Source: a virus
Virus record (IMG/VR): IMGVR_UViG_3300042923_000656
Coordinates: 1 to 44,449 of that record
Reading direction: 5' to 3' (one strand)
Length of the DNA: 44,449 bases
The position numbers and the translations under genes are program-made. Position 1 is the stretch's first letter. Every line of letters starts with the position of its first letter. Shown piece by piece: positions 1 through 44,449 of this stretch. A model generated the notes under the pieces. It was given only the letters and a program-made list of their open reading frames with translations, had not been told where the DNA came from and searched no databases.

Positions 1-283
1 AGCTAGAATATGCATCTACTGTATTATCACCACTTGGCGATTGACTACCACATATTAACGCGTAAGACGTACCGGTAGAACCAGATGCATAATATGATCT
101 ATTAATACTAAGGTCTGGCACTCCAGACACAACTGATATACCAGCACTATAACACAACCTAGCAACTCCCCCAACGCCTACATAAACTTTCTTAACTTTT
201 CTAGCTACATTGCTTACACCGACATATGCTTTCTTTCCTTTTCGTGCTACACCACCAACACCAATATACATTCCTTTAGCCAT
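1..283 (-). CDS. Tail fibre protein, N-terminal part (runs off the window start)
   Basis: The ATG at 283 opens a frame still open at base 1, so only the first 94 codons are seen. Residues 1-45 hold three imperfect tandem units of about 14-16 residues built on Y-(I/V)-G-V-x-x-V-A-R with Lys-rich linkers, a pattern common at the start of clostridial phage fibre and tail proteins. A Gly/Ser-rich segment follows. The gene sits 11 bp downstream of another fibre gene, as expected at the distal end of a tail operon. If the window is a circle, the frame continues at 44449 without a break and gives a protein of about 799 residues. The continuation is inference; the in-frame fit was seen directly. Confidence 0.75.
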   Translation of the reverse strand, partial: MAKGMYIGVGGVARKGKKAYVGVSNVARKVKKVYVGVGGVARLCYSAGISVVSGVPDLSINRSYYASGSTGTSYALICGSQSPSGDNTVDAYSS

Positions 284-294
284 CTACATCACCT

Positions 295-948
295 CTATTC
301 ATACACAATGTAGAGTTCACCAGTAGTCAGAGCCGAAGAACCAGCTGTTAAATCAGTTGTGCTAGCCTTTATATTACGTACTTGTGCTGTTGTTAATACA
401 GATACGGCAGACGCATTGGCTGTAATCGTACCTGCTAAGGTACCTCCTGTAATAGTGCTTGCTGCTTGCGTGTGTGACTCTTTAGCCATAGGTGCCCACG
501 AACTCCACACATTATTGTAGAAGTACCTAATGTATATAGTTTCAACAGCATTATAAGACATTGCTATTTGTGCCCTACCCGTAGTCTTAGTGGAATAAAA
601 TAAAGTGTGTATATACCACAATCCTGTTTTAGGAGCATTAGGATGGTTTGTTAAAATTAAACTGTATTGTGTAGTATTAGGGTCTATTTGTGATGTATCA
701 CTATACACTGCGATTGCATTTACAAAATCACTAGCATGTTTATCATCTACCGTATCTGCATTACCACCACTTGCAGGCATTGATGCAGGGAAGTCTGTAA
801 TGTCTGCAACGGTATGTCCATGGTCGGAAGGAGCTCTATTGGCAATTTCTTCATCAATAATATTCATATTATTATTAATTACATTAATGTCTACATTATC
901 AATTAAAGGTTCTGGTTTCTGTAACCCAAAATTTGTTGTTTGTTGCAT
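295..948 (-). CDS. Tail fibre / receptor-binding structural protein
   Basis: This 217-residue protein follows the DUF2313 baseplate gene by 13 bp, the usual place for an XkdV-type fibre. The N-terminus (MQQTTNFGLQKPEP...) is the signature of Firmicute phage fibres that dock on the baseplate. A Gly/Ala/Asp-rich shaft around residues 40-75 includes a DHGHT motif seen in fibre repeats, and the C-terminal half is rich in Thr, Ala and Ser, typical of trimeric beta fibres. It probably contacts the host surface at the tail tip. Family membership is inferred from motifs and position; receptor specificity cannot be read from the sequence. Confidence 0.75.
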   Translation of the reverse strand: MQQTTNFGLQKPEPLIDNVDINVINNNMNIIDEEIANRAPSDHGHTVADITDFPASMPASGGNADTVDDKHASDFVNAIAVYSDTSQIDPNTTQYSLILTNHPNAPKTGLWYIHTLFYSTKTTGRAQIAMSYNAVETIYIRYFYNNVWSSWAPMAKESHTQAASTITGGTLAGTITANASAVSVLTTAQVRNIKASTTDLTAGSSALTTGELYIVYE

Positions 949-961
949 TTCATCACCCTTT

Positions 962-1489
962 CTATATTGTACTTAATTCATACCAAGTCATTGCAGTTAC
1001 ATCTCCCCATAAATTCCCCATTACTGCCGACCAGGTATTATAAGTATATTCAAACGTAAATGCCAAATGTGCAGGCTTTATCTCATTTATGGTAACTGAC
1101 AAGTCCGCCATATTTCCCGGAATACCCTTAGTACCGATAAATTTAATCTTAATGGAATAACTTGCATTATCCTCTATAACTTCAACTTCTCCATTGGAAT
1201 ATGAACTGGCAACATCTACTATCATCTGTTTAGTTACTGTTCCAATTCCTCTTATCTTGGCCCGGATGCGTTCTCGGCGGAACTCATTGGATTTACTTAC
1301 GTCAACCTGGATGCCATAAATCTTTTCATACCGGCTTAGTAATGCACTGGCTGAATTAACAAAACATTCGTCTATTGTCTCATTAAAATTACTTGCCAAG
1401 TTATTTATATCTGCAGATAAAATACTCTGCAGCTCTTCCATCTTGGTATTTCCTGAATACACCGGTGGCAATAACATCATTAAATCCAT
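962..1489 (-). CDS. Baseplate protein, DUF2313 (YmfQ/XkdU-like)
   Basis: A 175-residue protein directly after the baseplate J gene, started by ATG with GGAGGTGG upstream that overlaps the end of the previous gene. The N-terminus with LLPPVYSGN and the central region (RYEKIYGI, then RRERIRAKIRG) are typical of DUF2313/YmfQ proteins of PBSX-like and Mu-like phages. These proteins lie between baseplate and fibre and help attach fibres to the baseplate. Position and length agree with the family. High confidence in family, moderate in exact structural role. Confidence 0.85.
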   Translation of the reverse strand: MDLMMLLPPVYSGNTKMEELQSILSADINNLASNFNETIDECFVNSASALLSRYEKIYGIQVDVSKSNEFRRERIRAKIRGIGTVTKQMIVDVASSYSNGEVEVIEDNASYSIKIKFIGTKGIPGNMADLSVTINEIKPAHLAFTFEYTYNTWSAVMGNLWGDVTAMTWYELSTI

Positions 1490-1490
1490 G

Positions 1491-2510
1491 CTATACCACC
1501 TCCGTTAATGTAATTGTTCCGGTCAATGGCATTTCAGTATTAAGTATTGTTATATTGGCGGTACCACCATTAATAAGTAATGTATTGTAATCTTGTGCAC
1601 CTTCTGTTGCCAATAGTAGACTTCCTACTCGAGCATAGCTTACACTGTAAGTATCAAATACAGTCTCTCTCAAATATGCGGTTACGGCAGCAATAAAAGC
1701 GGTTTGGACATCTGCCAATGTCTTAGAGCCATCTAACTCAACATTAGCAGTAATATCTATTACCTTTCCAATAGGATTTTCCACAGTTACGGTTGCACCT
1801 ATCGGACGTACTGATTCAATGTAATTAAATACAGCAGTTGGCAAAGTCGCATCTATTTCCATGTTTTCATCAACTACTAATACTTTAACAGTGCCTGGTC
1901 CATCTGCAAGTGGAAAAACTTTAGCATCTCCGCATCCGGGTACTTCTAAGGCCCATTGTTTATAGTTGTCTGCATTACCAGAAGTAGAAGGCGTTTGGAT
2001 TTGATTATAAAATCTTAATCGTAAATTATCATCAGTTTCCTCATCTTCACCGGAAGTAATTATATCTGTCAATGTAGCGGATATTCCATTTACATTATCA
2101 ATATTTTCAAGCTGTCCATTGTATGTATTGCCTATCTCTCCTAACTGCTCGCATTGAGCCTTGTAGACGTTTGCAGAAACAAGTTCAGTTATTATGTAAG
2201 TAGTGTCCGCCAATCCCCATCTAGTACCAATCCCAACAGGTCCGTTAGTTTCTATTTGCCTAATAGCATATGTAGCAGCCTTCCTAGTGATTCCATAATC
2301 AGCCACTACACGGTCCAGATATTCACCCACAGCAGTATCTCCTGAAACTAAGTCGATGAAGTTATTAAGATTAAAATATGTCTGTGCCAACTGATATGCA
2401 CACGGTGCTAAGGCATCATAAATTATAGAACCCTCTCTTTTATCTACGTCGCTAGGCACCCTACTAAGCATATCAGCCAAAATATTTTCAAATGTCATTG
2501 TTTCAAACAT
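1491..2510 (-). CDS. Baseplate J-like protein (XkdT homologue)
   Basis: A 339-residue protein with the Baseplate_J layout: an N-terminal segment with DKREGSIIYDALAP, a middle region with ETDDNLRLRFY, and the conserved GNADNYKQWALEVPGCGDAKV stretch near residues 178-198. It forms the wedge of the contractile tail baseplate. It overlaps the upstream DUF2634 gene by one base, which argues for translational coupling. Length and order (LysM protein, XkdQ, DUF2577, DUF2634, J, DUF2313) match PBSX. Confidence 0.93.
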   Translation of the reverse strand: MFETMTFENILADMLSRVPSDVDKREGSIIYDALAPCAYQLAQTYFNLNNFIDLVSGDTAVGEYLDRVVADYGITRKAATYAIRQIETNGPVGIGTRWGLADTTYIITELVSANVYKAQCEQLGEIGNTYNGQLENIDNVNGISATLTDIITSGEDEETDDNLRLRFYNQIQTPSTSGNADNYKQWALEVPGCGDAKVFPLADGPGTVKVLVVDENMEIDATLPTAVFNYIESVRPIGATVTVENPIGKVIDITANVELDGSKTLADVQTAFIAAVTAYLRETVFDTYSVSYARVGSLLLATEGAQDYNTLLINGGTANITILNTEMPLTGTITLTEVV

Positions 2511-2905
2511 TAAACATTCACCTCCTTAGTTATAGTTAGATTGCCATATATACTGATTACATCAAAGGTACATAACAGTTCATCACCGGTAACGGTAAAG
2601 CTAAAATTATCTACACCTGTTATTCTTTCATCCTGGAGCAAACATTCTCTAATTCTTCCTTTCAGTTCAACCCTGACATATGCAGGTTCTTTTCCGATAA
2701 GACTTTCCAATTCAATGCCATAAGAAAAGCTATATATTGGGTACTCATACTTTTCAGTATTTAGCACCTTGTATATAGCCTGTTTTAATGCTTCTATATT
2801 GTCTGTAAAACCTTGAATGTTAACATCTGATATTTTATATGTCTTAGTGGTTTCTAAATCTTCTGTTATCTCTAAATCTGTATCAATTAACCCTTCTGGT
2901 ATCAT
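2510..2905 (-). CDS. DUF2634 baseplate protein (XkdS-like)
   Basis: 131 residues, overlapping the preceding gene by 4 bases. The protein has the gp25-like/XkdS pattern: an acidic N-terminus, a KTYKISDVNIQG segment, then ALKQAIYKVLNTEKYEYPIY and a hydrophobic beta-rich C-terminus. This family is the Firmicute equivalent of the T4 gp25 wedge component with lysozyme-like fold and no catalytic role. Gene order supports the call strongly. Confidence 0.88.
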   Translation of the reverse strand: MIPEGLIDTDLEITEDLETTKTYKISDVNIQGFTDNIEALKQAIYKVLNTEKYEYPIYSFSYGIELESLIGKEPAYVRVELKGRIRECLLQDERITGVDNFSFTVTGDELLCTFDVISIYGNLTITKEVNV

Positions 2906-3132
2906 TCAGTCACCTCCAGGATAAAAAATTGCTGTCCACCATGATTTCGTAATAACCTGACTTTCTGTCCTGGCATAAGATTATTTTTGAGATTGCCTAC
3001 AATAAGCTCGCTTGGAATAGTCAGTTTATCGCTTATTTTAATACCGTCAGCTGTGACTGTCCCAATTTGCAATGCGCATAGTTTAGCATTGTTCAGGTAA
3101 TTCTGTACTATAATTTTAATTTCATTTATCAT
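2902..3132 (-). CDS. DUF2577-family tail protein (XkdR position)
   Basis: A 76-residue protein that starts in an ATGA overlap with the end of the XkdQ-like gene. The sequence pattern (N-terminal helix with VQNYLNNAKL, then LMPGQKVRLLRNHGGQQFFIL) is typical of DUF2577, a short OB-like beta domain found between the XkdQ and XkdS genes of PBSX-type tails. It probably belongs to the hub or spike region of the baseplate. The exact role is not known to me. Confidence 0.82.
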   Translation of the reverse strand: MINEIKIIVQNYLNNAKLCALQIGTVTADGIKISDKLTIPSELIVGNLKNNLMPGQKVRLLRNHGGQQFFILEVTE

Positions 3133-4067
3133 ATAGCCACCTCAATCTGCATGGTATGGACTGGAAGAAATTCGTGTGTAACTGACCGAACAATCAACCT
3201 TTTATTTAATGCTATATCTTCTATGGATCCATAGAAACTACTACCAGCTCTTACCCTGGAATCGCCTAGGCAATTAAGTGTTAAGGTCTCAGTTTCGCGG
3301 TTGTGTAATTTTAACAACATATCAGCTTTAGATTTTGCTTGTGAAGCATTAGTATTAGCATCAAGAAGTTCGAAGTACTGTAAAATTCCATACTTATACA
3401 TTGAGTTACTATCCTTTGCTACAAAAGTGTCTACTTTGCCTGTTGATTCGTTTTCACTCGCCAACTTGATTAGATTATAAAAATTATCATCAATTGATTT
3501 TTGATAATCAAATTCATATACTAAACTTTCATCGCCTAGTACTAAATCAAGTTTTAAATCTTCCAAATCTCTTAATGATATGGTACCTAATTCATCCCTT
3601 AGAGAATACCATTTGCCCTTATTAGTTAAGGTGTCTGATATTGCACTATAAATGATATCTAACCAAGTTTTATCGTCCTGTATCGATATAGGCAAGGTGT
3701 ATTTCGTATCTGACAGCGTTCCTTTTCTTAAACTAAAATAGTTACACATTTTATTGGTTAGCGTAGTAGCAGTATCGTTTTTTAATACTATGATATCTTT
3801 TGCCTTGCAGTATCTTAATTGATCATATGCTGTAACTGTAATTTCTTTCTTTTTATTCTGTCCGTGTTTAAATATGTATCCGTAAAATTTAACATCATCA
3901 TTAATAAATCTGACCACGCCACCATTACGGATCTTTAAATTATCATCAATATAGGAAAATTCGAGCTTGCTGCATCCGTCATTTAATTTATCTGTATACG
4001 ATACGGATTTAACAAGCTCACTTATCTCAAACATTTTTCCATCAATATCAACTAAAAACTCAATCAT
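3129..4067 (-). CDS. XkdQ / late-control-D-like tail hub protein
   Basis: I chose the ATG at 4067, which forms an ATGA overlap with the upstream LysM gene and gives 312 residues; an upstream TTG (4088) would only extend into that gene. The N-terminal beta domain (MIEFLVDIDGKMFEISELV) and central KHGQNKKKEITVTAYDQLRY are characteristic of XkdQ and the gpD-like hub proteins that connect tail tube to baseplate. The C-terminal KRLIVRSVTHEFLPVHTMQI is also typical. It lies between the tape-measure/LysM pair and the wedge genes, as in PBSX. Confidence 0.88.
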   Translation of the reverse strand: MIEFLVDIDGKMFEISELVKSVSYTDKLNDGCSKLEFSYIDDNLKIRNGGVVRFINDDVKFYGYIFKHGQNKKKEITVTAYDQLRYCKAKDIIVLKNDTATTLTNKMCNYFSLRKGTLSDTKYTLPISIQDDKTWLDIIYSAISDTLTNKGKWYSLRDELGTISLRDLEDLKLDLVLGDESLVYEFDYQKSIDDNFYNLIKLASENESTGKVDTFVAKDSNSMYKYGILQYFELLDANTNASQAKSKADMLLKLHNRETETLTLNCLGDSRVRAGSSFYGSIEDIALNKRLIVRSVTHEFLPVHTMQIEVAI

Positions 4068-4735
4068 TTTGGAATCACCAACTTCCAACCAGGCTTAATG
4101 AGTCCTGGATTTTTAATAAGAACTTTATTGGCATTATAGATTTTAGTATACATATTACCATTACCATAATATTTCTTGGCCAACGCCCAAAGAGTATCAC
4201 CTGATCTAACGACATGTGAACCCGTACTTTTTGGGTTAGTCATTGTAACTGCCGCTTTCTTTTTCTTGTATTTCCCGGATGAAGAATCCTTTTCTAAAGG
4301 CGCTGCAGGATATGCTTTATAGTCTCTATATTCTAACAGTTTAAATGAAACGTATTTGTCCCCTTCTTCTCCGGCTTTCTCAACCGTTGGAACTTCCTCC
4401 ATTAACACTAATGTTCTAATATCATCACCAACTCCATTAGATGCTATAAATCGAATCGGCTTTAATTCGCCTCGCCATTTCTTAAACAAATTAAGATAAT
4501 AATCTGCATCCTGGAATTGATTGGCTGTTTCAACGTAGTGCAAAGGCTCATGAGGTAATTCCACTTCAAAAGAATACTCTATTAATTCCATATGGGCAGG
4601 CACTGCTATTTGTCCAAGCTTTAGTATCTCATATTTTTCAATAGCTTGTACACTGGTTGTTTCTATCTGTTCAGGATTAACAGGGAGCCTATAAGTTTTA
4701 TTATCATAATCAAAAAAGATTGCGTAATTAGACAT
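4064..4735 (-). CDS. LysM tail protein (XkdP-like)
   Basis: The best start is the second of two adjacent ATGs (4735), 6 bases after a GAGGGGG ribosome site; the ATG at 4738 is equally open. The protein has about 223 residues. The N-terminal two-thirds is the gp53/XkdP-type tail domain (FDYDNKTYRLPVNPEQIE, then a PIRFIASNG-like core). The C-terminal ~45 residues form one LysM domain (RSGDTLWALAKKYYGNG, KPGWKLVIPK). LysM binds peptidoglycan, and in this family it caps the tube-hub junction. It overlaps the end of the tape-measure gene. Confidence 0.9.
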   Translation of the reverse strand: MSNYAIFFDYDNKTYRLPVNPEQIETTSVQAIEKYEILKLGQIAVPAHMELIEYSFEVELPHEPLHYVETANQFQDADYYLNLFKKWRGELKPIRFIASNGVGDDIRTLVLMEEVPTVEKAGEEGDKYVSFKLLEYRDYKAYPAAPLEKDSSSGKYKKKKAAVTMTNPKSTGSHVVRSGDTLWALAKKYYGNGNMYTKIYNANKVLIKNPGLIKPGWKLVIPK

Positions 4736-6632
4736 CATAAACCCCCTCACTAGCAGTTGCAATTTCCTCTTGCAATATAGCTTTAATTCTTCCAGTCACA
4801 GCATCAGTATCAGCTGTTTCATGAACATCGCCAAAGGTTACCTGTATATTTGGAGCTAATGTTGCAGTGCTAAATTTATTAATGTAATCTCGCTCTGCTA
4901 TATCCCTCATGTATTTTAGATCTTCGTCTGACATGTCAACATCAACCTTGCCTCCGGATCCAGTTCCAACTACAGATAAAGGATTAGTATTTGAACCAAA
5001 ATCATCCATATTAGTGCTGTCTTTTGAAAACATATCGGTTAATCCACTTAATTTATCAGCTATTCCACCATATAGATCTTTACCAACGCTATTACCTTTG
5101 TCCCAAGCTGCACCGTACTCCATACGTTTAAATCCAAAATCCTCTGCTCCAAAATTAACAGTTTCCATTATCTTTTGATAGTTTTCATTTGGTGCATACT
5201 TAGCTACTGCAGCATCTGCCATTTCTTTTAATCCACTTCTCCAACTTGAAACAGTTTCAGCCATCTTAGAGCCAAATACAAAATCCAGCGCCGAAGCTAT
5301 CTTTTCAATTACGCCCAGGACATTATCAGCCAAACCTTGAAATAAATAAATAACTGAGGATATAGGATTCTGAAATACATTAGCAAAGAAGTTAGCGAAA
5401 ATTACAAATTTATTTGTCCAGAAATTAAGTATACCTAAAACAAGTTCAAATAGCCCAAAAAATAAATTCCAGATTCCTGCAATAGTAATTCCTACAACTC
5501 CACCAATAAAACCAAATATGTCTTCCACAGTTACACCCATTACTTTCAATGTATGAATGATTAAGAGTATTATTGCGATTGTTAATATCATAGGAGCGTT
5601 TAATATCGCCCAGGCTTTAATATGCGCTAGAACTGGTACCAGCATGGCCCATAAGTGTCCTGTTAGTGTCATAATCCCTGCGATAGCAGCGGCAATTACA
5701 AAGGGGCCGATTAAGTCCCAACCGGCTACAATAAAATCAATTAGGCCTCCGACTACACTAGATATTAATCCGATACCTATAAGTATGTTATTAACACCAT
5801 TCATAAATCCGTCTGTATTAATCAATCTATTGACGGATTCTATTACGGGTGCAAAAGCTTCTAAGGAACCGTTCTTTATTCTGTTCCACGCATCACCAAA
5901 AGTCATAGGCATAGTTTCAAACTTAGAATTAATATCATCAGCAGCCATAAACATAGCATTTTTGATAATATCAGAGGTAATCAATCCTTCGGATGATAAT
6001 TCTTTCAATTCTCCTTTGGATTTACCGGTATACTTTGCAATTGCATCTGCTATCATTGGAGCATTTTCCATTATGGACCTAAATTCATCACCCTGGAGTT
6101 TTCCAGCTCCCATAGCCTGGGTTAATTGCATTATAGCAGACTGTTGTTCAGTGGTGCTTGCGCCACCAACCTTAAAGCCTTTCTGAATCAGTTCAGTAAA
6201 CGCTATCAATTCGTCATTACTTCCGAATGCTTCACTTGCTGTAATACCCATCTTAGATATAGCGCCGGCCATAGCCGTGTATGATCCCTTTGAACGATTG
6301 GCAGCATCAAATATCTTTTCCTGTAATTCAGCCTGCGTTTGTAGACCATCATTGATTAAATTTAATCTTGCACTCGTGTTTGTATATTCATCAGCTATAT
6401 TCATGCCTTTTATAGTTGTGGCAGCAAGTGCAGCAATACTTATGACTTTACCAAGCCCACTACTCAATACATTTGCTCCGGCTCCAGCATTTTTCATTTT
6501 ACTATTAAGATTATCAGTCGCACCACTGGCTTTTAGTATCTTATTTGTTGCCTCATCTGTTTTCTGAATAATTTGAACCATTGGTCTAGAGTATCCATTT
6601 AGTATCTTAAACATGGCATTTAAACTTGGCAT
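4728..6632 (-). CDS. Tape-measure protein
   Basis: 634 residues, with an ATG that overlaps the stop of the frameshifted chaperone extension (TAATG). The N-terminus has ADEYTNTSARLNLINDGLQ and the following MGAGKLQGDEFRSIMENAP region, both typical of TP901-type tape measures. Several hydrophobic helices lie between about residues 280 and 400. A tape measure of this length predicts a tail of roughly 95 nm at 1.5 angstrom per residue, a general rule rather than a measurement. It follows the chaperone pair directly, the near-universal arrangement. Confidence 0.95.
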   Translation of the reverse strand: MPSLNAMFKILNGYSRPMVQIIQKTDEATNKILKASGATDNLNSKMKNAGAGANVLSSGLGKVISIAALAATTIKGMNIADEYTNTSARLNLINDGLQTQAELQEKIFDAANRSKGSYTAMAGAISKMGITASEAFGSNDELIAFTELIQKGFKVGGASTTEQQSAIMQLTQAMGAGKLQGDEFRSIMENAPMIADAIAKYTGKSKGELKELSSEGLITSDIIKNAMFMAADDINSKFETMPMTFGDAWNRIKNGSLEAFAPVIESVNRLINTDGFMNGVNNILIGIGLISSVVGGLIDFIVAGWDLIGPFVIAAAIAGIMTLTGHLWAMLVPVLAHIKAWAILNAPMILTIAIILLIIHTLKVMGVTVEDIFGFIGGVVGITIAGIWNLFFGLFELVLGILNFWTNKFVIFANFFANVFQNPISSVIYLFQGLADNVLGVIEKIASALDFVFGSKMAETVSSWRSGLKEMADAAVAKYAPNENYQKIMETVNFGAEDFGFKRMEYGAAWDKGNSVGKDLYGGIADKLSGLTDMFSKDSTNMDDFGSNTNPLSVVGTGSGGKVDVDMSDEDLKYMRDIAERDYINKFSTATLAPNIQVTFGDVHETADTDAVTGRIKAILQEEIATASEGVYDV

Positions 6633-6830
6633 TACCTTCTTCTACCTCCTTTCGCTTTTAATTTAGAGGCTTGTTTCTTTTCTTCTTCCGTTCTCACCAT
6701 GATACTGGCATATACAAAAGCCTTTTCCTTATCAGACATAGCATCTAGAGCTGACGGAAGTATATGCAATTTTTGCAGGGCAAAATGTGCTAAGTTAAAC
6801 TCAGCATCATTCGCCCTTATTAGTTTTTTG
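6632..6830 (-). CDS. Tail-chaperone C-terminal extension, read by -1 frameshift
   Basis: No start codon opens this frame, but it is open from the slippery site (A AAA AAC) to a TAA at 6632-6634 that overlaps the tape-measure ATG. The extension has about 60 residues. It begins LIRANDAEFNLAHFAL, contains HILPSALDAMSDKEKAF and ends in a basic tail (KLKAKGGRRR). Short second frames between the tube/chaperone gene and the tape measure are the T part of G/GT tail-assembly chaperones in long-tailed phages. The fusion is made by a minority of ribosomes and holds the tape measure during tube assembly. Confidence 0.85.
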
Positions 6831-7221
6831 CTTCTTCGATATCTTCATTGATATCCTTATCAAGTCCAGACAACTCCTGAACCTCTTGTGCTAAAATCGC
6901 AAACTCACCTACATAAAGCATCTTCTGTAACAAAGAAGATTCACCTAATACTCCGTAGGCTTTTTGTAACTCCGCATTTTTCAAGTCCGGGAATGCTACT
7001 GCTGATGCAGTTAATGCTGATATGTATTCTGCACGGTCAAATGACTCATTGCCTTTTTTATCTTTCTTTGTAAATTGTTTGATAAGATATTTATTCTCAT
7101 CTTGGGAGATAGGTTTGATAACAAATGGAACCGGCTTACCGTCTTCCTGGAACCGATTCGATACTATAACTTCTTTATTCTCTATCTGTACTGGATGTAA
7201 AAATGCATTTAATGAACCCAT
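6820..7221 (-). CDS. Tail assembly chaperone (XkdN-like, G protein)
   Basis: 133 residues ending DINEDIEEAKN at a TAA directly after a slippery heptamer. The protein has the XkdN pattern (MGSLNAFLHPVQIENKEVIV, then SQDENKYLIKQFTKKDKKG). It lies between tail tube and tape measure, where all G-type chaperones are found. Translation mostly stops here; slippage by -1 makes the longer GT form. Role: soluble chaperone for the tape measure, absent from the finished virion. Confidence 0.9.
   Translation of the reverse strand: MGSLNAFLHPVQIENKEVIVSNRFQEDGKPVPFVIKPISQDENKYLIKQFTKKDKKGNESFDRAEYISALTASAVAFPDLKNAELQKAYGVLGESSLLQKMLYVGEFAILAQEVQELSGLDKDINEDIEEAKN
6823..6829 (-). other. Programmed -1 ribosomal frameshift site (A AAA AAC)
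   Basis: On the coding strand the last codons are GCA AAA AAC TAA. The seven bases A_AAA_AAC satisfy the X_XXY_YYZ rule in the zero frame and sit immediately before the stop. The -1 frame is open for about 60 codons beyond it. Position and product match the conserved tail-chaperone frameshift. Confidence 0.85.
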
Positions 7222-7235
7222 GTAATTTCCTCCTT

Positions 7236-7257
7236 AAAAAGGGAGCCTTAAGCCCCC
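7236..7257 (-). terminator. Terminator-like hairpin after the tail-tube gene
   Basis: The minus-strand RNA folds as GGGGGC, a TTAAG loop and GCTCCC (one mismatch), followed by TTTTT. It lies between the tube stop and the chaperone start. Downstream genes are essential, so it is probably an attenuator or 3'-end stabiliser that keeps tube expression above chaperone expression. Confidence 0.55.
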
Positions 7258-7734
7258 TTATCTATAATTTTCTGGTAACTGGAATGATTCGAGATTTTCA
7301 ATTCCATCATAAGTGAAATCGGTATCAAAAGTGATAGGATCGTCTGAGCTATCATCCAAAATAGCAGTTGGAATACTTGCTAAAATGACATTAGTAAGCA
7401 CTACTTCCTGCTTGCCTATTGTTGATGTAGGATCCTCATTTTTAACCTGTACTTTAATACCGCTATATCTTCCGGTTTTTAAATACTCGATAGTCTGGTT
7501 GAAAGCTTCACTATTCATAAAATACATGGTTAGAGAACCTGTTCCCTCGGCACCTACTACCTTATGTTGTGTCATTCGGTTACCAAGCATTCTCTTAGCT
7601 ACAACAATTAAGTCTAACTGAGAGCTTAAAGCTGATAATTCAAACAATTCTCTATTTTGACCATTTCTAGTAACATAAGCTTTACCTTCATGCCCAGAAA
7701 TAGTATCAGCTATTCTTGTATAATTATCTGACAT
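7258..7734 (-). CDS. Tail tube protein (XkdM-like)
   Basis: 158 residues, immediately after the sheath gene. The pattern TISGHEGKAYVTRNGQNRELFELSALSS and the following KVVGAEGTGSLTMYFMNSE are typical of the Phage_tail_tube/XkdM family. It forms the hexameric inner tube through which DNA passes. A hairpin with a U-tract follows its stop, in line with a need for high expression. Order sheath, tube, chaperone, tape measure is that of myoviruses. Confidence 0.92.
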   Translation of the reverse strand: MSDNYTRIADTISGHEGKAYVTRNGQNRELFELSALSSQLDLIVVAKRMLGNRMTQHKVVGAEGTGSLTMYFMNSEAFNQTIEYLKTGRYSGIKVQVKNEDPTSTIGKQEVVLTNVILASIPTAILDDSSDDPITFDTDFTYDGIENLESFQLPENYR

Positions 7735-7750
7735 GGTTTAATCCTCCTTC

Positions 7751-8797
7751 CTAAGCCAAATTAACAGTAATATAGATCTTCTCTACACTGTCTACTGGCT
7801 GAATATAGCACTCAATCACTACTGCGTCAGATGCTACTCCAGCAGTTACAATTACATCTTCTGGAGTGAAGTTTTGAATTGCATTTAATCTCTGCAGTTC
7901 ATTGAAGTATTCAACGAGCGTTGCTCTAAGTAATGATCTACCGTCCACATTGTTATTTATCTTGCCGATATAGTTAGATTCAAAAATCTCGGTGATATCA
8001 TTGTTAATTCCATCAATGGTGCGGATAACTCTGTTCTTTTTGAATACTGCGCCTTTATCCACTGTGGTAGTAGTTAAAGAGTTAATATCATATACTACTG
8101 TTACGTTCTGTGCTGTATCAACCTTGAAGATAAATTCACCAGCTGTAATTGCTGCTTCCATCTCTGTTTTTGTCTTGCGCGGCACTACATCAACTGCGCC
8201 TACGTATTTTCTACCGGTATTGGATTGATTGATATTGGCTCCGGCTGTAATTCCGCCTACCCATGCGGTAGCTTGTACTGCTGTTAAAGTGGTTCCGTCA
8301 GCTAGCTCAACGCCTTGTGTAACATTGATAACTGATTCATTGTCTGCCAAATGATTCGCCATAACTGCCTGAATCTTAACACCTTCGTCTGCTCTCATGG
8401 AATTAACCCATGTTGCAATTGATGTCTGGATTGCATCGAATGTCACTCCATCATATGGATAAACTAATACGTTGAACTCTACTGTTCGTAATGCTACAAG
8501 TGCTGCTGTTACATCGGCTGCATCAGGCACAATGCCTAAGTTGTAAAGAATAACTGTCTGTGCGCCTTTTAAAGCCTCGTTAACTAACAGTTTTTCTGCC
8601 TCTGTAATTAATGCTGGGTACTGATTTGAATCAGTAGCAGTAATCACATACATTTCACCGGCTAAACCTACGGAAAGTTCTTGCAAGATTACGACCGTTC
8701 CTCTATCGCCCAAAGTAATGGACAATGGAGAATTAGTCAGGAAGTTTAAATACGCCCCAGGTAATACTTTATTTTGACTGGTCCATGTTCCTGCCAT
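7751..8797 (-). CDS. Contractile tail sheath protein (XkdK-like)
   Basis: 348 residues with family hallmarks: N-terminal MAGTWTSQNKVLPGAYLNF, the GDRGTVVILQELSVG region, a central PYDGVT, and the C-terminal ...GVASDAVVIECYIQPVDSVEKIYITV... strand that links neighbouring sheath subunits. It proves that the tail is contractile. It is preceded by the tail-terminator gene and followed by the tube gene 16 bp away. Confidence 0.95.
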   Translation of the reverse strand: MAGTWTSQNKVLPGAYLNFLTNSPLSITLGDRGTVVILQELSVGLAGEMYVITATDSNQYPALITEAEKLLVNEALKGAQTVILYNLGIVPDAADVTAALVALRTVEFNVLVYPYDGVTFDAIQTSIATWVNSMRADEGVKIQAVMANHLADNESVINVTQGVELADGTTLTAVQATAWVGGITAGANINQSNTGRKYVGAVDVVPRKTKTEMEAAITAGEFIFKVDTAQNVTVVYDINSLTTTTVDKGAVFKKNRVIRTIDGINNDITEIFESNYIGKINNNVDGRSLLRATLVEYFNELQRLNAIQNFTPEDVIVTAGVASDAVVIECYIQPVDSVEKIYITVNLA

Positions 8798-8812
8798 GTT
8801 CTACCTTCTTTC

Positions 8813-9220
8813 TTAAATATTTGTATTTGTTTGTTGTGTCTGCATTGGTATTACTGTTTCAACTTTCATTTCTGAATAGTTGATATCAAAAGTAAAATGC
8901 AGCACATTATCTGTAATAGTTGCATTTTTATTGATTGCTCTAAATGTTCCGACTAAATCAAATTCACGGAACAGTAATTCTTGTACGGTTTGGCAATCGG
9001 ATTCAATAGCAGTAATTGGCTTATCAGAGAAATATAATATATCGTAACTGATTCGCCCTTTATTTTTGGTATTTATACGCTTGCCATAATCTTGATTAAT
9101 CTGCTTTACGACAAATGCAGGGGGAGTGAAGTTCTGTGGAACATTGTCTGTATACCTTTTATGAGTCGAATATAATTCTTTTAACTTATAAACGATTGCT
9201 GATTTAATCTCATTTACCAT
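8813..9220 (-). CDS. Tail terminator / completion protein (XkdJ-like)
   Basis: 135 residues between the HK97-gp10-like gene and the sheath, the slot of XkdJ in PBSX. It contains the PQNFTPPAFVVKQINQDYGKR pattern of DUF6838/XkdJ-like tail completion proteins and a beta-rich C-terminus (HFTFDINYSEMKV). It overlaps the upstream gene by 11 bases. Function (ring that ends tube and sheath growth) is inferred from position and pattern. Confidence 0.72.
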   Translation of the reverse strand: MVNEIKSAIVYKLKELYSTHKRYTDNVPQNFTPPAFVVKQINQDYGKRINTKNKGRISYDILYFSDKPITAIESDCQTVQELLFREFDLVGTFRAINKNATITDNVLHFTFDINYSEMKVETVIPMQTQQTNTNI

Positions 9221-9626
9221 GTTCTCTGTTCACCCTCTCTACTTCTTTTTTAAACTGCTTTACCAATTCCTTATCAACCATTCCTATGGCTTTTTCAAGC
9301 ATAAACTGACCGTCTACCCATCCGACTGTTTCACCGGCTTGATTTACGATTCGATGACCGTAATTAACGAATGAGCTATAATCTGCGGTGTTTACCATGG
9401 TCTTAGTAACTCCGCCACCTTTACGTTTTACTGCCGGAGTAGATCTCCAGTTCTTACGCATAAAGCCAGTTTCTACATTAGTATTCTGCTTTGCGACCTT
9501 GACACCCTCGTTAACTGCCTTGTTCAGTACATTAATATCGATCTCGGCAATATCATCGAGCATGTCCGATAATTCTTTACGAAATTTTTTAATAGCTGCC
9601 TGGTTATATCTCTGATTCGTATTCAT
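9210..9626 (-). CDS. HK97 gp10-like tail-completion protein (XkdI-like)
   Basis: 138 residues with an N-terminal helical segment (VNEGVKVAKQNTNVETGFMRKNW), a basic middle and YSSFVNYGHRI, the signature of HK97 gp10/XkdI proteins. These act at the head-tail joint. It overlaps both neighbouring genes by a few bases, which shows a tightly packed operon. Confidence 0.85.
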   Translation of the reverse strand: MNTNQRYNQAAIKKFRKELSDMLDDIAEIDINVLNKAVNEGVKVAKQNTNVETGFMRKNWRSTPAVKRKGGGVTKTMVNTADYSSFVNYGHRIVNQAGETVGWVDGQFMLEKAIGMVDKELVKQFKKEVERVNREHGK

Positions 9627-9958
9627 ACAGTACCGTCTCGTTTCGCTCTGAATTCTTGGTGATCTGAATAAGGGAATCCCTCTCCAACCGATAAAGTAAC
9701 TTGCCTACCGTTTCTTTGGGTAACAATAACCTTATCACCCTCTTTTAAATCAGTTTCCAGGGCACAGAAAAGAGAATATGAGTTAACTAATGTTGGAACT
9801 CCATCCGTACCCGTATCGGTCAAGCTACCCTTACTGTAATGGCATTTAATATCGGAGTACTTTAATACTTCTGCACTTGTGGTTACACCATCAACCTCAG
9901 CCTCTTCATACCTGTATATTTCCATGGTATCTTTCCATAATCTTTGCAAAGCACTCAT
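9623..9958 (-). CDS. Head closure / head-tail joining protein (XkdH-like)
   Basis: 111 residues, overlapping both neighbours by 4 bases. The protein starts with a WKDTMEIYRYEE motif and carries KCHYSKGSL and EGDKVIVTQRNGRQ strands typical of small beta-barrel head-closure proteins. It sits directly after the connector gene, as XkdH does. Family assignment is by pattern and order. Confidence 0.75.
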   Translation of the reverse strand: MSALQRLWKDTMEIYRYEEAEVDGVTTSAEVLKYSDIKCHYSKGSLTDTGTDGVPTLVNSYSLFCALETDLKEGDKVIVTQRNGRQVTLSVGEGFPYSDHQEFRAKRDGTV

Positions 9959-10290
9959 TTGCGTGTCCTCCTAAAATACTGCAGGCTCTTTTTATCATTC
10001 GGTGATAAGCCGTACACAGTTTCTTTAGTAACGTTTTCGTTATATGTAATTGACGTATCTCCCTCTTTTATGGATTTCACATCAAATACAGAGGTTGTGC
10101 CATTCTCCAATTCATAGTTGATTATGGTTTGTACTTTCTTTCGGATAAAAGGCTCGAGTTCGGACGGTAACTCAGCTAGGTTGCAGTAATTCATTACTTC
10201 CTGGATAACATCAGATATAATTAAATCCTTGGTCGTGTCTGCAATATTCAAATTGGATTTAACCAACGCTTTCATTTCATCTCCGGTCAC
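9955..10290 (-). CDS. Head-tail connector (gp6/gp15-like, XkdG-H region)
   Basis: 111 mostly helical residues: MTGDEMKALVKSNLNIADTT, then MNYCNLAELPSELEPFIRKK, a pattern found in the head-tail connector adaptors of Firmicute phages. It lies between the HeH-domain gene and the head-closure gene. The adaptor ring binds the portal and starts the neck. Confidence is good from order, moderate from sequence alone. Confidence 0.75.
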   Translation of the reverse strand: MTGDEMKALVKSNLNIADTTKDLIISDVIQEVMNYCNLAELPSELEPFIRKKVQTIINYELENGTTSVFDVKSIKEGDTSITYNENVTKETVYGLSPNDKKSLQYFRRTRK

Positions 10291-10310
10291 TATTCATCAA
10301 CTCCTTAAAA

Positions 10311-10340
10311 AAAGGGAGCTGATTTTACTCAGCACCCTTT
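10311..10340 (-). terminator. Terminator-like hairpin at the end of the HeH gene
   Basis: The minus-strand RNA pairs AAAGGG plus GCTGA with TCAGC plus CCCTTT (one internal mismatch, loop of 6), followed by a run of seven T. It overlaps the stop codon of the preceding small gene. By itself it looks like an intrinsic terminator, but connector and tail genes lie beyond it. Confidence 0.6.
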
Positions 10341-10534
10341 AATAGTTTAATAAGATCTTCTTTTTTAGCCCTGGCGTCATATTCAATGCCTTTTTCATCA
10401 AGCAAACCCTTTAATTCATCATTCTTTAATTTGCTTAACTCTGTTTCGTTTAGAATTGTTTCGCTTAGCTGCTTTTCTGATTTTTTCTGTTTAGCGATTT
10501 CTCGCCTACGTCTTTGAAATGCTGTAGCTGACAT
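10325..10534 (-). CDS. Small HeH/LEM-domain protein after the capsid gene
   Basis: I place the start at the ATG at 10534, after GGAAGGTGATAAT, giving 69 residues. The N-terminus is very basic (QRRRREIAKQKKSEKQ). The C-terminal ~35 residues (LSKLKNDELKGLLDEKGIEYDARAKKEDLIKLL) form a SAP/HeH-type helix-extended loop-helix. In head operons such small proteins may bind DNA or decorate the head; the sequence does not decide which. Terminator-like hairpins flank it on both sides, so its dose is probably set separately. Confidence 0.75.
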   Translation of the reverse strand: MSATAFQRRRREIAKQKKSEKQLSETILNETELSKLKNDELKGLLDEKGIEYDARAKKEDLIKLLKGAE

Positions 10535-10556
10535 ATTATCACCTTCCATTAAAGGA

Positions 10557-10578
10557 AAGAGAGGCATAAGCCCCTCTT
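10557..10578 (-). terminator. Terminator-like hairpin after the major capsid gene
   Basis: The minus-strand RNA forms a 9-pair stem (AAGAGGGGC / GCCTCTCTT, one G-U wobble) with a TTAT loop, followed by TTCCTTT. It begins at the capsid stop codon. The U-tract is interrupted, so partial termination or RNA stabilisation is more likely than full stop. Confidence 0.5.
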
Positions 10579-11557
10579 AGCCGTTAGTAATCATTGCAAC
10601 CATACGAATGTCTTTATCTTCGTATACCTTGCCCCAGTTAGCAGCAATTTCAAGTTCTGCGTTTGTAGGTGCAACTTTTGCAACAGTGTTATTAGTGAAT
10701 TTAATTCCACGTGGATGAAGAACAAAGTGTTTTCTGTTGATCAGGATATCTTCGCCTGCAAGTTTATCTCTGTCAACTTCTGTAGGATATTCAGGAGATC
10801 CTTCGCCGTAACCAATAGCACCATTTCCGAAGAAGTATGTAGTATACTTCTTTCCAGATGTGGTACCATTTACTACAGGCACACCATCATCAACTATAAT
10901 TATCTTTCCTAGGTATGCTTTATAAAGGACATTGCCTTGAGCATCCCTCACATCTTCAACTAAGCCTTGTTTAACAAGGTTAAAATATGGGATACTGTGC
11001 ATAACAATACCAGTTAATACTTCGTGCGCATCACCGAGTTTAGATATGGTATCAACGATTGCTGCACCGGAAACCTTATTAGTATCAGTAGCAGCTGCAC
11101 CGTCTTCAATAGCAATATTGTTAACATGGGTATCTGTAATAGTTGTAAATGCACCCTTTAATGTAGAAACTAATGCAGCTTGCATTCTTCTATTCCAGTA
11201 ACCCGCAACTAAGTCACCAATAGCTGCCATTGGATCCGAACCAGATAATGTTTTAGATAAGTCAGTAGCACTCCATGCTTTACCACGGAATAACTGAGTC
11301 GCCATATCCTGTCCAGCAGTAATCTTATCAGGAGTTAATGCCCAGCCTTCGGTATCTTCCAAGCTTTCATCTGCTCCCGTAAGGTCATTCCAGAAAGGCA
11401 TATTAAAATATCTGTTACCTTTGTTTAATTTGTTCTCTAATTCAGCTACCGGCTGAACGATTCCGGATTGATATAATGCTGATAATTCATTTGTACGTTT
11501 AATGATATAAGGATTAAACACCTCAGGTACAATTACATCTGCGATTCTAGTTGGCAT
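10577..11557 (-). CDS. Major capsid protein
   Basis: 326 residues in the slot after the scaffold gene. The sequence MPTRIADVIVPEVFNPYIIKRTNELSALYQSGIV and the AATDTNKVSGAAIVDTISKLGD segment are typical of the Firmicute major capsid family with HK97 fold (coat protein of PBSX/SPP1-like heads). The C-terminal KHFVLHPRGIKFTN and EIAANWGKVYEDKDIRMV motifs are also family marks. Expected to be the most abundant virion protein. Confidence 0.93.
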   Translation of the reverse strand: MPTRIADVIVPEVFNPYIIKRTNELSALYQSGIVQPVAELENKLNKGNRYFNMPFWNDLTGADESLEDTEGWALTPDKITAGQDMATQLFRGKAWSATDLSKTLSGSDPMAAIGDLVAGYWNRRMQAALVSTLKGAFTTITDTHVNNIAIEDGAAATDTNKVSGAAIVDTISKLGDAHEVLTGIVMHSIPYFNLVKQGLVEDVRDAQGNVLYKAYLGKIIIVDDGVPVVNGTTSGKKYTTYFFGNGAIGYGEGSPEYPTEVDRDKLAGEDILINRKHFVLHPRGIKFTNNTVAKVAPTNAELEIAANWGKVYEDKDIRMVAMITNG

Positions 11558-11597
11558 AATATATTACCTCATTCTTTCTTTATAATTTAATTGATAG

Positions 11598-12242
11598 CTA
11601 CATACTTGCCATAAACTGCTTAGCAAGTTCAGGGTTATCTTTAAGTAATTTACCCTGTTCAGTCAAGTTAAAATGTTCTTTACTCCAAGGATTCTTCTGC
11701 CCAGCTCCACTTCCACCTTTATTATTAGGTTCTCTGCCTGTAACAACAGGAGTAAATAAATCCTTATACTGCTCTTTGATAGTCACAAGCTGCTCATCAA
11801 TACCAAATACCTGGGTGCCATCTTCGGAAAGTGATAATTTTGTTTTATCAAACTTACCTGAAATAAGTTCAGGATATTTTGCATCAGTTAATTTGGACTG
11901 GATTGCAGTATTGATAGTCAACTCCTTAATCTTGCCTTCGTAGGTAGTTTTAAGGGTCTGAATTGTAGCTTCATGATCCTTAATCGTCTGCTGTAAGGTC
12001 TCATTATCCTTATTGGTTTTCTTTAAGGTTTCAATGGTTCCTTCGTTTGTCTTAATCTGCTCTTTTAGATTGGAGATTTCCGTTTCAAGAGCGGTGTATT
12101 TACCTTTGCCAACATACTCACCAGTGCTAAGGTCTGCTAGCTTAACCTGTTTATCTTTGTTCTCTGGTAGTGCGTTATATGCAGTAATAGCCGCTTCAAA
12201 TTCTGGAAACTTGTCACCTAAGATTGCTTTTAAAAATTCCAT
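11598..12242 (-). CDS. Scaffold protein (phage minor structural GP20 family)
   Basis: 214 residues: N-terminal MEFLKAILGDKFPEFEAAI, a long coiled coil at about residues 45-105 (NLKEQIKTNEGTIETLKKT), then a C-terminal region with KNPWSKEHFNLTEQGKLLKD, which is the GP20 pattern. It guides capsid assembly and is not part of mature heads. It precedes the capsid gene by 40 bp. The upstream 120 bp (12243-12362) hold no gene, only a short GTGTC/GACAC hairpin and the ribosome site AAAGGAG. Confidence 0.92.
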   Translation of the reverse strand: MEFLKAILGDKFPEFEAAITAYNALPENKDKQVKLADLSTGEYVGKGKYTALETEISNLKEQIKTNEGTIETLKKTNKDNETLQQTIKDHEATIQTLKTTYEGKIKELTINTAIQSKLTDAKYPELISGKFDKTKLSLSEDGTQVFGIDEQLVTIKEQYKDLFTPVVTGREPNNKGGSGAGQKNPWSKEHFNLTEQGKLLKDNPELAKQFMASM

Positions 12243-12362
12243 ATTGCTCCTTTCAATCGCTATGTTTTTAATTGTGGTGTCTCCACTGCGACACAGAAGT
12301 TTATATCCCGTTCTGCAAGGGTTAGTTTAGTTTAAGCGACATTTCGGTCATAAAGCATATTG

Positions 12363-12617
12363 CTATGCTGTGCCTTTAATAAATTTGTGATACCTTCCTA
12401 TAGCCCCCTTAAGTGTTGGAGCTGTATTATAGGCTCTGTGAGTATTAGTCACATATGTTGTCTTGCCTGTCTTTGGGTCTTTACTTTTCCATACTGCAGG
12501 TGATGGACTACCGCCATTAAAATGCCAGACTGCTTTTTTATCCATGCATTGTTTGCGTTCTTCCGGTGTCAACCTGACTTTGTTCTCTTTTAGCTTTTGA
12601 AACTCTGATTTTGCCAC
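12363..12617 (-). CDS. Conserved phage protein of unknown function (84 residues)
   Basis: The GTG start follows GAAAGGA. The protein has an EFQKLK basic N-terminus, an RLTPEERKQCM segment and a conserved core (AVWKSKDPKTGKTTYVTNTHRAY, then TLKGAIGRYHKFIK). I recognise this pattern as a common small protein in head operons of clostridial phages but know no function. The 124-bp gap before it carries two GGTGATCC direct repeats, a ten-codon ORF with a good ribosome site and no clear promoter. Confidence 0.75.
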   Translation of the reverse strand: MAKSEFQKLKENKVRLTPEERKQCMDKKAVWHFNGGSPSPAVWKSKDPKTGKTTYVTNTHRAYNTAPTLKGAIGRYHKFIKGTA

Positions 12618-12741
12618 AATATCATTCCTTTCATGCGTAAAAATAAAACCTTAACCCCGGTCATGAGGGAGATACGATTCTGGATCACCTAACCTTTCTC
12701 GCTACTATAGTTTGAGCGTTTCATGTTTGGATCACCCCTTT

Positions 12742-13068
12742 CTATAAACAATCCGTTTCTTGAAATGCCTTTAACATCTTTGGAAATTGTAATGCAATCC
12801 AATTTACTAAATCTTCATCGGTCGTATAATCTGCCAAACCCGATTCGTGGAAAAAAGCATGTATAATTTCATGCCTTAATACTTTATTCTCAAATCCTTT
12901 AAATTTAGCAAACTCTTTACCACTATTCGGGTTCATTTCGCTGTCAATAATAATTTCCTTCGAGTAGAGTTCACACAATCCATTCGCATTCATTGTAGAA
13001 AGTTTAGGATATTCTTTCTCGCTTACTTTCCGGATTTCATAATCAGTTCCTAGTATATTTACCTTCAT
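12742..13068 (-). CDS. Small HExxH zinc-peptidase-like phage protein
   Basis: The start at 13068 follows AGGAGGTGACT and gives 108 residues. The motif RHEIIHAFFHESGL contains a complete HExxH, and the C-terminal VNWIALQFPKMLKAF is typical of a small ImmA/IrrE-like or minigluzincin-type family common in phages. Zinc binding is expected; the target is unknown. It lies in the head operon after two hairpins rather than next to the repressor, which argues against a repressor-cleaving role. Confidence 0.8.
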   Translation of the reverse strand: MKVNILGTDYEIRKVSEKEYPKLSTMNANGLCELYSKEIIIDSEMNPNSGKEFAKFKGFENKVLRHEIIHAFFHESGLADYTTDEDLVNWIALQFPKMLKAFQETDCL

Positions 13069-13092
13069 AGTCACCTCCTAATTTTAAGCAAT

Positions 13093-13118
13093 ATAAAAGC
13101 ACCTACCGAAGTAAGTGC
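13093..13118 (-). terminator. Hairpin with UUCG loop and U-tract
   Basis: The minus-strand RNA folds GCACTTAC-TTCG-GTAGGTGC with a single G-U pair, followed by TTTTATATT. UUCG tetraloops are very stable. It ends the unit that holds the MuF protein and the DUF4926-like gene, upstream of the zinc-peptidase-like gene. Confidence 0.65.
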
Positions 13119-13134
13119 CAATTTTTAGTATAAA

Positions 13135-13163
13135 ATACCACCTACCGATATGATAGATGGTAT
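13135..13163 (-). terminator. Hairpin overlapping the DUF4926-like stop codon
   Basis: A 10-bp stem (ATACCATCTA pairs with TAGGTGGTAT, one wobble) with a 9-base loop is followed by TTTTATAC. It lies 16 bp before the UUCG hairpin, so two hairpins stand in series behind the putative immunity gene. Confidence 0.5.
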
Positions 13164-13324
13164 TATGCTTTATAGATTACCTTTTCAATTTGCTCAGCTT
13201 CCACAGTTTCTAATTCCGGAGGATTTAACTCGACTTCGTAGGCTTTTCCCTCTGCCCAGATACCTAATATTGTGCCTTCTCTGCCATCCTTCAGACGAAC
13301 AACATCACATTCTTTAATTATCAT
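13163..13324 (-). CDS. DUF4926-like small protein, probable immunity partner of the MuF toxin
   Basis: A 53-residue ORF starting with ATG at 13324, 4 bp after the MuF protein stop, with AGGAGAG inside the end of that gene as ribosome site. The sequence (VVRLKDGREGTILGIW, then KAYEVELNPPE and AEQIEKVI) matches the DUF4926 pattern of a small SH3-like barrel. From memory DUF4926 genes often sit beside DUF6883 genes, and the preceding protein ends in a DUF6883-like domain. I infer an antitoxin or immunity role in lysogen or producer cell. Two hairpins follow. The inhibitory role is unproven. Confidence 0.7.
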   Translation of the reverse strand: MIIKECDVVRLKDGREGTILGIWAEGKAYEVELNPPELETVEAEQIEKVIYKA

Positions 13325-13328
13325 GTTC

Positions 13329-14912
13329 TTAATCACTCTCCTTTAATCTATCGATAAATAAAGTAGTCAACTTTGATATGTCACTATCTTTTTCTATCAT
13401 TATCCCGGCCTTTACCTTAGCTCGCCTACCTGTCAATCCTTTTAAAACCATGTTTACTTCAATTTTTTCTCCAAAATCAGTACTTCCGTTATTTATTGCT
13501 GGAAACTTACCAATATTACTTTTTATCAGCTTATCTAATTCCATGTAATTAGAAACATCGTAACCTAATCTGCTTGTAATTGCCTTACCCTTAGGATACC
13601 CTTTTTCATTACTTGGATTAAATAGATAGCCTGTGTATTTTGACTCTGCTACTTGTAGTTTGTCATTATTCCTGAGTGATTCAACAGTACGTGATTTTAC
13701 ACTATTTTGAAGCTTGTAATTATATTTCGTTAAGTTCCATTCCTCAGTATTAGTATACTTCAAATTCTGGAAATCATCAAGTGAATTTTCATCTAAATCC
13801 TTACCCAAAACAGTCTTATATCTATCAAATTGCTTTTTATCACTGTACTTATTCTTCCATTTCTTTTCTTCTAATACTGCCTTAGGATTACTTTCGATAT
13901 ATTTTTTATGCCAGTCTTTATAATTCATATCAGCAGGCACTTCATAACTCTTTCCAGTAACCGGATCTCTTGCTGCTCTAGTAACTTGCGAATAATCAGA
14001 ATCCTCATAATATGGAACTGTAGTAGATCTGCAGAAAACGTGTAGTGGAGGATAAGTTACACCGGTAACTGCCTTGTCAACATCGTAAGTTTTTCCATCA
14101 GCATCTCTGCATATATCAGATGTTTTCATATCCAATGTGGCAAGTATTTGATACTTCTTTATTCCATCCTCTTTATAGGCTGCCAACGTTCCCTGCTCCA
14201 TCATAAAAGAGCCTTCTGTATGTAAGAGCCGGTATGCTTCAAACTCCTTAGTTCCAAACTTCTTTGAGAAGTCACTGCTTAATGTCAGAGGATTGCGGCC
14301 TTGAATAAGCATGGTTGTAATAGATTCATTTAATTGCTGCAGCATATGATCTTTCTGTTTCCAGAGCCGAGTAGAGAAGTCTGCACCATTGAACGGATAC
14401 TTTATTAATTCTTCCACCGTTTGTGCACTAACCTGTGCAAATTCCTGATGGAATCCATGATATTGATCTGCATTGAACCATGTCTGGTAGTAGGCATCAG
14501 AATAGACCTCTTTAAGGAGTTCTTCTCCCTGGTACTGGTAATCTATTGCATAGAGCTGTTGAAGTATAGCATCTATTTGCTTTTCCAAAGCCTGGTACCG
14601 CGTTATTCTGGCTCGGATAGACATATTATTAAGCTCTTGATTATACTTACCCATATTCTCATTTACTAAGTCGATAAAAGCCTCTAAGTCACCGATTTCA
14701 GTCTTATTTAGCTTTCTTAATGCAGTAGCATAACCACCAGGAGTATCATTTTCAATGGCATACCTAGTTACAAAGTCATTGATTACTTTTTGTATTTCCC
14801 TCTTAGCTTGTTCGAATGACTTTTCAAGGCCTTTATAGTAATCATTGATTTTCTTTTCACCGGCCAAGTACTTCTTTTCTTGTCGGTCTTGCCAGTATGA
14901 TTTATTAGGCAT
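13329..14912 (-). CDS. MuF-type minor head protein with C-terminal DUF6883-like toxin domain
   Basis: 527 residues, overlapping the portal stop (TAATG). Residues ~1-200 are the helical minor-capsid region of SPP1 gp7-like proteins. Residues ~258-300 hold the Mu-F motif: TLDMKTSDICRDADGK then PLHVFCRST. After a linker (~325-420) comes an extra domain at ~424-522 with YLFNPSNEKGYPKGKAI, SRLGYD and a beta-rich end, matching DUF6883. Temperate Firmicute phages are known to carry MuF polymorphic toxins with such C-termini; they are packed in the head and may be delivered with DNA. The small gene just downstream fits an immunity factor. Domain identity rests on pattern memory. Confidence 0.88.
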   Translation of the reverse strand: MPNKSYWQDRQEKKYLAGEKKINDYYKGLEKSFEQAKREIQKVINDFVTRYAIENDTPGGYATALRKLNKTEIGDLEAFIDLVNENMGKYNQELNNMSIRARITRYQALEKQIDAILQQLYAIDYQYQGEELLKEVYSDAYYQTWFNADQYHGFHQEFAQVSAQTVEELIKYPFNGADFSTRLWKQKDHMLQQLNESITTMLIQGRNPLTLSSDFSKKFGTKEFEAYRLLHTEGSFMMEQGTLAAYKEDGIKKYQILATLDMKTSDICRDADGKTYDVDKAVTGVTYPPLHVFCRSTTVPYYEDSDYSQVTRAARDPVTGKSYEVPADMNYKDWHKKYIESNPKAVLEEKKWKNKYSDKKQFDRYKTVLGKDLDENSLDDFQNLKYTNTEEWNLTKYNYKLQNSVKSRTVESLRNNDKLQVAESKYTGYLFNPSNEKGYPKGKAITSRLGYDVSNYMELDKLIKSNIGKFPAINNGSTDFGEKIEVNMVLKGLTGRRAKVKAGIMIEKDSDISKLTTLFIDRLKESD

Positions 14913-16315
14913 TATTCATCATCCCCATCATCATTATTAAACATATCTTCTTCCTGTGACTTACTTTCCTCATCCATCCTAGCCTTTTCTGTCTCGTAAT
15001 CCTTGGTCCATGGATGATTTTCAATGATTGTTTGCTGGCTGATAACTCCCATACTGTTTTGACAGTCGGTAATAGCAGCTGACTCGTTAATAGCAATGTC
15101 GCGATTAAATACCAGCTCAATCTCTTTTTCAGATACAGTCTGTTTTGTAATCTCCATGTACTTATTTACAAAGTAAAGCAGCTGTTCAAATGCCCATTTG
15201 AAATTATCTTCCATGGCATTACATTTTAAATCCAATCCAGAATAGATAAACTTAAGGGCTATACCAGATGGAGAGTTACCCAGCTTATCAGATGACTTGT
15301 CTACTCCCTGGCCGAAAGCGAAGATATCTTTCTTTAACTGTTGATAATGCTTTTCAGCAGCATCAATATTGATTGTATGCTCAATCTTATCTACCCCAGC
15401 ATATTCATCGGCATCAATCTTTATCCCATTATAATATGCCAAGTCACTCATAAATTCAGATAGGTTTTCACCTCCGTATCCTCTAAGCACAAATATAATA
15501 TTTCGTATATCTGTTAAAAGATTAGAAACATCTGATCTAGATAAATCATAATCATCTATCAAGGTCTTAACAAATTGTAGATCTGGAAGTTCGAAATCAT
15601 TATTTTTGAATGGAATAAAAGGTACTCTGTCCCAGGAGCCGGCTTCCTTATTTACCAGGAAGTGACCGCCATTATCATTATTTAAATACATTTCTGCATC
15701 TAGGATTATCTCTCCATCTTGCCGAACGTAATATTCAACATTATCAGGTGTCCAATATTCAATTTTGGTAATGTATTTCTTTTCTTTACCCTCATACACT
15801 TCCACGTCATAATAACGAATTAAAGCCTGCAGATCTTCATGGTCATTATCTACCCATAAAGGAATAATCTGCTCGGACGGAATCTTCATCAGTTTAAACT
15901 GCCCAGCACTATCTATGTACACCTGCAGCCACGCCATGCCTTTGTTAGAGGTTTCCACCCCAAGTTGGTTAATCTTCTTTTGAAATCTCTTTCCAAGTAT
16001 GCCTTTTGCCTTTTCCAGATAGGTTTCATCATCACAAGTCATGGTAAATGGCTTTGACAGAAGATAATTAACCTTATCCTCTACCAGTTCATGTATTATT
16101 CCATGTGCCAATTTATGATTTGTTTTAGTTTCATCCTCAACCGGCATTTCATTCTTATAACGGTACATTTTACGATTAAGGATATCGTTCTCAACCTTGT
16201 AATATTTTTCGCCTTTAATCATAAGCTGACGTTCTTTTGATACATTAAACTCATCTATGTATATTTTGATTAGCTCTGCTGTTGTTAATTCATTTTCACT
16301 GTTGTTAAATATCAT
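14912..16315 (-). CDS. Portal protein (SPP1 gp6-like)
   Basis: The ATG at 16315, 5 bases after a GAGGTG ribosome site, gives 467 residues; an in-frame ATG at 16351 lies inside the terminase gene and is less likely. The sequence carries family marks: KGEKYYKVENDILNRKMY, NHKLAHGIIHELVEDKVNYLL, and PSGIALKFIYSGLDLKCN. The portal dodecamer is the DNA entry pore of the head and binds terminase. It overlaps MuF by one base. The acidic C-terminus (NNDDGDDE) is typical. Confidence 0.95.
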   Translation of the reverse strand: MIFNNSENELTTAELIKIYIDEFNVSKERQLMIKGEKYYKVENDILNRKMYRYKNEMPVEDETKTNHKLAHGIIHELVEDKVNYLLSKPFTMTCDDETYLEKAKGILGKRFQKKINQLGVETSNKGMAWLQVYIDSAGQFKLMKIPSEQIIPLWVDNDHEDLQALIRYYDVEVYEGKEKKYITKIEYWTPDNVEYYVRQDGEIILDAEMYLNNDNGGHFLVNKEAGSWDRVPFIPFKNNDFELPDLQFVKTLIDDYDLSRSDVSNLLTDIRNIIFVLRGYGGENLSEFMSDLAYYNGIKIDADEYAGVDKIEHTINIDAAEKHYQQLKKDIFAFGQGVDKSSDKLGNSPSGIALKFIYSGLDLKCNAMEDNFKWAFEQLLYFVNKYMEITKQTVSEKEIELVFNRDIAINESAAITDCQNSMGVISQQTIIENHPWTKDYETEKARMDEESKSQEEDMFNNDDGDDE

Positions 16316-16328
16316 GTTTTCACCTCGA

Positions 16329-17603
16329 TTATTTAAATACTTTAATGCCATTGCCTTTAAATATTATCGTATAGCAGAAATATCTTACAGCATCCATTGC
16401 ATGGTCATGTTGCTTGATTGGTTTATCTTCTCCCTTGTCAGAAGCCTTAGCATCCCATATGTAGGAGTTAAACTCCAGTATGGTATTCTTGCAATCTGCA
16501 GAGAAAGCTATCAATTCCTGGTTGAGTAAAGTAGCAACATACCTGATACCATCTAACACATCATTTTTAGCCTTCTTAATCTGATATCCTCTCTTACGAA
16601 GTTCTGCAATAAAAGAAGCAGCACTCGGATCCACGATTACTGCTTTCGGTTTAATATCTCCTAGAAATGTTTTTAAATCATCTGCATATTCGGTGTCTGT
16701 TTTCTGCTCCGATTCATCTCTTCCAGAATAATAATATTCTTTTATGCATATCCATTTCCATTTTGCATCTTTACACCATAGAAGGAATACAGTTGCGTTT
16801 TGGGTACCGTAGTCACAGCTAACATAGTAAGCATCTTTGATTAGGTTGCTAACTGAATCCACAATATGCTTTACTTTATCAAACATATCATAGATAACAC
16901 CCTCTGCCACCACCCATAGACCCCTGATATAACGGTCATAGAATACTCCTGAGTACATGGACCGATATCTAGCCTTAATCTTTTCAGATAGACTTAAATT
17001 ATCATCCATAGTGAAATGTAAATATAAAAGGTTTTTTATATCTATCTTATCAATCCAGTTAACCTTAAACCAGTGATATGGTCCATCCGGATTGCAGTTA
17101 AACCAAAACTTTGAACCATCTACAGAACAACGTCCTGTTGCCTGGTTAACAAATGATTCAGGCATCAACGCAACTTCATCAAAAAAACAGCCTGCAAGAG
17201 TGATACCTTGTATCAGATCTTGTGACCGTTCATCTTTACCGCCAAATATATAAAAATAATTAGTTGCATCACCTTTTGTAACAATTACCAGGTTATCGGC
17301 TCTATGGTCTGCCACACCATATCCCCTGGACTTAAGCATAAGTTTCAACCAGAATAAAACATTACGTCTAAAGGATCCTATAGTCTTACCGCACATACCA
17401 AAGTTCTGTCCGGTAAATGTAGCCATAGCCCACATTACGAATGATAGCGACATTGATAAGGTCTTACCGGAACGAATAGCTCCATCTGCAATAATGCCAT
17501 CTTTATCTGCCATAGGTGAGTTAGGAAGCCACCAAGTTAATACCTTTAATTGCTTATTTGAAAATGGTTTGAACTTAAATATAGCTTTCATTAATCCTGC
17601 CAT
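16329..17603 (-). CDS. terL: Terminase large subunit (PBSX family)
   Basis: 424 residues. The ATPase half has Walker A GAIRSGKT at about residue 41 and Walker B GCFFDEVAL near 131. The nuclease half has VSCDYGTQNATVFL, VIVDPSAAS and a final DHAMDAVRYF, which supply the metal-binding acids of an RNase H-like nuclease. It packages DNA into the prohead through the portal. It overlaps terS by 13 bases. This family (XtmB-like) often uses headful packaging; no cos or pac site can be defined here. Confidence 0.96.
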   Translation of the reverse strand: MAGLMKAIFKFKPFSNKQLKVLTWWLPNSPMADKDGIIADGAIRSGKTLSMSLSFVMWAMATFTGQNFGMCGKTIGSFRRNVLFWLKLMLKSRGYGVADHRADNLVIVTKGDATNYFYIFGGKDERSQDLIQGITLAGCFFDEVALMPESFVNQATGRCSVDGSKFWFNCNPDGPYHWFKVNWIDKIDIKNLLYLHFTMDDNLSLSEKIKARYRSMYSGVFYDRYIRGLWVVAEGVIYDMFDKVKHIVDSVSNLIKDAYYVSCDYGTQNATVFLLWCKDAKWKWICIKEYYYSGRDESEQKTDTEYADDLKTFLGDIKPKAVIVDPSAASFIAELRKRGYQIKKAKNDVLDGIRYVATLLNQELIAFSADCKNTILEFNSYIWDAKASDKGEDKPIKQHDHAMDAVRYFCYTIIFKGNGIKVFK

Positions 17604-18322
17604 ATATCAACAACCTTTCCTGAAAGGGCTTCAATAAATCCATCATCCTCAACAGGTCCATTATCGTCTAAATTAGCTTTAGCTTTTAATACAGCAATAC
17701 GTGCTTTCTGTTCTTCAGTAGCAAGTTCCCAATTCTTATGTAGTAATTCATCGTATTGCTTAATCATACTTTCCAGTGTCTTCATGGCCCGACTCTGTGC
17801 CTGTAGGAATGTAGCATGTTTATCCCAAGCCTGCTGAACTTCCCACTTTTCACTGGATCCAGATTCACTGTATCCTTCTCCAATCTTAGTTGTAGTTACA
17901 TCTTCCTGGTCCTTAACATACATAAGCTTCTGTGCCCGGATAATAGCTGTATACTGCAGCTGTATATTATCCCATAATAAATCTAATGGATCAGCTCGCT
18001 GAATACTCTTCATGATCTGCATTGTTTCTTCCGGAAGCCACTTACTAAAGAAGCCATGTTTCTCCGCTTTTTTATTTCCAGGCGGACCGCCATCTGCATT
18101 TTTATTCCCAGGTTGTCCACCTTTAGAACGTTTGGAACGTTCCATATTTGATTGGAGCGTTCCATTCAATTGCTGTTCCCAATTGTCTTTCGACTTCCAC
18201 CCTCTAACAGAACCAGGTGAAATATTTAGTTGACTTGCAATCTCAACTAAATCAATATTACCATTATTGTCTTTATATATTTGAAATGCTTTATCCCTAT
18301 TCGGATCTCTTGCTTTCGGCAA
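17591..18322 (-). CDS. terS: Terminase small subunit
   Basis: The TTG start follows GAGGTGGTGA and gives 243 residues. An N-terminal helix-turn-helix (residues ~15-45: QIYKDNNGNIDLVEIASQL, SPGSVRGWKSKD) recognises the packaging site. The KRSKGGQPGNKNADGGPPGNKKAEKHGFFSKW linker is a familiar XtmA-type motif. The C-terminus is helical. It is the first gene of the late operon proper, right after the terminator of the PIN-like gene. Confidence 0.92.
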   Translation of the reverse strand: MPKARDPNRDKAFQIYKDNNGNIDLVEIASQLNISPGSVRGWKSKDNWEQQLNGTLQSNMERSKRSKGGQPGNKNADGGPPGNKKAEKHGFFSKWLPEETMQIMKSIQRADPLDLLWDNIQLQYTAIIRAQKLMYVKDQEDVTTTKIGEGYSESGSSEKWEVQQAWDKHATFLQAQSRAMKTLESMIKQYDELLHKNWELATEEQKARIAVLKAKANLDDNGPVEDDGFIEALSGKVVDIWQD

Positions 18323-18354
18323 CCATCACCACCTCTTATTCGTCGGTTTTGTGT

Positions 18355-18384
18355 ATGAAAAAAGGAACCCATTAGGTTCCTTTA
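18355..18384 (-). terminator. Intrinsic terminator of the PIN-like gene
   Basis: The minus-strand RNA reads AAAGGAACC-TAATG-GGTTCCTTTTTTC: a perfect stem and a strong U-tract 17 bp after the stop codon. With the promoter at 20418-20446 it makes the preceding gene an isolated transcription unit. Confidence 0.85.
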
Positions 18385-18400
18385 AACATTTTTAAAATTT

Positions 18401-20398
18401 CTACGCATTGCTTAGTTCTCGATTTTTATTTTTGACGAATTTTCTATCTAAACAATACTGGATGATTTCTTCATGGTAAAAATCATAATTTTGAAAAATT
18501 AAAATTCTTATTCTATTCTCATAAGTTGAATGAGCTTTCTGAGTGAAATAAGTTTCTATAAAATTTATATTTCTATCAATTATTTTTTCGATTAATTTTA
18601 ATATAAAATATGCCAATGGAGATATTACAGTTAATACAGATACTATTATAGCGGATTTACCTTGTAAATTATTAAAACCTGTCACCCAATTAGAAGTTAA
18701 ATATAAAACTATTGTTGAAATAATCCACCATATCTTCGATATACCGAAATATAAATCACTAATGAATAATTTTTTTAAATATTTTTCACCTGCTTCTTGT
18801 ATAAACATATCCTTTACTTTATTTTTTTCATTTACTTCTTTTTCATATTTACCCTGAATTTCTTGGTGTTTTTGTTTATTATTCTGTTCTAATGTTTCCA
18901 TAATTGAACCGTGATTGACCTTTTTATAATCCCCATTGGTAATTTGATAAATATTATATTTACAAAAAGACTCATATTTAAGCTCATTTGCTTCATCTTC
19001 AGTAATTAAATCTTCTTCTTTGTACTTATCCACAATTTGTATAAACTTTTCCCAAAATTGTTTATTAGGCACTTGCGAAGCTAAAGCATCAGATATTAAT
19101 TTCATGGTTGGTAAATCATCAGAACATGTTGTACACTTTAACCAAACAATACTTGTTAAAAGGGTATCGTCAATAATTACTTGATAATCCTTTCTTTGCT
19201 CAACTTCTCTAAAATAGTTGTTAGTATGCATTACTAGACTTAAATTAGTAGCTACAAATATTGCTTCACAATTTTCGATTCTAGAATAATTATCTCTTTT
19301 CCTTAACATATACATTGACACTACTGATTTTATATCGTTATCACGGCTTGAATATTTATTATAAGTAATATGATCCTCAAGATACTTTTCATAGCCACTC
19401 CAACTTACTTTCTTAATTTCTTCAGATGCAAAATTAAGCGTTTCTTTAAACTTTAAACCAAGTTTTTCCAGCCTGCTTCTTAACATTATTTTGTATTGCT
19501 CTGCATCTAAATCTGTAACATTTTCTTCTATTAAGTAATCATAATTATATGATTTATACAGAGTATTTCTTTTATAATGTGCAATATAAGCATCCAATAT
19601 ACCACGAATTTCATCTTCTGTATGCTCAAAATAGCATACACTTGCCCCCGAATCTTGTAGCAAATTAATTAATTCTTTTACGGCTTCTTCTTGCGCTTTA
19701 CCAGAATATCCAAGAGCATATATTAATAATGGTGTATCAAAATAAATTTCTGTATCTTTAAACTTGCTTTCTAATTTTATTTTTTTACATTTTTGCATAT
19801 GTAATGATGATACTAGCATGGCGCCTTTTACTATATCTTTAACATATTTAAAGGTTATATTATCATTTTTATATATATATTCAATAAATTTACCGATTCT
19901 AGAATTTTCAATATTTTGTGGATCTTCATCAATAAAGTCATTTTCTGACAAAACTGAATAACCATATTTGCTGAGGTATTTAATTAAATCTTTTTCTACA
20001 TCAATCTTATTGTATTCTATTTGTAAACTATCATAATATTTAAACAACTCTTTTAAAACATACTCTTGATTTTCAGTAGCTTGCACTCTAGCTTTTTCAA
20101 ACTGTTCGTTATTAATAACTTTATCTGTCAGAAAAAATGATGAATTATTTAATTTCAAATATCCATAATCTTTATTGGTTAAGCGCTTAAAGATTAATTC
20201 TAAGACATTTGATAATAACTTAATACCAAATTCTTTTTCCAATTTCCTTTTTGTTTCTGAAATTGATACTATATTGCTTTTTGAATCTGAGACTATCGAA
20301 TTTAACACAAAAGGTATAATCATATCCAGATAATCTCTTTCATTTTTCCACTCCACACTCATAATTGCAAAGCTTATTAAACTTTTTTCATTTGTCAT
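18401..20398 (-). CDS. Large PIN-like nuclease-domain protein with C-terminal membrane helices (candidate defence gene)
   Basis: I choose the ATG at 20398, 6 bases after GGGGTG; the first in-frame ATG (20419) overlaps the -10 box and would not be on the message. 665 residues. N-terminal ~30-95 looks winged-helix. Residues ~220-400 resemble a PIN domain: YFDTPLLIYAL (first Asp), FEHTEDEI, SSRDNDIKS, then a hydrophobic strand with FVATN. A charged helical stretch (~500-540) precedes two membrane helices (~554-571, ~582-603) and a cytosolic tail. PIN domains are metal-dependent RNases. With private promoter and terminator and lower GC than its neighbours, it reads as a moron, possibly abortive infection. 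No specific family recognised. Confidence 0.75.
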   Translation of the reverse strand: MTNEKSLISFAIMSVEWKNERDYLDMIIPFVLNSIVSDSKSNIVSISETKRKLEKEFGIKLLSNVLELIFKRLTNKDYGYLKLNNSSFFLTDKVINNEQFEKARVQATENQEYVLKELFKYYDSLQIEYNKIDVEKDLIKYLSKYGYSVLSENDFIDEDPQNIENSRIGKFIEYIYKNDNITFKYVKDIVKGAMLVSSLHMQKCKKIKLESKFKDTEIYFDTPLLIYALGYSGKAQEEAVKELINLLQDSGASVCYFEHTEDEIRGILDAYIAHYKRNTLYKSYNYDYLIEENVTDLDAEQYKIMLRSRLEKLGLKFKETLNFASEEIKKVSWSGYEKYLEDHITYNKYSSRDNDIKSVVSMYMLRKRDNYSRIENCEAIFVATNLSLVMHTNNYFREVEQRKDYQVIIDDTLLTSIVWLKCTTCSDDLPTMKLISDALASQVPNKQFWEKFIQIVDKYKEEDLITEDEANELKYESFCKYNIYQITNGDYKKVNHGSIMETLEQNNKQKHQEIQGKYEKEVNEKNKVKDMFIQEAGEKYLKKLFISDLYFGISKIWWIISTIVLYLTSNWVTGFNNLQGKSAIIVSVLTVISPLAYFILKLIEKIIDRNINFIETYFTQKAHSTYENRIRILIFQNYDFYHEEIIQYCLDRKFVKNKNRELSNA

Positions 20399-20417
20399 AA
20401 ATTTCACCCCGTTTAAC

Positions 20418-20446
20418 ATTATACCAAATCTCCTTCCACTTTACAA
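20418..20446 (-). promoter_or_regulatory. Sigma-A promoter of the PIN-like gene
   Basis: The minus strand has TTGTAA, a 17-base spacer and TATAAT. The start of transcription would fall about 7 bases on, just before the GGGGTG ribosome site. No phage operator is seen in it, so expression in the lysogen is likely. Confidence 0.75.
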
Positions 20447-20562
20447 CTATTAACATTATTGTCATATTAACCTATTTTATTCATATGCTATTAGGCTTTT
20501 ACACTTTCTTCATTAAATAAAATTTACCATTATAAAGTAGAAAATTGCATTCAAGTAAATAA

Positions 20563-20597
20563 AAAGGCACTCAGTAATTTAAATTCTGAATGCCTTT
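20563..20597 (-). terminator. Intrinsic terminator downstream of the tRNA-like element
   Basis: The minus-strand RNA pairs AAAGGCATTCAG with CTGAGTGCCTTT (one mismatch, 11-base loop), then TTTTTATTTA. It ends the noncoding transcript 44 bp after the tRNA-like 3' end and isolates it from the downstream PIN-like gene. Confidence 0.8.
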
Positions 20598-20640
20598 AAG
20601 GGGAGTATAAATAATTAATAAAGGTCCCTGGGGAAGGGAG

Positions 20641-20736
20641 TGCAATAGAATGGATTCGAACCACTATCTACCTGCGCTACTTGGGGCAAGTCTGCACTAC
20701 TCGGAGCAAGTGCTCTTCCAATTGAGCTACTATTCC
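20641..20736 (-). tRNA. tRNA-like element with duplicated central region (no clear anticodon)
   Basis: The minus strand reads as a tRNA at both ends: acceptor GGAATAG pairing with CTATTGC (six of seven), D arm GCTC-AATTGGAA-GAGC, and T arm AGTGG-TTCGAAT-CCATT. The middle is abnormal. Where the anticodon arm should be there are two tandem 20-base units (CTGCGCTACTTGGGGCAAGT and CTGCACTACTCGGAGCAAGT on the plus strand; 17 of 20 identical), each able to form a small hairpin. I cannot fit a 5-bp anticodon stem with a 7-base loop and U33. No CCA is encoded. It may be a decayed tRNA, a class-II-like tRNA or a tRNA mimic. Confidence 0.45.
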
Positions 20737-20739
20737 AGA

Positions 20740-20925
20740 TGTTTCCCATGTTATCGTACACGCGAAACTATACTAATAAATGCTAAACGCTATTTTCTAC
20801 CGTTTGTAATCTCGTTTGAAATAGTAAGTCAACTACTAGCTGAATCAGCCACCGGGCTTTTACACCCGGAAGCCGGAAGGAGGTCTCTTACAACCTTCCA
20901 CCATAATAATATCATAGGATAATAT
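20740..20925 (-). ncRNA. Structured noncoding RNA upstream of the tRNA-like element
   Basis: The 541 bp from 20419 to 20959 contain no convincing gene. On the minus strand this part folds as a chain of hairpins: GGAAGG/CCTTCC, CCGGG/CCCGG with a TGTAAAAG loop, TAGTA/TACTA and AAACG/CGTTT. It then leads directly into the tRNA-like element and the terminator at 20563. Its base composition is richer in GC than the AT-rich flanks. The unit (about 360 bases in all) has the look of a stand-alone RNA. An AT-rich TATGATATTATT box just upstream could be a -10 region, but no good -35 is seen. Large phage RNAs such as GOLLD and ROOL also sit near tRNAs; I cannot match either. Confidence 0.4.
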
Positions 20926-20959
20926 AACGCGTAAATCACTTCTTTTTCTCACCATTTTC

Positions 20960-21454
20960 TCATATAAGCTCTATGCCTTCTACACCAAATAGTTGAATGC
21001 TTACTTCTTTTGTTAAGTCATTAACCCATCTACTGATAGACTGTTTACTTGTGAAATAATCTTTAGCAGCTTCATCATATGTCATCCCATCGAGCATACA
21101 GCTTATAAAAGCATTATATTTTTCTGGAATACCTTTTCTCTTACATTCAGCTTGGATTAAATTCAATGCCTTATCTATGTGAGCTATAACAATAAGGCTT
21201 TTTAACTTGCTTTTTCTAATACTGTTAATATAAATTTCTTCTTCATCATCATAACCAATACAATCTCTCTCTAACTGATTTACTTCGGAGATAGCTTCAT
21301 TAATGCTATTCTGTATCTTATTATAATTTTTAAGAAGCATTTTTGTATTATGTAGAGCTTTCTTCCTTTGCTCAACTTTTTGCTCTTTACTATATTCTCT
21401 TATAGCTGTTTTAACCGCCTTGTTAATTAATTCGTCTGCTGTTTGTTTATTCAA
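20960..21454 (-). CDS. ArpU/RinA-like late transcription regulator
   Basis: The TTG at 21454 follows AAGGGGTGA and gives about 164 residues; a GTG at 21487 would overlap the upstream gene. The N-terminal half is a charged helical region. The C-terminal ~50 residues (GMTYDEAAKDYFTSKQSISRWVNDL) form a sigma-region-4-like helix-turn-helix. Small regulators of this ArpU/RinA type end the early operons of Firmicute phages and switch on packaging and head genes. Location just before the noncoding block and terminase fits. Confidence 0.75.
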   Translation of the reverse strand: MNKQTADELINKAVKTAIREYSKEQKVEQRKKALHNTKMLLKNYNKIQNSINEAISEVNQLERDCIGYDDEEEIYINSIRKSKLKSLIVIAHIDKALNLIQAECKRKGIPEKYNAFISCMLDGMTYDEAAKDYFTSKQSISRWVNDLTKEVSIQLFGVEGIELI

Positions 21455-21458
21455 TCTC

Positions 21459-21734
21459 TCACCCCTTATTGTAATGTGTGTATCCACAGTAGTAATCTAC
21501 TCTGCCACTCTTATTCTTTTTCTTGTATGTATAATTTCCTCTGGACATATTTAAATTGAAGTGAATTTCCTTGCCGCATATTTTGCATTTCTCTGTATCA
21601 AAGCCAAAGGATTTTAGCTGTGACTCAGTAAGTTCTCCGGTTCCGGCCACATCATACATGTGCTGCTTCTGTATCTGCTTAGGGACGCTCCTTTCGTTTA
21701 GCTTCAATCTTTGAATCCAGGAAGGTATCATCAT
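21459..21734 (-). CDS. Zinc-finger-like small phage protein
   Basis: Up to 91 residues; the start is uncertain because the first ~18 codons overlap the upstream gene, and an internal ATG at 21659 would leave 66 residues. The conserved part has GELTESQLKSFGF followed by a CKICGK pair, a Tyr/Lys-rich loop and YYCGYTHY, a probable four-ligand zinc site. It stops 5 bases before the ArpU-like start. I know no function; small zinc proteins of this sort are frequent near late regulators. Confidence 0.65.
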   Translation of the reverse strand: MMIPSWIQRLKLNERSVPKQIQKQHMYDVAGTGELTESQLKSFGFDTEKCKICGKEIHFNLNMSRGNYTYKKKNKSGRVDYYCGYTHYNKG

Positions 21735-22275
21735 TCTTTACATAAGATTTCCTAGCCAAATTATTTCTGTAAATATAGCTATTTACAGCTGATTTAGTAA
21801 CTCCAAAGTATTCAGCAACCTCTTTTAAGGTTTTATTCTCTGTTACGTAAAGTCTTGTAACTTCTTCAACTGTCATCACTGGATTGTCCTTTTGCACCAC
21901 TGCGCATTTAGCCGTTCCACTATCGATTACAAGTGTCTTTTTTGTCTTCTGTTCTTCCATCTCCAAAATTGCCTTTTCAAATTTCGGATTTATAATTGCC
22001 GTCTTTCTCTTTTCCATACCCAACAACTGTTCTAGCTCTGCAGTCTTTTTATTCCTGGCACCAATTATCCTGGCAACAACCATGTCTTGTAGATTTATCA
22101 TGTCATCCTGGCTTAATACTGTATCAATAAAAGTAGTTCCACCATTGCTATGTAATGCAACTTTACTAGTACCTGTCACAGATAATACTGCTTCGAAGTC
22201 CTCCAATTCTCCCATGATTCTATTTATGTTCTTCACACGTTCATTCGCCTGCTCTAATAATGTTTTAGTATCCAT
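21679..22275 (-). CDS. Phage regulatory protein with C-terminal helix-turn-helix
   Basis: 198 residues. The N-terminal ~100 residues are helical with a short beta patch. The C-terminal region (~132-180) carries MTVEEVTRLYVTENKTLKEV and AEYFGVTKSAVNSYIYRNNL, a clear helix-turn-helix with a recognition helix. It lies in the early-to-late transition cluster with the ArpU-like gene, so a role in transcription control is likely. I recognise no named family. Confidence 0.65.
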   Translation of the reverse strand: MDTKTLLEQANERVKNINRIMGELEDFEAVLSVTGTSKVALHSNGGTTFIDTVLSQDDMINLQDMVVARIIGARNKKTAELEQLLGMEKRKTAIINPKFEKAILEMEEQKTKKTLVIDSGTAKCAVVQKDNPVMTVEEVTRLYVTENKTLKEVAEYFGVTKSAVNSYIYRNNLARKSYVKNDDTFLDSKIEAKRKERP

Positions 22276-22355
22276 ATTTACCCTCCATAATTTTTTTATT
22301 CACCTAACAATCAATAATCTACTTATATTCATTCTTAAGGCTATATCTTTTTTAA

Positions 22356-22745
22356 TTAATCAACTGTGGTAATTTCCACTGGCAAAATCATTCTTGGATT
22401 AAAGTTTATCTGATAATTATATTTATCGGTACCTGTTGTACCCAAGTCCTCAACGATATATGTAATCTCACTGGACAAGCATACGAAATGTTTATAATAT
22501 GTGCCATTTTGATTTTCTCCGATTACAGCCAGGTCTCCATCTGATTCTTTTTCAATCGAAAAATTTCCCTGTATTTGAAATAGAACCGTATCTGTTCTTT
22601 GATTGATTACCGTCAGCCTTCTTGCAACATTAAAGTTATCAGCTTCCAGTGAAAGATTGTAACTTACAACGTCCGATTGACGCTCTTCGCATCCTGTAAA
22701 TCCTATCATCATTACTACTAAAATTAATAACATTGTCTTTTTCAT
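22356..22745 (-). CDS. Phage lipoprotein (beta-sandwich type), possible superinfection exclusion
   Basis: 129 residues. A basic start (MKKTM) and hydrophobic stretch end in a lipobox IGFTGC, with Cys19 as the lipidation site. The rest is beta-rich (SYNLSLEADNFNVARRLTVI, GTYYKHFVCLSSEITYIV), resembling small beta-sandwich lipoproteins of Firmicute phages. It should be exported by Sec and tethered outside the membrane. A lipoprotein amid early regulatory genes is out of place for replication; TP-J34 Ltp is a known phage lipoprotein that blocks DNA injection, so exclusion is an inference. The 80 bp downstream hold nothing notable. Confidence 0.75.
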   Translation of the reverse strand: MKKTMLLILVVMMIGFTGCEERQSDVVSYNLSLEADNFNVARRLTVINQRTDTVLFQIQGNFSIEKESDGDLAVIGENQNGTYYKHFVCLSSEITYIVEDLGTTGTDKYNYQINFNPRMILPVEITTVD

Positions 22746-22773
22746 GTTTTTCTCCTTTAAATTTTAATTTAAC

Positions 22774-22974
22774 TTACCTTCTTGATTCCGCATTTGGAAA
22801 TCTGTTTTGGTCTAGCCAAAAATATTGGCACGCATTTCCGTAATTTACAAATACCATTGCTTTACCATGATTGTTAGCATTTCCACAACTAATCCCATTA
22901 CTTCCACAGTAAAGACAATTATTACATGTTTTGCTTACTTTTACTTTTTGTAGTGCATTTATATACTCTTCCAT
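22774..22974 (-). CDS. Small Cys-rich phage protein
   Basis: 66 residues with a CNNCLYCGSNGISC cluster and a further Cys at residue ~49 (NACQYFW), so zinc binding is possible. The rest is hydrophilic. It belongs to the run of short early genes, spaced 25-28 bp from its neighbours. Function unknown. Confidence 0.6.
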   Translation of the reverse strand: MEEYINALQKVKVSKTCNNCLYCGSNGISCGNANNHGKAMVFVNYGNACQYFWLDQNRFPNAESRR

Positions 22975-22999
22975 TTAGTTGCCTCCATAAATGATAATT

Positions 23000-23191
23000 T
23001 TAATTTTGCTTATAATTAATTACTACATTTGATATTGCTTGTGTAATTTCGTTTCTACTTAGTCCTGTTTTTTCACAAGCTAAAACAATCATGTAAGCAA
23101 CCCCGGCAACAAAATCCTCTGGCTGTTCAGTTTTTATATCTAAGTTCATGTTATTATTTGTCATTTCAAATACTATTTTTATATCTCTCAT
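23000..23191 (-). CDS. Small phage protein of unknown function
   Basis: 63 residues: a beta hairpin-like start (MRDIKIVFEMTNNNMNLDI) and a helical C-terminus (AYMIVLACEKTGLSRNEITQA). Its ATG lies one base after the final stop of the broken DUF3850 gene, which suggests that the two were once translated in series. I recognise no family. Confidence 0.6.
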   Translation of the reverse strand: MRDIKIVFEMTNNNMNLDIKTEQPEDFVAGVAYMIVLACEKTGLSRNEITQAISNVVINYKQN

Positions 23192-23192
23192 A

Positions 23193-23460
23193 TCACAAAC
23201 CTCTACTTTTTTTAATGTAGTCCACTAAGCCTAAAATGCAGTAACCATCTTCTAATCCGTATTGAGGACAATCTTTTAAAACATAAGATATCGTCCTAGT
23301 GATTATCTGCCCTGTATGCCCCCTTGTCTATGTCGTACTCAAATAGGTTTAACTTATCACCTACTTGATAATCTCTGTCATTTCTTCTAAGTTCAAATTT
23401 TTTCTTTCCACTTTTCACATCATCAAAATATGGTTGTAGAGTTTTTAAATTATGTTGCAT
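23193..23460 (-). pseudogene. DUF3850 (ASCH-like) gene broken by a one-base frameshift
   Basis: The ATG at 23460 after AAGGAG opens MQHNLKTLQPYFDDVKSGKK, FELRRNDRDYQVGDKL and LFEYDIDKG, an excellent DUF3850 match. A run of five G (plus-strand C at 23319-23323) then shifts the frame and translation would stop at 23296. In the +1 frame the expected remainder is intact: TGQIITRTISYVLKDC, then YGLEDGYCILGLVDY. Removing one G restores a protein of about 88 residues. DUF3850 proteins resemble the RNA-binding ASCH fold. A homopolymer sequencing error or real mutation both fit. Confidence 0.8.
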
Positions 23461-23497
23461 GAATACTCCTTTCTAAGCTAAATGATAATTTAACTCC

Positions 23498-23875
23498 CTA
23501 ATCCGTAAACGTTATCTCAATCCCATACTGCTCTTTACATACCTGTAGGTATTCTGCCATTGGTACAGAATCATTTATGATAGCCTCAACCTTATCATCA
23601 AAGGTCTTCTTAAACTTATGTACCTGGAACTTACTAAATCGAAACTCTTCCAGGAGAGCTACCATGCTTATAACTATTGCTACCTCTGTCGCATGTAACC
23701 GCATCTTAGTTGTTGCAGCTTCCATTTCAGCTTTTGTAAGATTAAGAGATACACCGGTAAGGTTTCGGTATTGTATTTCTTTTTCCAAGGCTTCAATGCC
23801 ACCATCATTTACTATCTTAAGAGCCATGGCTAAGCCCTGGTTACGACCATCCATAAGATCATTTAACTTTCCCAA
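23498..23875 (-). CDS. Phage protein of unknown function (125 residues)
   Basis: The TTG start follows GGGAGG and comes right after the upstream stop (TAATTG). The protein is almost wholly helical: DLMDGRNQGLAMALKIVNDG, EALEKEIQYRNLTG, EVAIVISMVALLEEF. Similar short helical proteins occur in early regions of clostridial phages. No catalytic motif and no membrane segment are clear. Function unknown. Confidence 0.65.
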   Translation of the reverse strand: MGKLNDLMDGRNQGLAMALKIVNDGGIEALEKEIQYRNLTGVSLNLTKAEMEAATTKMRLHATEVAIVISMVALLEEFRFSKFQVHKFKKTFDDKVEAIINDSVPMAEYLQVCKEQYGIEITFTD

Positions 23876-24043
23876 TTAGTCATCCTCCCAATCACCTTTA
23901 GTAATTATCTCATCCGGTGTTTCAAGTTTGCTCCGTATCACCTTACATCCAAATTCATCCTCAGTCACAGCTTCAAGTAACTCCAAGAAACTATCTAAAT
24001 ATTCAAAATCTTTATCAATTTCAACCGTGTAAACTAATTTCAC
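23876..24043 (-). CDS. Small acidic phage protein (55 residues)
   Basis: A GTG start 9 bases after GGAGG opens a 55-residue acidic protein (MKLVYTVEIDKDFEYLDSFL ... TKGDWEDD). It fills the gap exactly between its neighbours, ending one base before the next start. Coding is likely from spacing and ribosome site; there is no recognisable domain. Confidence 0.6.
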   Translation of the reverse strand: MKLVYTVEIDKDFEYLDSFLELLEAVTEDEFGCKVIRSKLETPDEIITKGDWEDD

Positions 24044-24044
24044 T

Positions 24045-24236
24045 TTAATCTTCCTCCTTCATAAGCCATTCCTTAATACAGATAATACAACCTTTCTCCG
24101 TTCCATCATGTCTGCATCCAATCAATTCATCAGTTTCATCATAGCGAAGATTACAGGCTTCGTCATAATCGTCTGTTCGATAAATTGCATCTGCTAATCT
24201 ATCTATATCTTTTACATATTTCTCGGCATTCGTCAT
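24045..24236 (-). CDS. Small Cys-containing phage protein
   Basis: 63 residues with paired cysteines late in the chain (IGCRHDGTEKGCIICIKEWL), a plausible single zinc site, after an acidic helical N-terminus (DIDRLADAIYRTDDYDEACN). Such short proteins are frequent beside the large Cys-rich protein of this phage group. Function unknown. Confidence 0.65.
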   Translation of the reverse strand: MTNAEKYVKDIDRLADAIYRTDDYDEACNLRYDETDELIGCRHDGTEKGCIICIKEWLMKEED

Positions 24237-24240
24237 AACA

Positions 24241-26130
24241 TCACTCTTTCTTTTGAAATTCTTTTAGGTATTCCACGATAGTAGATTTATTAGTATTGCA
24301 CTCATAAAATGTTCTGGATTCGTCCAAAGTGAAGATGCCTTTCTGACTTGTACTGTAAGTTGTCTTTATCCCTAACAGATAATACTGTTCAGCTGCATAT
24401 TCAAAATCCTTGGTTTCTTTATACCTCTCCCATGCATGTTTCCGACTCACCTTAACCACTATTGCCACATTATCAGTAAGATTGTATCTGTAATATTTCT
24501 CACCTGTTTGAGGAAGGTCAATCCATACTGGCCAGGATTTATAATTATCAATAAATTCTTTTCGCTGGTCATTATTTTTTAGAATTGGCAGTTCCGGTTG
24601 TGCTGGTTGAACCCGCTCCGGAATAGGATATTCCATATCCGTCAGATGAAGCTTTAATGCAAGAAGAATAGTTTCATGTTTTAGCAATGCATCCGGATTA
24701 GATTTGCTCCATGAATCTCGCATTTGAGTAATCTGATCTTCTTCTCGTTTGATAGCTTCCTGCAGGTGATGCTTTGCTGTGAATGCAGGTTTAGGAAGTA
24801 CTTCCGGTTCTGTCTGTATGATATCAGCTTCTACGGTTTCAACTTGATCCGATTCTTTTGGCTGCCACTTATTACCTTTAACACAATAATCATCCTTGGT
24901 ATTAGGATAATCACAGCAGCCTTGTACTTCTCGCGCGCAGGTATCACAGAGAAGAATATCTGTCTGATCCGGCTTTACAATCTTCGGTACCCAATAATTG
25001 AATTTATCATCACAGTTATTGCAAGGGAATTCTTTTGTATCCGGATGATCTGTCCTATATTTATCAGGATCCATGTCATCATATTTGCAATTTCCACATT
25101 CTCTTTCCGAAATAACACTTTCCGACTCTTCAATAACGGTTTCAGCTGCTTCACTAACAGTTTCTATGTATTCCGGTACAATTTCAACTGATTCTGTTAC
25201 GGCTATCTTTTCTGCTCCATGTGCTGAATGATTACATCTGGCTCCACAAGACTCATTGCATAAATTACAACACGAACTAATACAATTAACTCCAAGATTC
25301 AAAGCTACTTCATGGGCATTATATAAATTACATTTTTTCTCCGTGTCGTAGATACAGGAAGTTCTTTTCTCCTGTGAACCATTACAGCCCTCATTTTTGC
25401 AATAAAAGCAATTACCATCACATGCAGCTTCTTTAAATTCAGGAAAAATATCAGTAATACTACTTTTAATTCTCTGTCCCCCAAATTGTTCGCTACCATA
25501 TTTCTTAAGACTCCGGCTAATCTTCTCAAGCTCTGTCATAATCTGCTTAACGTAATAATCACCTATCTTGAAATCAAGAAGTTCCTGTTCGGAATGCTCA
25601 CATAACTTTTCGATTGAGTCAATACCATGCTTATGAAGTGCGTTAAATGCTGATACTGAAAGATCTAAATCATCAATGGTAAGAGACTTTGCTTTCTCTG
25701 TTTCCTGTTGCGCCGGCGCAACAACTTTATCAGCTTGTTTAATTTCTCTTATTTCTGCCCTGGTAGTTGTGATTGTTACCTGCTCTAACTGCTCGTCCGA
25801 CATGGTTAGCATTTCAGATAATTTGCTACTACTGAAATCCTTGTACTGTTCCAGAAGAATTGGTGAATTACCATCTTGGCTGAACCGGTCATTAATGGCC
25901 ATAAACCTAGATGCACTTGATTTACTGATGCCGAATTCAGCCTGGGCAAATTCCCATATACTCTGATAACCATCTTCAAGATATAATTCTCTATCCCTTA
26001 CACTTTTCAGATAATACCCTATTGCCACAAAGGATCTGGAAGCTATATTGATATTATCTTTGATAATAGATTTTATTGTTTCTAATGGTGTATTTTCATA
26101 CCACTTTACTTCATCCATTTTTATTTTCAC
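24241..26130 (-). CDS. Large regulatory-like protein with RNA polymerase alpha-CTD-like domain and Cys clusters
   Basis: 629 residues in four parts. Residues 1-130 resemble DUF3102/ParB-like phage proteins (YQSIWEFAQAEFGISKSSAS is a helix-turn-helix-like segment). Residues ~150-205 (LTIDDLDLSVSAFNALHKHG, IDSIEKLCEHSEQELL) follow closely the alpha C-terminal domain of bacterial RNA polymerase (VDDLELTVRSANCLK in E. coli). Residues ~237-300 and ~345-417 hold many Cys, including CDGNCFYCKNEGCN and CCNLCNESCGARC. The C-terminal ~200 residues are helical with a mixed tail. The alpha-CTD helix-hairpin-helix binds DNA and activators, so a role in transcription or replication control is likely but unproven. 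Confidence 0.78.
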   Translation of the reverse strand: MKIKMDEVKWYENTPLETIKSIIKDNINIASRSFVAIGYYLKSVRDRELYLEDGYQSIWEFAQAEFGISKSSASRFMAINDRFSQDGNSPILLEQYKDFSSSKLSEMLTMSDEQLEQVTITTTRAEIREIKQADKVVAPAQQETEKAKSLTIDDLDLSVSAFNALHKHGIDSIEKLCEHSEQELLDFKIGDYYVKQIMTELEKISRSLKKYGSEQFGGQRIKSSITDIFPEFKEAACDGNCFYCKNEGCNGSQEKRTSCIYDTEKKCNLYNAHEVALNLGVNCISSCCNLCNESCGARCNHSAHGAEKIAVTESVEIVPEYIETVSEAAETVIEESESVISERECGNCKYDDMDPDKYRTDHPDTKEFPCNNCDDKFNYWVPKIVKPDQTDILLCDTCAREVQGCCDYPNTKDDYCVKGNKWQPKESDQVETVEADIIQTEPEVLPKPAFTAKHHLQEAIKREEDQITQMRDSWSKSNPDALLKHETILLALKLHLTDMEYPIPERVQPAQPELPILKNNDQRKEFIDNYKSWPVWIDLPQTGEKYYRYNLTDNVAIVVKVSRKHAWERYKETKDFEYAAEQYYLLGIKTTYSTSQKGIFTLDESRTFYECNTNKSTIVEYLKEFQKKE

Positions 26131-26356
26131 TCCTCTCCTTAAATTCCTGTTTGATATTACTGCATAAATTAATTAATATATTTCTACATAATTCACAATC
26201 ACCATGGTTACGATTAATTTCTTTAGCTGCAGCCCACATCTGATTGAAATCATCTTCTGACTTGATGTCTTTCCATTTCAGGTAGAAGTTGTAAGTGTCT
26301 TTGAAAATTAATCTGACTTGCTCTGGATTAGGCTTATTACTTACTTTATCTTCCAT
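26111..26356 (-). CDS. Small phage protein of unknown function (81 residues)
   Basis: 81 residues, ATG after AAGGAG, overlapping the next gene by 20 bases. The sequence (PEQVRLIFKDTYNFYLKWKD, FNQMWAAAKEINRNHGDCEL) is helical with two Cys. It looks like the small helical proteins found downstream of primase-helicase genes in Firmicute phages. The ribosome site lies within the GTTAC repeat array. Function unknown. Confidence 0.65.
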   Translation of the reverse strand: MEDKVSNKPNPEQVRLIFKDTYNFYLKWKDIKSEDDFNQMWAAAKEINRNHGDCELCRNILINLCSNIKQEFKERSENKNG

Positions 26357-26577
26357 TAGTTACGCTCCTTTTTCGTAAAGTTACACATTTTTCACGCTTA
26401 GTTACACCATGCTGTAACTAATAAATCCCAGTGTTTTCAATACTTACAGCCTACGGTTACAAAGTTACACTTTTTTTGCTTCCCCTATAGAAAATTATTT
26501 TTAATTCTGAATTTTCAAAATTAAATTTTATTTATAAGGGTCTTATGTTTTTACTGTAACTATGTAACTTTGTAACC
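26357..26577. repeat. Iteron-like array of GTTAC/GTAAC repeats, candidate replication origin
   Basis: The 221 bp between the DUF927 gene and the next ORF are AT-rich and carry nine GTTAC units. Five point one way (26359, 26380, 26401, 26456, 26464) and four the other (GTAAC at 26414, 26556, 26564, 26572). Spacing is regular: 21, 21 in one group, 8 and 8, 8 in the others. Longer shared forms are AAAGTTACAC and TTTGTAAC. A/T-rich stretches (26485-26530) lie between the groups. This is the layout of an origin with initiator-binding iterons, and it lies beside the helicase gene. A binding array for a regulator is the alternative. Confidence 0.6.
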
Positions 26578-28479
26578 TTAATTAAATGGCAACTCTACTT
26601 GTTCATTAATTTTAATAAACCCATCCTGGTCTGTTTCTACCGTACCAGGGTTATCAGAATCCATTTTAATATATACGCATCGACTTGATTTACCTGCCAA
26701 TTTCTTAACTTTTGTACTGGTTCCGTATTTAAGAAGTCCATTTTTATCAGCCCAACTAAGGAATGACTTACCTGAAAAATTGCCTCTGTCGCACATGCCT
26801 TTGAAAATATTGTTATGTATAATAGCATATCCGTCTTCAATTGTGCCCCAAACCTCACCTTTATAATTTCCGTATAAATCAGGAACAAAATTATTTGTAT
26901 GTATGTTAATATCAGACATGATAAAGTCATAAGCACGTTCGTTTTCAGATACTTCACCTTTACTTTTTAATAAAGAAAAGCACTTATCAATATCAAGATA
27001 TAAACCATCTTCGAATATATAATCAGTTGCAATTTTATCAGCAGTTAATAAAATCGACATAGGAAGTATCTGTTTTTCTTCTTTTTCATCCCCTAATTGC
27101 TTTGTCTTTTCTAAAATCTGTTGGAAAAATTCTTGCTGAATTGCTTTTATTTGCTTAATGCCAATCTGATTAATTACATCTATAAAGATTCTTCCGGCAA
27201 ATCCATAATTATTTTTAATTAATTCCACAACTTCATTTCCGCTTTCAAAAAGATTGCCCTCTTCCATCTCAACTTCAATAATTCTATTAATTGCTCCACC
27301 TTGCATAGTTTCTCCGACTAAAGACCTCTCACTATTTGTTATAATTACATTTTTCCAGTACCTTTGCCTTTGCAATCCAAGGGTGGCAGTAGCTCTGTCT
27401 TTGCCACCACCATTACATAGGTTGTAAACATATTCAGAAAAATCATCCTTTAGCTTCTTTTGAATCTGTGAAAGATCGTCAACCAACAATGGTAGATTAT
27501 TCAAAAAATCAAGTCTTATTTCTATTGATGCTGGACTTCCATTAGCCTTAACAAAATATTTACCTTCTTCTGGGTTTGCCCATATAGAGGTAGCAACTTC
27601 AAGAGCTACGGTCTTTCCTTTTCCGGTTTCCCCATATAAATTAACAATAAACGGTAATGCATTGAGTTTTTGAAGTAGAGGACTTGAAAAAGATCCTGCC
27701 AGGTATAACATGATTTCCATCCTATTGCTTTTTCGTAACTTTCTAACAAGTCCTAACCATTTTTCATAACTTCCGGTTTCAGTTATGCTTGCAAATGTAC
27801 TTTTAAAATTATCATCACCATCAAATAAAACATCCGCATCATATGGCATGAATACATTGTTAATCCATCCTAGCTTCGACGTAGATATTTGTTCAGCTAT
27901 TGAATTTGTATTATAGCTTTTCATATCCGATAAATACTGAACTAAAGCCTTTGCAGTTTCACTTGTTACATCTATTCCATATTTTGAAAGAGAAGTTATT
28001 TTATTTGCAATTGAAATCACTTCATTATCAATAATGATCTCTTTCCATTTGTCTCTGAGTTTAAAGGCTAACTTAACTTTTACATAGCCAGTCTCAGCAT
28101 TAGTTAAAACTTGGATAGGCATTATGGGATGTGTACATGCAACTTTTTCTCCCAAGTAAGTAAAGGCTTTAATGCCATTATTATTTGCTATCCACATACC
28201 GCAATTCAGATCCTGGTACGGCCCTGTAAAATGTGTCATACTGTCATGTTCTACTTGATTTAGAGGTGCCTGCTTATTATCTTTATCAAATTTGGCTTTG
28301 GCTTTTTTATAAGCAGAAACAAGCTTCTCAAATTTAGTTTTTACTCCTAAGTCTGCAGCCCGATCTGTTAAGGTTAACAACAGCCTGGCCTTATATATTT
28401 CATCTTCCTGTTCGAATATTTCACAAAAAATATCATCCTCCAGGATTGTTTCTGCTGTTAAACTATTTATTTCTAGCAA
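26578..28479 (-). CDS. DUF927 helicase-like replication protein
   Basis: 633 residues. A Walker A motif NLYGETGKGKTVALEV lies near the middle (~residue 280), followed by LPLLVDDLSQIQKKLKD and a GGGKDRATATLG box, then VIITNSERSL, all typical of DUF927 ATPases. Such proteins act as replicative helicase or primase-helicase partners in Firmicute phages and integrative elements. The zinc-finger primase-like gene is directly upstream. The last residues, VELPFN, resemble the SSB tip of this phage. The iteron-like array follows its stop. Confidence 0.88.
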   Translation of the reverse strand: MLEINSLTAETILEDDIFCEIFEQEDEIYKARLLLTLTDRAADLGVKTKFEKLVSAYKKAKAKFDKDNKQAPLNQVEHDSMTHFTGPYQDLNCGMWIANNNGIKAFTYLGEKVACTHPIMPIQVLTNAETGYVKVKLAFKLRDKWKEIIIDNEVISIANKITSLSKYGIDVTSETAKALVQYLSDMKSYNTNSIAEQISTSKLGWINNVFMPYDADVLFDGDDNFKSTFASITETGSYEKWLGLVRKLRKSNRMEIMLYLAGSFSSPLLQKLNALPFIVNLYGETGKGKTVALEVATSIWANPEEGKYFVKANGSPASIEIRLDFLNNLPLLVDDLSQIQKKLKDDFSEYVYNLCNGGGKDRATATLGLQRQRYWKNVIITNSERSLVGETMQGGAINRIIEVEMEEGNLFESGNEVVELIKNNYGFAGRIFIDVINQIGIKQIKAIQQEFFQQILEKTKQLGDEKEEKQILPMSILLTADKIATDYIFEDGLYLDIDKCFSLLKSKGEVSENERAYDFIMSDINIHTNNFVPDLYGNYKGEVWGTIEDGYAIIHNNIFKGMCDRGNFSGKSFLSWADKNGLLKYGTSTKVKKLAGKSSRCVYIKMDSDNPGTVETDQDGFIKINEQVELPFN

Positions 28480-28486
28480 ATGGTTA

Positions 28487-28981
28487 TCACCTCTTTTCTG
28501 TTTGTAATTCTAGCAAGTAGATTTGATACTGCAGCTTGTTCTGACAATAGCACCATAAATCGGAAAATGGTGATTCACTTGCTATAATGTTTCTATATGC
28601 AGTAATTAGCATTTGAATTTTATTTAATTCAGCCTTAACTTGATATTCTAATGCAATTCTTGCTTCTCGCTCTCTTTTTGCCTTATTTGCCTTGACCACT
28701 GCTGTAAAAGTGGGTTTTTCTGTTCCTCCTAATAATTCAAAGGCAGTCCAAAAATCGCAGTTATTAAAGTGCATTGTGATATCGAATATGTTATAACTTT
28801 GGCCACATACAAAACAATGACAGCCATTCCAGAAAACCTTCATGTTAAAATCTTTTCCGTTATGACACCAACCTTTGCAGCGATTTCTTTTTACCGGGAT
28901 TCCATACCTGCTTAACACTTCTGGAACAGATACCGTAGCAAGAAGTATTTCTTTTCTTTCTTCTATTTCCTCTTTAGTCAA
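28487..28981 (-). CDS. CHC2 zinc-finger primase-like protein
   Basis: I prefer the TTG at 28981, 5-6 bases after GGCGGTGG; a GTG at 28990 is also open. About 164 residues. The N-terminal ~85 residues are a DnaG-type zinc-binding domain: VSVPEVLSRYGIPVKRNRCKG, Cys/His ligands in CKGWCHNGKD and CHCFVCG, then FDITMHF. There is no TOPRIM domain; the rest is a charged helical tail. With the DUF927 protein it may make a two-part primase-helicase. It overlaps the nuclease gene. Confidence 0.82.
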   Translation of the reverse strand: MTKEEIEERKEILLATVSVPEVLSRYGIPVKRNRCKGWCHNGKDFNMKVFWNGCHCFVCGQSYNIFDITMHFNNCDFWTAFELLGGTEKPTFTAVVKANKAKREREARIALEYQVKAELNKIQMLITAYRNIIASESPFSDLWCYCQNKLQYQIYLLELQTEKR

Positions 28982-29537
28982 TCTGACCACCGCCTAATAT
29001 TTCTATAATTCTTTTACCAGTATGGAGTTTGTCGCAAAACATAAATCTGCATCCATACTTTCGTTCTTGGGTACGCATAACCTTGGCTAGAGTTTTTCCT
29101 GTCATTGCATTAGTTTCAGTTACGACTGTTTGAAAATGTGCTGGTTCCCAGTACTCTTCGCCGATTTCATCAGTTTTAAGCTCATCTTCAACCCATACTT
29201 TGGTTTTTACAAACCGTCTTGGATTTTCCCACTTTTCAACATCATCAATGGATTTGATCTGAGTGCTGTGCTCGATAAGGATTATTAATTTAATGCCGTT
29301 CTCTTGCGCCCTAGTCAGCTCATTTCGAAACCGTTCGTGATTCTGACATACATTTGCACATATCTCGGATAAATTCTGCTTACGGTCTATTATCAATCTG
29401 GGGTTGTCCAGGGACATATAGTCCCCGGCCCAAAGTTTGCTTATGTAATGCTTGACTCCTTGGCGGTCAAATTCTGTCAAAATTTTAGTTATTGCTCTGG
29501 CTTTCTCTCTGCTATCAATCTGTATTGTAAGGCTCAT
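28974..29537 (-). CDS. ERCC4-domain nuclease
   Basis: 187 residues. The N-terminus has the ERCC4/XPF nuclease signature IDSREK, then DYMSLDNPRLIIDRKQNL (the ERKxxxD-like core with D at the metal site) and LIILIEHS. The C-terminal part contains KTLAKVMRTQERKYGCRF, typical of phage ERCC4-type nucleases. It likely cuts branched or Holliday-like DNA in recombination-dependent replication and sits between SSB and the primase-like gene. Confidence 0.9.
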   Translation of the reverse strand: MSLTIQIDSREKARAITKILTEFDRQGVKHYISKLWAGDYMSLDNPRLIIDRKQNLSEICANVCQNHERFRNELTRAQENGIKLIILIEHSTQIKSIDDVEKWENPRRFVKTKVWVEDELKTDEIGEEYWEPAHFQTVVTETNAMTGKTLAKVMRTQERKYGCRFMFCDKLHTGKRIIEILGGGQID

Positions 29538-29548
29538 AAGCGCCTCCT

Positions 29549-29971
29549 TTAATTAAATGGTAGTTCTTCGTCAATTCCGTCCGGAATATTCATAAAACCA
29601 TCACCAGCAGCAGAAGGTGTATATTGAGTACCATAATCAGCTTGTCCTCCACCCGAAGCCTTGCTTTCAGCAAATTCCACGTTTTCAGCTACAACATCGG
29701 TTGTATATACCTTTACTCCGTCCTTATTCGTGTATGAACCGGTCTGAATACGTCCCTCGACAACAATCTTCATACCCTGCTTGAAATACTTCTCAATGAA
29801 TTCTGCGGTCTTTCCAAATGCGATACAGCCTATGAAATCAGCTTGTTGCCCACCATCTTGTTTAAACCTTCTATCAACCGCAACTGTAAACCTTGCGATT
29901 GATGTACCTCCGTCTGAATAACGGACTTCAGGATCTCTGGTAAGTCTCCCGATTAAAATTGATTTATTCAT
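29549..29971 (-). CDS. ssb: Single-stranded DNA-binding protein
   Basis: 140 residues with the standard SSB OB-fold: MNKSILIGRLTRDPEVRYSD, FTVAVDRRF, DFIGCIAFGKTAEF and KQGMKIVVEGRIQTGSY. A flexible Gly-rich linker leads to the acidic tip DEELPFN, the Gram-positive partner-binding tail. It coats single strands in replication and in Erf-driven recombination. Part of the erf-NTase-ssb-nuclease cluster. Confidence 0.97.
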   Translation of the reverse strand: MNKSILIGRLTRDPEVRYSDGGTSIARFTVAVDRRFKQDGGQQADFIGCIAFGKTAEFIEKYFKQGMKIVVEGRIQTGSYTNKDGVKVYTTDVVAENVEFAESKASGGGQADYGTQYTPSAAGDGFMNIPDGIDEELPFN

Positions 29972-29981
29972 AAATAACCTC

Positions 29982-30836
29982 CTAAAAAATTCTATTTATA
30001 ACTTCGAACAGATAAGAATTATCTACTTTCCATTCAGGATTATCTTGCTGTTTCTGCTCCATGGCTCTAATAGCCATGTCAAAGTAAGCACTATCAACAC
30101 CAACTAACTGGTCTTTTAGGACCTCGACATTGTGTAGGTCCAATTCATTAAGCTGTAAGCACATTTTTAAATACTGACCAGCATTAATGGTATATCCCCG
30201 AGTAATAAACTTTCTCGCTCTGATAATGGAACATAAAGGATACTTGCTGCCTATGTAATACAATTCTTTGTTGATAATACATTCAAGTGCTTTCTGTGGA
30301 AGAGTAAGTTTGTTATCCCAGGAGCTCCATGAACATGTAGCATGAGCGAAGTCGTAATTCTTATGAATTTCTTTTACGTCTCCCCAGAATCGAATAACAA
30401 CCTGTATTTTATCTGACAAAGTAATAGCATTACTTGTTAAATATACTGGTCTGTATTTTGGCTTTTCTTCCTTATCGGGTTCCTGCTCAACCTCTTCCGG
30501 AATAAAATCTTCTATTTCTTCATCTTCGCCTGCAACTCCCTCGCTCTTGACAAAGATTGTGATTCTTCCATCCTCAGTTTCCCTGATGTACGCATGTGTT
30601 TTATGTACATCATTAAATTTATTAACATAATACTTTGCAACTATTAATACAGCTTCTTTTGTTTTAAAATATACATCATAATCATGAATCTCCGTTCCAG
30701 TAAGAAGTGAAACCAATGCTCCACCAGAGATAATTGTATTTTCCTGAATTGCTTTCTTTGCGTCTTTATCATCGATACTTTCTAACCATTTATCAAATTT
30801 CGCATTTAATGCCTTTTTAATATTCTTGCTATTCAT
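29982..30836 (-). CDS. Nucleotidyltransferase-fold-like protein
   Basis: 284 residues, starting in a TAATG overlap with the Erf gene. Residues ~30-60 hold ISGGALVSLLTGTEIHDYDVYF: a GG-A-x-S-L-L-x-G turn and a D-x-D pair, the catalytic pattern of the Pol-beta nucleotidyltransferase superfamily. An acidic insert follows (~115-135), and the C-terminal half is helical with LCSIIRARKFITRGYTINAG, similar to the head/neck of CCA-adding-like enzymes. Phages of several groups carry such proteins between recombination genes. Substrate unknown; catalysis is inferred. Confidence 0.6.
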   Translation of the reverse strand: MNSKNIKKALNAKFDKWLESIDDKDAKKAIQENTIISGGALVSLLTGTEIHDYDVYFKTKEAVLIVAKYYVNKFNDVHKTHAYIRETEDGRITIFVKSEGVAGEDEEIEDFIPEEVEQEPDKEEKPKYRPVYLTSNAITLSDKIQVVIRFWGDVKEIHKNYDFAHATCSWSSWDNKLTLPQKALECIINKELYYIGSKYPLCSIIRARKFITRGYTINAGQYLKMCLQLNELDLHNVEVLKDQLVGVDSAYFDMAIRAMEQKQQDNPEWKVDNSYLFEVINRIF

Positions 30837-31549
30837 TATGCTGCCCCCTTGGTTTTTGTATTTTTCAATGCATTCATAGCCTTAATAAAAAGTTCTTCTG
30901 TGAGATCATCTAATTTAGAAACCTTATACCTTGCACAGATAGCTTTTTCAGCAACACCTGTACGCTCCAATTCCTTCTTAATTACTGCTATTTTTGTATC
31001 ACCTATTTTATCCTGTGATACCTTAGCCATATCTTCTTCACTTGGTACAGAAGCAGGAGTAGATTTAGCATCTGTATTTGGTTTTGTATTAGGCTTTTCT
31101 GATTTAGTTTGTTTCTTTGGTGAAGGTTCATGAACCTCTGCATCAGCATCCTGCATCTCCTCGGTTGGAATGCAAAACACTTGGAAACATGCATATTTAT
31201 AAGCAATACTCATAGCCTTATTAGTGGCTTTGTCACCGCTATCCATGGCTTCTCCAATGACCTTAGTCTCAATAAAGCTTCCATCAGAAGTGTAAAACTT
31301 AAAGCACATTTCTAGCCTGGTATAGAAGAGTAATGTTCCGTTTTTATTGGTTCTCTCTTCTCTGATTTCATTTATTACTTCAGGGGTAATAAATACTTTA
31401 TGTTTAACCAACGCTGGCTGCAGCGCATTCATAACATCGTCAATTCCACGATACATAAATCCTTGCTGCTGGTTCTTTTTATCCTTGCCTATAGCTCCAA
31501 TTTCAGCCATTACATTACTGATAGCTTCATAAATCTTTCCGTTTTCCAC
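30836..31549 (-). CDS. erf: Erf-family single-strand annealing protein
   Basis: 237 residues, GTG start in a TAGTG overlap. The N-terminal ~145 residues match the ERF family: AISNVMAEIGAIGKDKKNQQ, GFMYRGIDDVMNALQPAL, and GEAMDSGDKATNKAMSIAYK. A Lys/Pro/Ser-rich linker and a small helical C-terminus (VAEKAICARYKVSKLDDLTEE) follow. It anneals complementary strands in phage recombination and is cotranscribed with SSB and DUF1351. Confidence 0.93.
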   Translation of the reverse strand: MENGKIYEAISNVMAEIGAIGKDKKNQQQGFMYRGIDDVMNALQPALVKHKVFITPEVINEIREERTNKNGTLLFYTRLEMCFKFYTSDGSFIETKVIGEAMDSGDKATNKAMSIAYKYACFQVFCIPTEEMQDADAEVHEPSPKKQTKSEKPNTKPNTDAKSTPASVPSEEDMAKVSQDKIGDTKIAVIKKELERTGVAEKAICARYKVSKLDDLTEELFIKAMNALKNTKTKGAA

Positions 31550-32622
31550 TATGCATCTCTCCTTTCAAATGTAATTCCAACACTGTTCAGATACATTTCG
31601 ATTTGCTCTAATTTTTCAATGGTACCAGTGACAATAAATGTTGCTGTAACTTCTCCTGGAATCACAAATGGCAGTTCACCTTCAACTTCGAAAGGTTCAT
31701 CGGTAAAGGATTCATCGGTAAAGGATTCTTCAGTAAAAGGCTCCTCATTGAATGGCTCTTCTGGAACATCATTTACTGCAGATGGTATTTCTACTGGACT
31801 AGCTTTAGTTTCTACTTTAGCCTTAAGCTTTTCTTCCTCGGCAGCTCGCCGCCTTTCTTCTTCTATGGCCTTTTGTCTTGCTTCCTCTCGAATACGTTCC
31901 TCTTCTGCAACTCTCTTGCGCTCTTCTTCACGAATACGATCTTCTTCAGCTCTGCGTTTACGTTCTTCCTCTTCCTTGCGTCTTTTCTCTTCTTTGGCCA
32001 AGATTTCAGCTTTCATTTGTTCGTGTTTATTTATGTAAGTAATTGCATTAGCAAGACTTAAATCTTTCTTGTACTGCTCCAGGGCTTTATCTACTATTTC
32101 CGAGTTCATACCCTTAATCGTGGTAACTGCCATTTCTGTACTTGATATAGCCTGTTCGATTTCGTCTTTGATTGATTTCATTGATACGGAAGCATTTTCC
32201 CATTTTGAATCATATATCTTCGATAAAGGAAGATAATCACCCATTTCGCCAATAAGCTCATTGTACGTATCTTGAATCTTCTGTTTTTTTTCAGCCTTTT
32301 TCTTTTCTTCAAATACCTGGACCTGTTTATCAATAAGTTCGATTGGGTCATCAATTAAAGCTGTTAATTCCTTTACTTTTGCTTCGAAGTCGTCATATGG
32401 CTGCATATACTCCTTTTTAACTTCGATACGTCTATCACTTAGAGCCTTTTTAATTTTTCTAAGAGCAGCGACTTCTTTTTTCGCTTCAGCACTTGTTTCT
32501 TCTGTGAATTGCGCATCTTTATATAACTCCATCATATTTGATAGGTTGTCCTTGATTTCATCAAAATTAAAGCTAATTTTGCCTAACTGTTGTTTTACCT
32601 TTACCTCTAATTCATTTCCCAT
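31549..32622 (-). CDS. DUF1351-family phage protein
   Basis: 357 residues. The N-terminal ~250 residues have the DUF1351 pattern: KEVAALRKIKKALSDRRIEV, KEYMQPYDDFEAKVKELTAL, then a long charged coiled coil (~205-270) made of EEERKRRAEEDR-type repeats. Near residue 285-315 a short tandem repeat (EEPFTEESFTDESFTDEP) is coded by 15-bp direct repeats at about 31695-31750. The C-terminal ~35 residues (ATFIVTGTIEKLEQIEMYL) form an alpha-beta patch. DUF1351 genes sit beside Erf or RecT genes; the role is thought to support recombination but is unknown. Confidence 0.88.
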   Translation of the reverse strand: MGNELEVKVKQQLGKISFNFDEIKDNLSNMMELYKDAQFTEETSAEAKKEVAALRKIKKALSDRRIEVKKEYMQPYDDFEAKVKELTALIDDPIELIDKQVQVFEEKKKAEKKQKIQDTYNELIGEMGDYLPLSKIYDSKWENASVSMKSIKDEIEQAISSTEMAVTTIKGMNSEIVDKALEQYKKDLSLANAITYINKHEQMKAEILAKEEKRRKEEEERKRRAEEDRIREEERKRVAEEERIREEARQKAIEEERRRAAEEEKLKAKVETKASPVEIPSAVNDVPEEPFNEEPFTEESFTDESFTDEPFEVEGELPFVIPGEVTATFIVTGTIEKLEQIEMYLNSVGITFERRDA

Positions 32623-32636
32623 TGCTTACATTCCTC

Positions 32637-32843
32637 CTAAAATGAAATTCCACTGCATATATCTTTGATAATTGCTAAGCCACTATCACATGCTATATTG
32701 ACCTCTTTTGAGCCGCCACCTTCGAAATGAATGATTACCGTTTCATCATCCTTCAGCTCCAGATGAACAACCTTTTCTCTTGTTAGCTTTAATGTGAATT
32801 CTAAGCTACTTATAAGTTCCTGCTTTGTTATTCCTGGTTTCAT
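32637..32843 (-). CDS. Small phage protein of unknown function (68 residues)
   Basis: 68 residues, overlapping the AbrB-like gene by four bases. A helical N-terminus (TKQELISSLEFTLKLTREKV) is followed by beta strands (VVHLELKDDETVIIHFEGGG). No motif is recognised. Position just upstream of DUF1351 is its only context clue. Confidence 0.6.
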   Translation of the reverse strand: MKPGITKQELISSLEFTLKLTREKVVHLELKDDETVIIHFEGGGSKEVNIACDSGLAIIKDICSGISF

Positions 32844-33094
32844 TCTTTCATTGCCTCCTTCAGTAAATCAGCTATACATTCGGGACACATATGTACTCCA
32901 TTTTTCTCAACTAGTCCATCCTCCGTGGATCCACAGCATACACACTGCAACCTAGCCGGCTCTATGCACAAAACTCCATTTTTAAGATAAATATCTACCG
33001 GATCCTTTTCACTAATTCTTAATGACTTTCTAAATTCTTTTGGTATAACTACTCTTCCTAATTCATCAATATTTCTAACGATTCCTTTAATCAT
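32840..33094 (-). CDS. AbrB-like DNA-binding protein with zinc ribbon
   Basis: 84 residues. Residues 1-50 are a SpoVT/AbrB swapped-hairpin domain: GIVRNIDELGRVVIPKEFRK and DPVDIYLKNGVLCIEP, almost a textbook match. A zinc ribbon follows (CVCCG at ~50-54, CPECI at ~74). AbrB domains bind DNA as dimers; this protein could regulate phage or host genes during early infection. It is in the early operon and so is probably made on induction. Confidence 0.9.
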   Translation of the reverse strand: MIKGIVRNIDELGRVVIPKEFRKSLRISEKDPVDIYLKNGVLCIEPARLQCVCCGSTEDGLVEKNGVHMCPECIADLLKEAMKE

Positions 33095-33096
33095 TA

Positions 33097-33639
33097 TTAT
33101 TTTTCCCCCTTTACAATGAATAGTTTACTGACATCAATAGTGGTCACAAGAGTGGTACACTCTTCTTTCTTGATTTCAATTTCTGAAATATCAAACCCAA
33201 GATTTTCAATGATTTTAAGACTATCTTTAGCATTGTTAGCATTGCATACAGCTATAAGGCCGTCGTACTCTCTTTCACAGTCTTTTGTTTTTTTACTATA
33301 TGAATCTTCGATTTTTAGTGCTTCTACGATATCTATGTAATTATCACGAAGCTGGCTTATTGATAATTTATTAATTAATTCGTTGAAGCTATTTGCAGGA
33401 GATCTATAATTTCTCAGGAATGAAGCAATTCCTAGATTAGTTATAGTTTCAACTAACTTGTCATATTCAACACCTGCAGCCACCACTTTTGCCCTAATGT
33501 CTGCAAACTTTTCACTATAAGCTTCGAAAAACAAATCTTTAGCAACTTCTTGTTTCTGTTGGCTTTCTTCTATTAATCTCCTAATAGATTCTTCCTTTTT
33601 CCTCTCCAGGAACCTTTTAATCTCAATTTTATTTGCCAC
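33097..33639 (-). CDS. Helical phage protein of unknown function (180 residues)
   Basis: 180 residues with a long charged N-terminal coiled coil (IEIKRFLERKKEESIRRLIE), a mid-section with NYRSPANSFNELINKLSISQ, and a C-terminal alpha-beta part (AKDSLKIIENLGFDISEIEI). No catalytic signature or membrane span. It lies between the small N-terminal early genes and the AbrB-like gene. I recognise no family. Confidence 0.65.
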   Translation of the reverse strand: MANKIEIKRFLERKKEESIRRLIEESQQKQEVAKDLFFEAYSEKFADIRAKVVAAGVEYDKLVETITNLGIASFLRNYRSPANSFNELINKLSISQLRDNYIDIVEALKIEDSYSKKTKDCEREYDGLIAVCNANNAKDSLKIIENLGFDISEIEIKKEECTTLVTTIDVSKLFIVKGEK

Positions 33640-33685
33640 TTTACATCCTCCTGTTTCTGCCCTATAATAAGGCTATGGTTATTTT

Positions 33686-33988
33686 TTATTTGCTCGACTT
33701 ATTCGCAGTAAGCCGGGCTTTTTTCTTTTCTTCTTTTAGATAATTAATTTTGTTCTCAATTCGCTCGATATCTTCTTTGATTCTCTCCGAATCCTTCGGT
33801 TCAAGTAGTTCAAACTCATCCAAAGTGATATAAATACCTACAGCTTTATTTAGTGTATTAGCAGCAGCATTCAATACCTTGTATGTACTATCTACATTTA
33901 TTAAATTTGCCTGGCAACATAATGTCTGTATCCACTTCCTCTGCCTGATTACTGCCTGTTTATCCACAGTTAAAACAATTTGATTCAC
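33686..33988 (-). CDS. Small helical phage protein (100 residues)
   Basis: I take the GTG at 33988, 7 bases after AGGAGG, giving VNQIVLTVDKQAVIRQ and 100 residues; an upstream ATG lacks a ribosome site. The middle (YKVLNAAANTLNKAVGIYIT) is helical, and the C-terminus (SERIKEDIERIENKINYL, then Lys-rich) is a basic coiled coil. Overlaps the preceding small ORF by 29 bases. Function unknown. Confidence 0.6.
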   Translation of the reverse strand: MNQIVLTVDKQAVIRQRKWIQTLCCQANLINVDSTYKVLNAAANTLNKAVGIYITLDEFELLEPKDSERIKEDIERIENKINYLKEEKKKARLTANKSSK

Positions 33989-34109
33989 TTTGCCTCCTCC
34001 TTTCTTTTTCTTTTCCAGGCACACCACGGGCACTCATACCCGGCTTTTGGTATCCGCTGCAGGATGCAACGTTCCAATACCTCCCGCAGGTCTTACATAA
34101 GGATTTCAT
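33960..34109 (-). CDS. Very small Cys-containing ORF (49 residues)
   Basis: The ATG overlaps the previous stop in CTATGA, a classic coupling signal. The chain starts MKSLCKTCGRYW and ends SNCFNCG, so two Cys pairs could bind zinc. It has a long basic middle. Overlap with the next gene is 29 bases, hence only moderate confidence that it is translated. Confidence 0.5.
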   Translation of the reverse strand: MKSLCKTCGRYWNVASCSGYQKPGMSARGVPGKEKERRRQSESNCFNCG

Positions 34110-34276
34110 AGCGCTGCCCCAATCCAATTATCTAAATCAGCTTCGTATGCCCATTCTTCGCAGCCATCATCCCACCGGATACCATAAATTCCATCATCCT
34201 CTTCCAGGACCTCAAATGTGTGTATCCCGCCACTTAATAATACGGTGTAGGTTTGTCCTACTATGTATTTCGCCAC
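34106..34276 (-). CDS. Small phage protein (56 residues), SH3-like pattern
   Basis: The GTG start follows GGGAGG by 6 bases. The sequence (MAKYIVGQTYTVLLSGGIHT, FEVLEEDDGIYGIRWDDG) is strand-rich with Trp and acidic residues, like short SH3-type phage proteins. It ends in an ATGA overlap with the next ORF and begins 2 bases after the previous stop, consistent with real coding. Function unknown. Confidence 0.6.
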   Translation of the reverse strand: MAKYIVGQTYTVLLSGGIHTFEVLEEDDGIYGIRWDDGCEEWAYEADLDNWIGAAL

Positions 34277-34278
34277 GG

Positions 34279-34389
34279 TTAATCCTCCCTTCTGAATGCT
34301 ACTACTTGTCCATTCTCAATTACTGTTACTCTGCCTTTTTTCTCATACATATCCAGGCAGTCTTGGATTGTAATGGTTTCGCTATTCAC
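34279..34389 (-). CDS. Tiny ORF (36 residues) in the early operon
   Basis: A GTG with GGGGAGGG upstream starts inside the last codons of the previous gene and opens MNSETITIQDCLDMYEKKGR ending in FRRED. Ribosome site, spacing and operon continuity support translation. No function is evident. Confidence 0.5.
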   Translation of the reverse strand: MNSETITIQDCLDMYEKKGRVTVIENGQVVAFRRED

Positions 34390-34597
34390 AGACTTGTCCC
34401 TCCCCTCCTTGATCTTTATTGCAATGATTTAGTTGTTCTGCTACTATTTGTGCAGCCTCCCTGTTATTGGTCCATCCACCAGCATATTCTCTATTGCCGG
34501 AGTGATCTACTTCGTTAATATCTCTAATACGGTAGGCCGCATACACCTTCTCTCCACCAATTAGATTTGATGTAACTTTCCATTCACTATAATTCAA
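34382..34597 (-). CDS. Small phage protein of unknown function (71 residues)
   Basis: A TTG start lies 8 bases after GGGAGG. The pattern EWKVTSNLIGGEKVYAAYRI, DHSGNREYAGGWTNNREAA recurs in Lachnospiraceae and clostridial prophages as a small conserved protein with no assigned function. The chain ends in an acidic Gly-rich tail. Confidence 0.65.
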   Translation of the reverse strand: MNYSEWKVTSNLIGGEKVYAAYRIRDINEVDHSGNREYAGGWTNNREAAQIVAEQLNHCNKDQGGEGQVCE

Positions 34598-34620
34598 TAG
34601 CTTGTCCTCCCTTCTACCGC

Positions 34621-34767
34621 CTAAGCGGTTTTATCCTGTTTCCGCTCTGCTCGAAAATCAGTTAAAATCTTCTTTGCATATTCCTTCGAACTCATACCAG
34701 TATAGGCTTGTATCATTTTTTCCATGCTTTCTCTTTCTTTTATCTTGAATGAAGCTGATTCAGCCAT
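34621..34767 (-). CDS. Small helical early protein (48 residues)
   Basis: ATG after AAGGAG; MAESASFKIKERESMEKM then YTGMSSKEYAKKILTDF. A short helical protein, basic at the end. It shares the gene-to-gene spacing of its neighbours (12 bp to the next upstream gene). No recognisable family. Confidence 0.6.
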   Translation of the reverse strand: MAESASFKIKERESMEKMIQAYTGMSSKEYAKKILTDFRAERKQDKTA

Positions 34768-34779
34768 ATCAATTCTCCT

Positions 34780-34974
34780 TTACTCTTCGCTTTCATATGT
34801 AATATTTTCATAGGCAAACTCAACCATTTTAGAAACTATACTTCTTAGTGATTCTCCTGTCTCATCTGCTACTTCCAATACCTTGTTGTAGCTCTCAGCA
34901 TTGATTTTAATTACTACTTGTCCGGTTGGTTCAATCGCCGGACGTTTCTTTCTTTTAAATACTAGCTCTGACAT
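34780..34974 (-). CDS. Small ribbon-helix-helix-like protein (64 residues)
   Basis: The ATG at 34974 follows AGGAGGTGAT; a GTG at 34983 lies inside that ribosome site and is rejected. A basic N-terminus (MSELVFKRKKRPAIEPTG) leads to QVVIKINAESYNKVLEVADE and SLRSIVSKMVEFAYEN, the strand-helix-helix pattern of Arc-type DNA-binding proteins. Second gene of the early operon, so likely a lytic regulator. Moderate confidence in the fold. Confidence 0.7.
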   Translation of the reverse strand: MSELVFKRKKRPAIEPTGQVVIKINAESYNKVLEVADETGESLRSIVSKMVEFAYENITYESEE

Positions 34975-35021
34975 GAATATCACCTCCTATCCTGTTTTGG
35001 TTTGTGCCTAGCCCCTAAGGA

Positions 35022-35177
35022 CTAGGCCGTTTGTTTTTCTAACATTTGCTTATCTCTTAATGCTCCTGCGTATACAAGGATGATTTTCCTTGATTCTTCA
35101 TCAAGGGATTCAAAGATGTTTACAATCTCTTTGCCTTCCTGCAGGTCTTTTTCAGTTAAGTGATTATACTTTTGCAT
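35022..35177 (-). CDS. Small early protein (51 residues), first gene of the leftward operon
   Basis: ATG at 35177 after AGGAG opens MQKYNHLTEKDLQEGKEIVN, then SLDEESRKIILVYAGALRDK. It is the first coding unit after the leftward promoter, the place of Cro-like or small helical regulators. The pattern resembles short phage proteins usually found next to CI-like repressors, without a clear helix-turn-helix. A GCCTAG/CTAGGC hairpin (35006-35027) overlaps its end but has no U-tract on this strand. Confidence 0.6.
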   Translation of the reverse strand: MQKYNHLTEKDLQEGKEIVNIFESLDEESRKIILVYAGALRDKQMLEKQTA

Positions 35178-35225
35178 ATTATTTGCTCCTTTCTTGTGCG
35201 GCTAAATTTATTTGACTGTGGCTAT

Positions 35226-35254
35226 ATTGTATTCCCCATTGTCTATTTTGTCAA
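35226..35254 (-). promoter_or_regulatory. Leftward early promoter
   Basis: On the minus strand TTGACA, a 17-base spacer and TACAAT form a near-consensus sigma-A promoter. Operator O1 (35231-35243) lies inside the spacer and touches the -10 box, so repressor binding should block polymerase. Confidence 0.85.
35231..35243 (-). promoter_or_regulatory. Operator O1 of the lysogeny repressor
   Basis: On the minus strand this 13-mer is GACAATGGGGAAT. It matches O2 at 11 of 13 bases in opposite orientation and is placed at the same point relative to its promoter. Two matched sites in two divergent promoters are best explained as repressor operators. Confidence 0.7.
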
Positions 35255-35272
35255 TACTATTATAGAAATTAT

Positions 35273-35301
35273 TTGACTAAGGGGAATTTTTGTGTTATAT
35301 T
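35273..35301 (+). promoter_or_regulatory. Rightward (repressor) promoter
   Basis: TTGACT, a 17-base spacer and TATATT on the plus strand, divergent from the early promoter. Transcription should begin near 35307, a few bases before the AAAGGCGG ribosome site of the repressor gene. Confidence 0.82.
35276..35288 (+). promoter_or_regulatory. Operator O2 of the lysogeny repressor
   Basis: GACTAAGGGGAAT on the plus strand, inverted relative to O1. It overlaps the -35 edge and spacer of the repressor promoter, consistent with autoregulation. A weaker relative starts at 35214 (7 of 13 bases) and may be chance. Confidence 0.7.
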
Positions 35302-35325
35302 GAGTTTATGAAAGGCGGTGATAAT

Positions 35326-35694
35326 TTGAATGAGAGATTAAAGTCGTTAAGAAAAGTGTTAAATCTAAGTCAAGAAGACTTCGGAAAGAAAGTTGGAGTT
35401 TCAAATACTGCAATTTCAAAATTAGAAAAAGCTGAACGAAATGTTACAGATCAAATGATTCTCTCTATATGCAGAGAATTTGATGTCAATGAAGAATGGC
35501 TCCGAACTGGAGAAGGAAAAATGTTCTTGCAAATCCCTGTCGAAGATGAATACTTCAAGGCAGCTACAGAGATTTCTAAGAGCAATGATAAATTAGCTAT
35601 GCAAGCAGTAATTGAATATTGGAAATTAGATGAAGATAGCAAAAAACTGTTAAGAAATTTTATAATACATATTGCAGAAAAAAGTAAAGAGTAG
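35326..35694 (+). CDS. CI-like lysogeny repressor (helix-turn-helix)
   Basis: I choose the TTG at 35326, 5 bases after AAAGGCGGTG; the predicted transcript starts near 35307, so upstream start codons are excluded or lack a ribosome site. 122 residues. Residues ~1-60 are a HTH_XRE domain (RLKSLRKVLNLSQEDFGKKV, GVSNTAISKLEKAERNV), and the C-terminus is helical (MQAVIEYWKLDEDSKKLLRN). There is no LexA/CI-like peptidase domain, so induction cannot be RecA-stimulated self-cleavage; another factor must inactivate it. It faces the early operon across two matched operators. Confidence 0.9.
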   Translation: MNERLKSLRKVLNLSQEDFGKKVGVSNTAISKLEKAERNVTDQMILSICREFDVNEEWLRTGEGKMFLQIPVEDEYFKAATEISKSNDKLAMQAVIEYWKLDEDSKKLLRNFIIHIAEKSKE

Positions 35695-35708
35695 GCTCTC
35701 ACCTACTC
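35676..35708 (-). terminator. Terminator between repressor and the convergent small ORF
   Basis: GAGTAGG-TGAGAG-CCTACTC on the minus strand, followed by TTTACTTTTTT. It would end the leftward transcript from the LexA-box promoter just inside the repressor 3' end. On the plus strand the same hairpin stands at the repressor stop but lacks a U-tract. Confidence 0.65.
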
Positions 35709-35720
35709 CACTTATAAAAA

Positions 35721-35828
35721 CTAGTTCAGAAAAGTTTTTATTACAGTATAGATTTTAGACAAGATGGAAACATCATTTATCTTATCTAACAATTTAATAA
35801 TTGTATCCTTGTATTCATCTGCGTTCAA
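35721..35828 (-). CDS. Tiny ORF (35 residues) under a LexA-box promoter, candidate induction factor
   Basis: A TTG start lies 8 bases after GGAGGG and opens MNADEYKDTIIKLLDKINDV and then SILSKIYTVIKTFLN. It is one amphipathic helical peptide, similar to small ORFs found beside repressors in clostridial prophages. Its promoter contains a LexA box, its transcript ends at a terminator abutting the repressor gene, and it converges on that gene. Because the repressor has no self-cleavage domain, a SOS-made antirepressor peptide is an attractive inference. No direct evidence for interaction. Confidence 0.6.
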   Translation of the reverse strand: MNADEYKDTIIKLLDKINDVSILSKIYTVIKTFLN

Positions 35829-35877
35829 TATGTACTCCCTCCATTACAAACACACGTTCTAAAGTAGTGATAAATAA

Positions 35878-35906
35878 ATTATAGAACATCTGTTCTGTTT
35901 TTACAA
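35878..35906 (-). promoter_or_regulatory. SOS-type promoter with embedded LexA box
   Basis: The minus strand reads TTGTAA, a 17-base spacer and TATAAT. The spacer starts and ends such that GAACAGATGTTC (35884-35895) directly follows the -10 side; this fits the Gram-positive LexA/DinR consensus GAAC-N4-GTTC. LexA would occlude the promoter until DNA damage. Confidence 0.75.
35884..35895. promoter_or_regulatory. LexA (DinR) box
   Basis: GAACATCTGTTC on the plus strand is a perfect GAAC-N4-GTTC dyad, the core bound by Firmicute LexA. It lies inside a sigma-A promoter spacer. Confidence 0.72.
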
Positions 35907-35946
35907 GTGATATTTGTAACTTTTGGTAGTATTTTTTATCTTCCTT

Positions 35947-35955
35947 TGATATAAT
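35947..35955 (+). promoter_or_regulatory. Extended -10 promoter of the 293-residue membrane protein gene
   Basis: TGATATAAT is a perfect extended -10 (TGnTATAAT); no good -35 is seen at 17 bp, which is usual for extended -10 promoters. The GGGGG ribosome site and ATG follow about 30 bp later. Confidence 0.55.
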
Positions 35956-35991
35956 GGTAAATGATGTAAACCATAAATAAGGGGGATTAAT

Positions 35992-36873
35992 ATGAAATTT
36001 ATAGTTAAAGTATTTCTAATTATTTTTTTTGTTTATTGGGAGTTTGGATTTTTATTAAATATATCTAAATATAAAAATACTTCTTCAGTAATTACTGCAG
36101 TAATATTAGTGATTCTACCAATTTTAATTTATAAGCTCTTAAAACGCAGAAATTCCTCTATCAATGACAAAAAATATACCATAAAAATGATAAACTATAT
36201 AAATAAGCACAATGACGAGATGGAGCTTATACCTTCTGGTGATAGCAGCTATTTAAATACATTATTGCCTGATGGAAAAACGATTAAGCAAGCGCAAATC
36301 GATGGCTTTAAGGAAAGTATTATTTACAAGAAAAACAGCGCCAATCCTAAATTTCATAGAACAGAAGATGATGATGATGAATTATCCAGTTGTTTTTATC
36401 ATAAGTTTCAAAAAACAATCTCACTTGCCGAAGATAAGCTATTTAAGTTAGCAAATTCTATATCGTCTGATAATTTAGATGAAGAAGTCATAAGAACAAA
36501 AAAAACTATTGCTCATTATGAACAATTCAGAGAGTTCTGTTATTCCCATGGCAAAGGAGGTCAGATATATTTTGATGATATGTGGGAGCACTGTCATAAT
36601 TCGAAGAACCCTGATTTTAGCTATATAGAGTACTTTGAAAATCATCTTGATAAACTGGAAATGAGAAGATTAAATATTGATGAACATGCAATAATAAGGT
36701 CAAAATTAATAGAGTTTATTAAGGCTAATGATGGTATAAAGCAAAGCAATATATACAAAGAATTCGAGCCAGATTATAAACACATCATCCGTTCTGTATT
36801 AATGGACTTAGAGAAATATGGAATAATAACAAGAGTTAAAAAAGGCAACACGTATGAGTTACATATAAAATAA
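35992..36873 (+). CDS. Membrane-anchored protein with C-terminal winged-helix-like domain, lysogeny region
   Basis: 293 residues. Two hydrophobic helices (~3-22, ~29-48) anchor the N-terminus. A soluble middle follows (acidic patch TEDDDDELSSC, then FREFCYSHGKGGQIYFDDMW). The last ~62 residues (IIRSKLIEFIKANDGIKQSN, FEPDYKHIIRSVLMDLEKYG, ITRVKKGNTYEL) look like a winged helix. It has its own extended -10 promoter and a terminator after its stop. A gene expressed between repressor and integrase is probably on in the lysogen. I recognise no named family; a superinfection or immunity role is speculative. Confidence 0.7.
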   Translation: MKFIVKVFLIIFFVYWEFGFLLNISKYKNTSSVITAVILVILPILIYKLLKRRNSSINDKKYTIKMINYINKHNDEMELIPSGDSSYLNTLLPDGKTIKQAQIDGFKESIIYKKNSANPKFHRTEDDDDELSSCFYHKFQKTISLAEDKLFKLANSISSDNLDEEVIRTKKTIAHYEQFREFCYSHGKGGQIYFDDMWEHCHNSKNPDFSYIEYFENHLDKLEMRRLNIDEHAIIRSKLIEFIKANDGIKQSNIYKEFEPDYKHIIRSVLMDLEKYGIITRVKKGNTYELHIK

Positions 36874-36905
36874 AAAACCGCCCCTACTTGCAATAGGAAC
36901 GGTTT
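36870..36905 (-). terminator. Terminator-like hairpin after the membrane protein gene
   Basis: The hairpin pairs AAACCG with CGGTTT and CCTA with TAGG. On the minus strand it is followed by TTTTTTATTTT, so it is strong for leftward RNA and weaker rightward. It can shield the repressor region from leftward transcription. Confidence 0.6.
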
Positions 36906-36916
36906 GCCGATACATA

Positions 36917-37010
36917 TAAACTAGAGCCTAGCCTATATAATATCTCGCACACAGGCATATTATATCACACCTGGAATTGCCTAACAATACCAAACATACG
37001 CTCTAGTTTA
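36917..37010. other. Nested inverted repeats upstream of the integrase (candidate attP or regulatory site)
   Basis: A perfect 11-bp inverted repeat, TAAACTAGAGC (36917-36927) and GCTCTAGTTTA (37000-37010), encloses 72 bp. Inside are ATATAATAT (36935-36943) with ATATTATAT (36957-36965) and GCCT with AGGC. There is no ORF in this 184-bp gap. Large serine integrases use short attP sites next to int, upstream in some phages. An RNA structure or regulator site is equally possible. Confidence 0.35.
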
Positions 37011-37057
37011 TTAATTAGGGCTATTTTTCTGCACATTTTCAGAAAGGAATAATTAAT

Positions 37058-38635
37058 ATGTTAAGGGCTTCAATATATGCTAGATATAGTTCGGATAATC
37101 AAAGAGAAGAATCGATAGAGGCTCAAACAAGAGCAATATCTGAATATGCAAATAATAATAATTATAGAATAGTTAAAACTTATGTTGATGAGGCATTTTC
37201 CGCCAAAACAGATAACAGACCTCAGTTCTTGCAGATGATATCCGATGCTAAGAACCGCTTGTTTGACGTTGTTATTTGCCATAAATTAGATCGTTTTGCC
37301 CGAAATAGATATGATTCTGCCTTTTATAAAAGAATACTCAAAGAAAATGGAATTAGACTTATTTCCGTCCTTGAAAACTTTGACGATAGTCCTGAATCAA
37401 TAATATTAGAATCTGTCCTGGAAGGGATGGCTGAATACTACTCTGCTAACCTTGCCAGAGAAGTAATGAAGGGATTAAAAGAAAATGCTCTGCAATGTAA
37501 ACACACTGGTGGTAAACCAGCTTTTGGTTATGATGTAGATAAAGACAAAAATTATATTATTAACAAACATGAGGCCAAGGCAGTATTAGAAATATTTGAA
37601 ATGGTAAATAGCTTCCATAGCGTAGGTGAAATAATATCATGGTTAGATTCTAATGGATACAGAACAAAATATGGCACTCAATTTACAGCAGGATCCATTA
37701 ATGCAATAGTACGAAATGAAAAGTATAAAGGTGTATATGTATACGGAAAAAATAAACGTATACAACAAAACGGTATTTTAAAAAATGTTACTGGAGATGA
37801 TATAGTGAGAATTGAAGATGGTATCCCAAGAATAATATCAGATAGTGAATGGGATAATGCTAATAAAATATACAATGAAAGACAACATAAAGCAGGCGGG
37901 CAGGCAAAAGCCAAAGAAGTGTATCTTCTGTCAGGTGTAATTCAGTGTGGACTTTGCGGCGGATCCATGTGTGGTAATAAAATTAAGTCTGGTAGAAATA
38001 AGTCACTAAGAATTACCTATAAATGCAATACCAGGAAAGCAAAAAAAACTTGCGATGCTAAAGACATAAGGAAGGACCTTATTGAAAGTATAATTATTGA
38101 TGAACTAGAAACTACAATTTCAGAAGACGGAATTAATAAATTAGTTGATTTTATTATGGAACAAATGAATGAAATGTCAAAGGAGATACCTGGAGAGATT
38201 AATGATTTAGAAAAGAGGTTGGCAATCAGTAATAAACAGATTGATTCCATGGTCAATGCTATTATGAATGGTTTATTTTCTGATGCAGTTAAGGAAAAAT
38301 TAGAATATTTAGAACTAGAAAAACGGGACTTACTGGATAGACTAAAATATCTAAAAATTAATAATGATTTAGCTAATGCTCCAAGTAAAGAAAAAGTAAA
38401 AGAGATTCTGAGAATGGATATGAATATAAAAAATAAAAGCCTCAATGATCAGCAAAGAATCATTAAGACTTATATTAAAAAAGTTGTTGTGTATCCAACC
38501 TACGTCGAGATTTACTCGGAAGTGGATACTAAAAGTGGAGCTGAACCGAACAACTTATTACCCCTGTCCATTTCCGTATATAGAAGAAGTGATTTAACAT
38601 TGATAAACTTCTATCTATTAAAACAGGTAGCTTAA
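37058..38635 (+). CDS. int: Large serine recombinase (phage integrase)
   Basis: 525 residues. The N-terminal resolvase domain (~1-145) has IYARYSSDNQREESIEAQTR with nucleophile Ser at 11 or 12, and HKLDRFARNRYD with the catalytic Arg pair. The recombinase domain follows (~150-250, GGKPAFGYDVD). A zinc ribbon lies at ~297-332 (CGLCGGSMCG ... YKCNTRKAKKTC). A coiled coil (~370-440) and short C-terminal region complete a typical large serine integrase. It joins attP to attB in one direction without Xis, unless a directionality factor is supplied. Integration site unknown. Confidence 0.97.
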   Translation: MLRASIYARYSSDNQREESIEAQTRAISEYANNNNYRIVKTYVDEAFSAKTDNRPQFLQMISDAKNRLFDVVICHKLDRFARNRYDSAFYKRILKENGIRLISVLENFDDSPESIILESVLEGMAEYYSANLAREVMKGLKENALQCKHTGGKPAFGYDVDKDKNYIINKHEAKAVLEIFEMVNSFHSVGEIISWLDSNGYRTKYGTQFTAGSINAIVRNEKYKGVYVYGKNKRIQQNGILKNVTGDDIVRIEDGIPRIISDSEWDNANKIYNERQHKAGGQAKAKEVYLLSGVIQCGLCGGSMCGNKIKSGRNKSLRITYKCNTRKAKKTCDAKDIRKDLIESIIIDELETTISEDGINKLVDFIMEQMNEMSKEIPGEINDLEKRLAISNKQIDSMVNAIMNGLFSDAVKEKLEYLELEKRDLLDRLKYLKINNDLANAPSKEKVKEILRMDMNIKNKSLNDQQRIIKTYIKKVVVYPTYVEIYSEVDTKSGAEPNNLLPLSISVYRRSDLTLINFYLLKQVA

Positions 38636-38639
38636 AATG

Positions 38640-38700
38640 AAGCCCCGGTCACAATAAACTAGTCCATAAACATTGGACAGTTTAATAAGACCGGGGCTTT
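38640..38700. terminator. Bidirectional terminator at the integrase 3' end; alternative attP position
   Basis: AAGCCCCGGTC (38640-38650) pairs perfectly with GACCGGGGCTT (38689-38699), followed by TTTATTATTTTTTT on the plus strand. An inner dyad AAACTAGTCCA / TGGACAGTTT is imperfect. An attP here would give the usual prophage order (int at one end, lysis genes at the other), so this is a second attP candidate. Confidence 0.75.
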
Positions 38701-38790
38701 TATTATTTTTTTGTCCGCTACGATAAACACATCATACCCCAAGGATTTTAACCTGGCCCTAACAGTTATGGCATTATCATTGATATTATA
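38700..38790 (-). pseudogene. Remnant of a second amidase 3' end (SPOR tail)
   Basis: Reverse translation gives DNAITVRARLKSLGYDVFIV, which aligns with DNAIAARTRLKSLGYDAIII at the end of the live amidase gene (codons ending at 40152). Only about 30 codons remain; there is no start and the upstream part is missing. DNA similarity is roughly three quarters by eye, so it is a diverged relative, not a fresh copy. It is the scar of an older amidase gene, left when the intact one and the cassette between were acquired or exchanged. Confidence 0.8.
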
Positions 38791-38825
38791 GTGAAAGTAT
38801 TATTTATAATCTAAATTTTAAATTA

Positions 38826-39404
38826 TCACTTTTCTTTATCATAACCATGCACTGTTTCACTATAAGCCTGCATTAATTCAACAATTTTTAAAGTAGCTAC
38901 ATCTTCTTCTTTATTAAATAAATATTCTGCAACTATCTTAGGAAGAATAATTATTGAGGCAAGCGTTTGTGTTATTGCCGCTAATATACTTGATATAAAT
39001 GCCAATGTATTGTTTGAGTTAACTAATATTACTACAAGTATTGGGGTAGCTGTCACTATGATAAAAATTCCCATGATAATCCAAAAGAAGATATTTTTTA
39101 AAAAGAGTTTTTGTTTAATTGTACTATTTTGATTAACAACAAAATTAGTTATAAAATCTATAATTTGGTTATCTACTCGTTTATATGACTCCCTCGCATG
39201 CTTAATGCTATTTTGTCCATCTGTTGGTAAAGAAAAGTCGTCCACAGTAGCATTGTCCCATGTTATACCATCATCTGGCGCATCGTACCAAGGAAGAGCG
39301 TCATCCGATAAATTGTAGTCAATAGGTATTGCAGAATCTTTCCGGTTTAAATTATTATCTTCATTAATAAATTCAATATTTCTTTTATCCTTTGAATCAG
39401 TCAT
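38826..39404 (-). CDS. Two-helix membrane protein, partner of the ImmA-like gene
   Basis: 192 residues. An acidic, Asp-rich N-terminus (~1-60), then a soluble helix (SYKRVDNQIIDFITNFVVNQ), two membrane helices (~107-128 NIFFWIIMGIFIIVTATPIL and ~133-155) and a short tail (PKIVAEYLFNKEEDVATLKI). ATG after AGGGGAGGAG, 16 bp from the ImmA-like stop, so one transcript. The look of a two-TM effector with a cytosolic sensor pair suggests defence or superinfection exclusion, but I recognise no named family. Located outside the lytic operon, in the accessory slot between lysis genes and integrase. Confidence 0.68.
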   Translation of the reverse strand: MTDSKDKRNIEFINEDNNLNRKDSAIPIDYNLSDDALPWYDAPDDGITWDNATVDDFSLPTDGQNSIKHARESYKRVDNQIIDFITNFVVNQNSTIKQKLFLKNIFFWIIMGIFIIVTATPILVVILVNSNNTLAFISSILAAITQTLASIIILPKIVAEYLFNKEEDVATLKIVELMQAYSETVHGYDKEK

Positions 39405-39420
39405 AGACAGCTCCTCCCCT

Positions 39421-39993
39421 TTATATTTCTAACCCAGCTTCTATGAGTCTTAATTGTACTATGCTTTCAGGTACTAAGAAAGAATTAGCTATATTTTTCG
39501 TTAATTCTGTACCTTTTACACTCCTTAACAACGGACTATTAATATACATAGCCAACTCTTTTTGTGGCATTAAAATTGCTCTTGCCAGAACATATTCTTT
39601 TTCATCATTTACATCATTGTAACTAAATGTTTGATTAAAATCTTCATTCTCATTTGCGTTAAGTATATATTGACAAATACATACGGATTGCCAAAAACGC
39701 TTAACTTCAATACTATCAGCTTTTCTAACTACTATAAGGCTACCTGAATCAAAATTTTTTACAATTTTTTCTCTATCACATATAAAAGCGCTGAAACTAT
39801 CCTGTTTAAATGTTGAAGTTGTATACGTCTTAAAGCCAATAATTTTAGCTATTATTTCGACATCAACTGGCGCTTGTTCTATTCCAACTCCATTTAAAAT
39901 GGTATTTGCCATCATCTCTATCGTATATCCAACTTCACTTTGTTTATCTCTTATATCCTTTACAAATTTTAAAGGTTTCAATCTATTATCCAT
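39421..39993 (-). CDS. ImmA/IrrE-like protein with lost HExxH zinc motif
   Basis: The ATG at 39993 after AAAGGTGG gives 190 residues; a GTG at 40002 overlaps the ribosome site. The fold marks of ImmA/IrrE proteins remain: VDVEIIAKIIGFKTYTT near the start, SFSAFICD, and LARAILMPQKELAMYI, the usual ...LLMP... helix. But the segment that should read RFTIAHELGHYLLH is RFWQSVCICQYILN, so both His and the Glu are missing. Proteolysis is unlikely; binding or sensing may remain. It shares an operon with the two-helix membrane protein and has a consensus promoter. Confidence 0.78.
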   Translation of the reverse strand: MDNRLKPLKFVKDIRDKQSEVGYTIEMMANTILNGVGIEQAPVDVEIIAKIIGFKTYTTSTFKQDSFSAFICDREKIVKNFDSGSLIVVRKADSIEVKRFWQSVCICQYILNANENEDFNQTFSYNDVNDEKEYVLARAILMPQKELAMYINSPLLRSVKGTELTKNIANSFLVPESIVQLRLIEAGLEI

Positions 39994-40028
39994 ATTTACC
40001 ACCTTTTATATTTTATTTATCAAAACAT

Positions 40029-40057
40029 ATTATAGGATATGATATAAACTAAGTCAA
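40029..40057 (-). promoter_or_regulatory. Promoter of the ImmA-like/two-helix cassette
   Basis: TTGACT, a 17-base spacer and TATAAT on the minus strand: as close to the sigma-A consensus as any promoter here. No O1/O2-like operator overlaps it, so constitutive expression in the lysogen is expected. Confidence 0.85.
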
Positions 40058-40151
40058 TCATAACAATTATATACGCATTAAATAATATATTATGGCATCA
40101 TACATATACTTATGAATAGAATAGCAAGATTTTAATTAGAATGTATTTTGA

Positions 40152-40859
40152 TTATGTTTTGGCTGTTATTATAATTGCATCATAACCCAATGATTTTAAC
40201 CTAGTCCTGGCAGCAATAGCATTATCCTGATTGCTATAAGCGCCAATCTGGAGGCGGTAGATAACATCTGACTTTTCCTCCGCGACATATTTAACATCCA
40301 GGTACTCGCAAATTCCTTTTGCAATTTCCTCTGAAACCTCATTTCTAAAATCATCATTCAGGAGTAATTGTATTTCTTCCAGACTATCCATAAATCCGGC
40401 TTCGACTAAAATAGCCGGCATATTTGTTTCCCGGACCATGTGAAGGTTTTGTGCTTTAACTCCGCGATCAGTCTGTTTTGTACCCTGGATAAGATATTTG
40501 TGTACTGTCTCGGCCAGTTTCTTGCCTTTTACGGATCCAGGATAATAATAAGTCTCTACTCCCTTTGGATTAGATCCCTCAAAACTACCATCCAGAGCAT
40601 TAGCATGTACTGATACTAAGATAGTAGCCTTTTTACTGTTAGCAAGAGATGAACGCTGTGACAGAGGTATGTCTGTATCTGTTGGAGATGTAAGCAGCGT
40701 ATCAAAACCACATCTTTTTAATATTATGTCTAATTTACTGACAACTGCCCGATTGAACTCATTTTCTTTCATAACTGATCCATCAGGCAATTTAGGAGAC
40801 CGCTTACCTGCAGTCTCGATTCCGTGGCCATCGTCTAAAGCTATTAAATATTTAGCCAT
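40152..40859 (-). CDS. N-acetylmuramoyl-L-alanine amidase with SPOR domain (endolysin)
   Basis: The ATG at 40859 is 8 bases after AAAGGG; a GTG at 40868 overlaps that site. 235 residues. The Amidase_3 domain carries the zinc ligands His12 (ALDDGHG), Glu34 (KENEFN) and His85 (SVHAN), and the catalytic Glu153 (ILVEAGF). Residues ~200-235 are a SPOR repeat (YRLQIGAYSNQDNAIAARTR) that binds denuded glycan strands. It overlaps the holin gene by 8 bases. Cleaves the peptide from muramic acid at lysis. A remnant homologous to its 3' end lies 1.4 kb away. Confidence 0.95.
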   Translation of the reverse strand: MAKYLIALDDGHGIETAGKRSPKLPDGSVMKENEFNRAVVSKLDIILKRCGFDTLLTSPTDTDIPLSQRSSLANSKKATILVSVHANALDGSFEGSNPKGVETYYYPGSVKGKKLAETVHKYLIQGTKQTDRGVKAQNLHMVRETNMPAILVEAGFMDSLEEIQLLLNDDFRNEVSEEIAKGICEYLDVKYVAEEKSDVIYRLQIGAYSNQDNAIAARTRLKSLGYDAIIITAKT

Positions 40860-41271
40860 TCTCCTCACCCTTTCTCTTTAAAATGTCTATTGCATTAGTC
40901 AATGTTTTCCCTACTGGCAATCCCATTAATCCGGCATTTTCGATTATGGATATAGCTTCGTTTACAATATATCCAATAATCACTGCATCCCTAATAAAAT
41001 TGGAACCTATCATTAAATCGAGTCTAGTTGCTACCAAAACTATAAGTAATGTCATGCCCTTTCTGGCAAGGCCTTTATAGCCAGCTTTGCTTTCTAGTGC
41101 ACCGGATTCTGACTTGGTGGATTTTTTAAATACACCGGCGACAACAAGACCTGTGATATAGTCTACCGCCATAAAGATTATTAGTGTTTGTAAGGCCATG
41201 TCCCATCCTCCGAGTAAGTTAGATATCATACTGCCGAAGATTCCGACAATAGCAAGTAATGAATTTTTCAT
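40852..41271 (-). CDS. Holin (phage holin 4 family, TcdE/Cph1-like)
   Basis: 139 residues with three or four hydrophobic helices: LLAIVGIFGSMISNLL, LQTLIIFMAVDYITGLVVAG (the conserved DYITG motif of this family), MTLLIVLVATRLDLMIG and VIIGYIVNEAISIIENAG. It ends KRKGEENG. It opens the membrane for the amidase that overlaps its end. A terminator-like hairpin just upstream separates it from the previous gene. Confidence 0.93.
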   Translation of the reverse strand: MKNSLLAIVGIFGSMISNLLGGWDMALQTLIIFMAVDYITGLVVAGVFKKSTKSESGALESKAGYKGLARKGMTLLIVLVATRLDLMIGSNFIRDAVIIGYIVNEAISIIENAGLMGLPVGKTLTNAIDILKRKGEENG

Positions 41272-41296
41272 AAATCAATCCTCTCTTTCTTTGTAT

Positions 41297-41318
41297 TAAA
41301 AAAGAGCCCGAAGGCTCT
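41297..41318 (-). terminator. Terminator before the holin gene
   Basis: AGAGCC-TTCG-GGCTCT on the minus strand (perfect stem, UUCG-type loop) is followed by TTTTTTAA and overlaps the stop codon of the membrane protein. No clear promoter lies in the 25 bp before the holin ribosome site, so lysis genes may depend on read-through. Confidence 0.8.
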
Positions 41319-41733
41319 AAAATAATTTGTAATGTGGTTTTTCCTCTACAAAGAACCGGTACCTTATGTAATCATCCAAAAGTATTGCCGGCAGCGATAA
41401 GATAAACCAGATATTTGTATATAGCAGACATATCTGTCCTATAAAGTTATATGGCAGATTAGAGTAATCCCAGATATTTAGCACCAGGAATATATTTAGT
41501 ATAATCCCTGCTATCAGCTCCATGCCAGTTATGATTATGGCCGATAGAAACATCTGACTGATAAGTGCCATATCCCAGGTGTAAAACTCATTAATCATAC
41601 CAACTAGGATAAAACATATGCCACCTACAATAGTCATAGTCCAGTGACTGTAGCCGCGCCATAGGAGCTCGATTATGTAATATATGATACCGCCAGTTAT
41701 CGATAATACAAGATATTTAAGTAACTGCTTCAT
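41317..41733 (-). CDS. Four-helix membrane protein (ABC_trans_CmpB-like), lysis region
   Basis: I take the ATG at 41733 after AGGAGG; the frame is open further upstream but would overlap the previous gene. 138 residues with four membrane segments: YLVLSITGGIIYYIIELLW, MTIVGGICFILVGMINEF, MFLSAIIITGMELIAGI and a last one near LLYTNIWFILSLPAILL. The pattern (ELLWRGYSHWTM, NIWDYSNLPYNFIGQICL) matches the putative ABC-transporter type IV / CmpB family often found next to phage holins. It may help lysis or modify the membrane; role unproven. Confidence 0.82.
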   Translation of the reverse strand: MKQLLKYLVLSITGGIIYYIIELLWRGYSHWTMTIVGGICFILVGMINEFYTWDMALISQMFLSAIIITGMELIAGIILNIFLVLNIWDYSNLPYNFIGQICLLYTNIWFILSLPAILLDDYIRYRFFVEEKPHYKLF

Positions 41734-41741
41734 ACAACCTC

Positions 41742-42317
41742 CTAAAATATTACGGATACTAACAACACTTCGTCTTTTGTTATACACGCATTAATTTGCG
41801 CCTCCATAGTCTGTTGTGCTGTTATCTTTGGCCTAACTACTGATTCAATTTCAAAGGCAAGCTGTTGTAATTGTTCCAATGTCCAATCGTATGTACAAGG
41901 TTCACCTGTAGCATTCCAACTTGGAAGATATTCTTGGCCAGCTTGGATAGCTAACTGCGTAATCATAATCATTTGCGTTAAATATCGCTGTTTATCTTCT
42001 GTAATGGCATAATAAGCACCATTAGGATTATGGCAAGTAGAAAGGATTGGATTTGTGACCAAATATGTCTCTAGAGCCTTTCTACTTTTTGCTACTTGGT
42101 ACATTTTTACTTCTTCGAGCGTTGCATTATTGATATTAATAAAATCTGTATCATATAAAACAGCTTCATGTGGTACTGCAGATACATTTACTTTGGCAGC
42201 ATATTTTCCATCGGGAATATCTACATATAAAAATGGCAATCCTTCTGGTTCCCTTGAGTTTCCACTAGTAGCAGAAATAATAAAACCTGTAGTATCATAA
42301 ATAATTAAAAATTGCAT
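41742..42317 (-). CDS. Tail-fibre-associated protein (DUF4376/XkdW-like)
   Basis: 191 residues after the fibre gene. The N-terminal ~60 residues are beta-rich (MQFLIIYDTTGFIISATSGN). The C-terminal half has the DUF4376 pattern: YLTQMIMITQLAIQAGQEYL, WTLEQLQQLAFEIESVVRPK. Proteins of this kind act as fibre chaperone or fibre tip in Firmicute phages. Ends TAG inside the ribosome site of the next gene. Confidence 0.8.
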   Translation of the reverse strand: MQFLIIYDTTGFIISATSGNSREPEGLPFLYVDIPDGKYAAKVNVSAVPHEAVLYDTDFININNATLEEVKMYQVAKSRKALETYLVTNPILSTCHNPNGAYYAITEDKQRYLTQMIMITQLAIQAGQEYLPSWNATGEPCTYDWTLEQLQQLAFEIESVVRPKITAQQTMEAQINACITKDEVLLVSVIF

Positions 42318-42332
42318 AATAATCTCCTTTCT

Positions 42333-44449
42333 TTATTCCCATGCTATCCAGGAAACATTGGATATAAGCGCCGAATTTTCTGTGTTGGTAAACACAATTC
42401 CGCTATTGCCACTTAAAAAACTATAAGTTGCTGAATTAGCATCAATTATATACGCTCCACCATTATACCCTTTATCTTCAACCATCTTATACTGTTTTTG
42501 TCCTTGATAAACCACGCATCTGAATTCTGAAGTGTTGACTTTAAAATCCACTTGCAATATTGATGGGCTAAACGGTAGGCCACTAATACGTAATCCAAAC
42601 GGAGTATAATAAGAAAATGATGTATTGTTTATTGGTTTGAATAACAGATATTTGCCTTCAAGCGTATAAGTTGTTCCTGTTACATATTTTTTACCTTCCG
42701 CTAAAGTTCCAACTAATCCAAATATATTTTTTCCACTTCTTACATTAGATGCAATTAAATCTGGAACCTCGGCTGAAACCCAAACACCACCATTATAATA
42801 TCCTGCTTGGGGCAACATATGGGCCATTGCATTAACATTACCATTACCACTATTGGGTGGCCAGTAACTATAGTTTGATGGTGCAACATTGTTGGGTTGC
42901 TGTACTATATTACCAGTAATCTTTGCACCGTTCACATAAGCCGTTTTGCCAGATACCATATCATCTGCAACCGCTGTTGCATCTGATGTATAAGTACCTG
43001 TTAGAAATTTTGTGTCATTTCCAACTTTAATCCCAGCTTTAATATTCTCAGAACGCATATTTTTAACATACTGCGCGATTTCAGTTGTATTATCAACATA
43101 ACCAGTAAGAGGTACTTTGAGTATTATAAAGCCATCAATACCATTTTCACTGTTTGATACGTGTGAAATTCTAGTATTTGATTGAGCATTACTGCCAACT
43201 GCTCCACTATGGTCTGTCATTGTTCCAGTTACTAAGGCACCATCAACATATGCCTTTTTGCCACTAAGTATATTTCCTGCAACTGCATCCCCCGCACTAG
43301 TGTCGACTACATTACTGTTGCCTTGAATACCAAATATGCTAACACCAGATTTGATATTGTTACTCAATAAATTTGAATCATTAACTGCAATAGTAGGCAA
43401 TGATACAACACCGTCTTTTAAGTAGGCACCCTTTTCAAAGGAATGTAGTAACAGATTTTCATTGAACCATCCTGATTTAGATATAAGGGCGTCTATTTCC
43501 TCTTTCGTTGGTTCGTTGCCTGCACCAAATATAGCAGTAAGGTCAATTGCCAAAACGTCTTTAACTTCCATTACTTTTCCATTAGCAGTGATAGCATCAG
43601 AATAGAATTGGACTATGTCTAATTTAAGATTCCCTACTGCATTACTTGGCATCGTTATTACACTTGCTAAGGTATAAGAAGCATTTATAGTCGGTGCGTT
43701 TAATATAATTGTCTGCGGTGTTCCGTCTACGGTAGATCCCCTACCGATAAATTGCATTGCTGTACATAATGAATTTGTAACTTTACAAATAGCCTTTAGA
43801 TATATTTTTTTACCTGAAGAAATTGGAATATTTGTGAATTGAATTGTTCTGCTACTATTAGAAGCACCATTGCCTAATATAGATAATGTATTTTCTAAAA
43901 CACTTAATGTTGATTGGTATGCACTCCAACCAGTCGTACCATTACTAAAATCGCCATTAGTAACTGCATTCTTCATAGTGACTGTATTATTTGCAAAATT
44001 ATCTGCATCCCTTTCAACCATTGTACCAACTAATCCAGTATCATCATCGTTGCTGAATTTTTTACCTGCTAGTACATTTTCAGCAACGGCATCACCCTCT
44101 GCACTAGCTTTGATAAAAAAACAGTCACCTGTTAAGTCATACCATACTGTATAAGCCTTGCCAGCTACTAAATTAGGTGCTGTAGTTGTCCCAGGCTTGT
44201 ATAATGGCTTTGAATTGATTGTAGTTGCTGAACTATTATTGCTAACTGATGCAATAAATGTTTTACTTATGCCATCTATTAAAACATCTATTCCAGTGAG
44301 AGTAATAGCAGTTGGTGTACCACCTGCTGTTTCAAATTTTGCCAGGTTACCTTCGAAACTACTTACCTTTAAACTTATTTCATTAAACTCTTGAGTTGTA
44401 ACAAACGTTAATGATTCATTAATCACCGCCGTTACATTAGCAGTATCCC
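42333..44449 (-). CDS. Tail fibre protein, main part (runs off the window end)
   Basis: The frame is open to the last base, so the start lies outside the linear window; an internal GTG at 44426 is not needed. 704 residues are seen. Five related units of about 24 residues recur at roughly 120-130 residue spacing (AGKKFSNDDDTGLVGTM; SGKKAYVDGALVTGTM; SGKTAYVNGAKITGNI; SGKNIFGLVGTL; and a weaker copy), a familiar fibre motif. A Ser/Thr/Asn-rich beta region (~160-310) contains PTKEEIDALI, seen in carbohydrate-binding-like fibre modules. If the sequence is a circle it is the continuation of the frame at base 1. Confidence 0.85.
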   Translation of the reverse strand, partial: DTANVTAVINESLTFVTTQEFNEISLKVSSFEGNLAKFETAGGTPTAITLTGIDVLIDGISKTFIASVSNNSSATTINSKPLYKPGTTTAPNLVAGKAYTVWYDLTGDCFFIKASAEGDAVAENVLAGKKFSNDDDTGLVGTMVERDADNFANNTVTMKNAVTNGDFSNGTTGWSAYQSTLSVLENTLSILGNGASNSSRTIQFTNIPISSGKKIYLKAICKVTNSLCTAMQFIGRGSTVDGTPQTIILNAPTINASYTLASVITMPSNAVGNLKLDIVQFYSDAITANGKVMEVKDVLAIDLTAIFGAGNEPTKEEIDALISKSGWFNENLLLHSFEKGAYLKDGVVSLPTIAVNDSNLLSNNIKSGVSIFGIQGNSNVVDTSAGDAVAGNILSGKKAYVDGALVTGTMTDHSGAVGSNAQSNTRISHVSNSENGIDGFIILKVPLTGYVDNTTEIAQYVKNMRSENIKAGIKVGNDTKFLTGTYTSDATAVADDMVSGKTAYVNGAKITGNIVQQPNNVAPSNYSYWPPNSGNGNVNAMAHMLPQAGYYNGGVWVSAEVPDLIASNVRSGKNIFGLVGTLAEGKKYVTGTTYTLEGKYLLFKPINNTSFSYYTPFGLRISGLPFSPSILQVDFKVNTSEFRCVVYQGQKQYKMVEDKGYNGGAYIIDANSATYSFLSGNSGIVFTNTENSALISNVSWIAWE

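Follow-up and report, generated by a model that had tools for sequence, protein, structure and literature searches.

Toxins with a PIN domain cut tRNA, and PIN folds are also known in DNA-acting and non-defence proteins. The gene for the anticodon nuclease PrrC has its place between hsdS and hsdR in a type I restriction-modification (R-M) locus, as in Eco prr, and the RexAB pair of phage lambda is a two-gene, membrane-linked prophage moron. PrrC is reported to be silenced by the type I enzyme to which it is linked and to be activated by a phage anti-restriction factor (PMC2610378). A single-protein PIN system, DS-3, has been validated among the DefensePredictor candidates of 2026; it is reported to have no cognate antitoxin and to lose its defence upon active-site mutation (PMC13092281). 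The fun locus of phage P2 is enriched in defence genes (PMC9519451).

In the window, by which we mean the whole 44,449-nucleotide stretch of viral DNA analysed here, a long PIN gene lies in the order regulator, tRNA gene, PIN gene, terS. We read it as a prophage moron that would encode a membrane-anchored, self-inhibited PIN RNase aborting superinfection, a reading to which we assign a probability of about 0.68; its most likely role is to shield the host cell from competing viruses. The locus has the following features.

17591..18322, minus strand: terminase small subunit gene (terS), downstream of the PIN gene and one border of the cargo slot
18355..18383, minus strand: intrinsic terminator with a GGAACC stem and a run of T; the plus strand also shows a terminator-like match
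18401..20398, minus strand: PIN protein gene, coding for 665 aa when read from the likely start
20405..20410, minus strand: Shine-Dalgarno GGGGTG, read from the sequence
20418..20446, minus strand: promoter-like site TTGTAA-17-TATAAT with an extended -10 (TG), matching the consensus at 10/12 positions
20641..20736, minus strand: tRNA gene whose anticodon arm is enlarged, the other border of the cargo slot
20960..21487, minus strand: HTH gene resembling late regulators (phrog_1558), upstream of the PIN gene

The PIN gene is a single open frame (18401..20419, minus strand) of 672 codons when counted from the first ATG (20417-20419). A second in-frame ATG (20396-20398) is the likely start, being preceded by GGGGTG at a distance of 6 nt, whereas the first ATG shares letters with the TATAAT hexamer; residue numbers below are those of the long frame (672 aa) and are 7 higher than in an earlier, sequence-only reading, which counted from the second ATG. 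That reading had placed one long gene between a late regulator and the terminase, and this holds, except that it overlooked the tRNA gene lying between the regulator and the PIN gene. The consensus promoter that it proposed stands in part: the 10/12 match does lie at the gene start and is among the best two of the region's 20 such sites, but chance alone would give 17.4 in shuffled sequence, and since the count is no higher than that, it is only the position that makes the promoter plausible. Its strong terminator is borne out (10-bp stem, dG -14.4, z -2.9, equalled by one of 200 shuffles), as is the AT-richness of the gene, whose GC content of 26.0% compares with 37% and 35% in the flanks and 35.4% in the whole window and is the lowest of the 26 large ORFs tested. 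As to the neighbouring tRNA gene, it scores 43 bits against Rfam, its anticodon arm is 29 nt larger and looks like two similar stem-loop copies, and its amino acid could not be assigned by ARAGORN. Elsewhere in the window, a 629-aa ORF (24241-26130, minus strand) contains a domain resembling the C-terminal domain of RNA polymerase alpha (PF03118, E 8e-10) and also matches an uncharacterised phage family, phrog_15077.

By sequence, the window protein has no significant match in Pfam, NCBIfam, PHROGs, PADLOC or the PDB. No PIN or VapC model matched it in Pfam at E up to 1 or in NCBIfam at E up to 5, none of the PADLOC (2023) system models matched at E up to 1, and no ATPase model of Pfam or NCBIfam matched. 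Two weak Pfam candidates, IF2_N and Anticodon_2, fell below the cut-off and were rejected. The architecture of the protein was instead derived from an AlphaFold2 model built on a 37-row family alignment (mean pLDDT 80, about 95 in the PIN core) together with the sequence, and consists of a winged helix, a helical region, a PIN domain with a helical insert, a coiled coil and a membrane hairpin.

20066..20329, minus strand: predicted winged-helix domain, residues 31-118 (VIA-align; pLDDT about 80-95)
19133..19756, minus strand: predicted PIN nuclease core, residues 222-429 (VIA-align, Foldseek; pLDDT about 95)
19736..19738, minus strand: predicted active-site Asp228 (Asp221 in the earlier numbering), in 37/37 family rows
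19610..19612, minus strand: predicted active-site Glu270, in 37/37 family rows
19364..19567, minus strand: helical insert in the PIN core, residues about 285-352 (secondary structure of the model; variable in the alignment)
19334..19336, minus strand: predicted active-site Asp362 (Asp355 in the earlier numbering), in 33/37 family rows
19244..19246, minus strand: Asn392, occupying the fourth active-site position of the PIN domain, where Asp is usual; in 36/37 family rows
18755..18913, minus strand: long helix, predicted coiled coil, residues about 503-555 (the helix of the model spans 503-582)
18599..18754, minus strand: two-helix membrane hairpin, residues 556-607 (hydropathy)

When the model was compared with the PDB using VIA-align, the PIN core superimposed on VapC (3zvk) with a Z score of 11.6 and an rmsd of 2.8 over 131 of 132 residues, followed by further VapC proteins and by the PIN domains of RNA-free RNase P, the exosome and SMG6. 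The winged helix, over residues 31-100, matched a GntR protein (3fms; Z 8.8, rmsd 1.9, 62 residues) and F93 (2co5; Z 8.6). A Foldseek search of the PDB with the whole 672-aa model had a best E of 0.086, which is not significant, with PIN chains at a probability of 1.00, and a search of BFVD returned one PIN-like phage protein (E 0.039). Assignment of the PIN fold is supported by the VIA-align Z, the Foldseek probability, residue conservation and model confidence taken together. In addition to the acidic positions, Trp426 is invariant (37/37 rows), and the C-terminal hydrophobic segments of the window protein (556-574 and 589-607) have counterparts in the family, 32 of the 37 rows having at least two such segments. 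The PIN-like core suspected earlier is indeed present in the model, the proposed order of winged helix, PIN domain and two membrane helices agrees with structure comparison and hydropathy, and the two aspartates that had been singled out, Asp221 and Asp355, fall at genuine acidic positions of a PIN domain. The best reading of the model is that the window protein is a predicted PIN ribonuclease that is anchored in the membrane.

The likeness to VapC extends across the whole core, with acidic active-site residues in the expected places, but the differences are considerable. The window protein is single, with no linked antitoxin gene; it adds a winged helix, a coiled coil and a membrane hairpin; its PIN core carries a helical insert and has Asn in place of the fourth Asp; and its sequence is too distant for any family model. 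By its description DS-3 appears to differ in another way, its PIN domain being split between the N and C termini rather than central (PMC13092281); the two may nonetheless be related, or even identical.

A membrane anchor could also serve a different purpose. The hairpin and coiled coil could put the PIN domain near the site where DNA enters, and many plasmids carry relatives, so that one might picture a nuclease that cuts incoming DNA at the injection site, in superinfection or plasmid exclusion, and is not an abortive RNase. We consider this improbable, given that the nearest solved PIN domains listed above are all those of RNases, whereas the DNA nuclease human Exo1, which does match the model in Foldseek, ranks lower.

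Single-protein and alignment-based scans of genomes and viral contigs recovered almost no relatives of the window protein, and relatives were found with a hand-made degenerate DNA pattern for [IV]Y[FL]D[TS]...G..G, the first PIN strand. It matched 3 times in viral contigs and 51 times in genomes, at least 44 of the 51 being true relatives. Genome matches with E values of 1e-3 to 1e-6 over profile positions 473-646 were set aside as coiled-coil noise. Full-length relatives span at least 10 phyla and are rare and patchy. Plasmid copies, at 23-29% identity, occur in Sporosarcina, Enterococcus, Arthrobacter, Hymenobacter, Klebsiella, Pantoea and Citrobacter. Matches of the full-length type were present in one of 398 other Bacilli genomes sampled, where the copy is broken, and in three of 368 other Gammaproteobacteria genomes; in E. 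coli the family occurs in 6 of 5,426 genomes. Being rare and yet spread over at least 10 phyla is consistent with non-essential cargo that moves horizontally. The tree places the window copy first with one from an unclassified bacterial bin (L132, 34% identity) and then with that of an alphaproteobacterial bin, apart from the Bacillota copies; a tmRNA gene lies near the L132 copy, and likewise near an E. coli copy located at the end of a lambdoid prophage.

A divergent second subfamily (L037, L044, L047, L049 and L191) has the same architecture, comes mostly from Clostridia-type genomes and matches the profile of the PIN family with a profile-profile probability of 98.7%. Frame-broken or stop-interrupted copies or matches were seen in Pseudomonas sp. 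Kh13 (L065), Gracilibacillus (L131) and L016/L060, which suggests that some copies of the gene decay quickly.

The surroundings of some relatives recall those of PrrC. The gene order hsdM-hsdS-PIN-hsdR is found in Salinibius (L099) and Oceanospirillum (L120), and an Aeromonadaceae bin (L097) has hsdM-hsdS-PIN, two genes and then hsdR, with HsdR, HsdS and HsdM identified by Pfam and by BLAST clustering with Pfam-labelled members. In the hsd operons the ATG of the PIN gene overlaps or almost touches the hsdS stop codon (TAATG in L099), and type I R-M genes also adjoin the PIN gene at four further loci (L104, L105, L121 and L122). The commonest Pfam families of immediate neighbours are Methylase_S, N6_Mtase and HsdM_N, with integrases next. 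HsdM was present within 5 kb or less at 5 of 20 matched loci and at none of the 20 control regions drawn from those genomes, a modest difference (Fisher p 0.047); the control regions were checked by PADLOC for 209 of their 311 ORFs and by BLAST for all 311, and other defence genes were present in one or more of them.

In L099 and L120 the PIN gene thus fills the gap between hsdS and hsdR that prrC occupies, PrrC being a known RNase and the PIN protein a predicted one, and by this analogy the placement suggests that some family members guard restriction as PrrC does. A narrower form of our preferred explanation can be built on this: the PIN protein would watch a restriction system, or a surface to which phage anti-restriction proteins bind, and cut RNA only when restriction is disabled, the window copy being a stand-alone descendant. 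The three operons with their overlapping or nearly touching genes and the four additional R-M loci argue for such a guard, but most relatives, the window copy included, have no adjacent hsd genes, and the window protein contains no ABC ATPase domain among its parts, whereas PrrC, like RloC, has one fused to its nuclease. We hold this narrower form to be unlikely for the window gene; as most members are not linked to R-M, the window copy would more probably answer to a broader trigger.

The R-M genes are the only strongly recurrent neighbours. No recurrent small partner, antitoxin or sensor gene lies beside the PIN gene in 40 loci, and in the window no small companion gene lies between the promoter and the terminator. 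These observations bear on the idea of an orphan PIN toxin that stabilises a mobile element by addiction, paired with a small or RNA antitoxin that escaped recognition. Its VapC-type fold and its presence on plasmids would suit such a toxin; the protein is, against this, five times the length of VapC and has no conserved small neighbour, nor do tRNA genes recur beside its relatives, and we judge the idea quite improbable. A functional tie to the neighbouring tRNA was likewise rejected, as there is no recurrence at relatives and a related phage (L181) has the regulator, the tRNA gene and terS with no PIN gene.

Other relatives reside in prophages and among defence genes. In a P2-like prophage of E. 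coli (L011), the PIN gene is flanked by FI, the tail sheath gene, and by a tail fibre assembly gene, and runs on the strand opposite to FI. The slot beside FI in P2 itself holds fun(Z), annotated as blocking T5, in this same orientation, a likeness that concerns location and orientation only. Another P2-like prophage (L010) carries the PIN gene between ogr and D. The Sporosarcina plasmid copy (L001) has CBASS genes (nucleotidyltransferase, ThiF, Mov34 and SAVED) 1.2 kb away, and the Hymenobacter copy is flanked by a methyltransferase/helicase set on one side and CHAT genes on the other. The homologues were thus found on plasmids, in type I restriction operons, in the P2 exclusion slot and in chromosomal islands, not among lytic essential genes, and the moron interpretation first put forward from the DNA letters now has the support of structure and of the location of relatives.

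The position of the PIN gene in the window can be compared directly with related phages. Among 80 terS relatives from viral contigs, the space upstream of terS is hypervariable: the PIN gene is absent from the matching slot in nearly all of them, which have unrelated cassettes or nothing in its place, and tRNA-Leu, tRNA-Ile or tRNA-Thr genes stand at the matching place in related phages. The slot is empty in L181 and holds other cassettes in L166, L167, L171, L158, L157 and L194, that of L194 being a dGTPase, an enzyme class known in phage defence. In L191 it holds a 668-aa distant relative of the window protein (HMM E 1e-9), from the divergent group described above, whose order as read from sequence is a winged-helix-like region, PIN motifs, a coiled coil and a hairpin; with the window copy, the terS slot is therefore filled by such a protein in two related phages. 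In L158, L164 and L205 the slot contains a DUF6731 or related gene and a membrane protein; like the window PIN gene, these pairs are prophage cargo with a membrane part in the same slot, but they consist of two genes and no PIN domain was found in them.

Two-gene cassettes with a RexAB-like layout were observed upstream of terS in L157, L158, L164, L171, L205, L220 and L222, a soluble protein of ~300 aa (DUF6731 in L158) being followed by a membrane protein of 150-200 aa, and they are candidate exclusion systems. The slot of L175 (4997-5911) encodes a 305-aa cargo protein that appears by eye to be TIR- or nucleoside-transferase-like and that had no sequence match in the PDB.

The window gene accordingly has the marks of a moron, namely its own promoter (on consensus-level evidence) and terminator, and absence or replacement at the same site in related phages. 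It shares its strand with the late genes and may also be transcribed late. This strand, the adjacent late regulator and a terminator that could insulate terS might point to an RNase that regulates the cycle of the phage itself, acting in late mRNA processing or lysogeny control and located upstream of the terminase by chance. Such a role appears very improbable, because the gene is missing from the slot of nearly all related phages, the family has 0 matches in 50,697 records of isolated phages, and relatives occur on plasmids and in restriction operons.

On the moron reading, the prophage would express the PIN gene as independently transcribed cargo, and the predicted single-protein, membrane-anchored ribonuclease would stay inactive in healthy lysogens. 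A superinfection signal would arrive through the N-terminal winged-helix/helical region or through the membrane/coiled-coil part. The signal is probably a phage protein, stress to the membrane or the DNA, or the blocking of a host defence, but this is a guess, since the search for a conserved partner or sensor gene turned up none. The putative active site (Asp228, Glu270, Asp362 and Asn392) would then cut host or phage RNA, translation would stop and the infection would be aborted, which would spare sister lysogens and hence the prophage. Weighing against this reading are the modest case-control difference, the occurrence of PIN folds in proteins that act on DNA or outside defence, and the fact that most relatives have no known defence gene beside them.

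The PIN fold and the principle of an abortive RNase are already known; the architecture and the family are absent from the libraries searched. The earlier statement that no described defence system has this order of parts agrees with those libraries but needs qualifying, since DS-3 has meanwhile been validated as a single-protein PIN system (PMC13092281). More speculatively, and as a proposal that we think has the odds against it, the family could be a general PIN equivalent of PrrC, tethered to the membrane: an RNase alarm made of one protein, guarding restriction or another early step at the membrane and spread domain-wide by phages, plasmids and restriction operons. With the divergent Clostridia subfamily it would then form a superfamily of RNases of abortive infection, missed by current defence catalogues.

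The slot upstream of terS is a cargo hotspot in a group of temperate phages of the Gram-positive type, and it can be mined for exclusion genes. The family itself is an unannotated, bacteria-wide one that is tied to phage defence by three independent kinds of location, and its members in the exact operon slot of PrrC provide a testable link between a predicted PIN ribonuclease and type I restriction.
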